DNA of 64,000 nt from Neofusicoccum parvum (Eukaryota; Ascomycota; Dothideomycetes; Botryosphaeriales; Botryosphaeriaceae), in the NCBI GenBank assembly GCA_020912385.1, contig CP087209.1:1054001-1118000 (forward strand), in the 5' to 3' direction. Shown here piece by piece: positions 1 through 64,000 of the stretch. The notes under the pieces are model-generated. The model had not been told where the DNA came from. It saw only the letters and a list, made by a program, of their open reading frames with translations, and made no database searches. The position numbers and the translations under genes are program-made. Each line of letters opens with the position of its first letter. Positions within the stretch are counted from its first letter, which is position 1.

Positions 1-1367
1 CTCGGAGTCAATCTCTTGAAGGCAGATGATGTCAGGTTGACGGCTACGGAGTTCCTGCAAGATGAGATCCCTTCTGTGCTCCCACGATAATGCTCCAGAG
101 GGTGTGTATCCGTAGTGCGATTGCGTGGCCATCCTGTCACACAGAATGTTGTAGCTCAGAACCTGGAATTTCTCCTCTGGTGCAGCGTCCGTGTCGTCAA
201 GGACGATCCAGTCACGTTCCGTCGGAGGGTCCGGGCCTACAGATCGGTTAGGAAGAATAGTACAACCAGCAAGTCGAATTTAAACTCACCCGGCGCTTGC
301 TCGCGCAGGTACTTGACGAGTTCGGTCGTGCCATGTTCGACGATTATGTTCTTAAGCTGCTCGTCGAGGTTTGGGTTGCCCTCGATACCGAGCATGTCCA
401 ATTGATACAGGGAGCCCATCTCGTAGGGCAGGGTCTCAATGTTATTGTCGAAGAGCAAAAGCTCACGAAGATTGACTAGCATACCGATTTCAGGGGGCAG
501 CGTACGGAGCTCATTTAAGGACAGATCCAACTCCCTCAAGTTCCTGAGCCTTCCAACTGCGGGAGACAGGAAAGAAAGCTTGTTGAAGTTCAGATAAAGC
601 TTAGTAAGGAAGGTGTAGTCAAAAAGAGCCGGAGAGAGAACTTTGAGATTCTGGCCACCGAGATCCAGGGCCTTCCATATCTGAGAGTCATCCTTGTCAC
701 TGTTGTCCGAGGCTCGATGGCGCTCTTCCTTCTCTGGCTCCTTCGCCATCCCATTTGCCTGTGCAGATGTTACACCCTTGTTCGTAGAAGGGTGATTGCG
801 AGCGTGGGAGTGGGATATGGTCATGTCGCGGGCGTGCTGCGCGTACTGCAGTTGCAGCGCCCAGTGGTCGTTCGGCGCCTTTGCCAGGGCGCTGTGCACG
901 CTTCCCGGAGTACCATTCTGCAGATGGTTGGCACCGAAGTGTGGTGCCGAGTTTGCCAAAGCTCCGCTTGAGATGTTGTGCTGATGGTTGCCAAAGTTCG
1001 CCCCATGCGCGCCATGTCCACCGTGGTCTTGGTGTTGGGGGTGTTGGTGATTCTGGTGCTGATGGTTTTGATGCTGCTGGAACTTGGCCAAGTTCATCTG
1101 CATCGCATAGCGCTGGTGGGAGTTGCCGTTCAGCATGCCGTGCTGTCCTTGTTGCGCGTGCGTCTGGTTGTACATGCTGAAGGGATTGTGCGCGGGCGAC
1201 TGCGGTCCAGGCGAGCGTGACGGCGACGGCGTGTCGGGGTTGAAGCCTATTCTACCGCCACTTGTGACCGGTGATCCTGTGCGGGGGAGATTTCTAGGGA
1301 GGTGTGTTTGTTGGTTGAAGTAGAACTGCCCGGCTCCTTGCTGGAACCGGTAAGGACCATCGGCCAT
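1..1367 (-). CDS. CCR4: CCR4, catalytic subunit of the CCR4-NOT deadenylase (5' part, runs off the window)
   Basis: Shortens mRNA poly(A) tails as the exonuclease-endonuclease-phosphatase (EEP) nuclease of CCR4-NOT. The first exon is 1367-290 and starts at the ATG at 1367. Intron 289-237 (53 nt, GTGAGT...TAG) is followed by a second exon that leaves the window at position 1. Residues 1 to about 230 are low complexity, with a His/Gln-rich run around residues 95-115. Leucine-rich repeats follow (about 245-345, e.g. LRELDLSLNELRTLPPEIG), which in the yeast protein bind the NOT scaffold. After the intron come the EEP opening FQVLSYNILCDRMA and the end segment PDIICLQEIDSE, in which the Glu is the expected metal ligand. 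The remaining catalytic part lies outside the window. The LRR plus EEP order makes the identification secure; only the N-terminal start is less certain. Confidence 0.95.
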
Positions 1368-2914
1368 CTACAGTGGAGAGATGGCCTGGGGGTTGTGCCG
1401 TGTAAGCCGTATGTCGCTATGAATGTGGAAGCGGGGGCGCTGAAGGTATGCGGTGCGGGCGTTAAGTGAGTGGAAGAGGTTGGGGACGGTGGTGTCTTCT
1501 TCGCCTTAACATGAGCAACCGCGCAGCCGACACTCATCAAATGAATGCAGGGGTAAATCGGCTGCAGCGGGGTCCGCTATGGCGCGCCAACAGGCCCGGT
1601 GAGTCGTTCAGGCAAACGAACAGCGTAGCCGCGTTTGTGCAGGCGGGACCGAGGCTGGAGGTGGATGGGAGCTTGCGCGAGGCGGCGGAGAGCGCAGCGT
1701 TTCGCCAGGCGTCGAACGGTCGCGGAGGGGGAGCAGGGGAGCTGCAGCAAGACAGGCGCGTGAGCAGGAGCTTGAGCCAGAGCAGTGTTTTGGCTGGGAG
1801 GCGGGTGGTCTGGGATGACGAGACTGTTTCGCCTGACGGACCTTTGGAAGGGCAGGGCAGAGGGCTGGCCGTCGGTGCTGTCAGCGCGGGTGCCGGGCGG
1901 CCGGGCTCGAATCAATGGCGGCAGGACGCGGGCGCAAAGAATGGCGTGGGCAGGCGAGGGCGAGCGGTGGTGTTGGATGGCGGCGGCGGCTTGGTGGTTC
2001 TCCAGCTCACAGAGGGCACGGCCGCGGCACGTGACCTCACGCTCGCCGGGTGCATCACCGCGCTGAGCAGCGTCGCGCGCCGCGGCGGCGGCCCACCTGC
2101 TGGGCAGGCTCAAAGCGGCGCTGCGTTTCGCGCGCCATGCCTGCAGTCACCTGTTTGCGCGGCTGAGCTTGCGTGATGCTGCTGGGTCCCCTATGGGCGA
2201 TGCCGGCCGGCCCAGCTGTCGCGCCCCTCGGTCGCGGGTCCTTGGGCAGAAACACGCACACAAGCTCTGGCGCCACTGCGGGCCTCTCGTGGCAGCACCA
2301 CCCAAGTTGCTGAGCTTGCGCTGGCTGATTGGAGCGCGCCCACCTCGGCTTCGCGCCCGAGGGGACTAGCTGAGCCTCAAGCCGCCATAAAGATGGAGGG
2401 GCTGCCAATATGAAGCTTGAACAGTCTCACCTGAGGCTGAAGCTCGCCGCGATTCATAGCTGCGCGCCCTGGCCTGGCTTTTCCTGCTCCACGCCTGCCG
2501 CCTCTCACACTCCCCACAGCTGCCCTGCTGTCCATGCCTCAGGCGGTGCTCTCCAGGCAGCTCTCGCATTCCGCCGCGCCGCGGCCAGCGGGCCACTCTC
2601 CGACGCTCGAGCGCCGTCTTAATAAGTCCGATACAGTGGGGAAGGCCGATAAACTGGGATACGGGCCACGGGCCGACGACTTAGGATGGAATGGTACATG
2701 GTAAAGAATCACCCTTTGGACGCATTAGGGGGCTGTTTCCACTGCGCGGATCATGGCTTAATGCTAAGGCCGAAACTAGTACCGCTACCAAAATGTGCCC
2801 TCCTCCCAGCTTCAGCGACCTACGAGTAGGACCGCTGCCGCAGACGACCTGGAGGGGCTCCTGAGTCGAAATTCCATCGTCGCATCAAACAACGTCAGCG
2901 CGTCACTGGCCGCC
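1368..2914. other. Intergenic region between CCR4 and the methyltransferase gene
   Basis: This divergent stretch should hold the CCR4 promoter and the promoter of the methyltransferase. Several open frames cross it, but they are compositionally biased, overlap each other on both strands and resemble no family. Nothing else specific is seen. Confidence 0.6.
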
Positions 2915-4081
2915 ATGGAAGTCGCGCGCGGCTCCACCTCCAGCTCCCAGTCCACCCACAGCAGCGGCGACAGCCACCAGCCGTTGCTGTCCCCCTTTGC
3001 CATCCGCCATGGCCGCCGCTACCTCAAGGACCTGCACTACCCGCTCCCCTGCGACCTCCCTGAGCTGCAGCGCCAGAACCTATCCACTCTGCTCGCCGTC
3101 ACCGCCCTCGGCAAGCCACTGTGCTCGACACGCGTCAAGGACATAGCCCCGAAGAAGGTGCTGGAGATCGCATGCGGCAGCGCATACTGGTCCTCGTTGG
3201 CTCACGAGTATCTCTCCAGTCTCGGCTTCACCGATGTCGAGTTCACGGGCATCGACATCGTCCCCATGGCTGCCGACCTGAACAAGCAGGGGGTCAAGTG
3301 GCGCTTCGTCCAGCACGACCTGCGCCGCTTCCCGCTGCCGTTTGACGACAATGAGTTTGATATTGTGGTGTGCAAGGATCTCGGGCTTGTGATTCCCACC
3401 GGTGTTCCGTCACAAAAGGCGCTGGAGGAGTTTATTCGCGTCTGCAAGAAGGGCGGCGACTTGGAGTGCTGGGATGTGGACTCTGTTATTCGCTCTCTGT
3501 TGCCACACCCCCCGCCGCCGCCTCGCCTTGGCCAAGGCGACGAAGACCAGTGCGCGAAAACCGCAACTTATTTGATCTCGCCGTCGACGCCTTTCGCCAG
3601 TTGTCAAAACAAGTACCTACAGGATGCAAGCGACTGGGTCCAAGACGCTGTTGAGAAGCGGGGGCTGTACACGATGCCATGTTCGCGTATACTGCAGTTG
3701 CTTTTGCAGGAGACCGATACCTTGAAGGATGTTGATTATCGCAGGGTGGCCATCCCGCTGGGAGAGATGCGCTGGGAAAGGGAGATGGGCAGCGGCGAGA
3801 AAAAGCCGCTGAAGCGCAGAGATAGCGAGCTGGGCGGCAGACTCAGAACTGGAGAAGAGTCCATCTTGACCGAAGAGCAAGCGGCTTTGAGGCACACGGC
3901 GCTCACCGTTGTCATTCAGCTGATTGAAAGCTTGGAACCACTGCTCAAGGAAGTCAGTGGGAAAAACCAAGAAGAGTGGCAGCGATGGTGGGGGTGGATG
4001 ATGGATGATCTGCTACAGCAGAAGGGCGCCTCCAGTGGAGAGTGCCTGGAACTGGGCGCGTGGTGGGCGGAGAAGATCTGA
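2915..4081 (+). CDS. Class I SAM-dependent methyltransferase, substrate unknown
   Basis: A soluble Rossmann-type methyltransferase of about 388 aa. Motif I is VLEIACGSAYWSSLA (residues about 82-96), followed by the acidic ribose-binding strand FTGIDIVP, then the DLRRFPLPFDDNEFDIVVCKD region that matches motifs II/III. The C-terminal half (from about residue 190) is a long charged extension with no recognised domain. The frame is open back to 2795, but the first ATG in it is at 2915 (MEVARGST). The nearer upstream ATGs run straight into stops, so either 2915 is the start or a small upstream exon was missed. The product may belong to a fungal-only group of methyltransferase-domain proteins. The substrate cannot be read from the sequence. 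Confidence 0.8.
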   Translation: MEVARGSTSSSQSTHSSGDSHQPLLSPFAIRHGRRYLKDLHYPLPCDLPELQRQNLSTLLAVTALGKPLCSTRVKDIAPKKVLEIACGSAYWSSLAHEYLSSLGFTDVEFTGIDIVPMAADLNKQGVKWRFVQHDLRRFPLPFDDNEFDIVVCKDLGLVIPTGVPSQKALEEFIRVCKKGGDLECWDVDSVIRSLLPHPPPPPRLGQGDEDQCAKTATYLISPSTPFASCQNKYLQDASDWVQDAVEKRGLYTMPCSRILQLLLQETDTLKDVDYRRVAIPLGEMRWEREMGSGEKKPLKRRDSELGGRLRTGEESILTEEQAALRHTALTVVIQLIESLEPLLKEVSGKNQEEWQRWWGWMMDDLLQQKGASSGECLELGAWWAEKI

Positions 4082-4317
4082 GCAGTTTTATACCCATTCT
4101 ACCTTTTCTTATTGTTTTGCTTGTTTCTCATATCCCTGGCCGCTTTGAGACAACGAGCATCTCCTACGTTTTGCCATATCGCTGGCGAAGCGCGCGGTAT
4201 CTCTTCAAATAGTACCTGCACGTTGGTCAGCATTGTAGACATATTGGAAAGATGCATGTATGGCGTGGTAGCGGTCCAATATAAACATACAAGGTCTCAA
4301 TTTCTGTGAAACGGTAG

Positions 4318-4609
4318 TCAGCTGACGATGTAAGGTTGGAGCTGCCAGATGTAGCTCGTACCTTTCTTCACAAACTGGGCCCGTTCTATGCCCCGCTTGA
4401 TCTTCTCGTCGTCCCTTAACCCGGCTTGGCTTGCGAAGGCATTGTGAAGGCGAGTTCTGTAGTAGTCGTAGCCCAGCGGGTACTCCCTGCCGAGGTACAG
4501 CAACTCTATCTCAGATCAGCGCTGGCTCGTTCGGCGTGCAGGCGCAGCTCACTCTACCTTTGTAGATCCGGATGACTTGATGGCGCAACTCCGGGTTGAT
4601 CGGGGCCAT
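4318..4609 (-). CDS. LYR-motif protein resembling ETFRF1/LYRM5 (79 aa)
   Basis: A small two-exon gene. Exon 1 is 4609-4558, intron 4557-4506 (52 nt, GTAGAG...TAG) and exon 2 is 4505-4318. The spliced product reads [15 protein letters not shown] near the N terminus, the form the LYR motif takes in LYRM5/ETFRF1. It continues with the conserved [10 protein letters not shown] and [16 protein letters not shown] segments. Family members are about 80-90 aa, matching the length here. In animals ETFRF1 binds electron-transfer flavoprotein in mitochondria and displaces FAD; a mitochondrial role is likely here by homology, and the fungal function is inferred. The identification rests on both exons together, since either alone is too short to recognise. 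Confidence 0.85.
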
Positions 4610-4956
4610 GATGGGCCGGCTGCAGACCCGAGTGTGTGAAATAAAGGGTGACAGCGTGACGGGGCACGGGGAGAGGACGCGGGGATGCAGGAGTTTCTCA
4701 CGGATGCGTTGCTTTTTCGGAAGAGGGCTGACGTCGTGGATGCAGCGGGGCCGAGAAAGCGTGGCTGGCGGGTCCCTTCGAGTGCTTGATCCTCGGGTCC
4801 CTTGCGCCTCTCGCGCGACTCCCCCGCGCATCAATCGACAACTTTGTCTGAACCACCGCGCAGCCGCCCCTGGTGTCACTGCTGCATGCTGGCTGTCGCT
4901 GTCCTAATCCGTGTCGCCTGATTCCCGTCCCTGGTCATTGGCGCTTCCCCGGCACG
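4610..4956. other. Bidirectional promoter region, LYR protein / thioesterase
   Basis: These 347 bp separate two divergent ATGs, both for predicted mitochondrial proteins. No TATA box or clear repeated motif was recognised. Confidence 0.5.
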
Positions 4957-6108
4957 ATGAGGCACTCCGCCGCCCGCCCGCTGCTCGCGCATATCGCGTC
5001 ACCTCTTCCGGCATACCGACGGCTTCCCTGCGCGTACTATTCCTCCACATCTGGCGACGCGTCTGCCCCGGCTGCCACGGCTCTTAGTCCGCGGTGGCTG
5101 TCGGACGTCAAGTCCCGCATCGGAAAATGCATCACGTTCGGTCTGACGCCTGAACAGACCCGTACTGCCGGGAATGTAGCGGAAGAAGTGGCTCGTGATT
5201 GGAGGGAGCTTGTGGCAGGGAGTGAGGGTTTTTTGACTGACAAGAGCCATAGAGGCTTGTATCGGCATGAGGTCGTGTGGGGAGAGATGGTACGATCTCA
5301 GCGTTCGGCGAAGAAGATTCAGGATACAAGGCTAACGCGATTCTTTTGGACGGTGTGCAGGACAGCATGGTGAGTTATGACCTCCTGAGCCCCAATGGCA
5401 GCCAATTCTTAGAGAGACATCACGACTAAGATTTCAAAAGGGTATGCGCTAGCACAAATCTTCCGCCGCGGCTTCTGCAGGACCTGTTAACAAGCTGTAG
5501 GCCATGTAAACAACGTCGTTTACAACCGTTACGCGGAGTCCGCTCGCGTCAATTGGACGCTAAACTTTGCAAACATCCACGATCCGGCACACAAAGACGA
5601 ATGGGCCACGATTATGACTCCAAGGGGCGACGGCCTCATTCTCCGGAGCATTCGAACGGACTACAAGTTTGTGAGTGCTCCTGTCTCGGCCGCGCGTTTG
5701 CACGCTGTTCCACTTGTCGGCCGATCGGCGTCTGCATGCTGACTGCACTCTACCTTTCAGCCGATGACCTGGCCAGACCGCGTAACCGTGTTGCACAAGC
5801 TGCGGTCTGAGCCGTCGAATGAGACAGATTCGTTCATTTTGGATGTTATCATCCTATCAGAGAGGCACCGCAGACCAGCCGCGCGCTGTGTGGAGGATAT
5901 AGTCGTATATGACTACAAGCAGGGCAAGAAGGCGCCTTTGCCGTCCTTTATGTTGGAGCAGTTCCGGGAGACATTCGCACTACAGGAAGCTGCGAAGAAG
6001 AAGTACAGCGAGAGGGTGATTCACTTGTCGAAGCAGGTCAGAGAGCTCGAGACGGCCAGCTGGGACCGGCCGGACGCGAAAGAGGACTTTGGCAGCGCCA
6101 GTCCTTAA
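4957..6108 (+). CDS. Hot-dog fold thioesterase-like protein, probably mitochondrial
   Basis: Proposed exons are 4957-5289, 5361-5369, a single nucleotide at 5441, 5501-5670 and 5761-6108. The N terminus is Arg/Ser/Tyr-rich with few acids, like a mitochondrial presequence. The 4HBT/acyl-ACP-thioesterase-like core reads DSM(G)HVNNVVYNRYAESARVNW, with HVNN and the Asp just before it as the family signature. A second conserved block is DYKFPMTWPDRVTV. The expected reaction is hydrolysis of an acyl thioester; the acyl carrier is unknown. To join the DSM and HVNN segments in frame, one extra G is needed between introns 5370-5440 and 5442-5500. The G at 5441 is flanked by an acceptor (AAAAG) and a donor (GTATGC), so a one-nucleotide exon is the simplest canonical model. 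The family call is firm; that junction is inferred. Confidence 0.8.
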
Positions 6109-7326
6109 ACAGCATAGAAGCCTTATCAAGCAGGACGGAGCTGATAGAGTCATCGGGGCGAGCATTTACGTGTGCTACGCGGTCGCACAGCGCATATGCA
6201 TAGCGATTGGAGCAGAGGCGTAGACAGCTACATCGGGCATAGACTATGAGACTTGTGCGTGGATGACGGCTCTTCCAACGGCTCGCGTGCGCTGGCATCG
6301 AAGCAACAGGCTGCCACGGCAGGGTGGGACCAGGCTGCGGCTGATGTGACGATGCGGAGAAAACGCGGAGGGCCCAAGACTGCGCTGCAGGGCAGAAGCT
6401 CTGTAGCGCGTGATCAAGAAGTCTTGTCCTGCGAGCATTAGCACGACCCACAGCGGACTGGGCAGAGGTGGAGAGGCAGAGGCAGGCCGTCCAGATGTGA
6501 ATTTTCGCGAAGATCCTTACCCAAGAGCTTGTTTAAGCATCCAGGATCAAGGGGCAGCAGGCCCAGCAGCTAGTCCCGTTCGGCAGCAGGCGGCGTCCTG
6601 GCAAAACGGCGCTTGGCTCCTATTCGACGGGCAATCTCACGATAGACGGCAGCTCCAGCATGCTCAGTCTGAGGCGGGGCACGCAACTGCGCAGCGGCCG
6701 GGGCGAATCAGCATCCGGACAAGGTCGGCCAGGACGGTCACGATCGCCTGATGATGGAAGCCGGGCGCTGGAGGTGATCCGCCTTGGTCGGGCGCGTGTA
6801 AGGCCTTGCTAGGCCGCATCCGTCCGCAAGCCTTCCGCGATCGACGCTGCGTCGGCGACTCGTTAGGCGTCATGTGCAGCCGAGCGGCGGGCGGGAGGTT
6901 CTGCTTGGGCGGGCTGCGACGCGCGCTGGCTCGCCGGCAGCCCACGCCTGGGCTGCGAGGGGCCGCGGAGCAGCGTGGTGGGCGCTGCAGGCGTGGGCCG
7001 GCGGGTGCGGGCGGCGAGCTTGTTTCGCGGTGGTGCAAACCTAGTATTTTGGGGGCGCTAGGCCGTGGATGCGCTTGTATGCAAATCGCCCGGCAGCCTG
7101 TAGCGTGGGCTAGCGCAGTCTGTCATGGCCCTCTGCTGTCTCGTTTCAAAAACCTTCCACCAGCACTCCCACGGCACGCTCTCCGCCAGCGCACCCTCGC
7201 CCCGCCCGCCCACCTGCCTCCCCACTGGACCCCGTCCCCTCCTCAAGCGGTTCTGTTCCTGCGCTGGGCTCAGAGGGCACCTCGTCGAGCCGGCCCTGGG
7301 ACTGACGCCGTCACCGCGGCCCGCTG
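6109..7326. other. Intergenic region upstream of acrB
   Basis: About 1.2 kb with only overlapping short open frames of biased composition. The last 200 bp before the acrB ATG are C/T-rich, as is common in fungal promoters. No gene is seen. Confidence 0.6.
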
Positions 7327-10300
7327 ATGCCACCGAAGGGCAAGAGGAACGCGGCGAACACACACGACAAGCGGCATGAGAACGGCCTCGCGGCGCCCGG
7401 AAAGCGCATCCCCAAGCAACGCTCCAACCCCGCCCTCAACGGCCACGCAAATGGAAAGCCCCCGTCGTGCGCTCCGCCGCTGCCGCCGCCAGACCTAAGC
7501 CCGCCCGCGACGAGCCCGGCTCCTGGCAATGCTCTCGTGCACGCCCAACTGCCGGACACCGCCATGCCAGAGGACCGGCGCTCGCCCGCCGCGAGGGGCC
7601 GCACCGCCTCTGAGGCCTCCCACGACGCCTCGGACGCAGGCTCCGTCGAGCACGCGAACGGCGGACCTGACGCGCCCTCGCGCCTGTCGCTGCACCGCGC
7701 CGCCGTCCACCAACACCGGAGCCAGATGGGCCACAAGGGCCACAAGGGCAGCTCTGCCTCGACCGCCATGACCATCATCTCTTCGTGCCCCGTCTGGGAC
7801 GTCGTTGCCATTCTCATCATCCTGCTGCAGCTGCCGTCGACCGTTCTCACCGTCATTCATTTGCTTTTCGCTACCCTCACCTTCGTGCCCCCGAGCAGCA
7901 CCGCTTCGCTGTCCAGTCTCCCGAGCTTCAGCGAGGTCTTCAAGGGATCGCAGGGCATGCCCTCCCTGGGCACAATCGTCCTGTGTGATCTGTTTGCCCT
8001 GATCATCTGGGGTTTCCTTCCCATGTTTGCTCAGGGCGTCGCCTTCGACCTCGCCCAGGCCGTCATCGCAATCTCGCTGGGAGGCGCCGCTGCTGGAAAA
8101 GGCGGCGTTTCACACAGCGTGCTGGTCTGCGGGGGCATCATCTTCTTTTCTCACGCATACCGTTACCGTTCAATCCGCCACTATGTTCTCCGCTACCTCC
8201 ACTTCGTGCTCTCCAGGGGCGGATTCGACATCTTCACCCCTCCACCCTCCGATTCGATCTACCCCGAATCCACACACGTCTCCCACGGCTGGCCCCGCTC
8301 CGTGCTGGGGTTACACATATTGTCACAGGGAATACTTCGGCTTGGCCGGCGTTGGTTTATAGCCAAGCAAGATCGACTGCCAACCGCAACATCGAGCAGG
8401 AGGACGGATGCCGACACAGCGACAGCTCCCCAGCTTCCGCGCTCTATCCCGGACTCGGGAATAGATAGCAGTACAGGGGCGGCAGCCGACGGCCGGCATC
8501 CCGGGCCTTCCCCTGCAGGCGTTGATGGTCGGGAGAGATCTTTCAGTTCTGTTTCTAAGAAAAAGAAAAGGCAGGCGACTCAGGTTCGGAGTCAGCAGCC
8601 TTTTTGGGCCGCTATTGCGAGCACAAAAGTTACTTTTTGGAAGGAGGTTCAGCAGAGCAGCGAGTCTGCTGACAGCCACGAGGCGAATTCAACGGATGTT
8701 AATCACATTGGTAACGCTCATTTCAAATCAGGCGAGGACAGGGTATGGATTTTGGATGTGGGCGCGACGGAGATCACGTTTGGCGCCAATGTGGTGGAAA
8801 AGAGCGCAGTCAAGGAAAGCGGAGGAGAAGAGCAGGAATCGAGCCTTGGAGCAGGCATTGACAAGTCGAAGCCGTTCTACGTGCGTCTCAATGGTACCAA
8901 TTGGGCGTCTACGTACATAGCGTCGGCTTGTCAAGATCAAAAGTCGGGTGATGGGGCAGTGACCAAGTGGTCTGGGAAGATTTTCGGTCTTACGTCTCAG
9001 CAAAACTACAAATGTGAGTTTGTTCGGACAGACGACCGGATCACCATCCACTCAACCAGTCTCATCACCCAGGCTGCTCCAAGCGCTGAGCAAGGTATGT
9101 CCTTCTTGCACTGTTTACACTTGGTCCTTCTGATCCCTTTTGGATAGCTTCGGCCGTTTCCCCTCCAGCCCATCAAACCTTGCGACCGCAGTCCCCTCGC
9201 ACCCTACTCCGGAATAATGTCACCAACCTCGAACACGAGCTCCAGGAGTTGAAGATGCAGCAGAAGCGTAACCAGAGATCCCACGGCAAGGCTCTCGCCG
9301 CTGCGAAGAAGGAAGTTGATGCAGTGGAGGGCAAGATCCAGACGTCGGGTGGCAACGATGACCGGCTGAAACAGAAGAAGAGGCAGCTATCGGAGGCAAT
9401 TCGTCAAGCGGAAGAAGCAGCTTCGGACATGTCTTCTCAGAATTCAAGCCTGGCAAACATCCCGGAGGAGGATCTGACCGAGTTCAAGGCCGAGGAACAG
9501 AAATGGCGTAGAGAGAAGGGCCGTCTGGCTCTTGCCACCGAGGAACTCGAGCGCTGCAAGGCTGAGGCTGACAAGGAGGTTTCCAATGCTGAGTCCGAGT
9601 ACGCATCGATCGTCAAGAAACGCGAACGTCTTCAGGCACGTCAAGCGAAGCTGAATGAGCAACACGAGCGCCTCAGTACGCTCAACGCTCAGGACCAGGA
9701 CGCACAGGCTCGGAAGCTAAACGAACGCGCGGCTTTAATGGCCACACGGGCTCAGCACGAGTCGCAGTACCTTGGCCAGATCATCAACAACGAGCACACC
9801 GCCATGGAGCTTCAGAGCAAGATCATGTACATCAACCAGCAGGTCCAGCATCTGCAGGCGATGTTACACCAGCCGCAGAACCCCAGCCCGCCGTCCGTCC
9901 CGACCACTCCCGAAGGCCCTCTGCCTGGAACTACCGCCAACGCCTCGCACAAATTCACGCCGGTATTCCAGTTCCCGCCGCTTGCCGGCCAGATCAATGG
10001 TACGCCTGGCTCTGCGCCCCGCGAAGGTCGCGGTCGGTCCAGTTCGATGCTCTCTGACATGTCTGGCTTCACTGACCACAACGTCGATCCGCCTCCCGCA
10101 TACGCGCCCATCGCTGCTCCCAACTTCTCGTTCGCCCCCGGCTCCTTCGGTAACGGTCAATTCGGCGCATTCAACGCGCCGATGATGAACGGCACCAAGG
10201 CGCGCAAGGGCAGCAGTGGCAGCAGCGGCGGAAGCGGCACCGGCTCAGGCAGTGGCAGTGCCCCAGGAAGCCAGAGAGATCCGACCAGCCCGGTCAATAA

Positions 10301-10364
10301 GACGTCCAGTCCGGTTGGTTCCGCGACCATGCCTATAGATCCTGGTGTCGTTGGTGGTCCGTAA
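7327..10364 (+). CDS. acrB: AcrB-like ubiquitination-network signalling protein
   Basis: Two exons, 7327-9094 and 9148-10364, with a 53-nt intron (GTATGT...TAG), give 994 aa. The opening MPPKGKRNAANTHDKRHENG and the overall architecture match AcrB of Aspergillus nidulans, which is linked genetically to acriflavine resistance and the CreB-CreC deubiquitination network. Three hydrophobic segments lie at about residues 150-175 (VWDVVAILIILLQLPSTVL), 216-236 (TIVLCDLFALIIWGFLPMF) and 260-285. A long coiled coil covers about residues 600-830, rich in Glu/Lys/Gln heptads, and ends in a Pro/Gly/Ser-rich tail with a GSSGSSGGSGTGSGSGS run. It is probably a membrane protein with a large cytosolic coiled coil. 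The molecular activity is not known. Confidence 0.88.
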
Positions 10365-10948
10365 GGACGGGTTTTTGGTTTAGCATGCTCTTTTTCTCCT
10401 CCACGCGCGCTCGGATAGCTTGACTTGAGTAGATAGCCTCTGTGGGAATTACATCCGTTGATTTCTTTCTTCTACATCGTTTGTAACGCTTGATCAATGT
10501 GCTGTGCATGTGGCTGTGGCTGTGCGGGAAGGCATGAAGGCACACGTCATCTTCCCGGCTGTTCCGACGCAGTTGAAACGTCGGACCCCGGAGGTTTCAT
10601 GCTCGAAGGTATCACGCAATTTGCGTTCTAGAAGTATTCCGCTCTCAGCATGTGACAAGAGCCACAGTAACTCTCACGATTGTCATTCATCTTGGATCCT
10701 TCGTGAGTTGTACAATGCACGGAACCCGAACTCGCCACGCTCCATATCCCTCACCCGCGGCTCTCACCCTCTCCTGTTTTTTGGTTGCAATTTGTTCGCC
10801 GATTTGTTGGAATTTAACGATGGTAGAGTAAAACAGCGAGTCCAAACCCAGAACTCAGTCAGTTAGTGGGACAATTTTCTAAGTGTCTCCAAGAAACGAC
10901 ATATTCATTTACGGCCAGGATCATCGGGGTTGTATAGCGGTCAACGTC
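10365..10948. other. 3' flank of acrB, convergent with the next gene
   Basis: AT-richer sequence than the genes to the left, with no coding signal. Both neighbouring genes end here. Confidence 0.5.
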
Positions 10949-12194
10949 TTATGAGGGCTCATTTGATGCGTCGAGCTCTATAGTTACGTCTTTAGGCTCC
11001 GGTATAGGTTGACTTGATCGGGGAACACTGGAATTGCCCGTGGCTTTTCCACGAGATACTTGAGGATCGTGTAGTACGAGAACTGTTTTCTTGGGCGGTC
11101 CTTGATTGGTCAATTCTTGATCCTGCCAATGATTTGAGCGAGGAAGCAAATCGAGTTCCCTGGAATGACGGAATGCGTCGAACATATTTTCCAATGTCAT
11201 GGCCACCACAGGTGTAACCAGCTGTTGGAGTTCGGCTCGAAGAAATTCCTCATGCTCTCAATGACCCGTAGATTCGCCTGTCGCTGCAAATCTTCTCTAT
11301 CCCAGTTATCTAGGTGTGTTTTAGCCTCTGTACACGTCAATCAGGTAAAAGATACTTACATGGTGACGGCACCGGTCCGGTATACTCCGGCAGAAGCTCC
11401 CTCCAAACATTCTCGAATTTCTCCTCTTCTGTCGTACTCCTATCAACCATAGATACTTCAATACCATGGTTTCGTCTGAGATGCTGCCTAATTTTCAATA
11501 AATTAACAATGCTCAGAAAGGATTAGGGACTCATGAAAATTCATATCACTAACCTCAATCGTGAAATGTTCGGAAATCCGGTGTTCCAGCATGCAGCAGA
11601 CATCGGTGTCAGATGGGGATCTTTGATCACATATGGGCAGGTCATTTTCCTTAGAGGGCTGAGTCCTCCGCCCCATTTTGGATACTGTAGTCTTTCGTTC
11701 CTACTCGAAGTTTGTAGCTCTGCAATGGTACTCGTGTCGGTGTTCCATTCACTTCCATCGTCAGATTTAGTTTTGGTATCATCTTGGAGATAGTTCTGGG
11801 TCATTGGTGGAAATGTCCAGGATGGAAGACTATCGTAGTGCTCTGGATTTATGTCCATGATAGGCCCCCGCGTTTGGGGCTTGTCGACCAAGTTGGTAGT
11901 TACCGCCTCAGTGTCCGTGGATAACAAAGCAAAGTCTTGTGTTGTTGTAGAATAATCTCTCCTCTTTCCAGAAGGGATTTTGTGGGTTGCAGAGTTTCCA
12001 GTGTCTGTAACATCAAGGTCAGACTGTGACTTGAGGCTGCCGTATTGCAGATGGTTGGCTATCTCTGCAGCTTCACCAACTCCTCTGAGTATTTCCAAAT
12101 ACGTTATGACTGGATCGGCTAGATCAGACAGTTCATCAAGTGAGTCGTCAAGCGCACCTAGAACCCTGTGTATGCTTAGCGGCTCAAAGTCCAT
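10949..12194 (-). pseudogene. C2H2-type fungal gene with an apparent frameshift in its last exon
   Basis: Exon 1 (12194-11554) carries acidic, Ser/Thr-rich sequence and then KMTCPYVIKDP...CWNTGFPNISRL. Intron 11553-11488 (66 nt, GTTAGT...TAG) joins this in frame to RQHLRRNHGIEV, giving a zinc-finger-like arrangement with Cys residues upstream and a HLRRxH helix. Then follow TEEEKFENVWRELLPE and a PSPY-like end. This order (CPY, RLRQHL, EEEKF, then an LRAEL helix) resembles a large family of fungal C2H2-type proteins. After a predicted intron (11359 to about 11286) the open frame gives about 40 aa and stops near 11200. The family-like tail EEFLRAELQQLVTP lies in another frame that continues to 10949. 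One missing base near 11255 would explain this. It could be a decaying gene, a real shorter product, or splicing I did not resolve. Function unknown. Confidence 0.5.
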
Positions 12195-12227
12195 TTCAGC
12201 TCATCGCAAAAACGCATCATGGTCTAG

Positions 12228-13148
12228 TTACTTTATTCGTTCCTCTTCATCTATCTCTATGAACATTACTGGGGCCTAGACCGCTTTCAACGGGTAAAAG
12301 AAATATGGGTTGGAATCTCAGAGGATCTTGAAGATTTGGAGAAGCTCCTGTACCTTATGCCGTCGGTGGATACAGTAGACGATTCAAGGACCGCCTTTCC
12401 ACTTGATGAGCTGGAATTATGGCGGAATACCCTCAGGTCAGCCATAGGCAGCCTCCAGCACCTACCAGTACCGAAAGGTTCGATGGTGAAGTTCTGCTTC
12501 GCGCTTTACAAGAACTCAGCTCTGGAAGGCAAGGTTGGACGACTGAAAGCCAAAGTTGCCGGCCTGGAAAAGTTCTCAAGAGTCAGATTTTGGGTGCTGC
12601 AGGAAAAAGATAATACCAGCTCCCAGGCAACTGGTACACAGCTGGTGCAGTTCTTTGACAGAAAGAACAATATGGAGAGTCTGGCTGTACAGCTAAGTGA
12701 GCTTCGAGCTTCTCAGAAAGAGAAAGAGGGCCAATGAAGCCTAATCCTGGGAAAACCGTCTTTGAAGGATGGACTAGAAGCACTGGATGGTGGTACAGAC
12801 GTCCAAATTGGCTTCGTGGTCGAACGTTCAGTCCTTGCCTGTCATCGGGCTGCCCACATCATCAAGGCAATATGCTCAAGCCGGCAATCCGGAGCGACAA
12901 TTTTCGAAGAAGATTCGAACGAACTGGACCTCCGGCCAAATTACTCCGATCCACTACCGCTGAGCCGGGTCGGCAAACACAATGCGGTCAAATCTTTGTT
13001 AAGACGGGTCCAAGCTGAGGGGTTCGGATTTGAAAAATCGGGGCAGCTTTTGCGTGCGAAAATCGCTGTGGAGCTCGTCAACAGTATATCGTTGTTGTAC
13101 GATGCGTGGTACTTGAACCTGCAAAATCGTTATCGTGTGCCGGTGTAG
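12228..13148 (+). pseudogene. Remnant of a HeLo/DUF7580-type gene with an in-frame stop
   Basis: One plus-strand frame is open from 12228 to 13148 apart from a single TGA at 12735-12737. No ATG opens the first part. The first part holds DLEDLEKLLYLMP, an acidic helix, then KFCFALYKNSALEGKVGRLK, which looks like the last helices of fungal prion-inhibition (HeLo) domains. The second part ends LLRAKIAVELVNSISLLYDAW, like the IA..L..S...L....W pattern of DUF7580 proteins. With no start codon, a stop in mid-frame, and its 5' end 33 bp from the start of the oppositely oriented C2H2 gene, it is best read as a truncated, decayed copy. The family assignment is tentative. Confidence 0.45.
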
Positions 13149-13349
13149 GAAGAAGTCGGTGTTACCCATAAGGCTTTCGGCTCATTTAGTCTCTCGTTGT
13201 GTAGCAATTACAAACCATCGAGTCGTGATGTCTCGTTCTCCGGCATGTCGGCTGAGGCGGAAACCGTCGGCTGAAAGAAGCTCGGCAGGTTCCCCACACG
13301 AGCAACCACCGAAGCTTCACCCGAGCTCGAGCTTCAACCCAGACACAAC

Positions 13350-14328
13350 ATGCCTCCAGCCCTCAACCGCGTGCCGCTTTTTGCGCGCGCTCTCCTGCGC
13401 AATGTCCCCGTCAACTCCCGGGCGAGTTCTAGCTCCGCGCAGCCCTTGATCAAGCTCACCAACATCCCCGCGCCTCACAGCGGCACCATTCGCGTCCTCT
13501 CGCTGAACCGACCCGAGACCCGCAATGCCATCTCGAGGGCCCTCCTCTCAGAGCTGATCCGTCACGTCAATGACATCCACGGAGAGGGCACCAAGCCCAC
13601 CACCCGCGCCCTCATCATCGCCAGCGAGATTGACACCAGCTTCTGCGCTGGCGCCGACCTGAAGGAGCGCGCAACCTTCACCCAGGACGAGTCCGCCGCC
13701 CTCCCGCACCCCGCACCCGCCTAACAGCTCGCCGCTAACAAGCCAACTCCTCTCCAGGACCGCCGAGTTCCTGACCAAGCTCCGCGGCGCCTTCTCGTCC
13801 ATCGCCCAGCTCCCCGTCCCGACCATCTCGGCCGTGTCGTCGCTCGCGTTCGGCGGCGGGCTGGAGCTGGCGCTGACGACACACCTGCGCGTCTTCAGCA
13901 GCAACGCCGTCGTCGCGCTCCCCGAGACCCGGCTGGGCATCATCCCCGGCGCCGGCGGCACCTACCGCCTGCCCGCGCTGATCGGGCTGGGCCGCGCGCG
14001 CGACCTCGTGCTGACCGGCCGCCGCGTCGCCGGGCCCGAGGCGTACTTCCTGGGGCTGTGCGACCGGCTGGTGCAGGTGCTGCCCGAGGAGATTGGGGCC
14101 GAGGGCGTGGCGAGGAAGAAGGTGCTGGACGAGGCGGTGCGCGTGGCCATGGAGATTTGCGAGGGCGCGCCAATTGCCATCAGAGCTGGGCTGGCGGCCG
14201 TGGAGGGCTGCGCGGGCGGCGAGGCGGTGGAGAACCAGATGTACGAGGCGGTTGTGGATACGGAGGACAGGTACGAGGCTCTCGCGGCGTTCAGGGAGAA
14301 GAGGAAGCCGGTCTTCAAGGGCAGGTAG
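13350..14328 (+). CDS. Enoyl-CoA hydratase/isomerase of the AUH (methylglutaconyl-CoA hydratase) type, mitochondrial
   Basis: Exons 13350-13690 and 13758-14328 give 303 aa. The N terminus (MPPALNRVPLFARALLRNV, then SSS) looks like a mitochondrial presequence. Crotonase features follow in order: LNRPETRNAISRALLSEL, the oxyanion-hole segment FCAGADLKER, GGGLELAL with the first catalytic-type Glu, and LPETRLGIIPGAGGTYRLP with the second Glu. AUH-type enzymes hydrate 3-methylglutaconyl-CoA in leucine breakdown; that substrate is inferred from overall similarity. Intron 13691-13757 has a weak donor (GTCCGC), but it is the only GT before the stop at 13722, and splicing there restores DE-TAEFLTKLR. 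Codons shift from C-ending in the first part to G-ending in the last third. Confidence 0.88.
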
Positions 14329-15024
14329 GCTGCGGATGAGAGGCCGGGCCGGGTGCAGAGAGCGGTGCAAGGTAAGGGTGAGGCCTGCAGCCGCCTGTCT
14401 GTAAATAAAAACAAGAAGATTGCATGGTCTCGCTCACTGGGACATGCAGGGTTCGAGATGCATGGGAAAGGCGAGACCCTGAGTTTTCCGGAGAGCACAC
14501 CACATGAGGAGACAGGGATGGCCGCGGACGTCAATGCCATGCGCATCTGATACCGCGTCTATTACGCTGCCGAGCAGGCTCGGCGCTGCTGATTGGCTAC
14601 AGGAGAGGGTGCTTGTCCGTGTCTGCTGGTGCCTGGCCGCTGTGGCCGCGCGCGGAGGGGCCTGGCGGCACTGCGGCGGCCACGACATGCTGCGGCGCAG
14701 GCTCCGACACTTGCGCCAGCAGCGACGCCGGCACAGGCAGGGCGGGCGGCTGGAATTGGGCAGCATTCCAGGCAGGGCGGCGCGCGCGCAGGCGGGCGCG
14801 AGAAGGCCGGTTGAGCCGGAGTGTGGAGAGGTGTTCCGTGGTGGGGTCGACGGAGGCGGCAGGGATGTGACGTGGGATGGACGAAGCCCGAGAGAGATCG
14901 ACTTGATAATCAGCGCTCCACGCCTCCCCGAGCTTCTGACACCGCACCGCCGCGCCCACCATGTCCACGCGCCTGCTGCTGTACTTATAATGCTCTGTTG
15001 ATTCCCACGCCCGCCACGCCCGCC
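14329..15024. other. Intergenic region with promoter of the proline-rich gene
   Basis: About 700 bp. Overlapping GC-rich open frames on both strands look like chance. No RNA gene was recognised. Confidence 0.5.
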
Positions 15025-16921
15025 ATGTCAGGCAACCCGTTCCGCCGCTCCGCCCCGCCGTCTGCCCTGCATTCCGCCAGCGCCGCCGGACACGACGGAT
15101 CCCGCGTGCAGAGCGACGACCGGCCCGCTCAGCCCCCGCATGGTACAGAACGTCCAGTCCGGCCGCTGTCAAGCTCGAACTCTCGTTGACCCGCGTTCCA
15201 CAGCCCCCGCGCGCACAAAGAAGCACGTCCGCCTGGCCTCTCCGCCGGCCTCTCCGCCGGAACCGTCCAGCCCGGAAGTAGACGACTCGCTCGCGCGACG
15301 CCTGGGTGCTGCCCGCCATGCAGCCGCTCTGCCGCCGCCGCAAGACGTCAGCGACGACTCCGCCGACGACCTCGCCAACGACCCGTCCGAGGACAGCCCC
15401 ATCAACCCAGACGACGACCAGGGCGACGATGCGCCGCTGAAGCCTGCCGCTTCCGGATACCCTGGGAGGATGGAGGCCGCTTCACAGAAGCCAGGCATAC
15501 CCAATCCGTTTGAGCGGACACTGGCGAACATTGAGCCTGCGGTGCAGCAGAACGTCTTCCAGTCGGAGCACGCCAGCTCGTCTGCACAGGCGGCGGCGGA
15601 GCAGTCGGCTGGCCACAAGGCGAAGGGATCGCTGGACGTGGACTCGTTCAAGCGGCTGCTCATGACCGGCAGCGCAGCTCCAGCTTCTGCCGGCGCATCT
15701 GCAACCGCTGGGGTCCAGCCCAGGGCGCACATCACCATAGGAGGCGACACCAGCAGCGGCACCGACGCCTCGTCCGCTTCCCGGAACTCCCTGTTCGAGT
15801 CAGTGCTCCAGGTGCACGAGGACTCTCCTCGAAGTTCCTACGAGAGGACGTCATTCGATGGAGGCAACGACGACGATCAGTCCACTTTGATCGGCGGAGA
15901 CCGGAGACCACAGAAGAAGAAGCCGCCCCCTCCGAAACACAGGCACGGGAAATCCATAACGCGAGCGCCGCAGGTGGTGTCGTTCTCCGACTTCTCTCCA
16001 TCTTTCGAGTCGCCGGGCACGAGATCCACAGGCCCGCAGCGGACACCATCGGACGTGCACAAGCCTCTCCCACCGCGGCCCCGCGGATCGTCAGGCCCGA
16101 AGAACAACAAAGATCTCCCATCGTCACCGCCTGCCGAGCCCGTCCCTCCCAAAGATGCAGCAGAGCCAGCACCATCTTCGGATCCGCCGGCCGCCGCGGA
16201 GAATTCTCCACCCGTCAAGACCCCGGAGCCCGCGCCACAGCGGCGCAAACCCCCAACCCCGCCTCTGGCCCGGCGGCACAGCCAGCTCAAATCGGCCGAC
16301 TCTCGTTCTCGCAGCAACTCGGGCGCCACATTTTCCTCGCAGCCCGAAGCGTCCTCCTCCTCCTCGGACCAACAGACACCCACCACATCTCCCCCTCCCC
16401 CTCCCACGTCGAACAAACCGCCGCCGCCGCCGCCCACCCGCCGCTCCGGCGCCTCTTCCATGGTTCAGTCTTCCGTCGACCTCAGCGCCAGCCGCTCCTC
16501 GTCGCGCCGCTCCACCGCCTCGTCCATGCACAACCCCATGCCCCTGCGCTCCTCGCACCGCCTCTCGGGCTCGGCGCTCGACATCACCAGCCCGACGAGC
16601 ACCGGCCCTCCACCACCGCCGCCGCCCCGCCGCGGCAGCAGCAAGAGCAGCTTCGAAATGCAGCGGCCCAGCGCCAGCGCCCTGGCGCAGGCGGGCGAGA
16701 GCAGCAGGCGCTCCAGCATGGAGGGGGCGAAGGGGAGGAGCCGGACGGCGAGCGGGGCGAGCGAGAGGGTGCTGTCGTCCCCCGCGGCCGAGGCGGGTCC
16801 GAACGGGATGCGGAGCGGGAGCGGTGGCGGTGGCGGGGAGGGCGTGGATCTGCTGAGCGAGTTGGACAAGCTGCAGCAGGAGGTGGAGGCGTTGAGGCAG
16901 AAGTCGGTGACGAAGGCTTGA
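15025..16921 (+). CDS. Proline- and serine-rich disordered protein conserved in filamentous ascomycetes
   Basis: Exon 1 15025-15142, intron 15143-15203 (61 nt, GTACAG...CAG), exon 2 15204-16921; 611 aa. It opens MSGNPFRRS and then has KKHVRLASPPASPPEPSSP. Other notable blocks are NPFERTLANIEP, SLDVDSFKRLLMTG, KKKPPPPKHRHGKSI followed by VVSFSDFSPSF, and several poly-proline runs (PPPPPPTRRSG, PPPPPPPRRGSSKSS) that look like SH3 or profilin ligands. A short coiled coil (LLSELDKLQQEVEALRQK) closes the protein. Most of it should be disordered. The poly-proline/basic pattern suggests a scaffold near the actin or endocytic machinery, but that is inference and I do not recognise a named orthologue. 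The frame across the intron is fixed by the KKHVRL continuation. Confidence 0.82.
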
Positions 16922-17733
16922 AGGGACGGGGAGATGGGGGGTTTTTCCTTTCGGATAGCAGTTACCTAGCCCCTGCGGAAAGCTTTACATCATAACTGCG
17001 TTTTTGAATTTCTCGGTACGTCTTTCTCTCTCCTGCGTGTCTCATCTCATCTCCGATCTTCTCGTTTTCCTGTTTGTCTTTACTTCGTTGTTGTAGTTGA
17101 AGAAAGTAAGTGCATAGGAATGGGTTGCGTGGGGAGGGTGCTTTCTCCCTCGTTTACAGGTGTTTCCGGAGCATGGGGGGGTTTTTTCTCTGGCGTTTTG
17201 GTTTCTGTAACTGTGCTTACCTGGGAGAAGATTTCTCATCTCCGGCTCATTTATCTCTACCCCCCACCTATTCTTACTCTTTGACTGTTGTCCCGCTGCT
17301 TGTGAGTTGGACGGGAGCATGTACATTTCTTGGGTCTGATTGAGATCTCTTGATTAAATAGCATCTGTGAAATTTCTGCTTGTCTCGGTTTGAGATGTGC
17401 GGTAAGCAGTTGGACTGTGCTGAAGACATCTATAACTGTTTAATTCTTTCTTGAATGTTTTCCACGCGCGTTGCGTGTGGTTTCTATAGGTATAAGAGCG
17501 CCTCCGATGCCGTTGGCGTTGTTACGTTTGCTCGAGCCTCTTGCGAGACGGTGTCTAGCGATTAACTCTCTTCTCACGTTGTGTCGTTGTCCATTTCACT
17601 CGTGCACCCGTCGTGCACTCCGCTGCTTGTTGGTCTTTCCAAAACATCCGTGTACTGCAAACACAAGACCGTCCCCTTCCCTGTTCGTAACAACACTCCG
17701 AAATTACTCCTGCCACCGTCAACCCCGCCCATC
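16922..17733. other. Convergent 3' region between the proline-rich gene and ECO1
   Basis: T-rich on the plus strand, with many CTT/TCTC tracts typical of 3' UTR and terminator DNA. No gene is seen. Confidence 0.5.
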
Positions 17734-19149
17734 TCACCAATAAACTCCCCAACCCTCCGCCGCCCCAAACCACCGCCTCGCCAACCTCGCGCCGCTATCC
17801 GTCGGCTGGCTGAACGCGACAAGCTCCTTGGGCACGCGGTCTCTCTTCTTGTTCGCGCCGTCGTACTCGTCCAGGCCGTAGTACTGCTGCCCGCAGAAGT
17901 CGCGCGCCGCGGCGTCGAGGAGGGCGGTTGCGACGCCATGACGGCGGTGCGAGGACGAGACCCAGATGCGCGAGATGCCGAGGTGGGCGGGGTGGGAGGT
18001 GTGGGAGATGGTGAGGGCTGTTGGAGCTGTTGGCGTGGTGGTGGAGGGGACGGGTTGGCGGGGTGGTGGAGCGGCGGTTGGCTCACCAGAAGCACGCGTC
18101 CCATTTGAGGTTGTTTTGCCGCCTGGCGGTGTTATGGTTGGGACTGTAGCTGTAGGCGCCTTTGGTAGGGTCGTGGTGTCCTTGGGGGGCGGTACGACGC
18201 GATACGCTTCAGTGATGCGCTCCGCAAGACAGAGGCCGATGCACTTGGAGCCTCTGACGTAGAGATACGCCCTGAAGCGATCAGCGCGCAGCATCGTCTC
18301 CTCGCGCGCCTTGTTCCCCTCCTTCGCGTTCACCACAGCCGCTCTCTGGGGCCTAGGTCCTTCATCTCCCCCGACACCAGCCCGATCCCTTCCTCCTCCC
18401 TCCTTCACAACAACCTGCCCCCACAGTTCATCCTCCCCGATCTCCACGGCCCCCAGCTCCTTCTCCACAACCTCCAGCACCCTCCTCACCCTCACCCTCG
18501 CCGCCCCTTTGTCCCTCCTCCCCACCCCGACCACCACATCCCCGTTCTCCCAAACCACCTCCCCGCCCCTCTTCCCAAACCCCCGCCCCACCTCCACGCC
18601 GCCCACGTTCATGGCGTGGAAGCTCTTGTGCAGCGCCGCGTCCTCGGCGTTGGACGGCACGTACGTCATGCCGCAGACGCCGCAGGCGCGCTGCACGGGG
18701 GCGGTGCCGAGGTCGAGCTGGAGCTGCGTGAGGCGCTGCTGAGGATTCTTCCCGGCAGGAGCGGCGCGTGCGGCGGCGGTGGTGGTGGTTGGAGAGGCAT
18801 TGGGGAGACGAGAGGTCGGGGCGGCGGGGCGGCGCGCGAAGAAGGAGAAGGTGGGGCGGCGGCGCGCGGGGAGCGGCAGCGGGGACGTCGATGCGGGCGG
18901 CGCGGGCGGCGGGGAGGATGGCGGCGTGGAGGAGGGGGGCGCGGCGGCGGCGCTGGCGGTGCGGTGTGGTGGGGGGCTGGAGCGCGGGGTGGAGATGGCG
19001 TCGCTGCGGAGGAGGGCGGCCGAGCTGGATGGCAACGCGGCGGGCTGGTCGTCGGCGTCGGCGTCGCTGTCGGCTCTGATGCGGCGGCGCTTGGCGGGCG
19101 GCTCTGATGGGAGGTATGTGGGTTTTTTGAGGCGCGAGTAGGTCTTCAT
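17734..19149 (-). CDS. ECO1: ECO1-type N-acetyltransferase establishing sister-chromatid cohesion
   Basis: A single exon of 471 aa. It acetylates the cohesin subunit Smc3 at replication forks to lock cohesion. The N terminus MKTYSRLKKPTYLPSEPPAKRRR is typical, with basic PIP-box-like and nuclear-localisation character. A long disordered Pro/Ser/Ala stretch follows. The family zinc finger is CGVCGMTYVPSNAEDAALHKSFH (about residues 155-178). The acetyltransferase fold ends with LGISRIWVSSSHRRHGVATALLDAA, containing the acetyl-CoA loop RRHGVA (about 402-407), and then AFSQPTDSGARLARRWFG. Between the strand YVRGSKCIGLCLAE and the acetyl-CoA motif sits a Pro/Thr-rich insertion of about 70 residues. 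No intron signals make this an unspliced intron, so it seems to be a real loop. On the coding strand the 5' half is C-rich and the 3' half G-rich. Confidence 0.93.
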   Translation of the reverse strand: MKTYSRLKKPTYLPSEPPAKRRRIRADSDADADDQPAALPSSSAALLRSDAISTPRSSPPPHRTASAAAAPPSSTPPSSPPPAPPASTSPLPLPARRRPTFSFFARRPAAPTSRLPNASPTTTTAAARAAPAGKNPQQRLTQLQLDLGTAPVQRACGVCGMTYVPSNAEDAALHKSFHAMNVGGVEVGRGFGKRGGEVVWENGDVVVGVGRRDKGAARVRVRRVLEVVEKELGAVEIGEDELWGQVVVKEGGGRDRAGVGGDEGPRPQRAAVVNAKEGNKAREETMLRADRFRAYLYVRGSKCIGLCLAERITEAYRVVPPPKDTTTLPKAPTATVPTITPPGGKTTSNGTRASGEPTAAPPPRQPVPSTTTPTAPTALTISHTSHPAHLGISRIWVSSSHRRHGVATALLDAAARDFCGQQYYGLDEYDGANKKRDRVPKELVAFSQPTDSGARLARRWFGAAEGWGVYW

Positions 19150-19648
19150 GGTGAGTGTGCGAGGCGCGGTGCGCCGGGATTGTAGAGAGTCAGGCTGTGG
19201 GAGGTTGTGCGAGCTTGTAGGAGCGACGCGTCGGCATCGGGAAGACGCGTCGTGGGGCGGCGGAACACGCGCGCTTGGGCCGGCCGGCCGAGTGCGCGCC
19301 GAGCTTGGGCCGCACCGCCAGCAGCACTCAACACCGCAACTTCTCGCACATCGATCAACGGCACTTCTGCTTCTTGTCTTTTTGATAGAGGGTGCTAATG
19401 CCGGTGCACCAGCAACATGCTAACCCATCATCCTCCCTCCCTTATGACACAGAAGGTGTGAGTCAGCTGTGAATGACCAGCCGCTCTGCTGAAGATAAAA
19501 GCTGGCCCCCATTCCTCATTCGTCCCGGACCTCAGCTTCTCAGCCTCTCAGCCTGAGCCCTTCTCCGTCTTCTTACGATACCTCAAAGTCGGAACTGACG
19601 AACAGCACCTGCCGCACGCCCAGAATTCCCCATCAAAACCAGCCCAGC
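19150..19648. other. Bidirectional promoter region, ECO1 / GNAT gene
   Basis: About 500 bp between divergent starts. A CT-rich tract lies 60-130 bp upstream of the GNAT ATG. No specific operator was recognised. Confidence 0.5.
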
Positions 19649-20377
19649 ATGGATCAGCAACAACTGAACGGGAGTGCTCCCTCTGAGGCCTCCACAGACA
19701 CCGCACCCAGCATCACACCAGCGAAGAACAACGACACCACCACCCCTCCCCCCTTCCCACCACCGCCCCTCGCCACCCTCAAAACCTGCACCATCCGCCC
19801 CTGGCACCCCTCCGACGCCGAAAGCGCCGCCCGCCATGGCAACGACCCGCTCATCGCCCAATGGATGACCAACATGTTCCCGCACCCCTACACCCCCGAA
19901 AGAGCCCACGAGTGGATCGCCATGAACGAGTCCGCGGCCGCCAGCCCGCCCCTCACCACGTCGCAGGAGCCGCCGCTGACCTGGCCGGCGCTGCTCAACC
20001 ACGCCATCGCGCTGCCCTCGCCCGCCTCCGAGTGCGTCGGCGGCATCGGCCTCAAGCCCGGCCGCGACGTGCGCGCCCGCTCCGCCGAGGTCGGCTACTG
20101 GGTGGGCGCCGCCGCCTGGGGCCGCGGCGTCGCGACCGAGGCGCTGGCCGCGTACGCCGCGCACGCCTTCGCCGCCTGCCCCGCCCTGGAGCGCCTGGAC
20201 GCCAGCGTCTACGCCGGCAACGCCGCCAGCGCCCGCGTGCTGGAGAAGTGCGGCTTCGTGCGCGAGGGCGTGCGGCGCCGCGCCGTGTGGAAGTGGGGGG
20301 AGTGGCGGGACGAGGAGGTCTGGGGCCTGCTGCGGGGGGAGTGGGAGGCGCGGTCTGGCGGCGGGGGCGGAGCCTGA
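19649..20377 (+). CDS. GNAT acetyltransferase of the RimJ/RimL type
   Basis: A single exon of 242 aa. A disordered Thr/Pro-rich N terminus (residues 1-45) precedes CTIRPWHPSDAESAARHGND, the usual start of the RimJ/L GNAT fold. The acetyl-CoA motif is AEVGYWVGAAAWGRGVATEAL (about residues 146-166), with WGRGVA as the pyrophosphate loop. The closing motif NAASARVLEKCGFVREGVRR is diagnostic for this subgroup. Enzymes of this kind acetylate protein N termini or small molecules; the substrate here is unknown. Codons change from C-ending early to G-ending late in the gene. Confidence 0.87.
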   Translation: MDQQQLNGSAPSEASTDTAPSITPAKNNDTTTPPPFPPPPLATLKTCTIRPWHPSDAESAARHGNDPLIAQWMTNMFPHPYTPERAHEWIAMNESAAASPPLTTSQEPPLTWPALLNHAIALPSPASECVGGIGLKPGRDVRARSAEVGYWVGAAAWGRGVATEALAAYAAHAFAACPALERLDASVYAGNAASARVLEKCGFVREGVRRRAVWKWGEWRDEEVWGLLRGEWEARSGGGGGA

Positions 20378-20917
20378 TTCCTGGAAAGGGCTGCTGCTGG
20401 CGTTGGGAAGAGGTGCAGTTGGGAGAGAGGAAGTATAGATGTCCTGCTAGGAACTTTTTCCTTGGGAGGGAGGGGGCGGAGTTCATCCTCCATATTATTC
20501 TTCTATGAACACTTTCGTTATAAAATTCTCAGACTTATGAAGTATGAAAATATTCCTAGGCTCGAGCGGACCTAGTAGATGTTGGGCTCTGGACCCACTG
20601 CTCGAAAAGAAATTTACTTCCATTCCATTAAAGCATATTTTCGACCCACGCGTTCTAGTGTGGTGAGCAAGCGTATCAGCAAAGCTTCATTCTCATCAAT
20701 CACCACGTCTTCCCACGCTAAAGCTCATCGTAAAACGAGGTGTGAACAACCTGTTCAAAAAACCATAGCTCTGTTCACCGAAATCTCATCGATATTCACT
20801 TATTATTTATTAGAAGTAGCAAATGCAGAATTCGTGAAGAAGCTAAGCGCAGCGCGTGGGTGCACGTAGTACTCGTAGGACTATTTCGGCAAAAAGTGAA
20901 TGATGAAAAAAGATAGT
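20378..20917. other. AT-richer intergenic DNA before tRNA-Trp copy 1
   Basis: No coding signal. It contains the pol III terminator of the tRNA gene near its right end. Confidence 0.5.
20906..20911 (-). terminator. Pol III T6 terminator of tRNA-Trp copy 1
   Basis: Six consecutive T on the minus strand, 7 nt after the discriminator base. Confidence 0.8.
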
Positions 20918-21010
20918 TGAGGATGGTGCGATTTGAACGCACAGCCTTCAGGAAGCTCCAGATCGTAATGATCACTGGAATCTGACGCGCTACCGTTGCG
21001 CCACACCCCC
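20918..21010 (-). tRNA. tRNA-Trp(CCA), copy 1, with a 21-nt intron
   Basis: The acceptor stem GGGGGTG (21010-21004) pairs with CATCCTC, and the discriminator is A (20918). The D stem GCGC/GCGC is uninterrupted. Anticodon CCA is at 20978-20976, after U33 and before G37. A canonical 37/38 intron (20974-20954) includes CTGGA, complementary to the anticodon-loop TCCAG as expected for tRNA introns. The T arm is GTGCG-TTCAAAT-CGCAC. The A31-C39 pair is mismatched in both Trp copies. Length without the intron is 72 nt. Confidence 0.95.
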
Positions 21011-21716
21011 GACTTGTAAGAAACGCTTGCCACATGTGTTTATAATATGTTTTACCCATCGTGACGTGGAAGGTTCGGTGTTTGTTGTTCAGATGAGCGT
21101 AAGTGGTTGCCGATGGTTTAGTCATGCGGGGCTTCCCCACTGACTTCTGCCCTGCAGCAGCAACGTCCAACTCCAATGCCATCGTCATCCCACCTACCTT
21201 AAAACTCTCATCCTGGGGGTGATGGGCTCTGCTTACAGACAACATGTGTCAATTCTTATGGTGATCCCGTCTCCCGCCATAGGGGCCTGCACCAAAGGAC
21301 GAGGTCGGTTCGGAAAGGTTTGCAACAAATTCACCCATGAGCAGTTGAGGAATTCATCCGGATGGATTAAAGATTTCTTTCACTGCAAATTACGTCTGGA
21401 CGAATGCTTCAACTGTCCATGTGTGAATCTGTTGCAATACTGCCCGAACCAACCTCGTACTTCTTCTTTGCACTGCATCCTCTTTCACAGCCGGCAGCAA
21501 CACATGCTGACGAGCTACCCGGGCTTCCATGTGGCCCGGCTGAACTCTCTTCTGACGCAAAAGAAATATCCATCACTCGGCTCAACTCCTTCCCCAGGGC
21601 GGTGAGCTAGCGGAGTATGGGAGGTCCAGACCGGCGGTATCCACTCGGCGCTGCGGAGAAGAGTCAGGCACACCCCACGAAGCGTGAGACCTCACAGCAA
21701 AAAAGACAAAAACGAA
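21011..21716. other. Spacer between the two tRNA-Trp genes
   Basis: No gene. Several short open frames have no family resemblance. The pol III terminator of copy 2 is at its right end. Confidence 0.5.
21708..21712 (-). terminator. Pol III T5 terminator of tRNA-Trp copy 2
   Basis: Five T on the minus strand a few bases after the discriminator. A second run of six T (21704-21699) backs it up. Confidence 0.75.
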
Positions 21717-21861
21717 TGAGGACGGTGCGATTTGAACGCACAGCCTTCAGGACATTCCAAGTTGGATCTGGAATCTGACGCTATGAGGGGAATTAGTACG
21801 TTGGATTTCTTTTCCTTGTCGAGTCATTGGGAACTTACCGCTACCGTTGCGCCACGCCCCC
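21717..21861 (-). tRNA. tRNA-Trp(CCA), copy 2, with a tRNA intron and a 58-bp spliceosomal-type insert in the D stem
   Basis: The acceptor stem GGGGGCG (21861-21855) pairs with CGTCCTC; discriminator A is at 21717. Pair 6-67 is C-G here and T-A in copy 1, so both stay paired. Anticodon CCA is at 21771-21769 and the ordinary intron is 21767-21753 (15 nt, containing TTGGAAT complementary to the anticodon arm). In addition, the D stem is split after ...GGTAGCG by the block 21838-21781. Removing it gives GCG+CGTCAG, exactly the GCGCGTCAG of copy 1. The A box (mostly upstream of the insert) and the B box (GTTCAAATC) are intact and a T-run terminator follows. It may be a functional gene with two kinds of intron, or a recently interrupted copy; the sequence alone cannot decide. 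Confidence 0.9.
21781..21838 (-). other. 58-bp GT-AG intron-like insert inside tRNA-Trp
   Basis: It begins GTAAGT, a perfect fungal 5' splice site. It has TACTAAT 12 nt before the end as a branch-like site, followed by a pyrimidine stretch, and it ends CATAG. Length and signals match the mRNA introns elsewhere in this window. The position (D stem, between nt 24 and 25) is not where the eukaryotic tRNA splicing endonuclease cuts. Confidence 0.85.
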
Positions 21862-22456
21862 ATTTGTGGCGGTGAAAATGGCCCGGGTCAAAATTGTACT
21901 TTGTGTCAATCAGTTCCGGGTAGAATCTTGTGTGATCTTGGCCTCCTCAACATGAAGGGTTCAACACCTTCTGCATGGCTGGTGAGGGCATCAGCAAGCA
22001 GAGCTCTCGTGCAGATGGGCCGAGCGTTCGTGTGCTCGCTTCCGTCAGCCGTCCTCCTTTTTAGCCGAATATGAAACTCGCCGCAGTTCTGCCATCGACA
22101 AGGAAACCAGAGCATCAGACTGCCAAGAATCGAACAACAACTCCATCATTTTTGTAGCATCTCTTGTTACCGGCATCTGGAATCCAGCCATGAAGGCGAG
22201 GATGTGATCTGAGGTCCTGAAGACAGCTGAAGGGCGCGTCGAAAACTGGCCTCGAGTGAAAAAACCATAGCGTCGGGTACGACAAAGGCGACGCGTGGAA
22301 GAAATTCTTTGTGGAGCCTCAATTATTATTGGTATAATGCTTGAGGGCTATACAGAATGAAAAGGGGTATTCCAGAGACTTGGTGATGGGAATTCTGCTT
22401 CAGGAGTCCAACGGTTGCCGCTTGAATATTGAAAAACAGAAGCAGGCGGCATGTGG
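21862..22456. other. Intergenic DNA right of tRNA-Trp copy 2
   Basis: Contains the upstream flank of the tRNA gene and the 3' flank of the next minus-strand gene. Nothing else is seen. Confidence 0.5.
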
Positions 22457-23392
22457 CTAATGCTTGTCTTTGTTTTCTTTTCCATGTCCATAGAGCTTTG
22501 AACTCACAGAACCACGGCCCTCTCTTCTGAGCTCCTCGAATAACCGGGGGTGCCATTGGTTGCCGCGCTCGAAGTACAGTGTATATTTGGCAAAGTCATC
22601 GGCAAAATCCACGCTAAGGCGGTCCAAATCACCTGTTCTGTATTTTTCTGGTCCATAAGGACCGAAATCAACAACAGGCATTTCTTCCGGCGTTTCGCCA
22701 TGGTTGAGAGACAAGTTGTCTGCATGGAAGGACGCGGTGTAGTCAAAGGCCTGGTAGCTGGGGCCTGACTCGGCAACCACTCGTTCCCACGCATCAGCAT
22801 CTCTGCCATACGTCCGCGCTCGTTGCAGGATCCGTGTTAAGACCGGGTCCCCGATTTCGGTGGATGAGTAGTCCGGGAGGATCCAGGCACCAAGGTCGAC
22901 AGGCTGAACATGGATGGCAATGGAGCCTAAAATCGTCACCGGAGTTCGCTGGTTGTCATCGAAAGGCGTTAGATGAGGGAGGGGCAATGCAAGTGTGTCC
23001 GCCAGGGACAGAAACACACCGCCAACGTAAGGACTCGAGTCCAGGGCACCAAGAACGTGTGAGAGCTTGGAATGGCAGCGAGTATCATAGGGCTTGGAAT
23101 TCCAATCCCATTTTGGCCAGTCAGGAAATTCGAGTTGGACATTGCGGCATCCAGCGAGCACTTGTGGTTCAGCTATTGAGCGCGCTGCTTCATCAACGCT
23201 GAGAGAAACTGTGGCACTGATTGCCGCGTAGGAGCGAAGTTGCGTATGTGGAGTGGATTTCCATCGCAATGGTATTGTTTGAGCGTTTCGCGCAGCGGCC
23301 GGCCGCTTCGGCGCGAGGCGGAGTGTGCTAAGAGGTCTAGTCGGGAAGTATTGCAACAGATGCATACCCTCGTGGATAGCTGACGCATTCAT
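22457..23392 (-). CDS. Unrecognised protein with a probable mitochondrial presequence (311 aa)
   Basis: I do not recognise this protein. The frame is open back to 23554, but the start MNASAIHEG at 23392 (or the ATG at 23365) puts an Arg/Ala/Ser-rich, acid-poor stretch at the N terminus (RLAPKRPAAARN, LRWKSTPHTQLRSYAA), as expected of a matrix-targeting presequence. The remainder is acidic and globular-looking, with PDWPKWDWNSKPYD, several DP/GP turns, and a Tyr/Phe-rich C-terminal part (DFADDFAKYTLYFERGNQWHPRLFEELRREG). No transmembrane segment or known catalytic motif is visible. Long uninterrupted frame and codon use support a real gene. Confidence 0.65.
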   Translation of the reverse strand: MNASAIHEGMHLLQYFPTRPLSTLRLAPKRPAAARNAQTIPLRWKSTPHTQLRSYAAISATVSLSVDEAARSIAEPQVLAGCRNVQLEFPDWPKWDWNSKPYDTRCHSKLSHVLGALDSSPYVGGVFLSLADTLALPLPHLTPFDDNQRTPVTILGSIAIHVQPVDLGAWILPDYSSTEIGDPVLTRILQRARTYGRDADAWERVVAESGPSYQAFDYTASFHADNLSLNHGETPEEMPVVDFGPYGPEKYRTGDLDRLSVDFADDFAKYTLYFERGNQWHPRLFEELRREGRGSVSSKLYGHGKENKDKH

Positions 23393-24212
23393 CCTGGTGG
23401 CTTTGGCACTTATTTGAATACACATTCTCGTCTGGACGAATGCTTCAGTCCGATGGCGGATCCCTTGTGTGGGGACGCCCGCCGACGCTCTTCTCAACAC
23501 TTGCCGTGCACTTGGCAGGCTCCCGGGTGCAGGCTTCATTGTAGGCAGTGTCAACGTGAGCAGGCTCCAGGATCTGGTGCAGGCAGCTGCTCACGACGTC
23601 ATTGGCATGCTGGTCGGTCGGAGGGTTGCAGTCAAGCGAGGGGCCTCGGATGACACCGATGGCGGTGGCGGCGGGTGTCGCAGAAAGACGGTGGCGGTGC
23701 GGCGCGGTGTTCATGTCCGTAGCAGGCAGCAGCCTGTTGCTCCGACCCACACCCGCGCTAGTTGGCGATCGTCGCAGGGACCAGACGAGCCTTCCGCGCG
23801 ATGTGTCAGCCTTCCGCCTGCTCGCGCCCCAGCAATCGCCCGGGGTTGCTTCCGATGACTGCAGGACGGAAGCAACCACATGAGCCTTATGCGTGACGAG
23901 CAACAAGCAACAAGCAACGGAGAGCAGGCTCCAGGCAATTGCGGGGAAGGCGCGAATCGGCCCTAGTTGCGCAGGGGCCATTGGCGCACGCGAATCCTTC
24001 CATGGTGTCCGCCGTGCTTTGTCGCCGCGCCTGCGGTGTTTCTGCGGTGTTCGTTCTTCGCAAACCGGTCGTGACTTCCTCCTCCTATAAGGCTGGCCGT
24101 TCCTGCTTCTTGTCCCTGCATCCCATCCCGCCTTCATCTCTTCTTCCCTGTCTCCATCCAACCCTTCCAGGTAAACAGCCGCATCTCACCAAGCTAGCCC
24201 CTGCCCGTTAAC
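23393..24212. other. Bidirectional region upstream of rvt
   Basis: About 820 bp. CTATAAGG at 24084-24091 lies about 125 bp before the rvt ATG and could be a TATA element. A CTTC/CATC-rich tract follows. Overlapping open frames on both strands show no family resemblance. Confidence 0.5.
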
Positions 24213-27047
24213 ATGGCTTCCAGAGGCACCTTCCGGGGAGGAGCTAGCTCCAGAGGTCGAGGCCAGCTCAGGGGCAGAGGCAGAGGCAGAGGCATCTTCC
24301 CACCTCCCTTCCCACCGGCACCTCCCACACGCTCCCTCTCCGGTGTCGCCAAACCCGCCAGAATGTCCGGCGGAGCCGTCACCTCCACCTTGCGTCATGT
24401 CACTGACCGCAAGCTCACGAAGCTGGCCGAGCATCAGCAGGCATTCGAGCTCCAGAAAGCCGCCATGCTTGACGCCTGCGGCAAGGAATCCAACGACGCC
24501 GAAAAGGTCCGTATCTTGATGAACGGCTTCAAGGAGCATGCCATCAAGTACAACCAAGGCGAATCGATGGTGAAGAACATCGAGATGTTCCTTGATCAGG
24601 CCCGTCACGACCCGTCTGTATCGGCAAGTCTGCTTGGGGAATGGCGCGCCTGGCTGGAGCAAAATCTCGACATGCACACCGACAAGTACGACTATGCCGA
24701 CCTCTTCGGAAGGCTGGTTACCGAGTGGATTGAGAATCCGAGCGACGCCATGAAGGAGCTGAACGCCCATAGTGGGGCGCCTCAGGAAGATCTGCCTGGT
24801 GCCCGCCCGGGCTCTCCAGACTCTGACGTGGACTCTTTCGACATGATCGGACGTAAAGAGATGCACGAGCAGCGCAAGACGCTGGAAGATTGGATTTTCA
24901 AGGAACCCCAGATTGATACTTCCGCCATCAAGAACTACCTCGACGACCTTTTCGTTCCACACAAGAAGGCCAAATTGTCGCAGAAGACCCCCCTGGAGCA
25001 ACTGCGCCACGGCATTGGAGAATGGACGGGAGAAATCAACGTGGACGAGGACGCCATCTGCCACGCAATTCAAGGAATCCTGAGAGCCGACCTCTTCACC
25101 GGTCCCAAACGAGAGCAGCTCGTGGACCTCAAGTCGCGTCCTGAGGTGATCAAGGAGATGGTTGATGTGTTGCGGATGGACCTTGACTCTTTGAGAAGCT
25201 GGGAGTGGCCTGGCCCGGTCTCAGTCCTGCTGCGCCGTCAGCTGAATGGCAAGTACCGGGCGTACATGGACGAAGAGGTCCACACGGCAATTTTAGTCCA
25301 TGTTGTCGGTGCCAACATAGCCGTCATGTTGAAGAATGCCTTCACGGCACACTTCCATTCCGGTGCCTGGACCCAAGCTCCTTATCGCTCCATGACATGG
25401 TTGGATAGGCGGCGTCGGCACTACTTCCTGGGCAAAGCCAACATTCAGACCTCCGGTGGCTGTCCCTCCGTTCGCGACACTCGGCGTGAGACCTTCATGG
25501 ATGACTGGTTCATGACTCAAATGCCATCGACGATACAGGAAGGTAATCGTGACTACAATGATGACGGCACGAATTTCGACCAGACCAAGAGCCCGCTCGA
25601 GATCAAGCAATCGCTACTGCGTATGGCCACCACCGAGATGCTTGTCAACACGAAGCTGTATGGCGAGTTCACAATCTTGGCTAGCGACTTCAAATGGTTT
25701 GGGCCTTCGATACCGCACGCAACCATGCTCACCGTACTTGAGTACTTCAACCTCCAGACGCATTGGCTGGATTTCATCAAGAAGTTCTTAAATGCTCCTT
25801 TGGTTTTCACTCAAGATGGTCCCGACGCCGAGACCAGGGTCCGCAGGAACGGCATTCCCATGGGCCACGTATTGTCAGATGCTTTGGGCGAGGCCGTGTT
25901 GTTCTGCCTCGACTTCGCTGTCAACCGCAAGACCGATGGTGCTGTGCTGTATCGCTTCCACGATGACCTGTGGTTCTGGGGCCAGGAGAGCACCTGTGTG
26001 AAGGCATGGCAGACTCTCCAGGAATTCTCGGAGGTGATGGGACTCCATCTTAACGAGGAAAAGACGGCCGCAGCCAAGGTGGTGAGCCCAGAGAAGCAGG
26101 CGCTGGCCCCGCTCCACAAGGACTTGCCGAAGGGCGAGATCCGTTGGGGCTTCTTGAAGTTGGATGCCAAACAGGGCCGGTGGGTCATCGACCAACAGAA
26201 TGTGGACGAACACATTCTGGAGTTGAAGCGCCAACTGGCAGCGTGTCGTAGTGTCTTTGCGTGGGTTCAGGCATGGAACAGTTACGTTGCGCGCTTCTTC
26301 ACAACCAACTTTGGACAGCCGGCATGGTGCTTGGGTCTTCAACATCTAAACTTGTGCATCGAGACGTTCGAACGCATTCAGCGCTCCCTCTTCGCTGAGT
26401 CGGGTGCTGCCAACGTCGCCCAGCACCTACGTAGCGTCATCACCGAGCGCTTCGCTGGCGCCAATGCCATCAGCTGTGGCCGGCCTATCCCGGACGCCTT
26501 CTTCTACTTCCCGGTAGAGCTCGGTGGCCTCGGTCTGCTAAACCCGTTCATCCAGCTGTGCGCCATGCGCAAGGACTCCCACGAGGATCCGGCCGAAGAT
26601 CTGGAAGTTGCACTCCTCCGCCAGGGAGAGGCCTACGAGGAGGCTAAGGAGCGTTTCGAGGCCGGTGAAGTACCAGTCGACCAGGCGATGCCCGTATTCT
26701 CGAAGGAGCCATTCATGGACCTCGATGAGTACACGCGCTTCAGCGAGCAGACGTCGGACTCGCTCGCCACCATTTATCAGCAGCTCCTGTGTCCGACGGA
26801 AGAAGCCCACGTGGACATGCCCATCAGCGTCGAGCATGCCATGAACCAGCTGCCCAGAGACAAGTGCAACACTCCTGGCTTCAGCAACTCCTGGTACGAC
26901 CTGAAGCCGTACTGGAAGTGGATCATCGCCCTGTACTATGGCGAGACGGATAAGCGGTTCGGCGGCCTGGCTATCTGCGAGAAGGGACTTCTGCCGTTGG
27001 GTTTGATCAGCATCCTGCGCAGTGAGAAGGTCAGGTGGCAGGGTTGA
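24213..27047 (+). CDS. rvt: RVT, cellular (non-mobile) reverse-transcriptase-related protein
   Basis: A single exon of 944 aa. After an RGG-type basic N terminus (RGRGQLRGRGRGRG, residues about 14-27) and a helical region, the RT core appears. Motif A is ILASDFKWFGPSIPHA (catalytic Asp about 492), motif B GIPMGHVLSDALGEAV (from about 547), and motif C YRFHDDLWFWG with the Asp pair at about 582-583. Motif D is MGLHLNEEKT. This matches the rvt class of domesticated, usually single-copy RT genes described in fungi and other eukaryotes, which are not part of retroelements. No endonuclease, integrase, gag, RNase H, LTR, poly-A tail or target-site duplication is seen. Known fungal members polymerise nucleotides in vitro; the cellular role is unresolved. 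All catalytic residues are present and the frame is intact, so it is under selection rather than a relic. Confidence 0.88.
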   Translation: MASRGTFRGGASSRGRGQLRGRGRGRGIFPPPFPPAPPTRSLSGVAKPARMSGGAVTSTLRHVTDRKLTKLAEHQQAFELQKAAMLDACGKESNDAEKVRILMNGFKEHAIKYNQGESMVKNIEMFLDQARHDPSVSASLLGEWRAWLEQNLDMHTDKYDYADLFGRLVTEWIENPSDAMKELNAHSGAPQEDLPGARPGSPDSDVDSFDMIGRKEMHEQRKTLEDWIFKEPQIDTSAIKNYLDDLFVPHKKAKLSQKTPLEQLRHGIGEWTGEINVDEDAICHAIQGILRADLFTGPKREQLVDLKSRPEVIKEMVDVLRMDLDSLRSWEWPGPVSVLLRRQLNGKYRAYMDEEVHTAILVHVVGANIAVMLKNAFTAHFHSGAWTQAPYRSMTWLDRRRRHYFLGKANIQTSGGCPSVRDTRRETFMDDWFMTQMPSTIQEGNRDYNDDGTNFDQTKSPLEIKQSLLRMATTEMLVNTKLYGEFTILASDFKWFGPSIPHATMLTVLEYFNLQTHWLDFIKKFLNAPLVFTQDGPDAETRVRRNGIPMGHVLSDALGEAVLFCLDFAVNRKTDGAVLYRFHDDLWFWGQESTCVKAWQTLQEFSEVMGLHLNEEKTAAAKVVSPEKQALAPLHKDLPKGEIRWGFLKLDAKQGRWVIDQQNVDEHILELKRQLAACRSVFAWVQAWNSYVARFFTTNFGQPAWCLGLQHLNLCIETFERIQRSLFAESGAANVAQHLRSVITERFAGANAISCGRPIPDAFFYFPVELGGLGLLNPFIQLCAMRKDSHEDPAEDLEVALLRQGEAYEEAKERFEAGEVPVDQAMPVFSKEPFMDLDEYTRFSEQTSDSLATIYQQLLCPTEEAHVDMPISVEHAMNQLPRDKCNTPGFSNSWYDLKPYWKWIIALYYGETDKRFGGLAICEKGLLPLGLISILRSEKVRWQG

Positions 27048-28769
27048 AGTGATGGGTGAGATAAAAGTGCAGGGGACCGATGGGGTAAAGACAGAAGGTG
27101 TGATGAGCATGATTATGGCGTTTTTCTTTTCTTTTTTCCTTTTTTGGACATGCATTGAGATACCACAACTACCGAGCAAGAAGAAACATTGGGATGGTTT
27201 GGGGACTCCCAAAGATGGAGAAGGGAAGGATTTGGAATTGAGATTGGAAAGGGAGCAATATCCGGGGAGAGGGAAGGGGAACGAAACAGGACTGTGAAAA
27301 AGTATGTACCATAGCAAATGCCTACTCACTGTATGGTAGCAAAGCAGAACAACAAGACAAGAAACGAAACAGGAACATCACTCACTGCTTGCTACGGCAA
27401 AAGCAGGAAAAGAAGAATAAGAAACATTTCAACTCAACACACACCCTACCATGTCCGCGACACTTGTGTGGGTAGTTGAAGCATTTATCTGTATGGTCTC
27501 GGTAATTGAATTTAAGTATTCTTGTAATAGGATAAATGTCCAATTGTTTGTTAGTGAGTTAAAATCTTGTTTTTTTTTTTTGCGACTCAGCGTAGAAGTC
27601 TCCATAGAGTATTTCCTTTCTTCTCTTACTAAAAAGAATAGCTCGTATCCGCATGCTCTACCGTGGGCAACGAAACTCATGAAGAATTAACGTGATAAGT
27701 GTTTCTCACTATACCGCGAGACGAATATTGAAAAGACGCCAAGCCTTTTAAAAAAGAAAAAACACCTGTCCGTGGCAGTCAAGCAAAAAGTCCGAAGGCT
27801 GGCGCAAGCGAGAAATAAAGAGCAGAGGATTGCAAGAGAAGCATACTGCGGATTACAGTATGGACTTAATCCGTTATCTCCCAGCCACGACCACCGTTAC
27901 CCCGTCGACGGGGTCGTTTGACATGGTCTCAGAAAAACGCGTGTCAAGGTCCCTGCTCAAAAGAAAAACCAGGTGGCGGGTTATCTTGTGGGCGGATCAG
28001 GGTTCACGAGTTAAAATTCACTTCAAGTCTTCGTTTTATGTGAGTGGGGCGCATCAAGGGAACAAACCAGCCACTCCTCTTTTTCATGCATCGATCGCTT
28101 TGGGGCGATTCTGGCCAAGCCCGTGCGCCGAACCCTCCGTGATCCGCGACCCGCGGTCCCGCAGCCCGCTGCACTTCGTATTCGCGCAAAGTGGAAGAAA
28201 AAAGCTTGTCTTCACTACTCATGTTCCTTACCTCAACTCTCTCTTATTGTACCTCGCTTCTGCACGCCGCAAATTTTGGCTCGCTCGGACATCGTCGACG
28301 CCGTGCAACATGGGCACCAGAGCACAGCATCGTTGTCATCCTCGGTACGCTCATGCAGGCGGCCGGTGACCCGGCGGAGATCGCGCGGGAATTACTGCAC
28401 ACCGTGCTGCTTGCGGAACCCAAAAATTCAAATTCAGGTTGACAAGAGAAGTCTTCGGTAGTGCGAATTCCCATTGAATGGGTTGTGTTACATTAGATTC
28501 TATCTTGTGGATGCATACATCGGATGTTGGATGACATGAAGATGTAGACAGGAAGGGTCAATTAGGACCCATGTCGTTGTACACGTCGAACGTTGGATTA
28601 CATGAAGGTGTAGAGAGAAAGAGACAACAGATACAAGTGGTGAGTGGTGCAATCTTGCTGAAGCATGAAAAAGAAGTTGTTGACAAGAACAAAACATGAT
28701 TCTCAGTCAATCAAAGGATGTTCCTCCATGATCCCACGTGTTCCGTCGATCCTTGAAAAGAACGACCAA
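27048..28769. other. AT-rich intergenic region, convergent between rvt and the GPI-type gene
   Basis: Long A/T tracts (a T run near 27571-27582), no coding signal on either strand, and the short diverged repeat listed separately. Confidence 0.55.
28526..28614 (+). repeat. Two diverged copies of a ~23-bp direct repeat, period 66 bp
   Basis: Copies at 28526-28548 and 28592-28614 share GTTGGAT.ACATGAA.GTGTAGA-like sequence with two or three differences. Similarity extends weakly to the left (ACATCGGA / ACGTCGAA). Confidence 0.6.
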
Positions 28770-30382
28770 TTAGAAAAGGGCTACCATGGCAGCAAGGATA
28801 AAGGTTGCAGCAGGTGCTCCAGCCTTCAGATTGATGCCGACTCCCTCGAAGACAGGCTGCGCCGTCGGAGTAAGAATTATGCTGCTGATGTTGCCGTTTG
28901 CAAGCGTGGTGATGCTCGTGGTGGGCGTGAGGGTCGTACCGATGGTAGCTCCCAAAGCTGAAGTGATGTTAGGAGGTCCCATAACACTCGAGATCGAGTA
29001 ACCGATGGGTGAGATGATAGGCGGAATTGGCGACAATGTCGTATCGGTGGTCACCGGCAGCGCCGCAGTGCTGTCTCCGGTGATGGTAGGAAGAAACGGA
29101 GCGTTGGACGTCGGGGTGCTCACGGAAACCACAATGACTGGCGTGAAGGAGATCACTACGGTTGTGGTCGAGTCGTTGGTTGCCGGAAGAGCTGACGATA
29201 CCGTCGCGGGAAGACCTGTGGTGGCAGGAAGGCCAGTTGTGACAGGAAGGCCAGTTGTGACAGGAAGCCCGGTTGTGATAGGGAGGCCAGTGGTGACAGG
29301 CAGACCAGTGGTAGTGTCCGAGTTCGCAGGTTTGGAAGAGCTGAGGCTTGATGGAAAGAAGCCTGATGGCCACGAGGTCGAGTCAACCACCAGCGTGCTC
29401 GAGCTCAAATGCGAGGAAGGCGTGAAGCCCGACGGGGAGGAGGTCAACTCCGGAAGTTCCGAGCTGAAGGGATAAGAGGGGAAGAAGGGCAACAGGGTCG
29501 TGTCGGTCGACATTGGGAGTATTGAGAATTGAGGAGTGGAAGTAACAGGGTAGGTTGACACCAGCGTCGGGTAGTAGGAGGTGGTGAAGCCTGATGGGTA
29601 CGAGACTGACCCCGGAAGAGTCAACGTGGCAGTGGCCAGCGTCGAAGGCCCTCCAAGAGTGATAGTGTTCGAGTGTGTCGAAACGATGGTTGGAGGCCAG
29701 ACGAACGATGTGTAAGCCGGAGGCCAGAACAGCGAAATCGAGAAGCCAGTGTTTGTGGTGTACAAGGTTTCCGAAGATGTGCCCGCAATCGGCGAGGTGG
29801 GAGAAGGCGGCAAGAAGGTAATCGTCGAAGACGACGAGGTTCCGTAAGTCTCCCAGGGGAGTGCCGTCGTGCTGGGTACCGTGAAGTCTGGCACAGAAGG
29901 GATAGAGATTGGGGAGATTGTAGGGTACCAGGGCGTCGTGACCTCGCTGGTGCGTGAGGATGTCAGAGTCACCGGGCACACGGTGGTTGAGACCGGGTAG
30001 AAGGACGTGACGACAGAGTTGGACCGAGTTGGGCAGTTCGAGACAGTGCTCGGGCAGCTCGTGACGGTAACTTCGTAGGTTGCGAAGACGGTGGAAACGG
30101 TGATAGCCGGGATGACATCGACAAAGACGATGCTGGTCGTGTACTCATCTGCGGCAACGACGCTCGGTCAGCTTGATGTGAAAGGTAGGAACTTCCTGGG
30201 GAGCAACTCACACTGACGGCCAGCAAGAGCCTTTCCGCCGGGCAAGATAGCTAGGGTTCAGTGAGCATCGGAGAAGACATTGCTGGAAGAATGAACTGAT
30301 GGGTCTCACGGTTTCCATGCTTGATGGCGAGAGTTGCAGACACGAGAGCGGCCATAGCCACGACAAGATTCAGGAGCTGCAT
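28770..30382 (-). CDS. Secreted Ser/Thr-rich GPI-anchored wall protein
   Basis: Exon 1 30382-30310, intron 30309-30251 (59 nt), exon 2 30250-30212, intron 30211-30149 (63 nt), exon 3 30148-28770; 496 aa. The signal peptide is [19 protein letters not shown]. The mature start ([11 protein letters not shown], then [10 protein letters not shown]) leads into [13 protein letters not shown] and TTVCPVTLT, a cluster of four Cys residues. Beyond that nearly everything is Ser/Thr/Pro/Val, so heavy O-glycosylation is expected. A hexapeptide TGLPVT array lies in the middle (DNA repeat 29209-29316). The C terminus ([19 protein letters not shown]) fits a GPI-attachment signal. It is probably a cell-wall or adhesin-like protein; no lectin or enzyme domain is seen. 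Both introns keep the frame. Confidence 0.85.
29209..29316 (-). repeat. Coding minisatellite, six 18-bp units
   Basis: Six tandem 18-bp units encode TGLP(V/I/A)T. Units two and three are identical and the others differ by one to four bases, so the array can change length by slippage. Confidence 0.85.
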
Positions 30383-31807
30383 ATTGAGAGGCGGCGATGG
30401 AGCGAATGAGCAATGAGAGCAGGTGGCCAAAGAGGCAGAAAGAGATGGAAGAATCAAACACTGAAGCAAGCAACGAGCTCAAGGAAGAAGCGGAACGACT
30501 GGCTGCAGTTGGTGGGGAGAGAAGAGAAGAGGAGGAGGAAGAGCGAGAAGCTGGAAAGAAATAGGTGCTGGCGCTGAAGCCTGATCACCTCATGCTGCGA
30601 GCGAAGAAGGCGCGAAGCTGGAAGTCGCGACCCCCCCGCCGTCGGCGAAGCCGCACTCCAGCGCAAGAAGGAAGCCGCGACGTGCCCTCGCGGGTAGCAG
30701 CGAACGCCAATGGCGGCGCGAGCTGGAGGAAGACACCCATTGGCAGCTCACAACGCAGATGAGAGCGGCAAGCAGTGCCATCATTTGACCGCCGCGGACT
30801 ACGGATGGGATCTCTGCAGGCTATCGTGGGAGCGACCCGTGGTGTAGTTCTCTGTACTGCTGCAGACACAGCCATGCTTGGTACTCCCCGGTTTCGGTAC
30901 TACAAGGTCGTGGCGTTGGCGTTGCCATGCCAGCTTGTTCTTGGCCTCAGACAAAAGGTCGTTGTCACACTTCCGCATTCAAATGGCGAGCGGCCGCAAT
31001 TGGCGGCCTCTCACGTGCAAATGCAGTGCCGCACTTAGGCCAGCTTGGCACGCAGGGCACAGCCGTCATGCGCGCCAACGAGGTTCGTCCTGATCGTCAT
31101 GCGCAGCGAGGGCGGTGACGGCAGCGCGGGGCGGACAGCTGCTCTGGCCGACGGCACCAGCGGACGAGGCAGAAAGCAAACACAGGGCCAAGAAGCGCGG
31201 GCGACCCCAAGCTCCAAGCAAGCTGCAGAGGCGAAATGATGGCGCGCTGCAAGACATAGCGACGGCACTTGGCGCAGGCTGGCCAGACGCAGCGCAGGCC
31301 ACACAGGGCGTTTCAGCTTTAGGCGTTGCACAACGAAGCGACCGGCCGCGGCGATCAAGGCAGCGCCCGACCTCACCTTGGCTGGATTTGCGCGCAGACC
31401 GACCGTGGCCGTCACCTCCAGGGCAGGCACAGGACGCCCGCGACCCGCCGCCGCGGGCAGGGTGGCCCGTGCGTTCGCTTAGCGCCCGCTCTGCTGTTCT
31501 TAAATACCATGCTACCCATCCAGCTTCCTCCCTCTTCTTCCTTCACCGAACACCTTCGCAAGGCATCGCTAAGCGTCAGGTAAGCTTGTCCTGCTCCCTC
31601 CCACCTGGCACTCGAGTCGCACTTTCGATTGAGCCTCACTGGCCCAAGCTGAAAGTGGATCTGATCTGCTTCGCCTCCCCCCAAAAGCCAACGCCTGCTC
31701 ACTCTTCTGCGCTCCAGACATTGATTCGACAGCATCTCGCTTCCCAGCCTCAATCCCAATTGCTTTGCGCCACAGATCTTATTCCAATCACTACGACAAC
31801 CATCAAG
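30383..31807. other. Bidirectional region between two GPI-type genes
   Basis: About 1.4 kb between divergent starts. A frame open from 31115 into the next gene has no matching start or conserved sequence. The 250 bp before 31808 are C/T-rich promoter-like DNA. No gene is seen. Confidence 0.5.
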
Positions 31808-32452
31808 ATGTTCGGTCTCAAGATTGTCATTGCCTTCGCTCTCGTTGCCATGGCTTCGGCCGGTAAGTCAAGCCGTTCGCCTCACTTGAACTGGCCGTCC
31901 TTGATGTTAACAAGATCTTCCGCAGGCAACATGCACGGCATGAGCGACCTCATTCGCCGCGATGAGTGCCCTGCCGCCGTCACCGTCACTGTCACTGCCT
32001 GTGGCACCACTGCTCCGGTTGTCCCTGGCACCACGGCCACCGCCAGCCCTCCCGAGACCACCCCGGCCGAGACCACTCCCGCTTCGACCACTGTCCCCGC
32101 TGGCACTGAGAGCCCCGCTCCCTCTGGCACCGCCTCTGGCACCGTCCCTGCTGGCACCTCGGCTCCCTCTGGCACCGAGACCCCGGTCGCTTCGTCTGGC
32201 GCTTCCGGTGCTGCCTCGACTCCGGCTGCCTCGTCCTCGGCTGCTGGATCTGGCACTGAGAGCTCCGCCTCTGCCTCCGCTACTGGCTCTGCCTCTGGCT
32301 CGGCCAGCGCCAGCGCCAGCGCCAGCGAGTCTGCCGCCACTTCGGCCGCCGCCTCGTCGTCTGCTGCCCCCTCCAGCGCCGCCTCGGCCGTCAAGCTCAA
32401 CAACGCCATGGCTGCTCTCTTCGCTGCCGGCGTCTTCGTCGCCCTTGCTTGA
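31808..32452 (+). CDS. Small secreted Ala/Ser/Thr-rich GPI-anchored protein
   Basis: Exon 1 31808-31862, intron 31863-31925 (63 nt, GTAAGT...CAG), exon 2 31926-32452; 193 aa. The signal peptide is MFGLKIVIAFALVAMASAG. The mature protein has a short start (NMHGMSDLIRRDECPAAVTVTVTACG) with two Cys residues, then Thr/Pro repeats (PETTPAETTPASTT), Ser-Gly-Ala tracts and an SAS run. It ends in a hydrophobic tail, AMAALFAAGVFVALA, after a small-residue stretch, which fits a GPI signal. IRRD could be a kexin-type processing site. Without splicing the frame also stays open through the intron, but then the signal peptide is followed by an unrelated basic segment. It is likely a wall protein; no other function can be inferred. 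Confidence 0.82.
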   Translation: MFGLKIVIAFALVAMASAGKSSRSPHLNWPSLMLTRSSAGNMHGMSDLIRRDECPAAVTVTVTACGTTAPVVPGTTATASPPETTPAETTPASTTVPAGTESPAPSGTASGTVPAGTSAPSGTETPVASSGASGAASTPAASSSAAGSGTESSASASATGSASGSASASASASESAATSAAASSSAAPSSAASAVKLNNAMAALFAAGVFVALA

Positions 32453-34795
32453 TTCAACCAGCATCACGGCATGTCCAATCGCATTGGCGTGCTGGACTTC
32501 CTTTATTTCCTTTCGTAACGAGCGACACGGGTTTACGGAATTACGTCTGGGGGTTTGATTATCATCACTGGCAAGGGACGGCGGAACGGTAATGGCGGGC
32601 GCGAAGATCTTCTTGACCATCAAAACGGAGGTCTGTAATTGAACTCTTAGCATAGCATGGAGGTCGCAGTTGGTGGACTCTTCTTTCTTGTCCTTAGTTG
32701 CAGACATTGAACAATAGGAGACGCCATTGACCTCACATCATCCACCTCTGCTGCTCGTGGTGCCATGTTGCTGTGACTTCCCGCCACGCCTGGCTGGCAA
32801 CGTGTCGCACATGGGACACAACTGGCGGAGCACCTTCCACAATGGCAGCTGGCGCGCTGAAACACTCCACGAATCTTGATGTGCATCCCTGCGCGCATGG
32901 ATCACTGATTCACTAGCGCCCGGTGTCCCGCGGCAGCGAGTCAGCGCGCGACCGGGGTGCCTGGACGGCGCCGGGCCCACGCGCGGTGGTTTCGCTGGCG
33001 CACGGACGGGCAGAGATAAGGAACAGGCAAGCCCAGGCCAGCGCGCGCCGCCAGCCGCCCAGCCACCACCGTCACCCGCGCGCCCTGCCAGCGCGCCCGC
33101 CAGCCACCACTAGCCATCTGCCATCCGCGACGCGACGGTGACGCGCGACAGCCCGTCGAACTGGGCAGAACCGCCGCGAAGGAGGAATCTCGAGCGGACC
33201 AAGCCTTCCGTCCAGCTGCATTCCGCCGGCGAGGCCGCCGCACAGCTGCCGTTCGGCAATTCCAGCAGGGCAGGGATGCGCCGCGCAAGGCCCAGCTGCT
33301 CTTGGGGAACCACACCACCTTCTTTCGTGCGTGGCCCGAGAGCTTGTCGGACGCGAAACCTGGGATCGCCCTGGAGCAAGGCACGCGGCACAGCGGATTG
33401 GCCGACGCCGTTGCTGATCCAGCCTGCCGCTCGAGGGCGACGCTGGGGCGGCGGTTGACGAGGCAGATGCCCGTCTCTTCCTCCTTTCGTCGTCTCCGTC
33501 GCGGGCTCAACGGGTTGCGGCTCCAATCGTCGCTCGCGGCGGCGGCGGCATCGACAGCAGCAAAGGGGTGACAGCAGCAGCGATGCGCGCGGCGATAATG
33601 GACGCTGCAATCGATGTACTTGTACCGGCAGGAGAGGGCGCGCGCGCGCACGCGACACCACGGCGCGACACCGCGTCGACGCGGCGCCGCGGCTCCCCTC
33701 TCTTTGCTGTGCGTGTAGCCAGCGTGCCAACGGGCGCCCAGTCCCGCATGTTGGGGCGCGCGCGGCGGTGGCGGCCACCAGAGCAACGGCGGCGGATGTT
33801 CCCACGGGCTGTTGGGCGTGGGCGTTGCTGCCTGTGCTCCCCGCCACCGCCGTTCTCTTTGCATCCATCCCTTCGTTGCGCGCTGTGCGCGATCGTCCAC
33901 ATGGGGGCTGCGTGCGTGGGTGCGCGCAAGGCCATGGCGGTGCGTGAGTGGGCGCCTCTTGCCTGACCAGCCACCCGTCCACCACCGGTCACCAACCACC
34001 AAGAACGCGAACGGCGAAGGGAAGGGGGGAGGCCAGTTGCGCCGCTGGGCTGCTAACGCTGCCCGTTCCGCTGCTCTTGCCCTTGCCCCGACCAAGGGAA
34101 TCGACGGGCCCACACACCCTCCACGGGAAATAATGTGACGCTTGTGTCGTGCGACGGGCAGGTTGGAAGAGCGTTGCACGACTAAGGAGCGGTTACCGCC
34201 TGTGTGGCGGGATCTGCCTGCTGCCATCGCCAGCGCGGATCGCTGATTGATCGATCGCAGCGCTCGTCCAAAGCTTGAGTCAGTCACGATAGCGTCTTCG
34301 ATTCTTGTTGCCGCCTCTGGCAGATTGTTTTTATTACTTGCGAGCTCCGGCCCGCGGCGCCTCTCTGTCTTGATTTTTATTGCCCTGTGCGACTCTGCAA
34401 AACCAGAGCCGTGACGATCCTGGTAAATCTGGTCAATTAACGCTGCCACCTATGATTGCGTGGCCGTGTGCTCTCGTTTGACAAAACGTAACAAAGCCAA
34501 TTGATCCTGGCAAGAGAGCAGCACACAAGGCAAGGTGTATGTGCATCCGCAAATGAGGAGATGCGGGCAGCCACATGAACGCACGCGTGCGAGCCCGTTT
34601 GGCTCCATCTCTTTCCCTCGGAGAAAACTACGGCAGCAGCGTGGTAGAAAATGACGAGGTGCTGCTGCTGCTCACAGCGCTGGCGCACGCGCCGCTCCCT
34701 CCCTTTCCCCGTTCCGTTTCCCTTTGCTGCAGCGCGTTGTCCACAGCACTGCATTCGTCAGACGCTTTCCCCACAGCTGCTGCGCCGCTTGCGCA

Positions 34796-34831
<36 letters not shown>

Positions 34832-37290
34832 GGAGAACCAAGCAGCAATTGACGATCTTTCCTCTCCCACATCTGCCCATAGCCGGACTACTCGTCGAGC
34901 TGGCTTATCTCTCTCTCAGCTGCCTCCAACCCCAGAAACCTTGACACCACCCCGGCCGCACGCGCTTTGAAACGCGGTGGCTTGCCCGATAGGCGCTGCG
35001 CCATAGCAGCCAACAACCAAGCATTTCGCAAGAGAAAGCCCGCCCAACCGCGGCAACCTCGCGCCTGGCAACCGTTGCCATGCTGCCTATCTATCCATCC
35101 ATCTGTCTATCTCTCTCCCAGGTCGTGACGAACCTGCGGTAAGCATGTGGCGCCACCATCTTCCAGACAACGCGCAAGCACCACCACCACCACCACCGGC
35201 TTCTCCGCCCATCCCCATTGGCGCCGAAGCCGCGGACAAGCATCGTCGCCAAAAGGCAGCTCTCCCTCGCAACGCGTCATGGAGGGTGTGATAAGGACCT
35301 TGTACCTGCATCCCCGTCCCATCCCGGCCTCAGCCTAGACCCCAATGGGGGAAGGATGGGTGGGTGGGCGTCGTCGCCCGCGCGCCCGCCTCGATCAGCT
35401 GTGTGCTTGCTTGCTCTGCGACAGCTGTGGCCCCCGCTAACCGACGTTCGGCGACCGGCCCGGTTTAAGCACGGTAGGCCGACCGACCGCGTGTGGATGG
35501 CTTTGCCGTCTGGTTTGGCGCCGCGGGCGGGAGCAACTGCTAAGCTGGGGCCCCCCCCCCCGGTTCGCAACCGCATGTGGGGGGAAGCGCCTTCGGTTTG
35601 TTGGGCGTGATCCGGGCTTTCTGCTTCCTGCCGTGGCCGCTGCCGGGGGACCGGGGGGATGTTCAGCCCCGATGTTCGGCTGTCGTTGGTTTGTTGGCTT
35701 GGTCCGGCTCGGCCTTGGTGATGGCTGAGAGACGGCGGTTTCGTTAACCTGCCGATGCCAGCGGAGAAGTTGGAACTGGTGGTCCACGTCCCGGCTTAGG
35801 GGAATCGGTGAAAGCGGAGCTGGGGTGTTCCCTTGGCTGATGCATGGCCGATCGGCTGCGTTTGAGCTTGTTGGAAGGTTCGCTCCGACCGCTTCTTCCT
35901 GGCGCTCTCTGATTGCTTGGGTTCTTCGCGATGCTCCGACGAAGAATACGCTTCGTTCAATAGATGAATTAGTAGGTTGATCCTTGGTACGGGCAGGTGG
36001 GTAGCCGAAACCGGGGACGACGTTGCTTCTGCTGCCAATGGTGTTGTATTTTGCGCCTCGTGCGCTGAGCTGCGTTCTCATTGCTTTCTCGTGGCTGTTC
36101 CAATGGACCTTGGTTCTTGGGACTTCGCTTATTCTCTGCGCTTTTCCTGGATACTGTGTTGCTGTGGCTTGAGACAGTAAAGATGAAGGGCATTCTTCCA
36201 AGTGTCATGCCTACCAATTTCTGTTACAGCGTGTCTCTCTCCCACGCCAGAAGGCAATGCTTTTTTGCATGGAAGTCCCTTTCTTGCATCTGCCATGCAG
36301 TCATGCCCATCATTTGCTGGGATTTCCATCAGCCTCATGAATACACCTCGTGACGAATGTCAGTCAACAAAAGGAAAATAGAAGTGAAGCCTCAGCAAAC
36401 CCAGAGCTCTTCCGAGCCCTTGAGCCCCCAACACCTGGGCACCATGCCAATGTCTAAAACTCACAACCGATCCCCTTGATGGATAGGTAAATAATAACTC
36501 TTCCACATATCATCCATTACCGCCCCGTCCCCGATCCCAAAGTCCCTTGCCCCCCACCTGCCACCCCTGCCTTGACATCCCTCCGCGTTCCTGCATCGCC
36601 ACCCCACGGCCGGAAGGAACAGAACAGGAAGGTATATCCCACTCGCCTCTCGTCATCATGACCGACATCAGATCTTCTGACTCACCCCACCCGAGATCTG
36701 AGGAATGTTACTACCTTCGCCCTACCCCATAACCGGGCCGAGTAAGAGAGCGTGTGCTTAGTCAGGGTGCATTCCGAGACAGTGTGTCCAGCTGCAACGT
36801 AGAGAGAACACTCGACGGCGGTAGCTAGACTGGTATTTCGTGCGTGCTTCACCTTGCATTGCGTTGCCGTGGTAGCCAGAGACAAAGGCGTGGATGTGCG
36901 TGTGCCTTCGCGGCTCGTGGTAATCGACGGAGACGCTTCCACCTCAAGGCAAGATTGACTCTGAAATATTCGGTGAGCTCTCTCATATGGACCGAAAAGG
37001 GCGAATCCCCTATTTGGCATTCTAAAATCCTTGTGCACCGGCTTTTCTGCTTGTATATATCTCTTTCCATTCCATGATACTTGCTCAGCCGCAATGCACT
37101 GCACAAACGCACAAACCTACGCAAAGCCCCAACTATGCGGCCGCACACCTCAGTCTTACAACAAAGACAACGACAAAAGACACCCATGCAGAATGCTGAC
37201 TATGACAACAATGCTTTCGAACCAAGTGCTCTCCCAGTTCCCCTTCCGCTTTCTTGTACTTGCATTACCAAAACACACGAATCAACTACC
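32453..37290. other. 4.8-kb region without a convincing gene
   Basis: This convergent gap is far longer than others here. 32.9-34.2 kb is very GC-rich with long chance frames. Next come a GCAACA microsatellite (34797-34830), CTAT/CCAT simple sequence (about 35087-35112), an ACC repeat (about 35180-35197) and an 11-C run at 35551-35561. From 36.2 kb it becomes AT-richer. No splice-joined coding pattern, tRNA or 5S gene was found. Confidence 0.5.
34797..34830 (+). repeat. (GCAACA)n microsatellite
   Basis: Five exact GCAACA units followed by GCAG. Confidence 0.9.
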
Positions 37291-40200
37291 TTACTCCGGA
37301 ATCTCCGCACAGACAGGGCAGCCACCGCTAATGGCGTTGCGGATGAGGTGGGCGTGTGCGACCTTCGCTCCGACGCTGTGACTCGAGGTGTCTGGGTCCT
37401 CGGCGAACTGAGCTTGCAGCATCGAAGCCGCCGAGGCGCTGGAGCTCGACCCTGCAGATTCGAGTAGGCAGGAGAGGTGGTAGACGTGGCCGCAGGCGAA
37501 GCCGATGAGTGTTTCTTTCTCTGTTTGAACAGCATCAGTTGTTATCCACGTAGTTGAAGAGCGAGCGTGTACGTACCATCCTCGGAGAAGGGCTTCTTGC
37601 AGCCCACGCAATGCCCGGGCTTGATTTCTGCGTCCGAGTCGGCATGTTTTTCGGCCGACGACGGTTCGCCGGCCTCCTGTATCTCCGGTATTGGCTCGAC
37701 AAAGATATCCACGTGATCCGCTGACTTGTCCACAACTTCGAACTTGACGCCCTTCTTCCTTCCGGATCTCAATGTTTCCATCGCCGAGGCAACCTCGCTC
37801 CGCAAAACTTTGGCAACGCCGTCGCTGATGCTGAATTGAATCTCATACTCCCTGACCATGCGCCTAATGCCATCTCTGAGCCCCTCAATTTCCAGACCTT
37901 CAGGGATACGACGGACCAAAGTGATAGGGTCAATGGCTGTTCCGACCTCCTCGAGAAGACCGCGGATAAAGGGGGGCTTGTCCATGCTGTAATCAAGAAG
38001 GTCGTTCCAGAGATCCGGATCATCCTGTTTCTTAGCAAAAGCGATAGCCTCCGACACGTCACCCATCTTGTCAATGATGAGGAACAGGGCCTTCTTCACT
38101 TCGCCAGTCTTGGAGAGAATGTGGCTATATGCCTGTTAGCTTGATATCAATAACAAGGAAACAGTACAGAACACTTACACAAGCTCTGGAATATATTGTC
38201 GCTGGTCGCAGATGGCGCAGGCTTTCTCATAGTCGTAACCATGCGAAGTCTCCAAGAAATCCATCAAGAGCGGCCTGTCGTATTCAGCAAAGAGCTCGAC
38301 CGCCAGATCAGCAAAGTCCTCCACAAGGGTCTTCCCTTGCTCGGCAATGCGATCGTGTGTCGTGCGAAGCGCCTTCTCGTCGCCATTGCCTTTCAGGAGT
38401 GCCCGCATATAGAAAAAGAGGAAAGGCTTGTATGAAGGACCCTTCTCTTGAAGCTGTTCCACAACGGCGTGAGGATTCACCAGGCCTTGATAAGCATCCT
38501 CAACCAGGATCTGTACCGCTTCTGAAGATGCCTCTTCGAGCTCGTCCAATGGTGCAGATTTCATCTGGTCCTTTGACACCCGGACCATGATGAAGCCGGG
38601 AATGTCATCGGACACTTCAGCCATGAGCCGGTATTCACGGATCAAAGCCATGGCCGCGTCAGCATTCTGCACGCGAATATAGCATTGCAGGGCTTCTTTG
38701 GGGCGGCTGTCGGCGATGTAGAGTTTAGCAAGTGCCTCCAGAAGGATTCGCCAATCCCTGCCGCGTTCGCCTCCTTCAACCGTGTCCTCGTTGACATCAC
38801 CAGAGTCCAGCTTGGCCTCCAGTGCGTTGATGACACTGTTCACGTTGAAAAGTTCAGGATCCCATATGTCCAGAAGCTCCTTCAACCGAACGCGGTCGCG
38901 GATGATGTAGTTGCCGAGCACGACCTCGTAAACAAGCGAAGGAAGTGGAGGATGCAGTTGCTTCGTTGGTATGTATGGGGTGATGGCATCGAACTGGCCC
39001 GCCTGGGCGAACGTCCACACCCAATGTTCCCATCTCGAGGACGTCCCGAGAACTTTGCCGGCAACCTTGCCAGCTGCTGTCCAGTCCTTCGCCGAAACCA
39101 GCTGCTGAAGCCACAGGTCACCAATCCGCCGCTTCTCCTTCTCTACAGCAGAATTGTGCTGCTTCTCAGCCGAGATGGTTGTCTGCGAAGCATCGTCGGC
39201 AAAGAACTCTACGATACTCGGTTTGCGCTTCAGAGTTGAGGAAGGTGTGCTGACGGTTGGGGACATGGGTTCCTCGGTCTGGAGTGGGGATGACAAAATC
39301 TCAGGATGGTTATTGACGAGCTCCCATGCACCTTCGTAATTCTGGTGGTCTAGCAACCATGACAAATGGTCGGCCAGGTCACGCTTCATGCCGATGACGC
39401 AGTCGTAGGGACTGTGGATAAGGATTTTTAATCCAGCAGAGAATGCCAGAGGATGTGCTCCTTTTGTCAACGCATGCCTCGCGATCGATGAATGGCCAGT
39501 TAAGCTGCGCGGTAAACTGCTGCCTTTGCCATTTTCTCCGCTGCTTCCTAAGCTGGCTATCGAAGCGCTTGAGCTGAAGATCCTCTGAGCACTTAAGCCC
39601 GCTCCCCAGATACCCTCGCTGATTGTTTCGAGAGCACCACGTTGGATTGCCGGGGTGTTCGGCTGCAGCTGCGGAACGTAAAGTGTGCTGAGATGATAGT
39701 CGGCGGCGGAAAGGGTCTCGTATCGGCTGACGGTCAAAGTATCCACGTCGACCTCTTCGGATGTCTCAGCATCGATCAAGCGTACTTCAGGCTGGATCCC
39801 GTTGGAACGGTGATGGATTCCACGTTTGGAAGTCTCCGTGGTAGAGTTGATGGGGTTGTCATCGTCATCGCGAGTGCGGTATGCAAGAACAAGAAGTATG
39901 GAAGGGGTATAAAGCGATAAACCAGAAATTATACAGTCGTCGAATCGAAGTCTGTCGCAGATGTCAATATTTCGCCCTCGAAACGAGAAAGGGCTACGCA
40001 CTTATGAACAATGTCTGCACGTCCAGCAGATCTCTCCCCAACGTTCTTACCGACGCCAGCACCGCCTGGATCGACTTGAATGACCCAGGCGGTGTCGCCC
40101 CAGCCAACCAAGAGCTTCTCTTTCTTAGGCTTCAGGCGTTTGGTGCCATTTTTGCTAGGCGAATTCTGAACATCTGAAAGATCTGTTCCAGACCGGGTGA

Positions 40201-41392
40201 TGCCATTTTGGCCGGGAGCATCATCGTCTGACTCAAGGTTTTTCTCATCGATCCATTCCATCCGGGCTTTCCACACCGAGGCCATGTCCTCCCATTGGCC
40301 ATGGAAGGGCCGATCCACGTGCGCTATCCGTTTCCAGGCGAATTCCGAATCTGCGCTCTCCAGCTTGAGGTTGGACCTCATTATCTTGATACCTTGCTCG
40401 TTTGTCCACGCAACATATCTCCCGGACAACGACCACTTGATGGTGCTAATGCTGCCCTCGCCAGAGTGCAAGATAACATCCCTTCCTGTATTTTGACCAA
40501 GTCCAATAGAACCGAGCCATCCGGATGCCGCAGCAGCAGCACTGTTGGTGTTAGCTTCCGCACTGACACCAGGCCGGCCTCCCTGTGTCAGGATCAAATT
40601 TCCAGCCAATCCACCGGAAAGATAGCTCCTATCACTCTTATACTCCGGGGACAAGGCAACCGTGTTGATGGGCCTGCGGAAATTCCTCAGAGTCACATCC
40701 TTGGGATCCACCAACGAAGACACGCAAACGTGGCCATCGATTGACGAGGTCGCGACGTGAATTGAGTTGGATGGAGTTGCTGGGAGCGGCGGCTGCTTCG
40801 GGGCAGCTCTGGACGGTGGGGTCGAGACGGTGGAGGCGGCAGTGCCACGTCTTTCTGGCGAATGAACAGGTTCGGTGGCAGTTCTCGTCACAGCGTCGAG
40901 CCTCGCATCAGGCAGAGGCGGCGGGAATGGGGACATGGACACGGACGTGACCGAGGCCGAATGAGCGTGGTAGAAGCGCAACGACTGGAAGGAAGGCAGC
41001 GAGAGCACATTCTGCAGTACGTTAGCTGCATTGGGACACAATGAGATGGGGCGATGCTCACGATGTTGCCATTGTGGGTTCCTATGATCTATGCAAGCTT
41101 AGCAAACTTCAACGCGAGCACCGCACGTATTGCGCACTTAGTCGAGTCGTACCATTTTGTCGCCGCCGACGACGAAGCTGCTGGTGGCATCGCCATTACG
41201 GTAGACAGAGCCCAGGGTGCTGGTGAGGCGGTCGTACTTCAGCTTGGGCTCCTCGTCGTCCTCATCGTCCTCTTCGTCGTCGTCGCGGTCCGAGTCGACG
41301 TCGCCGGCGGTGCTGGGCTCATCGGTGGTGCTGGGATCATCGTGAGGGTGGACGACAGCATCGTCATGGAGTCCATTTGGTTGCGCAGCCAT
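37291..41392 (-). CDS. VPS41: VPS41, HOPS tethering-complex subunit
   Basis: Six exons: 41392-41153, 41088-41062 (27 nt), 41011-40002, 39951-38179, 38124-37577 and 37520-37291; 1275 aa. Introns are 64, 50, 50, 54 and 56 nt and all joins keep the frame. VPS41 mediates tethering and fusion at the vacuole and late endosome. Visible parts are an acidic N terminus (DDDEEDDEDDEEPKLKY), a WD40-type beta propeller (IIGTHNGNINVLSLPSF, HAHSASVTSVS, GWLGSIGLGQN), a clathrin-heavy-chain-repeat helical region (from about residue 590), and a C-terminal RING-H2: CVGCKKPF, FACGHVYHLSC, CPVC. An in-frame ATG further upstream (41479) would add 29 residues that do not look conserved. Its divergent neighbour starts 294 bp away. 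Confidence 0.94.
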
Positions 41393-41686
41393 GCTGGGGG
41401 CATGGTCCGCAGCGGGTGGGAGCAGCGCGAGATGGATGAGCTGTCGAGCGCGCAGTGAGGTGTTGGCGTCCCAGCTCATGACGCTGTCGGGCGCCGGCCG
41501 CTGATCCCGGCTGCCACGCGCCAAGCCCCCAGCTGCGCGCTGCGCTCAGCGCTCAGCGGCCACCAGTTCTTGCTGCACTGTGCTCCAATCTTCCGCCGCG
41601 TCTATCCGTGAATTCACCACCGACCTTCGTTCCCGGAGCGCGCCTCTCCTCCGACCCTCAATGCGTCGAGCCAAGCAAGTCTGGCG

Positions 41687-43091
41687 ATGACTTCTCCTCG
41701 CTGCAATGTCTTCACCTCCCGCGCGACACGCGCTGTAGTCGCTCGTCCCGCCCGCTCTGCGCCGTTGACTTGCCGCCTTCCGCTCGCCCACCCCGCCGCT
41801 GCCGTGACCGTTTCCTCCGCTCGCCCACTGTCCAATTCTGCCTGGCGACTACGGAGTCAGGCGAAAGACGAAGGTCTAGCAGACAATACGCCTGTGGAGG
41901 AGGTGAGGCAGGAAAATGTGAAGCGCGCGCGGGCCTCGGCTTCTACTTCTCCAACGCTGAGAAAAGTAGCTGTCGAAGCGCAGCGGAAGCGCATGAGGGC
42001 CAAGCCCGACAATCTCAATCCTGACGAGGCAAAGGTGAGTCCAGCTGACATGTGTCATCGTGCCCATGCTGACATTCACAAAGAAAGTCACAGCCTACTG
42101 CGCTGCAGAGAGATACAACATCTTTGATGTCGCACGTTTGCTCCGTTCCGAGGGCTTCGAGATCGACCCCTTCCAGACCGGCCTGTACCCGCAAGTTGTC
42201 CATATACAAGTCAACAATGCTCTCGAGAGCAAAGAGACCGGCGACCTCTTCATCTTCCCCTCGGGCACACTGGTAGCGTGGAACGTTCCGGACAGGTTAT
42301 CTTTTCGCTTAGTCCACAAGACATTGGTTCCTGCCGCCGAAGGTTCCCATCTGAGAGAGCTTGAGACAGAGGACCTGGCGTACATCGAGGATCCATCCAG
42401 GAACTCCAGTGATATAATGGGGGATACCATCATTCTGGGTACGGGCAGCCCCGAGAACGAGGGTTCCAGACAATTCAACCAGCCGGACGGTCAGGATTCT
42501 CCCAACTACGAGGTGGATACCGTTTTGGCAAAGATTGCCTTTTCGTCTGGTCTGGCACGCTCGACAAAGCTTGCCGTACTTGAAGATTTGCTCAACAACT
42601 ATTTCGACTCCACTCGTTCCATCCCCACAGTCCTCTCGAAGGGTGAGCGCTTGCGCTTCAGCCGTAAATTTATCCTCAGGAAGACCGGGGAGCTTCTCAA
42701 CATTCGTGCCCAGCTCAACCTTTACTCCGAGTTGACTGATGCTCTCCCCGATATTTTCTGGGATAGCAGACATGAGCTTGGTCTCGAGGACTACTACACC
42801 AAAGTCGGGCGTGCACTGGACGTCTCTGTGCGCATCAAAGCACTAAACGACAAGCTGACCTACGCGCAAGAAATTGCGCAGGTTCTCAGCGACCGCCTGG
42901 AAGAGAAGCACGGCCACTTCCTCGAGTGGATTATTATCTACCTGATCGCGTTCGAGATCCTTCTGGAAATCAACCGGCTGTTTAAGGAATGGGAAGAGGC
43001 CTCGGATCCAGAAAGTACGGGCAATCTGCTGAGGCTGTTTTTGGAGGAGGAGCTCGCAAAAGAGAGAAAGAGTGATGAACGAGCGTCTTGA
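41687..43091 (+). CDS. RMD1/RMND1-family (DUF155) mitochondrial membrane protein
   Basis: Exon 1 41687-42034, intron 42035-42083 (49 nt, GTGAGT...AAAG), exon 2 42084-43091; 451 aa. The N terminus (MTSPRCNVFTSRATRAVVAR) is an Arg/Ser/Ala-rich mitochondrial presequence. The DUF155 region runs from KVTAYCAAERYNIFDVARLL through DLFIFPSGTLVAWNV and the helical block LYSELTDALPDIFWDSRHELGLEDYY. One C-terminal transmembrane segment (LEWIIIYLIAFEILLEI) ends the domain. Human RMND1 and yeast Mrx10-type relatives sit in the inner mitochondrial membrane and support mitochondrial translation; the same role is likely here by homology. Related family members Rmd1 and Rmd8 are not mitochondrial, and the presequence argues against those. 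Confidence 0.88.
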
Positions 43092-43555
43092 AGTTTTGGT
43101 GTCTCGGTTTCTTTGAACACTGGTTTTTGCTGGGATTGTATAAAAGTGTTTCTGGCGTATCAACTGGCGTTCCGCGAATCCTCGCCACACTTGATACCCC
43201 TCTCAGCTCGCTTACATCACGATATATCACGACAAATAGATCTGTCCATAAAATGCTGAGTATTCCTCCCTGCTCTAGAAATCCCCACGAAGTGTTTGAC
43301 TTGCAGGTCAGTGGCCGTCAAGGTCTTTGTCACCGGCGAGAAAGTTGCCCGATATGGTTAGAACGGAGGCTTGTATCAATTCGCGTCTGAACTTCATGTC
43401 ATGAATCGTTCAACATGAGGCATTACTCCAGCTCAGAACATTCAACTGTAATGACACAGACCATAAGATCCGAAAGCTACGGAACATATTCAAAGACAAT
43501 CCTAAACGCCAACCAATGCCGCTCAAACAGGAACGCTCCATCGCAACACCGCCCC
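43092..43555. other. Convergent 3' region
   Basis: About 460 bp between two convergent stop codons. Nothing else is seen. Confidence 0.5.
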
Positions 43556-44788
43556 TCACTCCTCCACCTCCCAGCCCTCATCCCGCATCAACCTCAAAAA
43601 CTCCCTCCTGAACTCCGCCCACTCCTCCCCGCCAACCCTCCACTCCTCTCCCCACGCCCCCACGCCCGTCGCCACCACCTTCAACACGCCCTCCACGCCC
43701 TCCTCCCTCTCCCTCGCCACCGCCTCCAACCACGGCCACGCCATCCGATGAATCCGCCGCGCCTCCCTCTTCCCCACGCGCGACCTCGTCCCAGCCTCGA
43801 AGCCGAACCGGCGCACGCCGACCCCGCCCTCGGCCAGCAGGGCGAACGCGGCGCGGTCCCAGGCCTTGCCGTGCTGGCGGCGGCCGAACCAGCGCAGCAG
43901 CGCGACGTCGCGCAGCAGGCGGCGCGTGGGGCGCGACAGCGCGACCAGGAACGCGTGCAGCGCCGCCGAGCACGCGAACGCGAACGCGTTGGCCCCGTAC
44001 AGCACCGCCGCCGCCTCCGCGTGCACCTGCCGGCTCGCCCGCAGCAGCCCCGTCGCCAGCGGCTGCGGCTCGTGGGTCAGCCGGCGGGTTGGCCGCGCGC
44101 CCCAGGTCGGCGCGTGCGTGGTGGTGGTGCCGTCGCCGCGGACATAGTGGCTGGTTTGGTAGGGGGTGCGTTGGGCGACGTTGCGCCAGCGGACTTGACT
44201 TTCGCAGAGGTGGATGATGTTGGAGGTGGTCGGGGAGGGTGTGGTCGGGGAGGGGGAGGAGGGCTGGTGGTGGTTGTCGGTCTCGGTTACGATCGTGGTG
44301 GAGGGCTGGCCGAGGGCGAAGTGGTAGATCAGGTCGCGGAGTTCGCGCGGGAGGGAGAGGAAGGGGAAGATTTTGCGTTTGGGGAGAGGTCGGTCGATCT
44401 TGGCTTTCTGCAAATGGATGACGGGTTAACATTCATGTATCTTGGACGGAAGAGACGGTTGGTAATTTACTTTGTGAGCTACAATTCCCTCGCCATCATC
44501 ATCCGACTCGTAGAAAGCACTGTCATCCGAGTCTTCGGCATCGGCGTAGGAGACTTGGGCACGCGAGCGTTTTGGATATTCGCGCCATTGTGAAACTTCT
44601 GCGCGCTTGCGTTTCTTGGGTTGCTCAGCCGGCTGCTGGCCGAAAGTCTGCGGCCAGACTGGGGATGCGTTTGACTGAGCCGGGGGGAAGTTTGAGAATG
44701 GCGCAGGGTTGACCGGCGCAGTGAGCCTGAACGGTTTGGCGGCTTTTTGCTGACGATTTGTTTTCCTGGCACGTCCTCTTCCGGTCAT
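43556..44788 (-). CDS. Fungal protein with an F-box-like LPxELRxxIY motif
   Basis: Exon 1 44788-44471, intron 44470-44408 (63 nt, GTAAAT...CAG), exon 2 44407-43556; 389 aa. Residues 1-106 are basic then acidic (PKKRKRAEVSQWREYPKRSR, AEDSDDSAFYESDDD), probably nuclear. Exon 2 opens IFPFLSLPRELRDLIYHFAL, the short helix typical of fungal 2EXR/F-box-like proteins. Next come LLRASRQVHAEAAAVLYGANAF (the usual second motif of that group) and an Arg/Trp-rich C-terminal half. Such proteins are numerous in filamentous fungi and mostly uncharacterised. No catalytic residues are evident. Coding-strand composition goes from C-rich at the start of exon 2 to G-rich at its end. Confidence 0.8.
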
Positions 44789-45425
44789 GGTTGGAAACGG
44801 AACCGGTGGAATGAGTCTGCGATTTGAAGACGTGGTGTTTTGTGTCCGGCTAAAGGTAAATGTAACGAACGCCCAGGGTTTAATCGAGAATACGGCTGAG
44901 AAGGCTGGACGAAGTTGACGCGTTTGATTCCGGAGACGCGTTCTCGAGTCGCGCCATCAGCTGGCATTAAATACGTGCTTTCTGAGTTGATCGCCAAATG
45001 TGGCGTTGAGGAGCGTAGGCTGCAGCCAGGCAACATCACCCGAATCGGAAAGGCGTGAGGCAGCCACACGAGCACACGCCCAACAAGCCACCACACTCGT
45101 GTTGGTCTCGTTGAATTGTGCGTACATGCGACACTCTGGTGCTCTACCGTAAGTATAGTACCATAGTTCGTCGAGAAAAGAAATTGTTGAGAGAGAAATC
45201 GCGATAACCTTGTGATTATTTGCCCAGTGCTTCATAGCAGCTCAATTGAGGATGTAATTGAGGGTAGTTGCTGCGCCTTCCCCTACTCTTGCCTCATATA
45301 ATTTGGGTCACGGCTCACTTTTGACTAAACAAGCGGTATATATCAGGGTATAGAGAGGATATACCTACCAAATCCAAACGCCGACGCTATGCCCCATATC
45401 TACACTTTTCGTTCTCTAGTTTAAA
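44789..45425. other. Intergenic region downstream of JJJ1
   Basis: About 640 bp forming the 3' flank of JJJ1 and the promoter of the preceding minus-strand gene. A 92-aa minus frame (45235-44957) has no recognisable features. Confidence 0.5.
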
Positions 45426-47140
45426 TCACTTTTTTCCTTTCTTCTTCTTGCCTCCTCCACCAGCCCCCTTTGTCTGGCAGACGGGTGCCGCGTGGCCTTC
45501 GTCCTTGATATGGTCAAAAAGCTTCGTCTTGGAAGGGAAACCCGCCTGGCACCTCGCACACTTGAACTTGAGCTCCTCTTGATCGGCAACAGCTTGCTTT
45601 GCGGCTTTCTTAGCACGCTTCTGTGCTGCTTTGCCCATCTTCGGTGCAGCCGGTCCTGCTGGCTTGTCGTCATCCGATACGAATGCTGAGTTCGGTTTTG
45701 AGTCCTCGTCGTCCTTGTGAGAAGGATCTGCGCCTGCTAGCCTAGACTCCAACTTTGAGCGGGGGACGTAGTCCTCATCCGATGCGTCGTCCTCCGACTC
45801 GGAAGGCGTGGGTTTGTCTCCATTGGCCGTGGCCTCTTTCTCCTTTATGGGCGCCTCGTCCTCGGAGTGTTTGTCTTCTTCAAGGGTCGCATCCTCCATA
45901 GCTTCAGTTGTCTCTCTGACGTCGAGCTCATCTTGGTCTTCCTCCAGTAACTCTTCGTCCTCATCGACATCTGGTGTTGCCATGCCGCTGCTGGGCACAT
46001 CATCGTCTAGATTGAGGCTCTTGTTCTCTTTCCGCATCTTCTTCTGCAATGCGTAGACAGCCTTCTGGTGCTTCTTGCTCTTCTCATGCGCTTGCCACTG
46101 GTTTTCGCTCTTAAAAGTCTTATTGCATGCCACGCATTCAAAGTGCTCCTCAACGATCTCCTCTTCCTCGCTCTCTTCCAACTCTTCAGGGTCTCTGGTC
46201 TTCGTCCACTCCGGAACCTCCTCCTGCATCAAAGCCTCACGTTCGGCCCTTGCGCGAGCGGCCTGAGCGTCACGCATCTCCTTCAGGGCCTTCTGTCTCT
46301 CCGCCTCCGTCTGCGTGTTCGGTGCCCAGCGCGGGTCTCGCTTCCGCACAAACGCCACCAGATTCCGCACCGCGTCGTTGAACTCCCGAATGCCCTCCTC
46401 GCGCAGCCTGCTGTTCTCCTTCTCCATATACCGCCTTGTGCGGCGGTCCGGTGCGTCCGAGTACCTGTAGATGTCCTTCCACGCGAACGACTTCTTCGTC
46501 GAGAAGCTGACCCAGACGGCATAGAACCTCCGGACCACCTCGTCGTACGGGTCGTCCTTGCCGCCGAACGAGGGGTACTCGACGGGCTCCAGGCCCTCCC
46601 AGCTCGCGGCGACCATCTCCTCCTTCGCCAGGGTGTGGAACGTGTCGCGCAGGAAGCCGAAGAAGCCGTCGGGCTCGTCCGAGTACTCGACGCGGCTGTT
46701 GAAGCGGCGCAGCATGCGCGTGAGGTCGTCGGCGGTCGTGACCTTGACGTCGTGCTCGAAGTGCGCGTCGGCCGGGTCGGCGCCGCTCAGGATGGCGGAC
46801 TCGTGCGAGTCGTACCACGCGCGCTCCTGCGGGTCGGACAGCACCTCGTGCGCCGACTGCACCTCGGCGAACATGGCGGTTGCCCACTCCTCATTGCCGT
46901 GGTTGCGGTCCGGGTGGAGCTCGAGGGCTTTGCGGCGGTAGGCTTTCTTGATCCTGCGCAATGGAGAGCTGGGTCAGCGGGCTGGACGGCGGTGGGTGGA
47001 CGCGGGCATGGAGGGCCGCACTCTTCGTCGGTGGCCTGCCGCTCGACGCCCAGCAGCTCGTAGTAGCTCGTCTTCACGGCAGTGTTTGCGGCGGCCTGCG
47101 ATGCCCCGCCGCCGCTTGCGGAGCTCTGACCTGAGCCCAT
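45426..47140 (-). CDS. JJJ1: JJJ1/DNAJC21-type J-domain protein in 60S ribosome maturation
   Basis: Exon 1 47140-47022, intron 47021-46954 (68 nt, with CTGAC branch), exon 2 46953-45426; 548 aa. It stimulates Hsp70 (Ssa) to release Arx1 and its partner from late cytosolic pre-60S particles. The J domain spans about residues 25-90 ([16 protein letters not shown] joined across the intron to [17 protein letters not shown], with HPD present). A conserved middle part ([16 protein letters not shown]) follows. Two U1-type C2H2 fingers are present: [22 protein letters not shown] and, near the end, [20 protein letters not shown]. An acidic Glu/Asp linker lies between the fingers and a poly-Lys tail closes the protein. 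Domain order and length fit the family fully. Confidence 0.94.
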
Positions 47141-47615
47141 GGCGGGATCCTACGCTGTCGCGAGCAGGCGCAATAAACGTGGAATTGGGGGCCTGCAAAA
47201 GGAGTGTCGGTGCAGGGAATATCAAGCACGCAGGAAGACGTGGGGTTAAATGCGACAGCGCAGGAAGATTGTGTGAAGTCATTCTCACTCATCGGCAAGC
47301 GCGAGGCGTGCCTGGGGCGAGTCATGCGGGCTGTGCGGCCACCGCGATCTCGCCCGCGCGCCACACAGTCACACCGGCCGATTTTGAAGAAGCGGCAGCA
47401 TTGCCGCGCCCGGCGTCGCGGCCATGTGATGCGACTCGAGCTGGGCTGTGGCGGGCGCTTTTCCCGGCTGCTGCCTCCGAGCTTTCTTTTTCTCCAGCAC
47501 CGCCGACGATGGCTTCCAGTCCTCCAGATACGTCTTGAGACCACCCCTGCTTTAGCCCGTCGCTAGCCCGCCGGCAAGGACTTCCTGGCGAGCACCTCCA
47601 CTCTCCAAGCCTTCG
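47141..47615. other. Bidirectional promoter region, JJJ1 / SPX-RING gene
   Basis: 475 bp between divergent ATGs. No repeated motif or TATA element was recognised. Confidence 0.5.
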
Positions 47616-49063
47616 ATGAAGTTCGGCCACGCGTTCCAGGATCACCTCCAGCAGGATGGCTTTCCTGCCCACTGGGTTGCCTCCGCCATCTCCTACCGCC
47701 AGCTGAAGAAATGCATCAAGAGGGTGCAGAAGGAGCTCGCTGGCCTGGGACTCGATGCCGCAACGCTAGGCCAGCTGCTAAGGACGGCAGAGCAGGAAAG
47801 GGATGAGAAGCTTGCCGAGTACCTCCTGTCCAATCCGCAGTCCACGTCTTGTCATCCAGATGCCCCGGCTCTGTTCCAGCCGAAGCTGCTCATCGCTGTT
47901 GACGAGGACACTGGAGAGCCTCTGGACGCCCACCTCTCTCCCAAGACCAGGGAATACATGCATCAGCTGGCCACCACCCAGCAGCTTTCTGATGTGAGGG
48001 TGTCAGGGATAGACGTCACTTCTTCGGCCACGGAGCGAACTTCAGGCGAATCATCGCGTAGCAGCTCCTTGGTTGACGCTAGTGTCCCTGATGGAAACCG
48101 GCGTGGCTCTCGCCCTTACCGAATGGTGGAACTGCCGTTGACATCTGACCTCGAATTCTTCAGCATCCTTCAAAATGAGCTTTCTGGTCTGGCCACTTTG
48201 CAAGAAAAAGAGAAACAGAAGCTCAGCAAAGAAGTGACCACGTTAGGCACAGCTGTGACAAGAGTCACGGAACCAACCGGTGGTAGTGCCACAAAGACGG
48301 ATATGGCCAAATGGCGGAAGATATTCGAGCTCTACCTGGAATCGAAAATATTCTTCTCCACTAACGAGCTGGACCATGGCAAGCATGACTCCGCAAAAGC
48401 CCAGGTTCTCCTTAAGAAATTCTCGGACGAGCTCCAGCGACAAGAAATTGTTTCCTCGTTCAGAAAGAAGGAGAGCAGCGTTGCCCTTGAGCAGTTCTTG
48501 CAACTGAACATGAACCTTCTTCAAACCCTAAGATTCCAAGAGATTAACGATCTTGCCATGCACAAGATCCTCAAGAGTAGGCATTGGTGAGACTTCGCTT
48601 TCATTCTTCTGTGAGTTAACACGTCACAGAATTCGACAAGCGCACCGCACTCGGTGTGAAAACCACATTTCCAGTAGTCCTCCAACAGAGCATGCCGCGC
48701 GACATTGCCAAAGCCATCTGTTACCAAATGTCGACAGAGCTTCTCCCTATCGTGCCGCAGCTGGACGACTACCTCTGCCCCGTCTGCTTCAGCATATCGT
48801 ACCGGCCCATCAGACTTCGCTGCCAGCACCTCTTCTGCATCAGATGTTTAGTCGTCCTACAGCGGGCGAAGGAAAACCACTGTCCACTCTGCCGGGGAGA
48901 CGTGGTCATGGAGGCGGACAGCCAGAACTTGGATCCTGCGTTGGCTAACTTCCTCAGGAAGTATTTCCCAGAGGAGGTCAAGGCCAAGCAGAAGGAGAAT
49001 GAGAGGGCGGCTGGTGTGGACCGGTATGGCGAGGCGTATAATGACAAGTGCGTTGTCATGTGA
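47616..49063 (+). CDS. SPX-RING E3 ubiquitin ligase with a C-terminal CaaX-like box
   Basis: Exon 1 47616-48576, intron 48577-48629 (53 nt, GTAGGC...CAG), exon 2 48630-49063; 464 aa. The SPX domain begins MKFGHAFQDHLQQDGFPAHW with ISYRQLKKCIKR. It resumes after a Ser-rich insert as DLEFFSILQNELSGL and ends with HKILKKFDKRTALGVK, the Lys-rich helix that binds inositol pyrophosphates in other SPX proteins. The C3HC4 RING (about residues 369-408) reads CPVCFSISYRPIRLRCQHLFCIRC...CPLC. Proteins with this arrangement are thought to be phosphate-linked ubiquitin ligases. The last four residues, CVVM, form a CaaX motif, so farnesylation and membrane attachment are possible. The intron is essential to restore KKFDKR. 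Confidence 0.92.
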
Positions 49064-49585
49064 TAGCATCTTGGGCTAGGACCCATCGTCTGGTGAGCAG
49101 ATATGCTTTTCTCATGTAAACCGCTTTCAGCTAACTTCCACCCCTTTCGTCACCGACAGAAGATCTAGTGCATGACTTAGGTGAAGGCTTGATACCCAAT
49201 TCTGCTAATTTTAATTTATCGTTGTTGAGGAATCCACTCCCGATTCTCGCTTCCAAGTGTGCCATGTTGGTTTGTTGAATTAACGTGCAAGTAACTGGAA
49301 TAGTGGGATGGTATTACCGGGTACGTTAGCTCTTGCGTAACTCGTACATGGCACCCCCTTGCCTGATGAAGCCAACCGGGCACCACGCTCGGCTTTTGAA
49401 ATGAACGGCAAATCACCGAGCCAATTCTCGATTGGCACAAAAGGTTGCAGCATCTCATCTAACTCTACGATCATGTCCGTGTCAGTAGAATAGGATTTGA
49501 GTAAGAAGAAAGACAGATACAGCTTCTGCGTCAGCTGTCGAACGATTGCCGTTTCCCACGCTCGATCAGCCATACGACTACGGCG
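49064..49585. other. Intergenic DNA before the HET pseudogene
   Basis: AT-richer sequence. A minus-strand frame (49574-49280, 97 codons from its ATG) shows no recognised domain and is not called. Nothing else is seen. Confidence 0.45.
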
Positions 49586-50760
49586 GTGGAAGAGCGGGCT
49601 TCTGCATTTAACGCAAATCAAAAAGTGACCATCGAAAATTCTCTATCGTTGACGCAAGAGACATTGGGGATGTCATTGGAGGTGATCGTAGAGCAGTGCT
49701 TGACAAGAACACCAGAACTACCGGGCAATGCAACGGCCGCAGCACCTCGTTTCACGGTTTCGCGAATCCTTAATTGGTTCCACACCTGCCACAGGAGGAG
49801 CCACGAAGAGTGCCACTTAGACGTCTCAGATTTAAAAATTATCATTTCTCCCAAGATTCTAATAAAGGTCTTCGACATCAGCGCTAGAATTATTCAGTTA
49901 TACATCACAAACGGACAGAACGGCCAGTATGGCCCTTAACCACCGATTGGGGCCTTAAACGTTGCGAACCAGTAAGACGAAGTCAAACTGGCAGTCTCGT
50001 GAGCCTGGGGTCGACCTTGCGTCTCTCTCAGTCACCATTAAGGACGCTATCGGTTTGACGCAGAGGCTCGGTCTTCGTGACATCTGGATAAACTCCCTGT
50101 GCGTCATCCAAGACAACCGCGAAGGCTGGGAATGAGAAGCCAAGTCCATGGCCTTAGTGTATGAAAGGGCACTGCTGACGCTTGTGGCAACCACCAGTAG
50201 CGATCGTACTGGATTGTTCGTCCAGTCCAATCTGGATCTGCTGACAGCCTTGCCGTACCGCCAGGCAGACAACCGGTGTGCTTCACGGCACACCAAATCG
50301 GCATCCGGGGCTGGGATACCTTCGTCCTACACGCTCCGCTCAACGCCAGAGCCTGAAGCCATGCAGGAGCGCATCATCTCGCGCCATATCGTGCACTTCG
50401 CCGCTGACCAGCCATACTGGGAGTGCCGCCGGCAGCGCCGCTACCAAATCGGCACCACCCACAACTTCAATCGCTCAGCAACGCGGCCCAGCTCCCCCGT
50501 CAACGTCCACCGGTATGTTGTCTCCGGCGACGCGGACGTCCACAGCTTCGTCACCCGCATGGAGCAACTGCTCGCCACGCACGGCAGCAAGATCTCCTCG
50601 GGAACCTCTGGACGACGCTGGTCGAAGCCTACGCCAAGCGGAGCCTCACGGCGCCGCTCAACAAGCTCCCGGGCCTGACCTGTGTACCAGACTCCAAGCC
50701 CCCGCCGACATATCGCACCGGTACGAGCTGGACCGAAGAGCGACCAGGATTCGCAACCGA
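49586..50760 (+). pseudogene. Broken HET-domain gene
   Basis: HET (heterokaryon incompatibility) motifs lie in order but in different frames. FTVSRILNWFHTCHRRSHEEC (from 49751) corresponds to the usual WL..C...H..C segment. The GQY block near 49930 is followed at once by LTTDWG in another frame, so the ALSYCWG core looks deleted. TIKDAIGLTQRLGLRDIWINSLCVIQD continues from about 50034, then an in-frame TGA at 50133-50135. After it come EAKSMALVYERALLTLVATTSSDRTGLF and, after another shift near 50600, LWTTLVEAYAKRSLTAPLNKLPGL. In intact relatives the residue at the TGA is often Arg, so CGA-to-TGA, as RIP would cause, is plausible. At least two shifts, one stop and one deletion rule out a functional protein. 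Confidence 0.8.
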
Positions 50761-50799
50761 GAACGCGACGAGAGCAGACTTCGAGAACGGCACGACGCG

Positions 50800-52495
50800 T
50801 CAAACGATGATCCATTCAATCCCCAGCTTCTTCAGCTTCTGCAGCCACCCCACCGGCGACGCGTCCGGCGCGCCGTCCGCGAGCGCGCCCATGCCCCAGA
50901 TGACCTGCAGGGTCTCGAGGGCGGTGGAGAGGTAGCCCCACGGCATCTGGCGCCACAGCAGGCGCAGGCGGTCGGCGGCCCAGGCGCGGCGGGCGGGGTC
51001 CTCGCTCTCGGCGCCGGCCACGAACGTCGGCCACGACGTGCCCTTGATCAGGTTGTCGTTGCAGTCGATGCACGACAGGTGGTGCACGATGTCGCACACG
51101 AGGCCCTCGACGGCCGCTCCGTCCAGCAGCCGCGCCGACGGCACCGCCCGGTGGATGTACAGCCGGATGGCCGACTTGTGCGCCGACGCCACGTGCACCC
51201 GGCTCTCGAAGTCCTCGTACGTCGTGACGCATTGCACCACCTGCGCCCACGCGTGGACGTCGAACGACTGCGCGCGCTGCATGAGCGTCGAGGCTTCTTC
51301 TTCTAGAGGGATCTGCTCTGCGAGGGCCTGGGCGGGGTCGATGCCGCACAGGTAGGATGCCGACAGCATGATCTGCAGGAGCATTGGCGGGCATGAGAGG
51401 TAGCTGTTGGACTCGGTGCGCTTCAGCAGTGGTAGGATGTATTGGAAGTGACGGCTTGCGCTCGCTCTCGACTGGTGAAACGACACGGTCGAGCCGAGGA
51501 TGTAGTAACTGGTACCGTGTCAGCACGCCAGCAAGACGAGAGCGTTCGACACTCACGTCAGACAGTCCGCGATGACGAAGTCGCGCAGAGTTCCCATCAT
51601 GGTGGAGCTCTTCACATCATCGCCGGACAGGTCGAAGCCCTCTATGAGCCTTCGGGCGCCCTCGACATGCACCTTCCAGTCCTCCTTCCCGGAGTTGACG
51701 AGGTCAAAGTTGACGAAAAGGAGCACAGCGGCTAGGAGAACGTCGCGGTTGACAGTGTCGACATGCTCGAGTGAGTGCCTAAGGAGCTGGATAGCTTTGT
51801 GCTTCGCGACCAAAGCATCTCGGTAAAAGCGTGTTGACTGGTCGTTGACTGAGAGAGCAGGCTGCAGCTGTTGAGCACCGTCCAACGATAGCAGTGTCGT
51901 AGAGGCCCTGCACAGGTTCGCCATGTGTATGGCTGCATTCGCCACGGAGATGTGCAACAGGACGGCGTGCTCGCTGGTCAGCGGGATAATATTGCGGAAC
52001 GGGTTCAAGTCGGGCATGTCGTAAGTCACGAGGTCCTTGCACAGATGGTTGGCAACTGGACGCTGCATCAGCGCTCGACTTTCCACACGCATATCAAGAC
52101 CACACGAAGCAGTCCTTACAGTGGGAGAGATAGTGCCGAGACGAGTGGCTCAGGTCCTGGAGCAGCGGGTCAATCAGAGATGGCTGCAGCGGCATGCCCA
52201 TGTTTCGGATGCTCATCGCCGCATTGCTGCCTGAAAAGCGGGCCACGATGCGGGACTCCTGGCGGTCATGTCGCTGCGGTGAGGTCTGCGGCGGCGCTGG
52301 CGGTGCTGCAAAGGATCGGCCCATCATCTTCCCGCGGCTGGCCACGCCCTGGTTCCACAGGAACAGCTTGCCGTAGCCGAGGCATTCCTGGCCGGTCTTG
52401 GCGCATTTCTGGCAGGTCGGCAGCGAGAGGTCGCACTTCAGTCGGCGGCGGCGACAGTTGTGGCAGGGCTTTGAGTCCTGGCAGGCGAGCGACAT
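50800..52495 (-). CDS. Zn2Cys6 transcription factor of the acr-2 / Fungal_trans_2 type
   Basis: Exon 1 52495-52120, intron 52119-52074 (46 nt), exon 2 52073-51557, intron 51556-51509 (48 nt), exon 3 51508-50800; 533 aa. The zinc cluster CHNCRRRRLKC...CQKCAKTGQEC has perfect spacing, with Cys at 11, 14, 21, 28, 31 and 38. The middle-homology region includes LCKDLVTYDMPDLNPFRNIIPLT, HVEGARRLIEGFDL and LLQIMLSASYLCGIDP. This resembles the acriflavine sensitivity control (acr-2) group. It lies divergent to the MFS transporter with 475 bp between the ATGs, so it may regulate that gene and perhaps the P450 further on. The first intron is very short and its acceptor (GTCGAG) is the least certain part of the model. 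A longer N-terminal frame is open but has no support. Confidence 0.87.
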
Positions 52496-52970
52496 CCGGT
52501 CCGTGCACTCGTCGCGCGGGTGCGAGAAAGAATCGCCGGCGCCGGGCAGCTGGGTCTGCGATTGCGGGGAGCAGGCGGCAGATCGGCTGGGCTGGGTATT
52601 AAGGCGGCCGCGGGTGCGCGCAGGGCTGCTTATCAAGCGGCAGGCATGCGGTGGAGTTGGGCGATGGAGAGCGACCGACGGCGGTGGAAGACGCGAGAGC
52701 AGCAGCCGCCAAGATTGCGGCTTGGCTGCCTGTTCGGGCATGGCGCGGGCCCTGCGCCTATAGCAGTGCGGGCGAGGGGCCAATGCAAGCCTATTACACC
52801 ACGCACAGCATGCTTTGGGAAGCCAAGACTCATGACTGCTGTTTGCCATCGATGGGTGACGCTCGTGCCGGCGCCGTCGTCTCCTACTTAACCCACTGCT
52901 TTGTTTCGCCCAAAATGGAGAACTGCCTGCCCTTCGAGACATCACTTCCAGCTCTCTCCCCTCCCGAACC
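52496..52970. promoter_or_regulatory. Shared regulator / transporter promoter region
   Basis: 475 bp between divergent ATGs. CGG/CCG triplets are frequent but GC content is high, so no clear paired zinc-cluster site stands out. The ATCCGAG motif found before the P450 is not present here. Confidence 0.45.
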
Positions 52971-54627
52971 ATGAGGGACAACAGCACTGCAGAGAAAGGC
53001 AATGGCTGCGCTTCTCCCTATGCTCTTCCCTCCGCTGACGTTGAAAAACTCGGCCGGCAACGGCCAGCCATTTTCACAACCCGATGTGCCGAGTTTTGCT
53101 TCTGCTTCTCGCTGCTCGCCTCCATGTTCATGGCGGTAAGCATACACATGCCAACTCACCGCCAGAGACTCACACTAACTGTGCTAAGGAATACTTCATC
53201 AGCGGATTCCACATCATCCTGCCTGTCCTGACGACCGACCTCAACATCCCCCCTGAGTCGCAAAGCTGGCCGGCAAGCGTTTTCTCTCTCGTCACGGGAG
53301 CCTTCATCCTCCCCTTCGGCCGTCTTGCGGATATATATGGAGGACGTATACTGTTCATTTGTGGCCTTCTTTGGTTCACTGCCTGGTGTCTCATCGCCGG
53401 CTTCAGTCAGAACTATGTCATGCTCATCCTCTGCCGCGCGCTGGCCGGCCTCGGCCCTGCTGCATTCCTGCCATCCGGTATTATGCTGCTCGGTACCGTC
53501 TACCGTCCAGGTCCTCGAAAGAACCTTGTCTTCAGTCTCTACGGCGCCTTCTCGCCTGTTGGCTTCTTCACCGGCATCTTCTTTGGAGGCATCTCAGGCC
53601 AGCTGCTGGAATGGGGCTGGTACTTCTGGTTCGGCGCCATCTTACTATCTATCGTCGTACTCACCTCACTGTTCTCCATTCCTGTGGACAGGCCGGATGG
53701 AAAGGCCACTGACATCAATATGGATTGGTGGGGTCTCGTCACCATTGTACCCGGTCTTCTCCTGGTCGTTTTTGCCATCACGGACAGCTCGCACGCACCT
53801 CAACGCTGGGCCACACCATACATTATCGTCACGTTCGTCATCGGCGTGCTGTGTCTCTGTGCAGCCTTCTATGTCGAAGGTTGGGTTGCAGACACGCCCT
53901 TGCTCCCGTTCGACCTCTTCGAACCAAAATCCATGAAGCCTCTGATCGTCGGGCTCTTCTTCTCCTACGGAGTCTTTGGCATTTTCCTTTTCTACGCCAG
54001 CTTCTAGTAAGCCCAAGCCCCGCGTCTCCCTCCCAGCGTCCAGAAGCTAACCAACACCCCAGCGTCGAGCTCGTCCTCGGCATCGGCACGCTCCAAACCA
54101 CGGCCTGGTTCGCCCCCATGGCCGCGGGCGGCCTCATCCTCGCCACCGGCGGCGGTCTGGTGCTGCACCTGCTGCCGGGCAAAGCGCTGATCATGCTCTC
54201 CGCCTGCGGCAACATCGTCTGCACCCTGCTGTTCGCCGTCATGCCCGAGCACCCCAACTATTGGGCTTACGTCTTCCCGGCCATGGTGTGTGCGACCATG
54301 GGCGTCGACATCATGTTCTCGGTCAGCAATGTGTTCATCACCACCAGCATGCCGCGCCACCGCCAGGGCCTGGCCGGCGCGCTGATCAACACCACGCTGT
54401 TCTTGGGCATGGGCTTTTTCTTGGGCGTTGCGGACCTGGCTGTGAGCAGCACGGCGCATTTGGGGTTGAGGAAGAGCTACAAGGTGGCGTTTTGGCTGGG
54501 CGTTGGGTGCTCTGGGTTCGCGCTCCTGATGCTGCTGTTTGTGAAGATTGGTAGAGCAAAGAGTGACCTGACGATTGAAGAGAGAAAGCAGCTAGAGGAG
54601 GAGGCTGAGGCGGAGGGCTTGCGGTGA
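52971..54627 (+). CDS. MFS drug/proton antiporter of the DHA2 (Atr1-like) group
   Basis: Exon 1 52971-53135, intron 53136-53188 (53 nt, GTAAGC...TAAG), exon 2 53189-54006, intron 54007-54062 (56 nt), exon 3 54063-54627; 515 aa. A hydrophilic N terminus precedes the first membrane span (FCFCFSLLASMFMAEYFISG). The MFS loop motif GRLADIYGGRILFICG follows span two, and RALAGLGPAAFLPSG and FSPVGFFTGIFFGGISGQLLEWGW match spans four and five. Further spans continue to LLMLLFVKIG, for about 14 in total, and the tail is acidic. These proteins export drugs, small metabolites or boron. Its pairing with a Zn2Cys6 regulator suggests inducible efflux; the substrate is unknown. Confidence 0.9.
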
Positions 54628-55459
54628 AGACTTGGAGACTTAGAGTGCAGCCGGTGTTCTATTTACGAGAATGTGGCTGCTGCGCCACGAATCTTGTCCC
54701 CGCGTTGGCGGATAGCGTGTTTCCGTAGGGCTGTGTGAGTGACGACTCACTGGGCTGGTGCTCCCCAATTCGCATTTGCCTCGTACCGTAAGCGGCGACG
54801 CCATCATGTCATCCTCATGTCACTTGCCAGCACAATTTCCTTGAGACAGTCTAATGAAGCAGATGGCGGATAGAATGTTTACGGGAGTGTGTGCTCCGAC
54901 ACCCGGTGCGCGCTCGGTACGATTGCGAGCTGCTACAACGGTTTTCGCATCTGTCGGGAACGCCTTGGCAAGATGAACACTATTTGCGTTAAGCATACGT
55001 TGCAGCTGCACGACGCGTCCTCTAGGGGGTTGGCCCGGATCTTTAAGTTAAGCTTGGCGACCCAAAACCGACAGGGCAGGATTGGCCAATGATTCCAGGC
55101 CTGATTCTCGGTCACACAGCTACCGAAGCTGGCCCCTATCTTCTACTCGCTCCTTCTCCACTGGCAATCCGAGCGACGGCGCCTGCTATCCGAACAGTGG
55201 GTGCGCGCCGCGCTCGGATTTCCCACCACAGGCGCGCTATGTGCGAATACGACCTTGCTCTACCGGCAATCCGAGAAACCACTCGGATACCCCCCTCCTT
55301 CACTGCAAGATGGCCGTTTGGTGCTCCTAGAAGTTGGCGCAAGCCTTACACGTTGCAAATTGACCTAAATGTATATAACCAGGCGTGTGGTTGCGCCAGC
55401 AAGAGTAGGCTCAACTTCTCAACCTTAGAACCTTTCTTCGCCGCACTACAGACACCGCC
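54628..55459. other. Intergenic region upstream of the P450
   Basis: About 830 bp. It includes the motif cluster listed separately and, nearer the P450 start, a TATATAA element at about 55372-55378 some 85 bp before the ATG. Confidence 0.6.
55167..55288. promoter_or_regulatory. Five-copy ATCCGA/TCGGAT motif cluster in the P450 promoter
   Basis: ATCCGAG at 55167-55173 and 55269-55275, ATCCGAA at 55188-55194, and CTCGGAT at 55213-55219 and 55282-55288. All share the core TCGGAT read on one strand or the other, in both orientations. The nearest copy is about 170 bp before the ATG. Two copies (55269 and 55282) face each other 6 bp apart. The CGG core fits a Zn2Cys6 regulator. Confidence 0.6.
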
Positions 55460-57353
55460 ATGACACTTACCTCGACCGAGACCGCACAAGCCGTGCCGGG
55501 GGTCCAACACCCCGTGCTGGTTGCAGCGCTGGTTGTTGTCGTCAGCACTCTCTTCTTCAACTTCGTTTCAGGACTCTACGGTCCACTGCCCTACAAGGGA
55601 TTTCCGATTGTCGGCAAAGAGCCGGGAGAATGGACGAACAAACCCGCAATGAAACGCTTCATGTCCAAGAGCCGGCAATATTTAAAGCAGGGTCTGACGC
55701 AGGTGGGTTTCTCTACTTACTATTAGGCAAGCTTGCGAAACTTACACTCTTGCAGTTCAGTGGTCCTTTCCAATTGTTCAACCCCGCGGGTGTCCTCCTT
55801 GTGGTTCCTCCCAAGTACGCCGAGGAGATTCGCAATGATGAGCGCCTCAGCTTCAACGCTTGGATGGAAAAGGTTAGTTATAAAATCTCCACGAGCGTCT
55901 CTCGACCATACCTGACCGTGCAGTAGAACTTCTTCGTTGGATACAAGGAATTTGCGCCTTTCCACGCCGTTACGCAGGGCGAGATCATGCAGGAGACTGT
56001 CCGCACCAAGTTGACGCAAGCTTTGGGTATGTTGAAATCTGCATTCTGACACAAAACATATGTCTAACGGGTCTTCCAGGCCATATCACCGGCGATCTCT
56101 CCAAAGAAACCACTGACATCTGCAACGAACTTCTGCCCCCTAGCAAAGGTTAGCCCCCTCGAAAGCAACGCTCCCCAAGGCCTCCGCACTGACAAGCCCC
56201 CAGAATGGAATGAATCCGCCTTCTACGGCGTGGCCACCGAGATCGCCGCGCGCATGTCCGCCAAAGTCTTCCTGGGCGAGCCGCTGTGCCGCAACCGCGA
56301 GCTCGTCGACATCTCGATCCAGTTCACGCACGACGCGCTCAAGGCGAAGATGGCGCTCGAGCGCGTGCCCGTGCCGTTCCGCCCGCTCGCCGCGTACTGG
56401 ATCCCGGAGCTGAAGCACGTGCGCGAGATCCAGGCGAAGATGACGAAGCTGATACTGCCGGAGGTAGAGGCGCGGCGGGCCAAGAAGGCGGCGTGCGAGG
56501 CGGCGGGCAAGCCCGTCCCCAAGCCGGTCGACTCGCTGGAGTGGATGGACTCGGTGGCGAGGGGCCGCCCGTGGGACTTCCCGAACGCGCAGCTGCTGCT
56601 GAACTTCAACGCCATCCACACCACGAGCCTGACGCTGACGCACCTGATGTACGACCTCGTCGCGCACCCGGAGTACATCGAGGCGCTGCGGAAGGAGATC
56701 ATCGAGGTGCTGCAGGAGGACAAGGGATGGAAGAAGACCAGCTTGTACAAGATGAAGCTCCTGGACAGCTGCATGAAGGAGAGCCAGAGGATCAACGTCC
56801 AGAGCGCACGTAAGCCAAACCCCCTTCCCCTGATGCGCCTGTTCCCCAGGCTGACCAGCTGCCAGTCTTCATGAACCGCATCGCCACCGCCCCCATCACC
56901 CTGTCCGACGGCACGAAGATCGCGAAGGGCACCGTCGTCGCCGTCCCCACCCTCCACATGCAGGACGGCGAGCGCTGGCCCGAGCCCATGAAGTTCGACG
57001 GCCACCGCTTCCTGCGCATGCGCGAGCAGCCCGGCAACGAGAACCGCTGGCAGTTCGTCACCACCAGCGCCGAGCACCTCGGCTTCGGTCACGGTAAGAA
57101 ACCCAACAGCCCTCCGTCGTTGTCTTCTCGGCTTCTGACATGTTCTTTAGGCAAACACGCCTGCCCCGGCCGCTTCTTCGCGTCCAACGAGATCAAGATC
57201 GCGGTTGCGCATCTGCTGTTGAAGTACGACTGGCAGTTTGAGGGCGGAAGGCCGGAGAGCGTGGACGATGGTACTTCGCAGAACCTTCCGGATGCGAAGG
57301 CGAAGGTGCAATTCAGAGCGAGGACGCCGGAGATTGATATCGATGCGCTTTAG
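55460..57353 (+). CDS. Cytochrome P450 monooxygenase
   Basis: Seven exons (55460-55702, 55756-55872, 55927-56026, 56080-56148, 56204-56809, 56866-57093, 57151-57353) and six introns of 53-57 nt give 521 aa. An N-terminal membrane anchor (VLVAALVVVVSTLFFNFVSGLYG) places it in the ER. The I-helix is LLNFNAIHTTSLTLTHLMYD, with HTTSLT in place of the usual AGxDT. The K-helix ExxR is KESQR. The heme-binding loop is GFGHGKHACPGRFFASNEIK, joined across the last intron, with the ligand Cys in HACPG. It looks like the fungal ent-kaurene-oxidase-like/secondary-metabolite P450s, but the substrate cannot be assigned. Neighbouring regulator, transporter and promoter motifs suggest an inducible pathway or detoxification role; no backbone synthase is in the window. 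Confidence 0.93.
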
Positions 57354-57689
57354 ATGGTGGCTGGCATTTGGCGGAGCATAGAGGAGTTCCAGAGCGTGTG
57401 ATTTGATAGATTGCAAGGGCCGCGGTGTTTGATTTTAACATTTTCACTTGAGCATACTAAATATACCTAGGCCTGGCATGGCTTTAAGTTTCATAACATC
57501 TTTGCGGAAGGCATCAGCGGCGGCCAAAAGTTGCGTGTAGCTTCAACCAATCGGAGCGGACCATTGTGAGTGGTAGGATCGGGCCCACAGCCCCGCACTT
57601 CGATCTAGAGTTTCTCCTGCTCTGCCTTAATCTTTCCCTTTAGCTTTAATTGTCCTTTCACCCGTTCTATTGGCCACTGTCTCACGCTC
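57354..57689. other. Intergenic region, P450 / HET gene
   Basis: 336 bp with a CTTT/CCTT-rich tract 50-90 bp before the HET gene ATG. Nothing else is seen. Confidence 0.5.
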
Positions 57690-60209
57690 ATGGCAATGCC
57701 AGGCCCTGGAAATAACGGCGTCCATTTTGACGCAGACTCTCCTCTCCGATTGTTTCCAAGCCCGGGAACCACTAGAGCTCTTGGGGGCGCAGAAGAGAAC
57801 CCCAGCTCACTCGCTACCGACTGCCCTGATTGCACCGCAGCGGAAGGCAGTCATGGAGACTCTCAGCTTTGCACGCTTTGCCAGCACTTAAGGATCAATC
57901 ATCTGCTTAGATGCCTGGAATCTAGGTCTTCATGGCCGAAGATCAAGCTTGGAAGCCTGAATGACATGAAAGACCGCGAAAACTGCTCGTTTTGTAAGGC
58001 GGTGTGGCAGGCCGCCTTCTTTGCTCTCACAGCGCGCGGGAAGCCTTTTGATTGTAGTTCAGACCTGACTGTTTCTCTCGACCTTACGCGCTTTACTCCC
58101 TCTGAGGGCCACCTTATCGAAAAGGGGTTCTTCGTCGTTTGGACATATTTTCATGGTAAGGGAGACGTAGATCACATGAGCGCCCCGCTACTCGTTCGAG
58201 TGCGCAGCAAGTCCTCCGCCGATAGCGAGACATCTTCGGCACTTCAGTCGCACCTGCTGGGAAACTACATTGACTGGTCCAAAATCAAAGACTGGTTCGC
58301 GCACTGCTTGCAAAATCATACTCACGGCAAAGACTTGCACAGCCAGGGCGGACACCCTGCCGGGTTCAGACTGGTTGATATCCACAAGCAATGCATAGTT
58401 CCGGCGCCACCAGGAAGTCAATACATCGCTTTGAGCTACGTTTGGGGAGATCGACGGCACGATGCAACCGAAGCCTCGAAGTCGATGGTAGACACACTCA
58501 AACAACCAGGGAGTTTCTCCAGAATGAAGATGCCCGCTACAATCCAAGACGCAATTGCCCTTTGCTCCCATCTCGACATTCAGTATCTCTGGGTGGACCG
58601 CCTCTGCATCGTGCAAGACGACCAAGCCCACAAACACAGCCAGATCACTGCCATGGATCAGATATACTCCTCGGCCATCCTTACCATATGTGCTGCGGCC
58701 GGCGATGATGCAAATGCCGGGCTGCTTGGCCTGGAAGTGTCTCCGCGGCACTTTCAACAACGCCAGCACTTCACCAGCGCTCTGGAGATAATTCCAATGC
58801 TGCCTGCATACGAACACTTCAAGCTGACGAAGTGGGCAAGCCGAGGATGGACGTACCAAGAACAGTTTCTCTCCAAGCGGATCCTGCTGTTCACTCCATG
58901 GCAAATATTCTTCCACTGCAGCAAAGGAGCACTGGCCGAGGGCCTGTCCGACCGATGGATGCCTCTGATGGACCAGGAGGACGACTGCCCATCCCCCTCA
59001 TCCAACCCAGGCGAACGCGCCGACGAACAGCCCGACGCGGATTCCGACCACCGCTTCGCCAGCTACATGGAGCACGTCGAGAACTACAACCACCGCTCCC
59101 TCACCTACCCCTCCGACGTCCACAACGCCTTCGCCGGCATCTACAAGAGCCTCTACCGCACGCTCGCCAGCTCCCTCGCCAGCCTCCCCGGCCCCCACCT
59201 CGACCGCGCCCTCCTCTGGACGCACGCGCCCTCCACCCCCGCAGCCACGCGCCAGACCACCGCCGCCGCCGCCGCCCTCCCCTCCTGGTCCTGGACGCAC
59301 CTCTCCACCCGCATAACCTACAAGACGCCCCCCTCCTCCCCCCTCCTCGACCGCAACCGCCTCTTCGGCTCCCTCGTCGCCTGGCGCGACACCACCAACA
59401 CCCTGCTCCCCCCCTCCCCCTCCCTCACCTCCTGGACCCCTCCCCCCGACCACTCCACCCTCCCCTCCCTCGTCGCCACCTGGCCCAACCGCCTCCGCCG
59501 CACCGGCAACCTCTCCGGCTTCTCGCCCGCCCTCTCGCGCCTCTACGTCCACGCCGCCGCCGCGCTGGGCTGCTGCCGCCGCGCCGAGGGAGTGGCGCGA
59601 GAGCGCGGCCCCCGGACGTGGATGGCGGTGCAGGCGGCGTCGGCGCGGCGGTGGCCGGGCGGGCACGGCGAGTGGTGGCGGGACGCGGTGGCGGCGGGCG
59701 GGGAGGAGCGAGACGAAGGCGGGTGGACGGAGGAGGCGCTGGGGCCGGGGAGGCTGGGGTGCCGAGCCGGGGTGGTGTGGGTTGGGGTCGAGGAGGTGGG
59801 TGGGCGGGAGGACGAGCTGGTGCTGCTGCGGGACGGGGAGGGGAGGGCGGTCGGGACGGCGGCGGTGCCGGGAGGGCTGGCGGCGCTGGGCGGGCGGGAG
59901 GAGGCGCGGGTCTTCGCTGCGATGGCGCTGTCGGTGACGGATGCGGACGGCGAGCTGCTCGACCGCCTGTTCGAGGCCGATCCGGGGCTGGGCGCGGTGG
60001 AGCGCGGTCGGGATGGCGAGCGCACCGAGGCCAGCCCCGACGTGACTGTCCGTGACGGCGAGGGCGTTCCTCTGGTTCCTCCGCCTGCGCTGAACGTCAT
60101 GATGCTGGGTTGGCGAGGAGAGGTTGCGCACCGCATCGCTATTGGTAAAGTGCTCTTGACGCGCTGGGCTGGAGCTGGACCGCAGTTCAGGAACGTCGTT
60201 CTCGAGTGA
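57690..60209 (+). CDS. HET-domain protein (heterokaryon-incompatibility type)
   Basis: A single exon of 839 aa. The N-terminal region has a CPDC...LCTLCQHL...CSFCKAVW arrangement of Cys residues common upstream of HET domains. The HET domain starts at about residue 244 with YIALSYVWGDRR, then MPATIQDAIALCSHLDIQYLWVDRLCIVQDD, DQIYSSAILTICAA and SRGWTYQEQFLSKRIL, all intact. HET proteins trigger cell death on non-self recognition in fungi; here that is known of the family only. The C-terminal half has no recognised domain. Around 59060-59590 codons almost all end in C (Pro/Ser/Thr/Leu-rich) and from about 59600 they end in G (Ala/Gly/Val/Glu/Arg-rich), an abrupt change inside one exon. The intact frame contrasts with the broken HET copy at 49.6-50.8 kb. 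Confidence 0.9.
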   Translation: MAMPGPGNNGVHFDADSPLRLFPSPGTTRALGGAEENPSSLATDCPDCTAAEGSHGDSQLCTLCQHLRINHLLRCLESRSSWPKIKLGSLNDMKDRENCSFCKAVWQAAFFALTARGKPFDCSSDLTVSLDLTRFTPSEGHLIEKGFFVVWTYFHGKGDVDHMSAPLLVRVRSKSSADSETSSALQSHLLGNYIDWSKIKDWFAHCLQNHTHGKDLHSQGGHPAGFRLVDIHKQCIVPAPPGSQYIALSYVWGDRRHDATEASKSMVDTLKQPGSFSRMKMPATIQDAIALCSHLDIQYLWVDRLCIVQDDQAHKHSQITAMDQIYSSAILTICAAAGDDANAGLLGLEVSPRHFQQRQHFTSALEIIPMLPAYEHFKLTKWASRGWTYQEQFLSKRILLFTPWQIFFHCSKGALAEGLSDRWMPLMDQEDDCPSPSSNPGERADEQPDADSDHRFASYMEHVENYNHRSLTYPSDVHNAFAGIYKSLYRTLASSLASLPGPHLDRALLWTHAPSTPAATRQTTAAAAALPSWSWTHLSTRITYKTPPSSPLLDRNRLFGSLVAWRDTTNTLLPPSPSLTSWTPPPDHSTLPSLVATWPNRLRRTGNLSGFSPALSRLYVHAAAALGCCRRAEGVARERGPRTWMAVQAASARRWPGGHGEWWRDAVAAGGEERDEGGWTEEALGPGRLGCRAGVVWVGVEEVGGREDELVLLRDGEGRAVGTAAVPGGLAALGGREEARVFAAMALSVTDADGELLDRLFEADPGLGAVERGRDGERTEASPDVTVRDGEGVPLVPPPALNVMMLGWRGEVAHRIAIGKVLLTRWAGAGPQFRNVVLE

Positions 60210-62493
60210 TGAGAGGACAATTCAGAAATGAAAGCAAAGTCAATGGCATACCAAAGTAGAACACCACACTCTGAAGTGAAAAGACATCTCAGTGATTGAT
60301 TGAAAGATCTAAGACCAGTCATGGCCCATGTATGTTCGTCGGTGATTTAGTCCTACAGTTCCACTAAGAAAGAAAAGTAGGGTGGAGAAGACGCGGCCCT
60401 GCTAAAAGCCTATTTTGCTCTTCCACTGATTGATGAAGTATGCTTCAAGGCCATGGGAAAGACGCGTGATGCAGGCAAATCGTGGGGTTCCTGGTCTGAT
60501 TGGATGGAAGCAGACCAGATTCGGTGATGAGTGTGCTCGAACAAGCACATGAAGAAAAGGGTCATTGAGACGACTGGAGTCGTGAATTTCCATGCCAGAC
60601 AACTTGCACACCCTGTCTTCGGGGTACACCTCATATGGTGTTCTGGCTTACACGGTGCGCAATGGATCTGTGCCTACCAAGTCTCTGCAGTAACGGACCA
60701 CCTGGTCACACATGCTGAATGGCATAAGATGGAAGAAGTGGTCGAGGTGAAGAAGAAAAATGAGGACGCCATTCTAGAAATGGCTGTGGGAGCGGAGACA
60801 TCACGGCGGCACTCATTACCCGAGAAGCACCTACCTTAGCGAGCGAATGGCGCCGAAGCAGGAGAGAGCCGATAAGTCATCAATGAAGCCATCGTGAAGA
60901 CAACAGTCACCAGACCATGGCCAGAGCTTTCAAAATCCCGCGATGGCGGTCGCACACACCACACGCACTATGATCGACGCCCATGCAGCAACCGCCGCCT
61001 CGCAGCCCACATGAACGTACGGAGCTGTCCGTCACATTCAGGAGCTTGCGCGCCAGGCGCATATCCGGTGTTGCAGGCCACAAGGTTGAGCTCGCAAGGG
61101 CAAGGCGTGGCCGCAGCTGCTTGATCGACGTCATTACGACACAGCTGAGGCCACACGGTCTCTTGCCGGCCATAGAACACGGCACATATGCGCTGGGGAC
61201 GCATCGTCGGGCAGGCGCAGCGGCAACGACCGCGCATAGGTGCGTGTCAGCCACGAGGTTGAGACCGTCGTCGTCGTCATGGCTAGGGCTGCACGATCGA
61301 CGAAAAGTCGCCCGAGCACCGGAACAGAGCTGCGCATTGGGTGAACGGTGCGAACGATAGGTTATGCGTGGGCGCGGCTGAGGCTGCGGTGAGGCAGATG
61401 ATAATCTGCCGAGAAGGTTCACGTGGAGCCGAAGTATCCGAGACACACGGGCGGTAAGCAGTGGGCGAGCGCTTCGAAGGGTCCGCATGACTGCTTGGAT
61501 GCCACATGAGGATGGGCGGTGCTCTTGGCTGGGCGACGATCTCGCTGCATCGAGGCGGCTGGTTCAAGATCTGCGACGTGAGGGCGCTGGGGTTCGAGTC
61601 AACGGGCTGTCCTGGACGGCACCACGTCAGCGCGTCCAGAATAGAAGCACAGCAGGAGCATTGGCGAGCTGCGGTGTGGTTGAGGCTGGGCCACTGCACC
61701 AAAGTTCCATGTGGCAGGCGATCCAGCGCCGGTGTTGCAGAGCCGAGCAGCGATGACGATGGCCTCCAGGTGGGAGGGGCGATCGCCGTGCTGGGAGATG
61801 GCAAGACCGGAGTTCGTGGCCACGGCATGGGCGCTTTGTTGCGGTGGGCGGCGTGGGAGGCAGGATGCAGGATGCAGGTCAGGCTTGGGTGCGAGCTTGA
61901 AATTCGCCGGAGGAGCGGCGCCGATCTCCGCCGTCTTGGCGTCGCCGGCATCCCTACCCTAATCCTAACCGAGATATCAGCAGTAAGAAAAGGTGTTGCT
62001 GGAAACTTCAGACAATCTTGGGGATTGGTGTCTGGCAAGGAATTCAGCAAATTGTGTGGGACTCGCGAAAGTCCGAGCCAGGCTGGGCGGGTCCGTTGGC
62101 CGTCCCCTGGCTTTCCGCCCGCCATCTCAACAAACCTTGTGTTGCTTGTTCTGAGCTAAAGTGGGCTTGCACAACTCCTCCCCAGGCACAGCCGGTTTAG
62201 CAAAAAGAATTACCGACATCCTGTAACTTGATTGGCGCCCTGCAAAGTTCTATGCCCCTGGTGTGGTCACAGCCACGCAGTCACTGTCATCTCGAAGAAC
62301 TGCAAAAGCATCAAGCCGAAAGACGGGACTGCAAATCTGCTGTTCCACGGTCCCTCTCCATCTCTCTGCCGCGCGCCACACGCCCCAGAACAGCCTGCCC
62401 CACCCTCCCTGCATCCCACGTGCTCAATCAAAAAAGCTCTCCACGCACCACCATAGCAAGCAGCAAGCAGCGGCCCTGGCCAGAGCAAAAGAG
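60210..62493. other. Gene-poor region
   Basis: About 2.3 kb. Open frames at 60531-60839, 61283-62125 (minus) and 61506-62159 overlap, are biased and match nothing. A short CCCTA-rich stretch (61952-61970) is discussed under rejected items. Confidence 0.5.
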
Positions 62494-62600
62494 TGTCCCT
62501 ACGCAGAATCGAACTGCGGACCTTCGGATTGCCACTTCTGGGAAGAGGTCACATTCAAGGAATATGAGACCGACGTCATAACCGACTAGACCACAGAGAC
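62494..62600 (-). tRNA. Elongator tRNA-Met(CAT) with a 33-nt intron
   Basis: The acceptor stem GTCTCTG (62600-62594) pairs with TAGGGAC, and the discriminator is A (62494). The anticodon arm is TCGGT-CTCATA|A-TCCGA, with CAT at 62566-62564 and a U31-U39 pair as in yeast elongator Met tRNA. The intron is 62562-62530 at position 37/38. The T arm is CGCAG-TTCGATT-CTGCG. It is not the initiator, because its D arm and anticodon stem lack the GC-rich initiator features. A TTTT tract follows at about 62490-62487. Confidence 0.88.
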
Positions 62601-63254
62601 TGGAGGTGAAGGCCTTGGACCTTCTCCGTGAATTCGGGTGGCTGTACCACCCTAGTCGTGGGGAAGAAAGTCCTGTGTTGTGTATATAATCTGTAAGCTT
62701 GCTGATCTCCCAGCGGCCTAAACTTATCGAAGACCCCACCAAATCGCTTCACAAGTACGTGCTTCATCGGACAGTAGAAGGACTGATTACTGCACCAACC
62801 GAAAAAGAGGCGAAGTAGGTGTATATAATCCTCATACGACAGGCTGTTATCTTTGAAGTGTATGCTGGACACTCTTATAATCTTCTCCTCGTCGTACGAG
62901 TGCTTGCTCTGTGTGCCTCTCCAACAGCAACAAGAAAGTGTACATTCTCAACTGTGTAGCTTGAAATACTCCAAATGTAAAGAACTATGGGTTTGCAGGG
63001 GAACTCATTTGCAGCCACTGGCGGGATTGTACAGTCATTCACTCTGCGGAACCCCTACGGATACGTGGCAAAAGAACAACGCCTCGCGACGAGCCGAAGT
63101 GACAACGCTGGAGACGAACGGTAGTGTTTCGTCGGTACACTCTCGACCGCTTAACAACCCACATCGGCGCGCCACCAACCCCTTTCGGCCTCTCCCACTC
63201 CACAACAACGCCGAAGCCCCCTCCCATTGGGCAAAAGCAAAAGAAATGAGCTTG
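62601..63254. other. Spacer between tRNA-Met and tRNA-Val
   Basis: About 650 bp, AT-richer, without coding or RNA-gene signal. Confidence 0.5.
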
Positions 63255-63381
63255 TACGACGGCCGGGACTTGAACCCAGGACCTTCAGTGAACTACCAGG
63301 GACTCGTGAACTCGTGGTTGACGATGCTCGGTCGAGGCTCCTCTGTTAGACTGACGTGATAACCAACTACACCACCATCGC
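63255..63381 (-). tRNA. tRNA-Val(AAC) with a 53-nt intron
   Basis: The acceptor stem GCGATGG (63381-63375) pairs with CCGTCGT, closing with a G1-U72 wobble; discriminator A is at 63255. The D arm reads TGGTGTAGTTGGTTATCAC as in other fungal Val tRNAs. The anticodon stem TCAGT/ACTGA is perfect, with AAC at 63347-63345. The intron 63343-63291 sits at 37/38, is unusually long, and ends AGTT, able to pair with the anticodon. The T arm is CTGGG-TTCAAGT-CCCGG. TTTT tracts follow. Confidence 0.9.
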
Positions 63382-64000
63382 AGATTGCCCGATCAGGCAG
63401 CTCGTGGACTGATGGTGGACTAACAGTCAACTGGAACTTAAGTAGTGTACAGCAAGCCGTGTTGCGTCTCAGAGCCCCAGTTCTGCTGAGTGTCTGCCAT
63501 CGAGGGAGGGGAGAAAAGAACGAGAAAACAGATTCCATGGCTCTCCGGATCTGTTGTCTCGTTCTTGCCACGCTGTGTCTCAGAGCATTAATGATCCCTT
63601 GGCTAAGGACGGGGGATGCAGCTTCAATCACGATGCAAAGCAAGGCACTTGGTGGGTCTCACGGCAGGTGGGTGGCGCAATGGCGACGCTGGCACGCAAC
63701 GAGAACGGCAGGATATCAGAGTGCTTCTGAAAATAGATCTTTCGATATATTGGGGGTCGGTATGGTTGCCGTAAGTGGGAATACCTGAAGAATGTTAAAG
63801 CTGACCTCCACGTGGAGGCGCGGCAAGTTCCCCAACGGCCAGCTGGCCTTGCTGGCCTGAAGAATTCGCCAATTCCTCTTGGAATACATCATGCAAGCCG
63901 GGATTGCACAAAACTGTTATGCAGCGGGCTGACACGATTCAAGTGGCATCGTTGAAAGCAAGGGCAGGCGGTGATGGTCGATGCCCATGGGCAAGAGAAA
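63382..64000. other. Right end of the window, no gene seen
   Basis: A 109-codon frame (63459-63788) lacks a recognisable domain. Nothing else is supported. Confidence 0.45.

Follow-up and report, generated by a model that had tools for sequence, protein, structure and literature searches.

Spliceosomal-type introns in nuclear tRNA genes of Neofusicoccum parvum

A second tRNA-Trp gene with an intron in its D stem

The window analysed here is a 64,000-nt stretch of Neofusicoccum parvum DNA (assembly GCA_020912385.1, contig CP087209.1, positions 1,054,001 to 1,118,000), and it carries two tRNA-Trp genes on the minus strand. Copy 1 (20918-21010) has no ectopic intron and served as the comparison copy. 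Copy 2, a tRNA-Trp(CCA) gene (21717-21861), is interrupted by a spliceosomal-type intron in the D stem and by an ordinary intron at 37/38. All of its parts lie on the minus strand. The 5' exon (21839-21861) comprises tRNA positions 1-24, and it is followed at 24/25 by a 58-nt GT...AG ectopic intron (21781-21838), which contains the 5' splice site GTAAGT (21833-21838), a branch-site-like TACTAAT (21792-21798) whose branch A lies 12 nt before the intron end, and the 3' splice site CATAG (21781-21785). The middle exon (positions 25-37, anticodon CCA; 21768-21780), the ordinary 15-nt intron at 37/38 (21753-21767) and the 3' exon (positions 38-73; 21717-21752) complete the gene. Its A box (TGGCGCAACGG, 21844-21854), called on sequence, and its B box (GTTCAAATC, 21729-21737), called on sequence and pattern, are both unbroken, each judged against what we take to be the consensus. 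The first downstream T run (T5, 21708-21712) resembles a pol III terminator.

The preliminary description of this locus had reported that a 58-bp block with GT-AG ends interrupts the D stem of copy 2, beside an ordinary 15-nt intron at 37/38, and both are present, with GTAAGT...TACTAAT...CATAG read directly at 21781-21838. It had also stated that exact removal of the block restores the D arm of copy 1; removal gives GGTAGCGCGTCAG, the same as in copy 1. Over the 5' 36 nt, spliced copy 2 and copy 1 differ at 1 of 36 positions, and the only placements that yield the same spliced copy 2 are GT..AG and GG..TA. The motif formed by the D arm and GTRDGY occurs once in the window and in 0 of 100 shuffles. 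ARAGORN called no tRNA on the window, and the Rfam tRNA model matched copy 1 and two other tRNAs and missed copy 2.

Several protein reading frames lie in the same window. A 944-aa frame with a reverse transcriptase domain (PF00078; 24213-27047, plus strand) is found about 2.4 kb from copy 2, and an 839-aa frame with a HET (heterokaryon incompatibility) domain occupies 57690-60209 (plus strand). A Vps41 reading frame matches a Neofusicoccum parvum protein at 100% identity across 60% of its length and a Macrophomina phaseolina protein at 85%, so the source is probably N. parvum or a near relative within Botryosphaeriaceae; tblastn of these two proteins on the window gave 96-97% and 76-96%, respectively, in separate pieces and with gaps included, and yielded too few mRNA introns for a comparison.

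A search of the fungus's own genome (44.0 Mb, 18 contigs) revealed a third tRNA-Trp gene (L002, contig C1), 81% identical to copy 2 over its full length, in which an insertion of 60 bp (GTAGGT...TACTAAC...TTATAG) occupies the site of the copy-2 ectopic intron. The mature parts of copy 2 and L002 are identical at 71 of 72 positions, the sole difference being one D-loop base, and the aligned bases agree at 10/15 in the ordinary intron and at 24/43 in the ectopic intron outside the signals. The earlier expectation that tRNA-Trp with the C6-G67 pair comes from copy 2 alone is wrong, since L002 shares this acceptor stem and is likewise interrupted in the D stem; among the three Trp genes found, C6-G67 occurs only in the two that bear the intron. 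The suggestion that copy 2 was newly inactivated by the insertion is not supported, because the diverged paralogue L002 has the intron too and both mature sequences are intact. By eye, all three tRNA-Trp genes (20918-21010 and 21717-21861 in the window, and L002) have A31 and C39, a non-standard pair, in the anticodon stem.

Ectopic introns across the genome

Genome-wide, at least 111 distinct tRNA genes were found, and 20 of them, about one fifth, carry a total of 21 ectopic introns of 52-65 nt. The hosts represent 12 isoacceptors and 10 amino acids, and the introns occupy 11 positions across the D arm, A box, anticodon stem and T arm, in 14 family/position combinations (position numbers were counted by hand on the spliced sequences). 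An intron at 24/25 is present in two Trp, two initiator Met and two Val-CAC genes, one of the latter being interrupted again in the T arm, at 60/61, so that this gene holds two spliceosomal-type introns and a Sen-type intron. Three Leu-CAG genes are interrupted at 25/26, and the anticodon stem is split at 30/31 in three Phe genes and in Glu-UUC. The remaining sites are 9/10 (Ala-UGC), 10/11 (Pro-UGG-1), 11/12 (Ser-GCU), 16/18 (Ser-AGA), 19/20 (Ala-AGC), 20/21 (His) and 57/58 in the T loop (Pro-UGG-2). The ectopic introns thus span 9/10 to 60/61, and none of the 21 lies at the Sen-type position 37/38. Both intron types occur together in 17 of the 20 genes, the ordinary intron being absent from Ser-AGA and the two initiator Met genes. 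The site 24/25 is common to the Trp, initiator Met and Val-CAC introns and 30/31 to those of Glu and Phe, which hints at insertion hot spots or at exchange between families.

For four isoacceptors, every gene found has an ectopic intron: Leu-CAG (3/3), Val-CAC (2/2), Pro-UGG (2/2, plus one decayed relic) and Ala-UGC (1/1). Copies free of it were found for Trp (1/3), Phe (2/5), initiator Met (1/3), Glu-UUC (1/2), Ala-AGC (1/2), Ser-AGA (3/4), Ser-GCU (2/3) and His (2/3). The relic (L229, 171691, plus strand), decayed by C-to-T changes that we take to be RIP-like, adjoins Pro-UGG-2 (L228, G000:C16:171449, plus strand) and derives from the same gene and intron. For Arg-CCT a single gene was found (L078 = L220, G000:C10:1506204-1506332, minus strand). 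Its D loop holds an insertion in which GTAAGT and CACTAAC are spaced as usual, but CG stands where the 3' AG is due and there is no AG ahead of exon 2; this insertion was left out of the 21.

The inventory combines 106 genes found by scan, three that the scan script did not detect (L014, L175 and L178), and an Ile and a Lys-UUU gene (L267) that were found later, both lacking an ectopic intron; L280, a third scan match beside these two, was treated as spurious. Six B-box-type motifs were searched, and many new places were scanned for an A box and for base pairing in the acceptor and T stems. Excluded were known places, those with unpairable T-stem ends, subtelomeric or transposon-like repeats and, for two of the motifs, part of the remaining matches, and for one of these two 102 places were counted and fewer listed. 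A second script removed GT...CTRAY...AG stretches before the cloverleaf check, and paralogues were added through whole-gene similarity searches. The splice-and-check script returned 0 false cases among 2280 shuffled decoys made from 114 B-box places, and a looser version run on 174 places recovered all 11 cases lying there and no new one. None of the genome searches turned up a gene for Tyr or Asn tRNA, so 111 is a lower bound; the genes for these two tRNAs may be interrupted as well. Yeast probes for Tyr, Asn and Lys-UUU tRNAs had no match in the genome, and since the Lys-UUU gene L267 turned up afterwards, these probes are insensitive.

Standard tRNA finders overlook or misname intron-bearing genes of this sort. 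The Rfam tRNA family, searched on the whole genome with 63 of 860 first-look candidates scored, gave at least 49 genes over the cut-off, and two tRNAs known from the window were absent from them. On ten intron-bearing loci including Arg-CCT, three scored above the gathering score, at 34-35 bits. ARAGORN assigned the correct amino acid to 0 of the 20 unspliced genes and to 17 of the 20 spliced ones; Ala-UGC, Val-CAC-2 and Ser-GCU failed after splicing, and for Ala-AGC the amino acid was right and the anticodon was shifted.

Three minor features were recorded among the scanned loci. A Ser-CGA tRNA gene (L018, near G000:C3:193319) lies close to a Ser-AGA gene. Locus L156 (G000:C2:2164623-2165135, plus strand) is tRNA-like in that its T arm is paired and a T run lies downstream, and it fits no gene model that was tried. 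Locus L135 contains a second T-arm-like stretch.

All 21 ectopic introns have GT...YAG ends. The donor reads GTRNGY in 20/21 and GTRWGT in 14/21, with G at position 5 in every intron, and a branch-like CTRAY (20/21; TTAAC in the other one) lies 10-15 nt before the intron end, the exact RCTRAY being present in 13/21. Each intron allows 1-4 placements of its boundaries. The published fungal consensus is GTRWGT / RCTRAY / YAG with a branch distance of 6-36 (PMC5832005). The signals of the ectopic introns fit this consensus, which served as the yardstick. The search that found Ser-AGA, Ala-UGC and Ser-GCU itself required GT-AG, so these genes provide no test of it; a log10 chance value of -44.6 was set aside because of these three genes. 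Among the 18 insertions found through similarity or structure searches with no splice-site criterion (window copy excluded), 17 are GT-AG, the exception being Arg-CCT. Six of them (three Phe, Pro-UGG-1 and two initiator Met) were recognised by eye, and an odd non-GT-AG insertion could have been missed among such finds.

Conservation and the nature of the introns

We compared nine paralogue pairs from five families. The mature tRNAs were identical at 664 of 689 columns and the 15 splice-signal positions at 121 of 135, the ordinary introns at 168 of 251 columns, and the interiors of the ectopic introns at 165 of 399, compared with 343 of 1077 for shuffled interiors under the same aligner. Divergence is uneven, the introns of Leu-CAG copies a and b being most alike (27 of 33 aligned bases outside the signals). 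The results show that most intron interiors are near saturation while the mature tRNA and the splice signals are kept. Exon identity could come partly from gene conversion with intronless copies, a process able to keep exons alike and hardly able to keep the signals alone. The spliced genes form regular cloverleaves, with an acceptor stem of 7/7 pairs in 19 of 20 and 6/7 in one, and a T stem of 5/5 in all 20. In Leu-CAG copy c, three acceptor-stem pairs are changed on both sides relative to copy a and are still paired.

These comparisons bear on whether the interrupted copies are pseudogenes inactivated by intron insertion. A 2014 review describes insertions in the D and T arms of eukaryotic tRNA genes as mostly supposed pseudogenes (PMC4090602), and both the decayed Pro-UGG-2 relic and the Arg-CCT gene lacking its AG would agree with that. 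The retention of mature sequences and signals beside diverged interiors, the compensatory acceptor-stem changes in Leu-CAG copy c and the four isoacceptors for which the still incomplete inventory holds no uninterrupted copy all argue against decay, and we consider pseudogenes very unlikely.

Sequence comparison makes it highly probable that copy 2 is a working gene and that its block is a U2-type spliceosomal intron, belonging to a set of at least 21 that are spread over 20 nuclear tRNA genes. The proposal that the spliceosome removes the copy-2 intron gains strong support from the same comparison, namely 21 introns in 20 genes with exons and signals kept and interiors near saturation, and also because four isoacceptors have such an intron in every gene found. 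The locus had been presented as a single unusual case; the block is real, and it belongs to a genome-wide pattern. We also lean towards the view that the spliceosome is an essential tRNA-processing machine in this fungus, with Leu-CAG, Val-CAC, Pro-UGG and Ala-UGC tRNAs apparently made only from genes with spliceosomal introns. If so, mRNA splicing capacity would directly limit translation.

Ectopic tRNA introns are known from Cyanidioschyzon merolae, nucleomorphs and archaea, where they lie in the D, anticodon and T arms and a single gene may hold several; those of archaea and C. merolae are tied to bulge-helix-bulge (BHB) motifs, and in the Guillardia nucleomorph they measure 3-24 nt, many with no defined BHB (PMC4090602, PMC3978253). 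The introns described here share such locations and differ in their length of 52-65 nt, their spliceosomal signals and their lack of BHB enrichment. Removal by the tRNA splicing endonuclease through BHB-like folds, as in Cyanidioschyzon or archaea, could draw on the 8 of 21 junctions that pass a BHB test with loose criteria, namely those of three Leu-CAG and three Phe genes, Ala-UGC and Pro-UGG-1. However, 6.7 of 21 are expected when the introns are permuted among the sites, so BHB-type introns were rejected for want of enrichment. We know of no need for GT-AG or CTRAY in the BHB endonuclease pathway, and GT...YAG in 21/21 and CTRAY in 20/21 also speak against it, as does the copy-2 precursor, in which no special folding was detected (z -0.24). 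We regard this pathway as extremely unlikely.

A recent burst of introners was considered as well and rejected on a genome search with 19 first-look candidates scored, in which distant copies could be missed: all 21 introns matched themselves, and the one other match to any of them was weak (E 0.53) and lay in the decayed relic. Introner-like copies of the 58-mer, which had been suggested as something to look for, did not appear in this search, the copy-2 intron matching only its own genomic place. There was no match in plasmids, viral contigs or prokaryote genome contigs, and 33 matches in bacterial records were taken as chance.

Relation to known introns and route of transcription

The closest parallels are the introns of fungal U3 snoRNA and U6 snRNA genes, which likewise combine GT-AG ends and a branch site within small structured RNA genes; no small structured RNAs besides U3 and U6 are known as frequent hosts of an intron, and U3 introns lie almost all in the first stem-loop (PMC5832005). 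Here, in contrast, the hosts are tRNA genes of 12 isoacceptors with introns at 11 positions, and 17 of 20 carry an unrelated tRNA-type intron in the same precursor. The ordinary 37/38 Sen introns, found in those 17 genes, also interrupt nuclear tRNA genes, but the ectopic introns differ from them in position, in their GT-AG and branch signals and presumably in the enzyme that removes them. Certain fungal 18S rDNA introns sit in rRNA, which is transcribed by pol I, and not in tRNA. They resemble the present introns as mRNA-type, that is spliceosomal-type, introns in a gene for an RNA not made by pol II, as indicated by a title cited in PMC11782384. Eukaryotic tRNA genes are limited to one intron according to the tRNAscan-SE 2.0 paper (PMC8450103). 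Among the papers listed in searches of open PubMed Central, which cover few subscription journals and no bioRxiv preprints and could have missed a report there, none had a title or abstract beginning on spliceosomal introns in tRNA genes; the string "spliceosom" is absent from the main texts of PMC4090602, PMC4033280 and PMC8450103, and "spliceosomal" occurs once in PMC3978253, about protein genes. The spliceosome and small structured RNA hosts are already known, and tRNA genes as hosts, in such number, appear to be new.

In teaching, tRNA introns are kept apart from mRNA introns, each system having its own machine, and spliceosomal introns in 20 of the 111 tRNA genes found would join the two. 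They would show that the spliceosome is trusted with abundant, short, highly structured and probably pol III-transcribed RNAs, and would offer natural substrates for asking how it reaches pol III transcripts that have no cap or CTD, how introns are gained (14 family/position combinations) and how an intragenic promoter survives an intron.

The introns are probably excised from pre-tRNAs transcribed by pol III. Pol III would transcribe the gene from its A and B boxes, and the nuclear spliceosome would recognise GTRNGY, CTRAY and YAG and remove the 52-65-nt intron as a lariat. Only after that would the tRNA fold, be trimmed and be exported, and the 37/38 intron would be cut separately and later by the tRNA splicing endonuclease. 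The Sen enzyme measures the tRNA body (PMC4090602), and an intron in the D or anticodon stem should block folding of that body, so splicing by the spliceosome should come first, in the nucleus.

Alternatively, the spliceosome might act on pol II read-through transcripts, with RNase P and RNase Z then cutting the mature ends. Pol II RNA is the usual substrate of the spliceosome, and the introns break the A box in Ala-UGC, Pro-UGG-1, Ser-GCU and Ser-AGA and touch the B box in two other genes, which favours this route. Read unspliced, position-8 A boxes of the four genes have 4, 2, 1 and 1 mismatches, respectively, to TRGYNNARNGG, which we take to be the A-box consensus, and no clear effect of A-box regeneration by the intron was seen in the five genes tried. 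The Pro-UGG-2 intron breaks the B box, yet contains a B-box-like GTTCAATCC, a perfect GTTCRANNC that 0.5% of interior shuffles match. Broken boxes are awkward for pol III, and a displaced promoter or pol II is possible for these genes. In the other 14 of the 20 genes, however, the introns lie outside both boxes, and all 20 genes are followed by a T4 run within 50 nt, 15 of them within 25 nt. A known precedent is the intron of U6 snRNA (PMC5832005), and U6 is a pol III RNA (PMC10484740). We judge pol II read-through unlikely, and excision from pol III precursors remains the preferred reading.

Avoidance of T runs was tried as a further sign of pol III and dropped: none of the ectopic introns contains TTTT, and 26% of shuffles are equally free of it, so the absence is not significant. 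About 10 nt downstream of the end of the Ala-AGC gene (L081), there is a second B-box-like sequence, GGTTCAATTCC.
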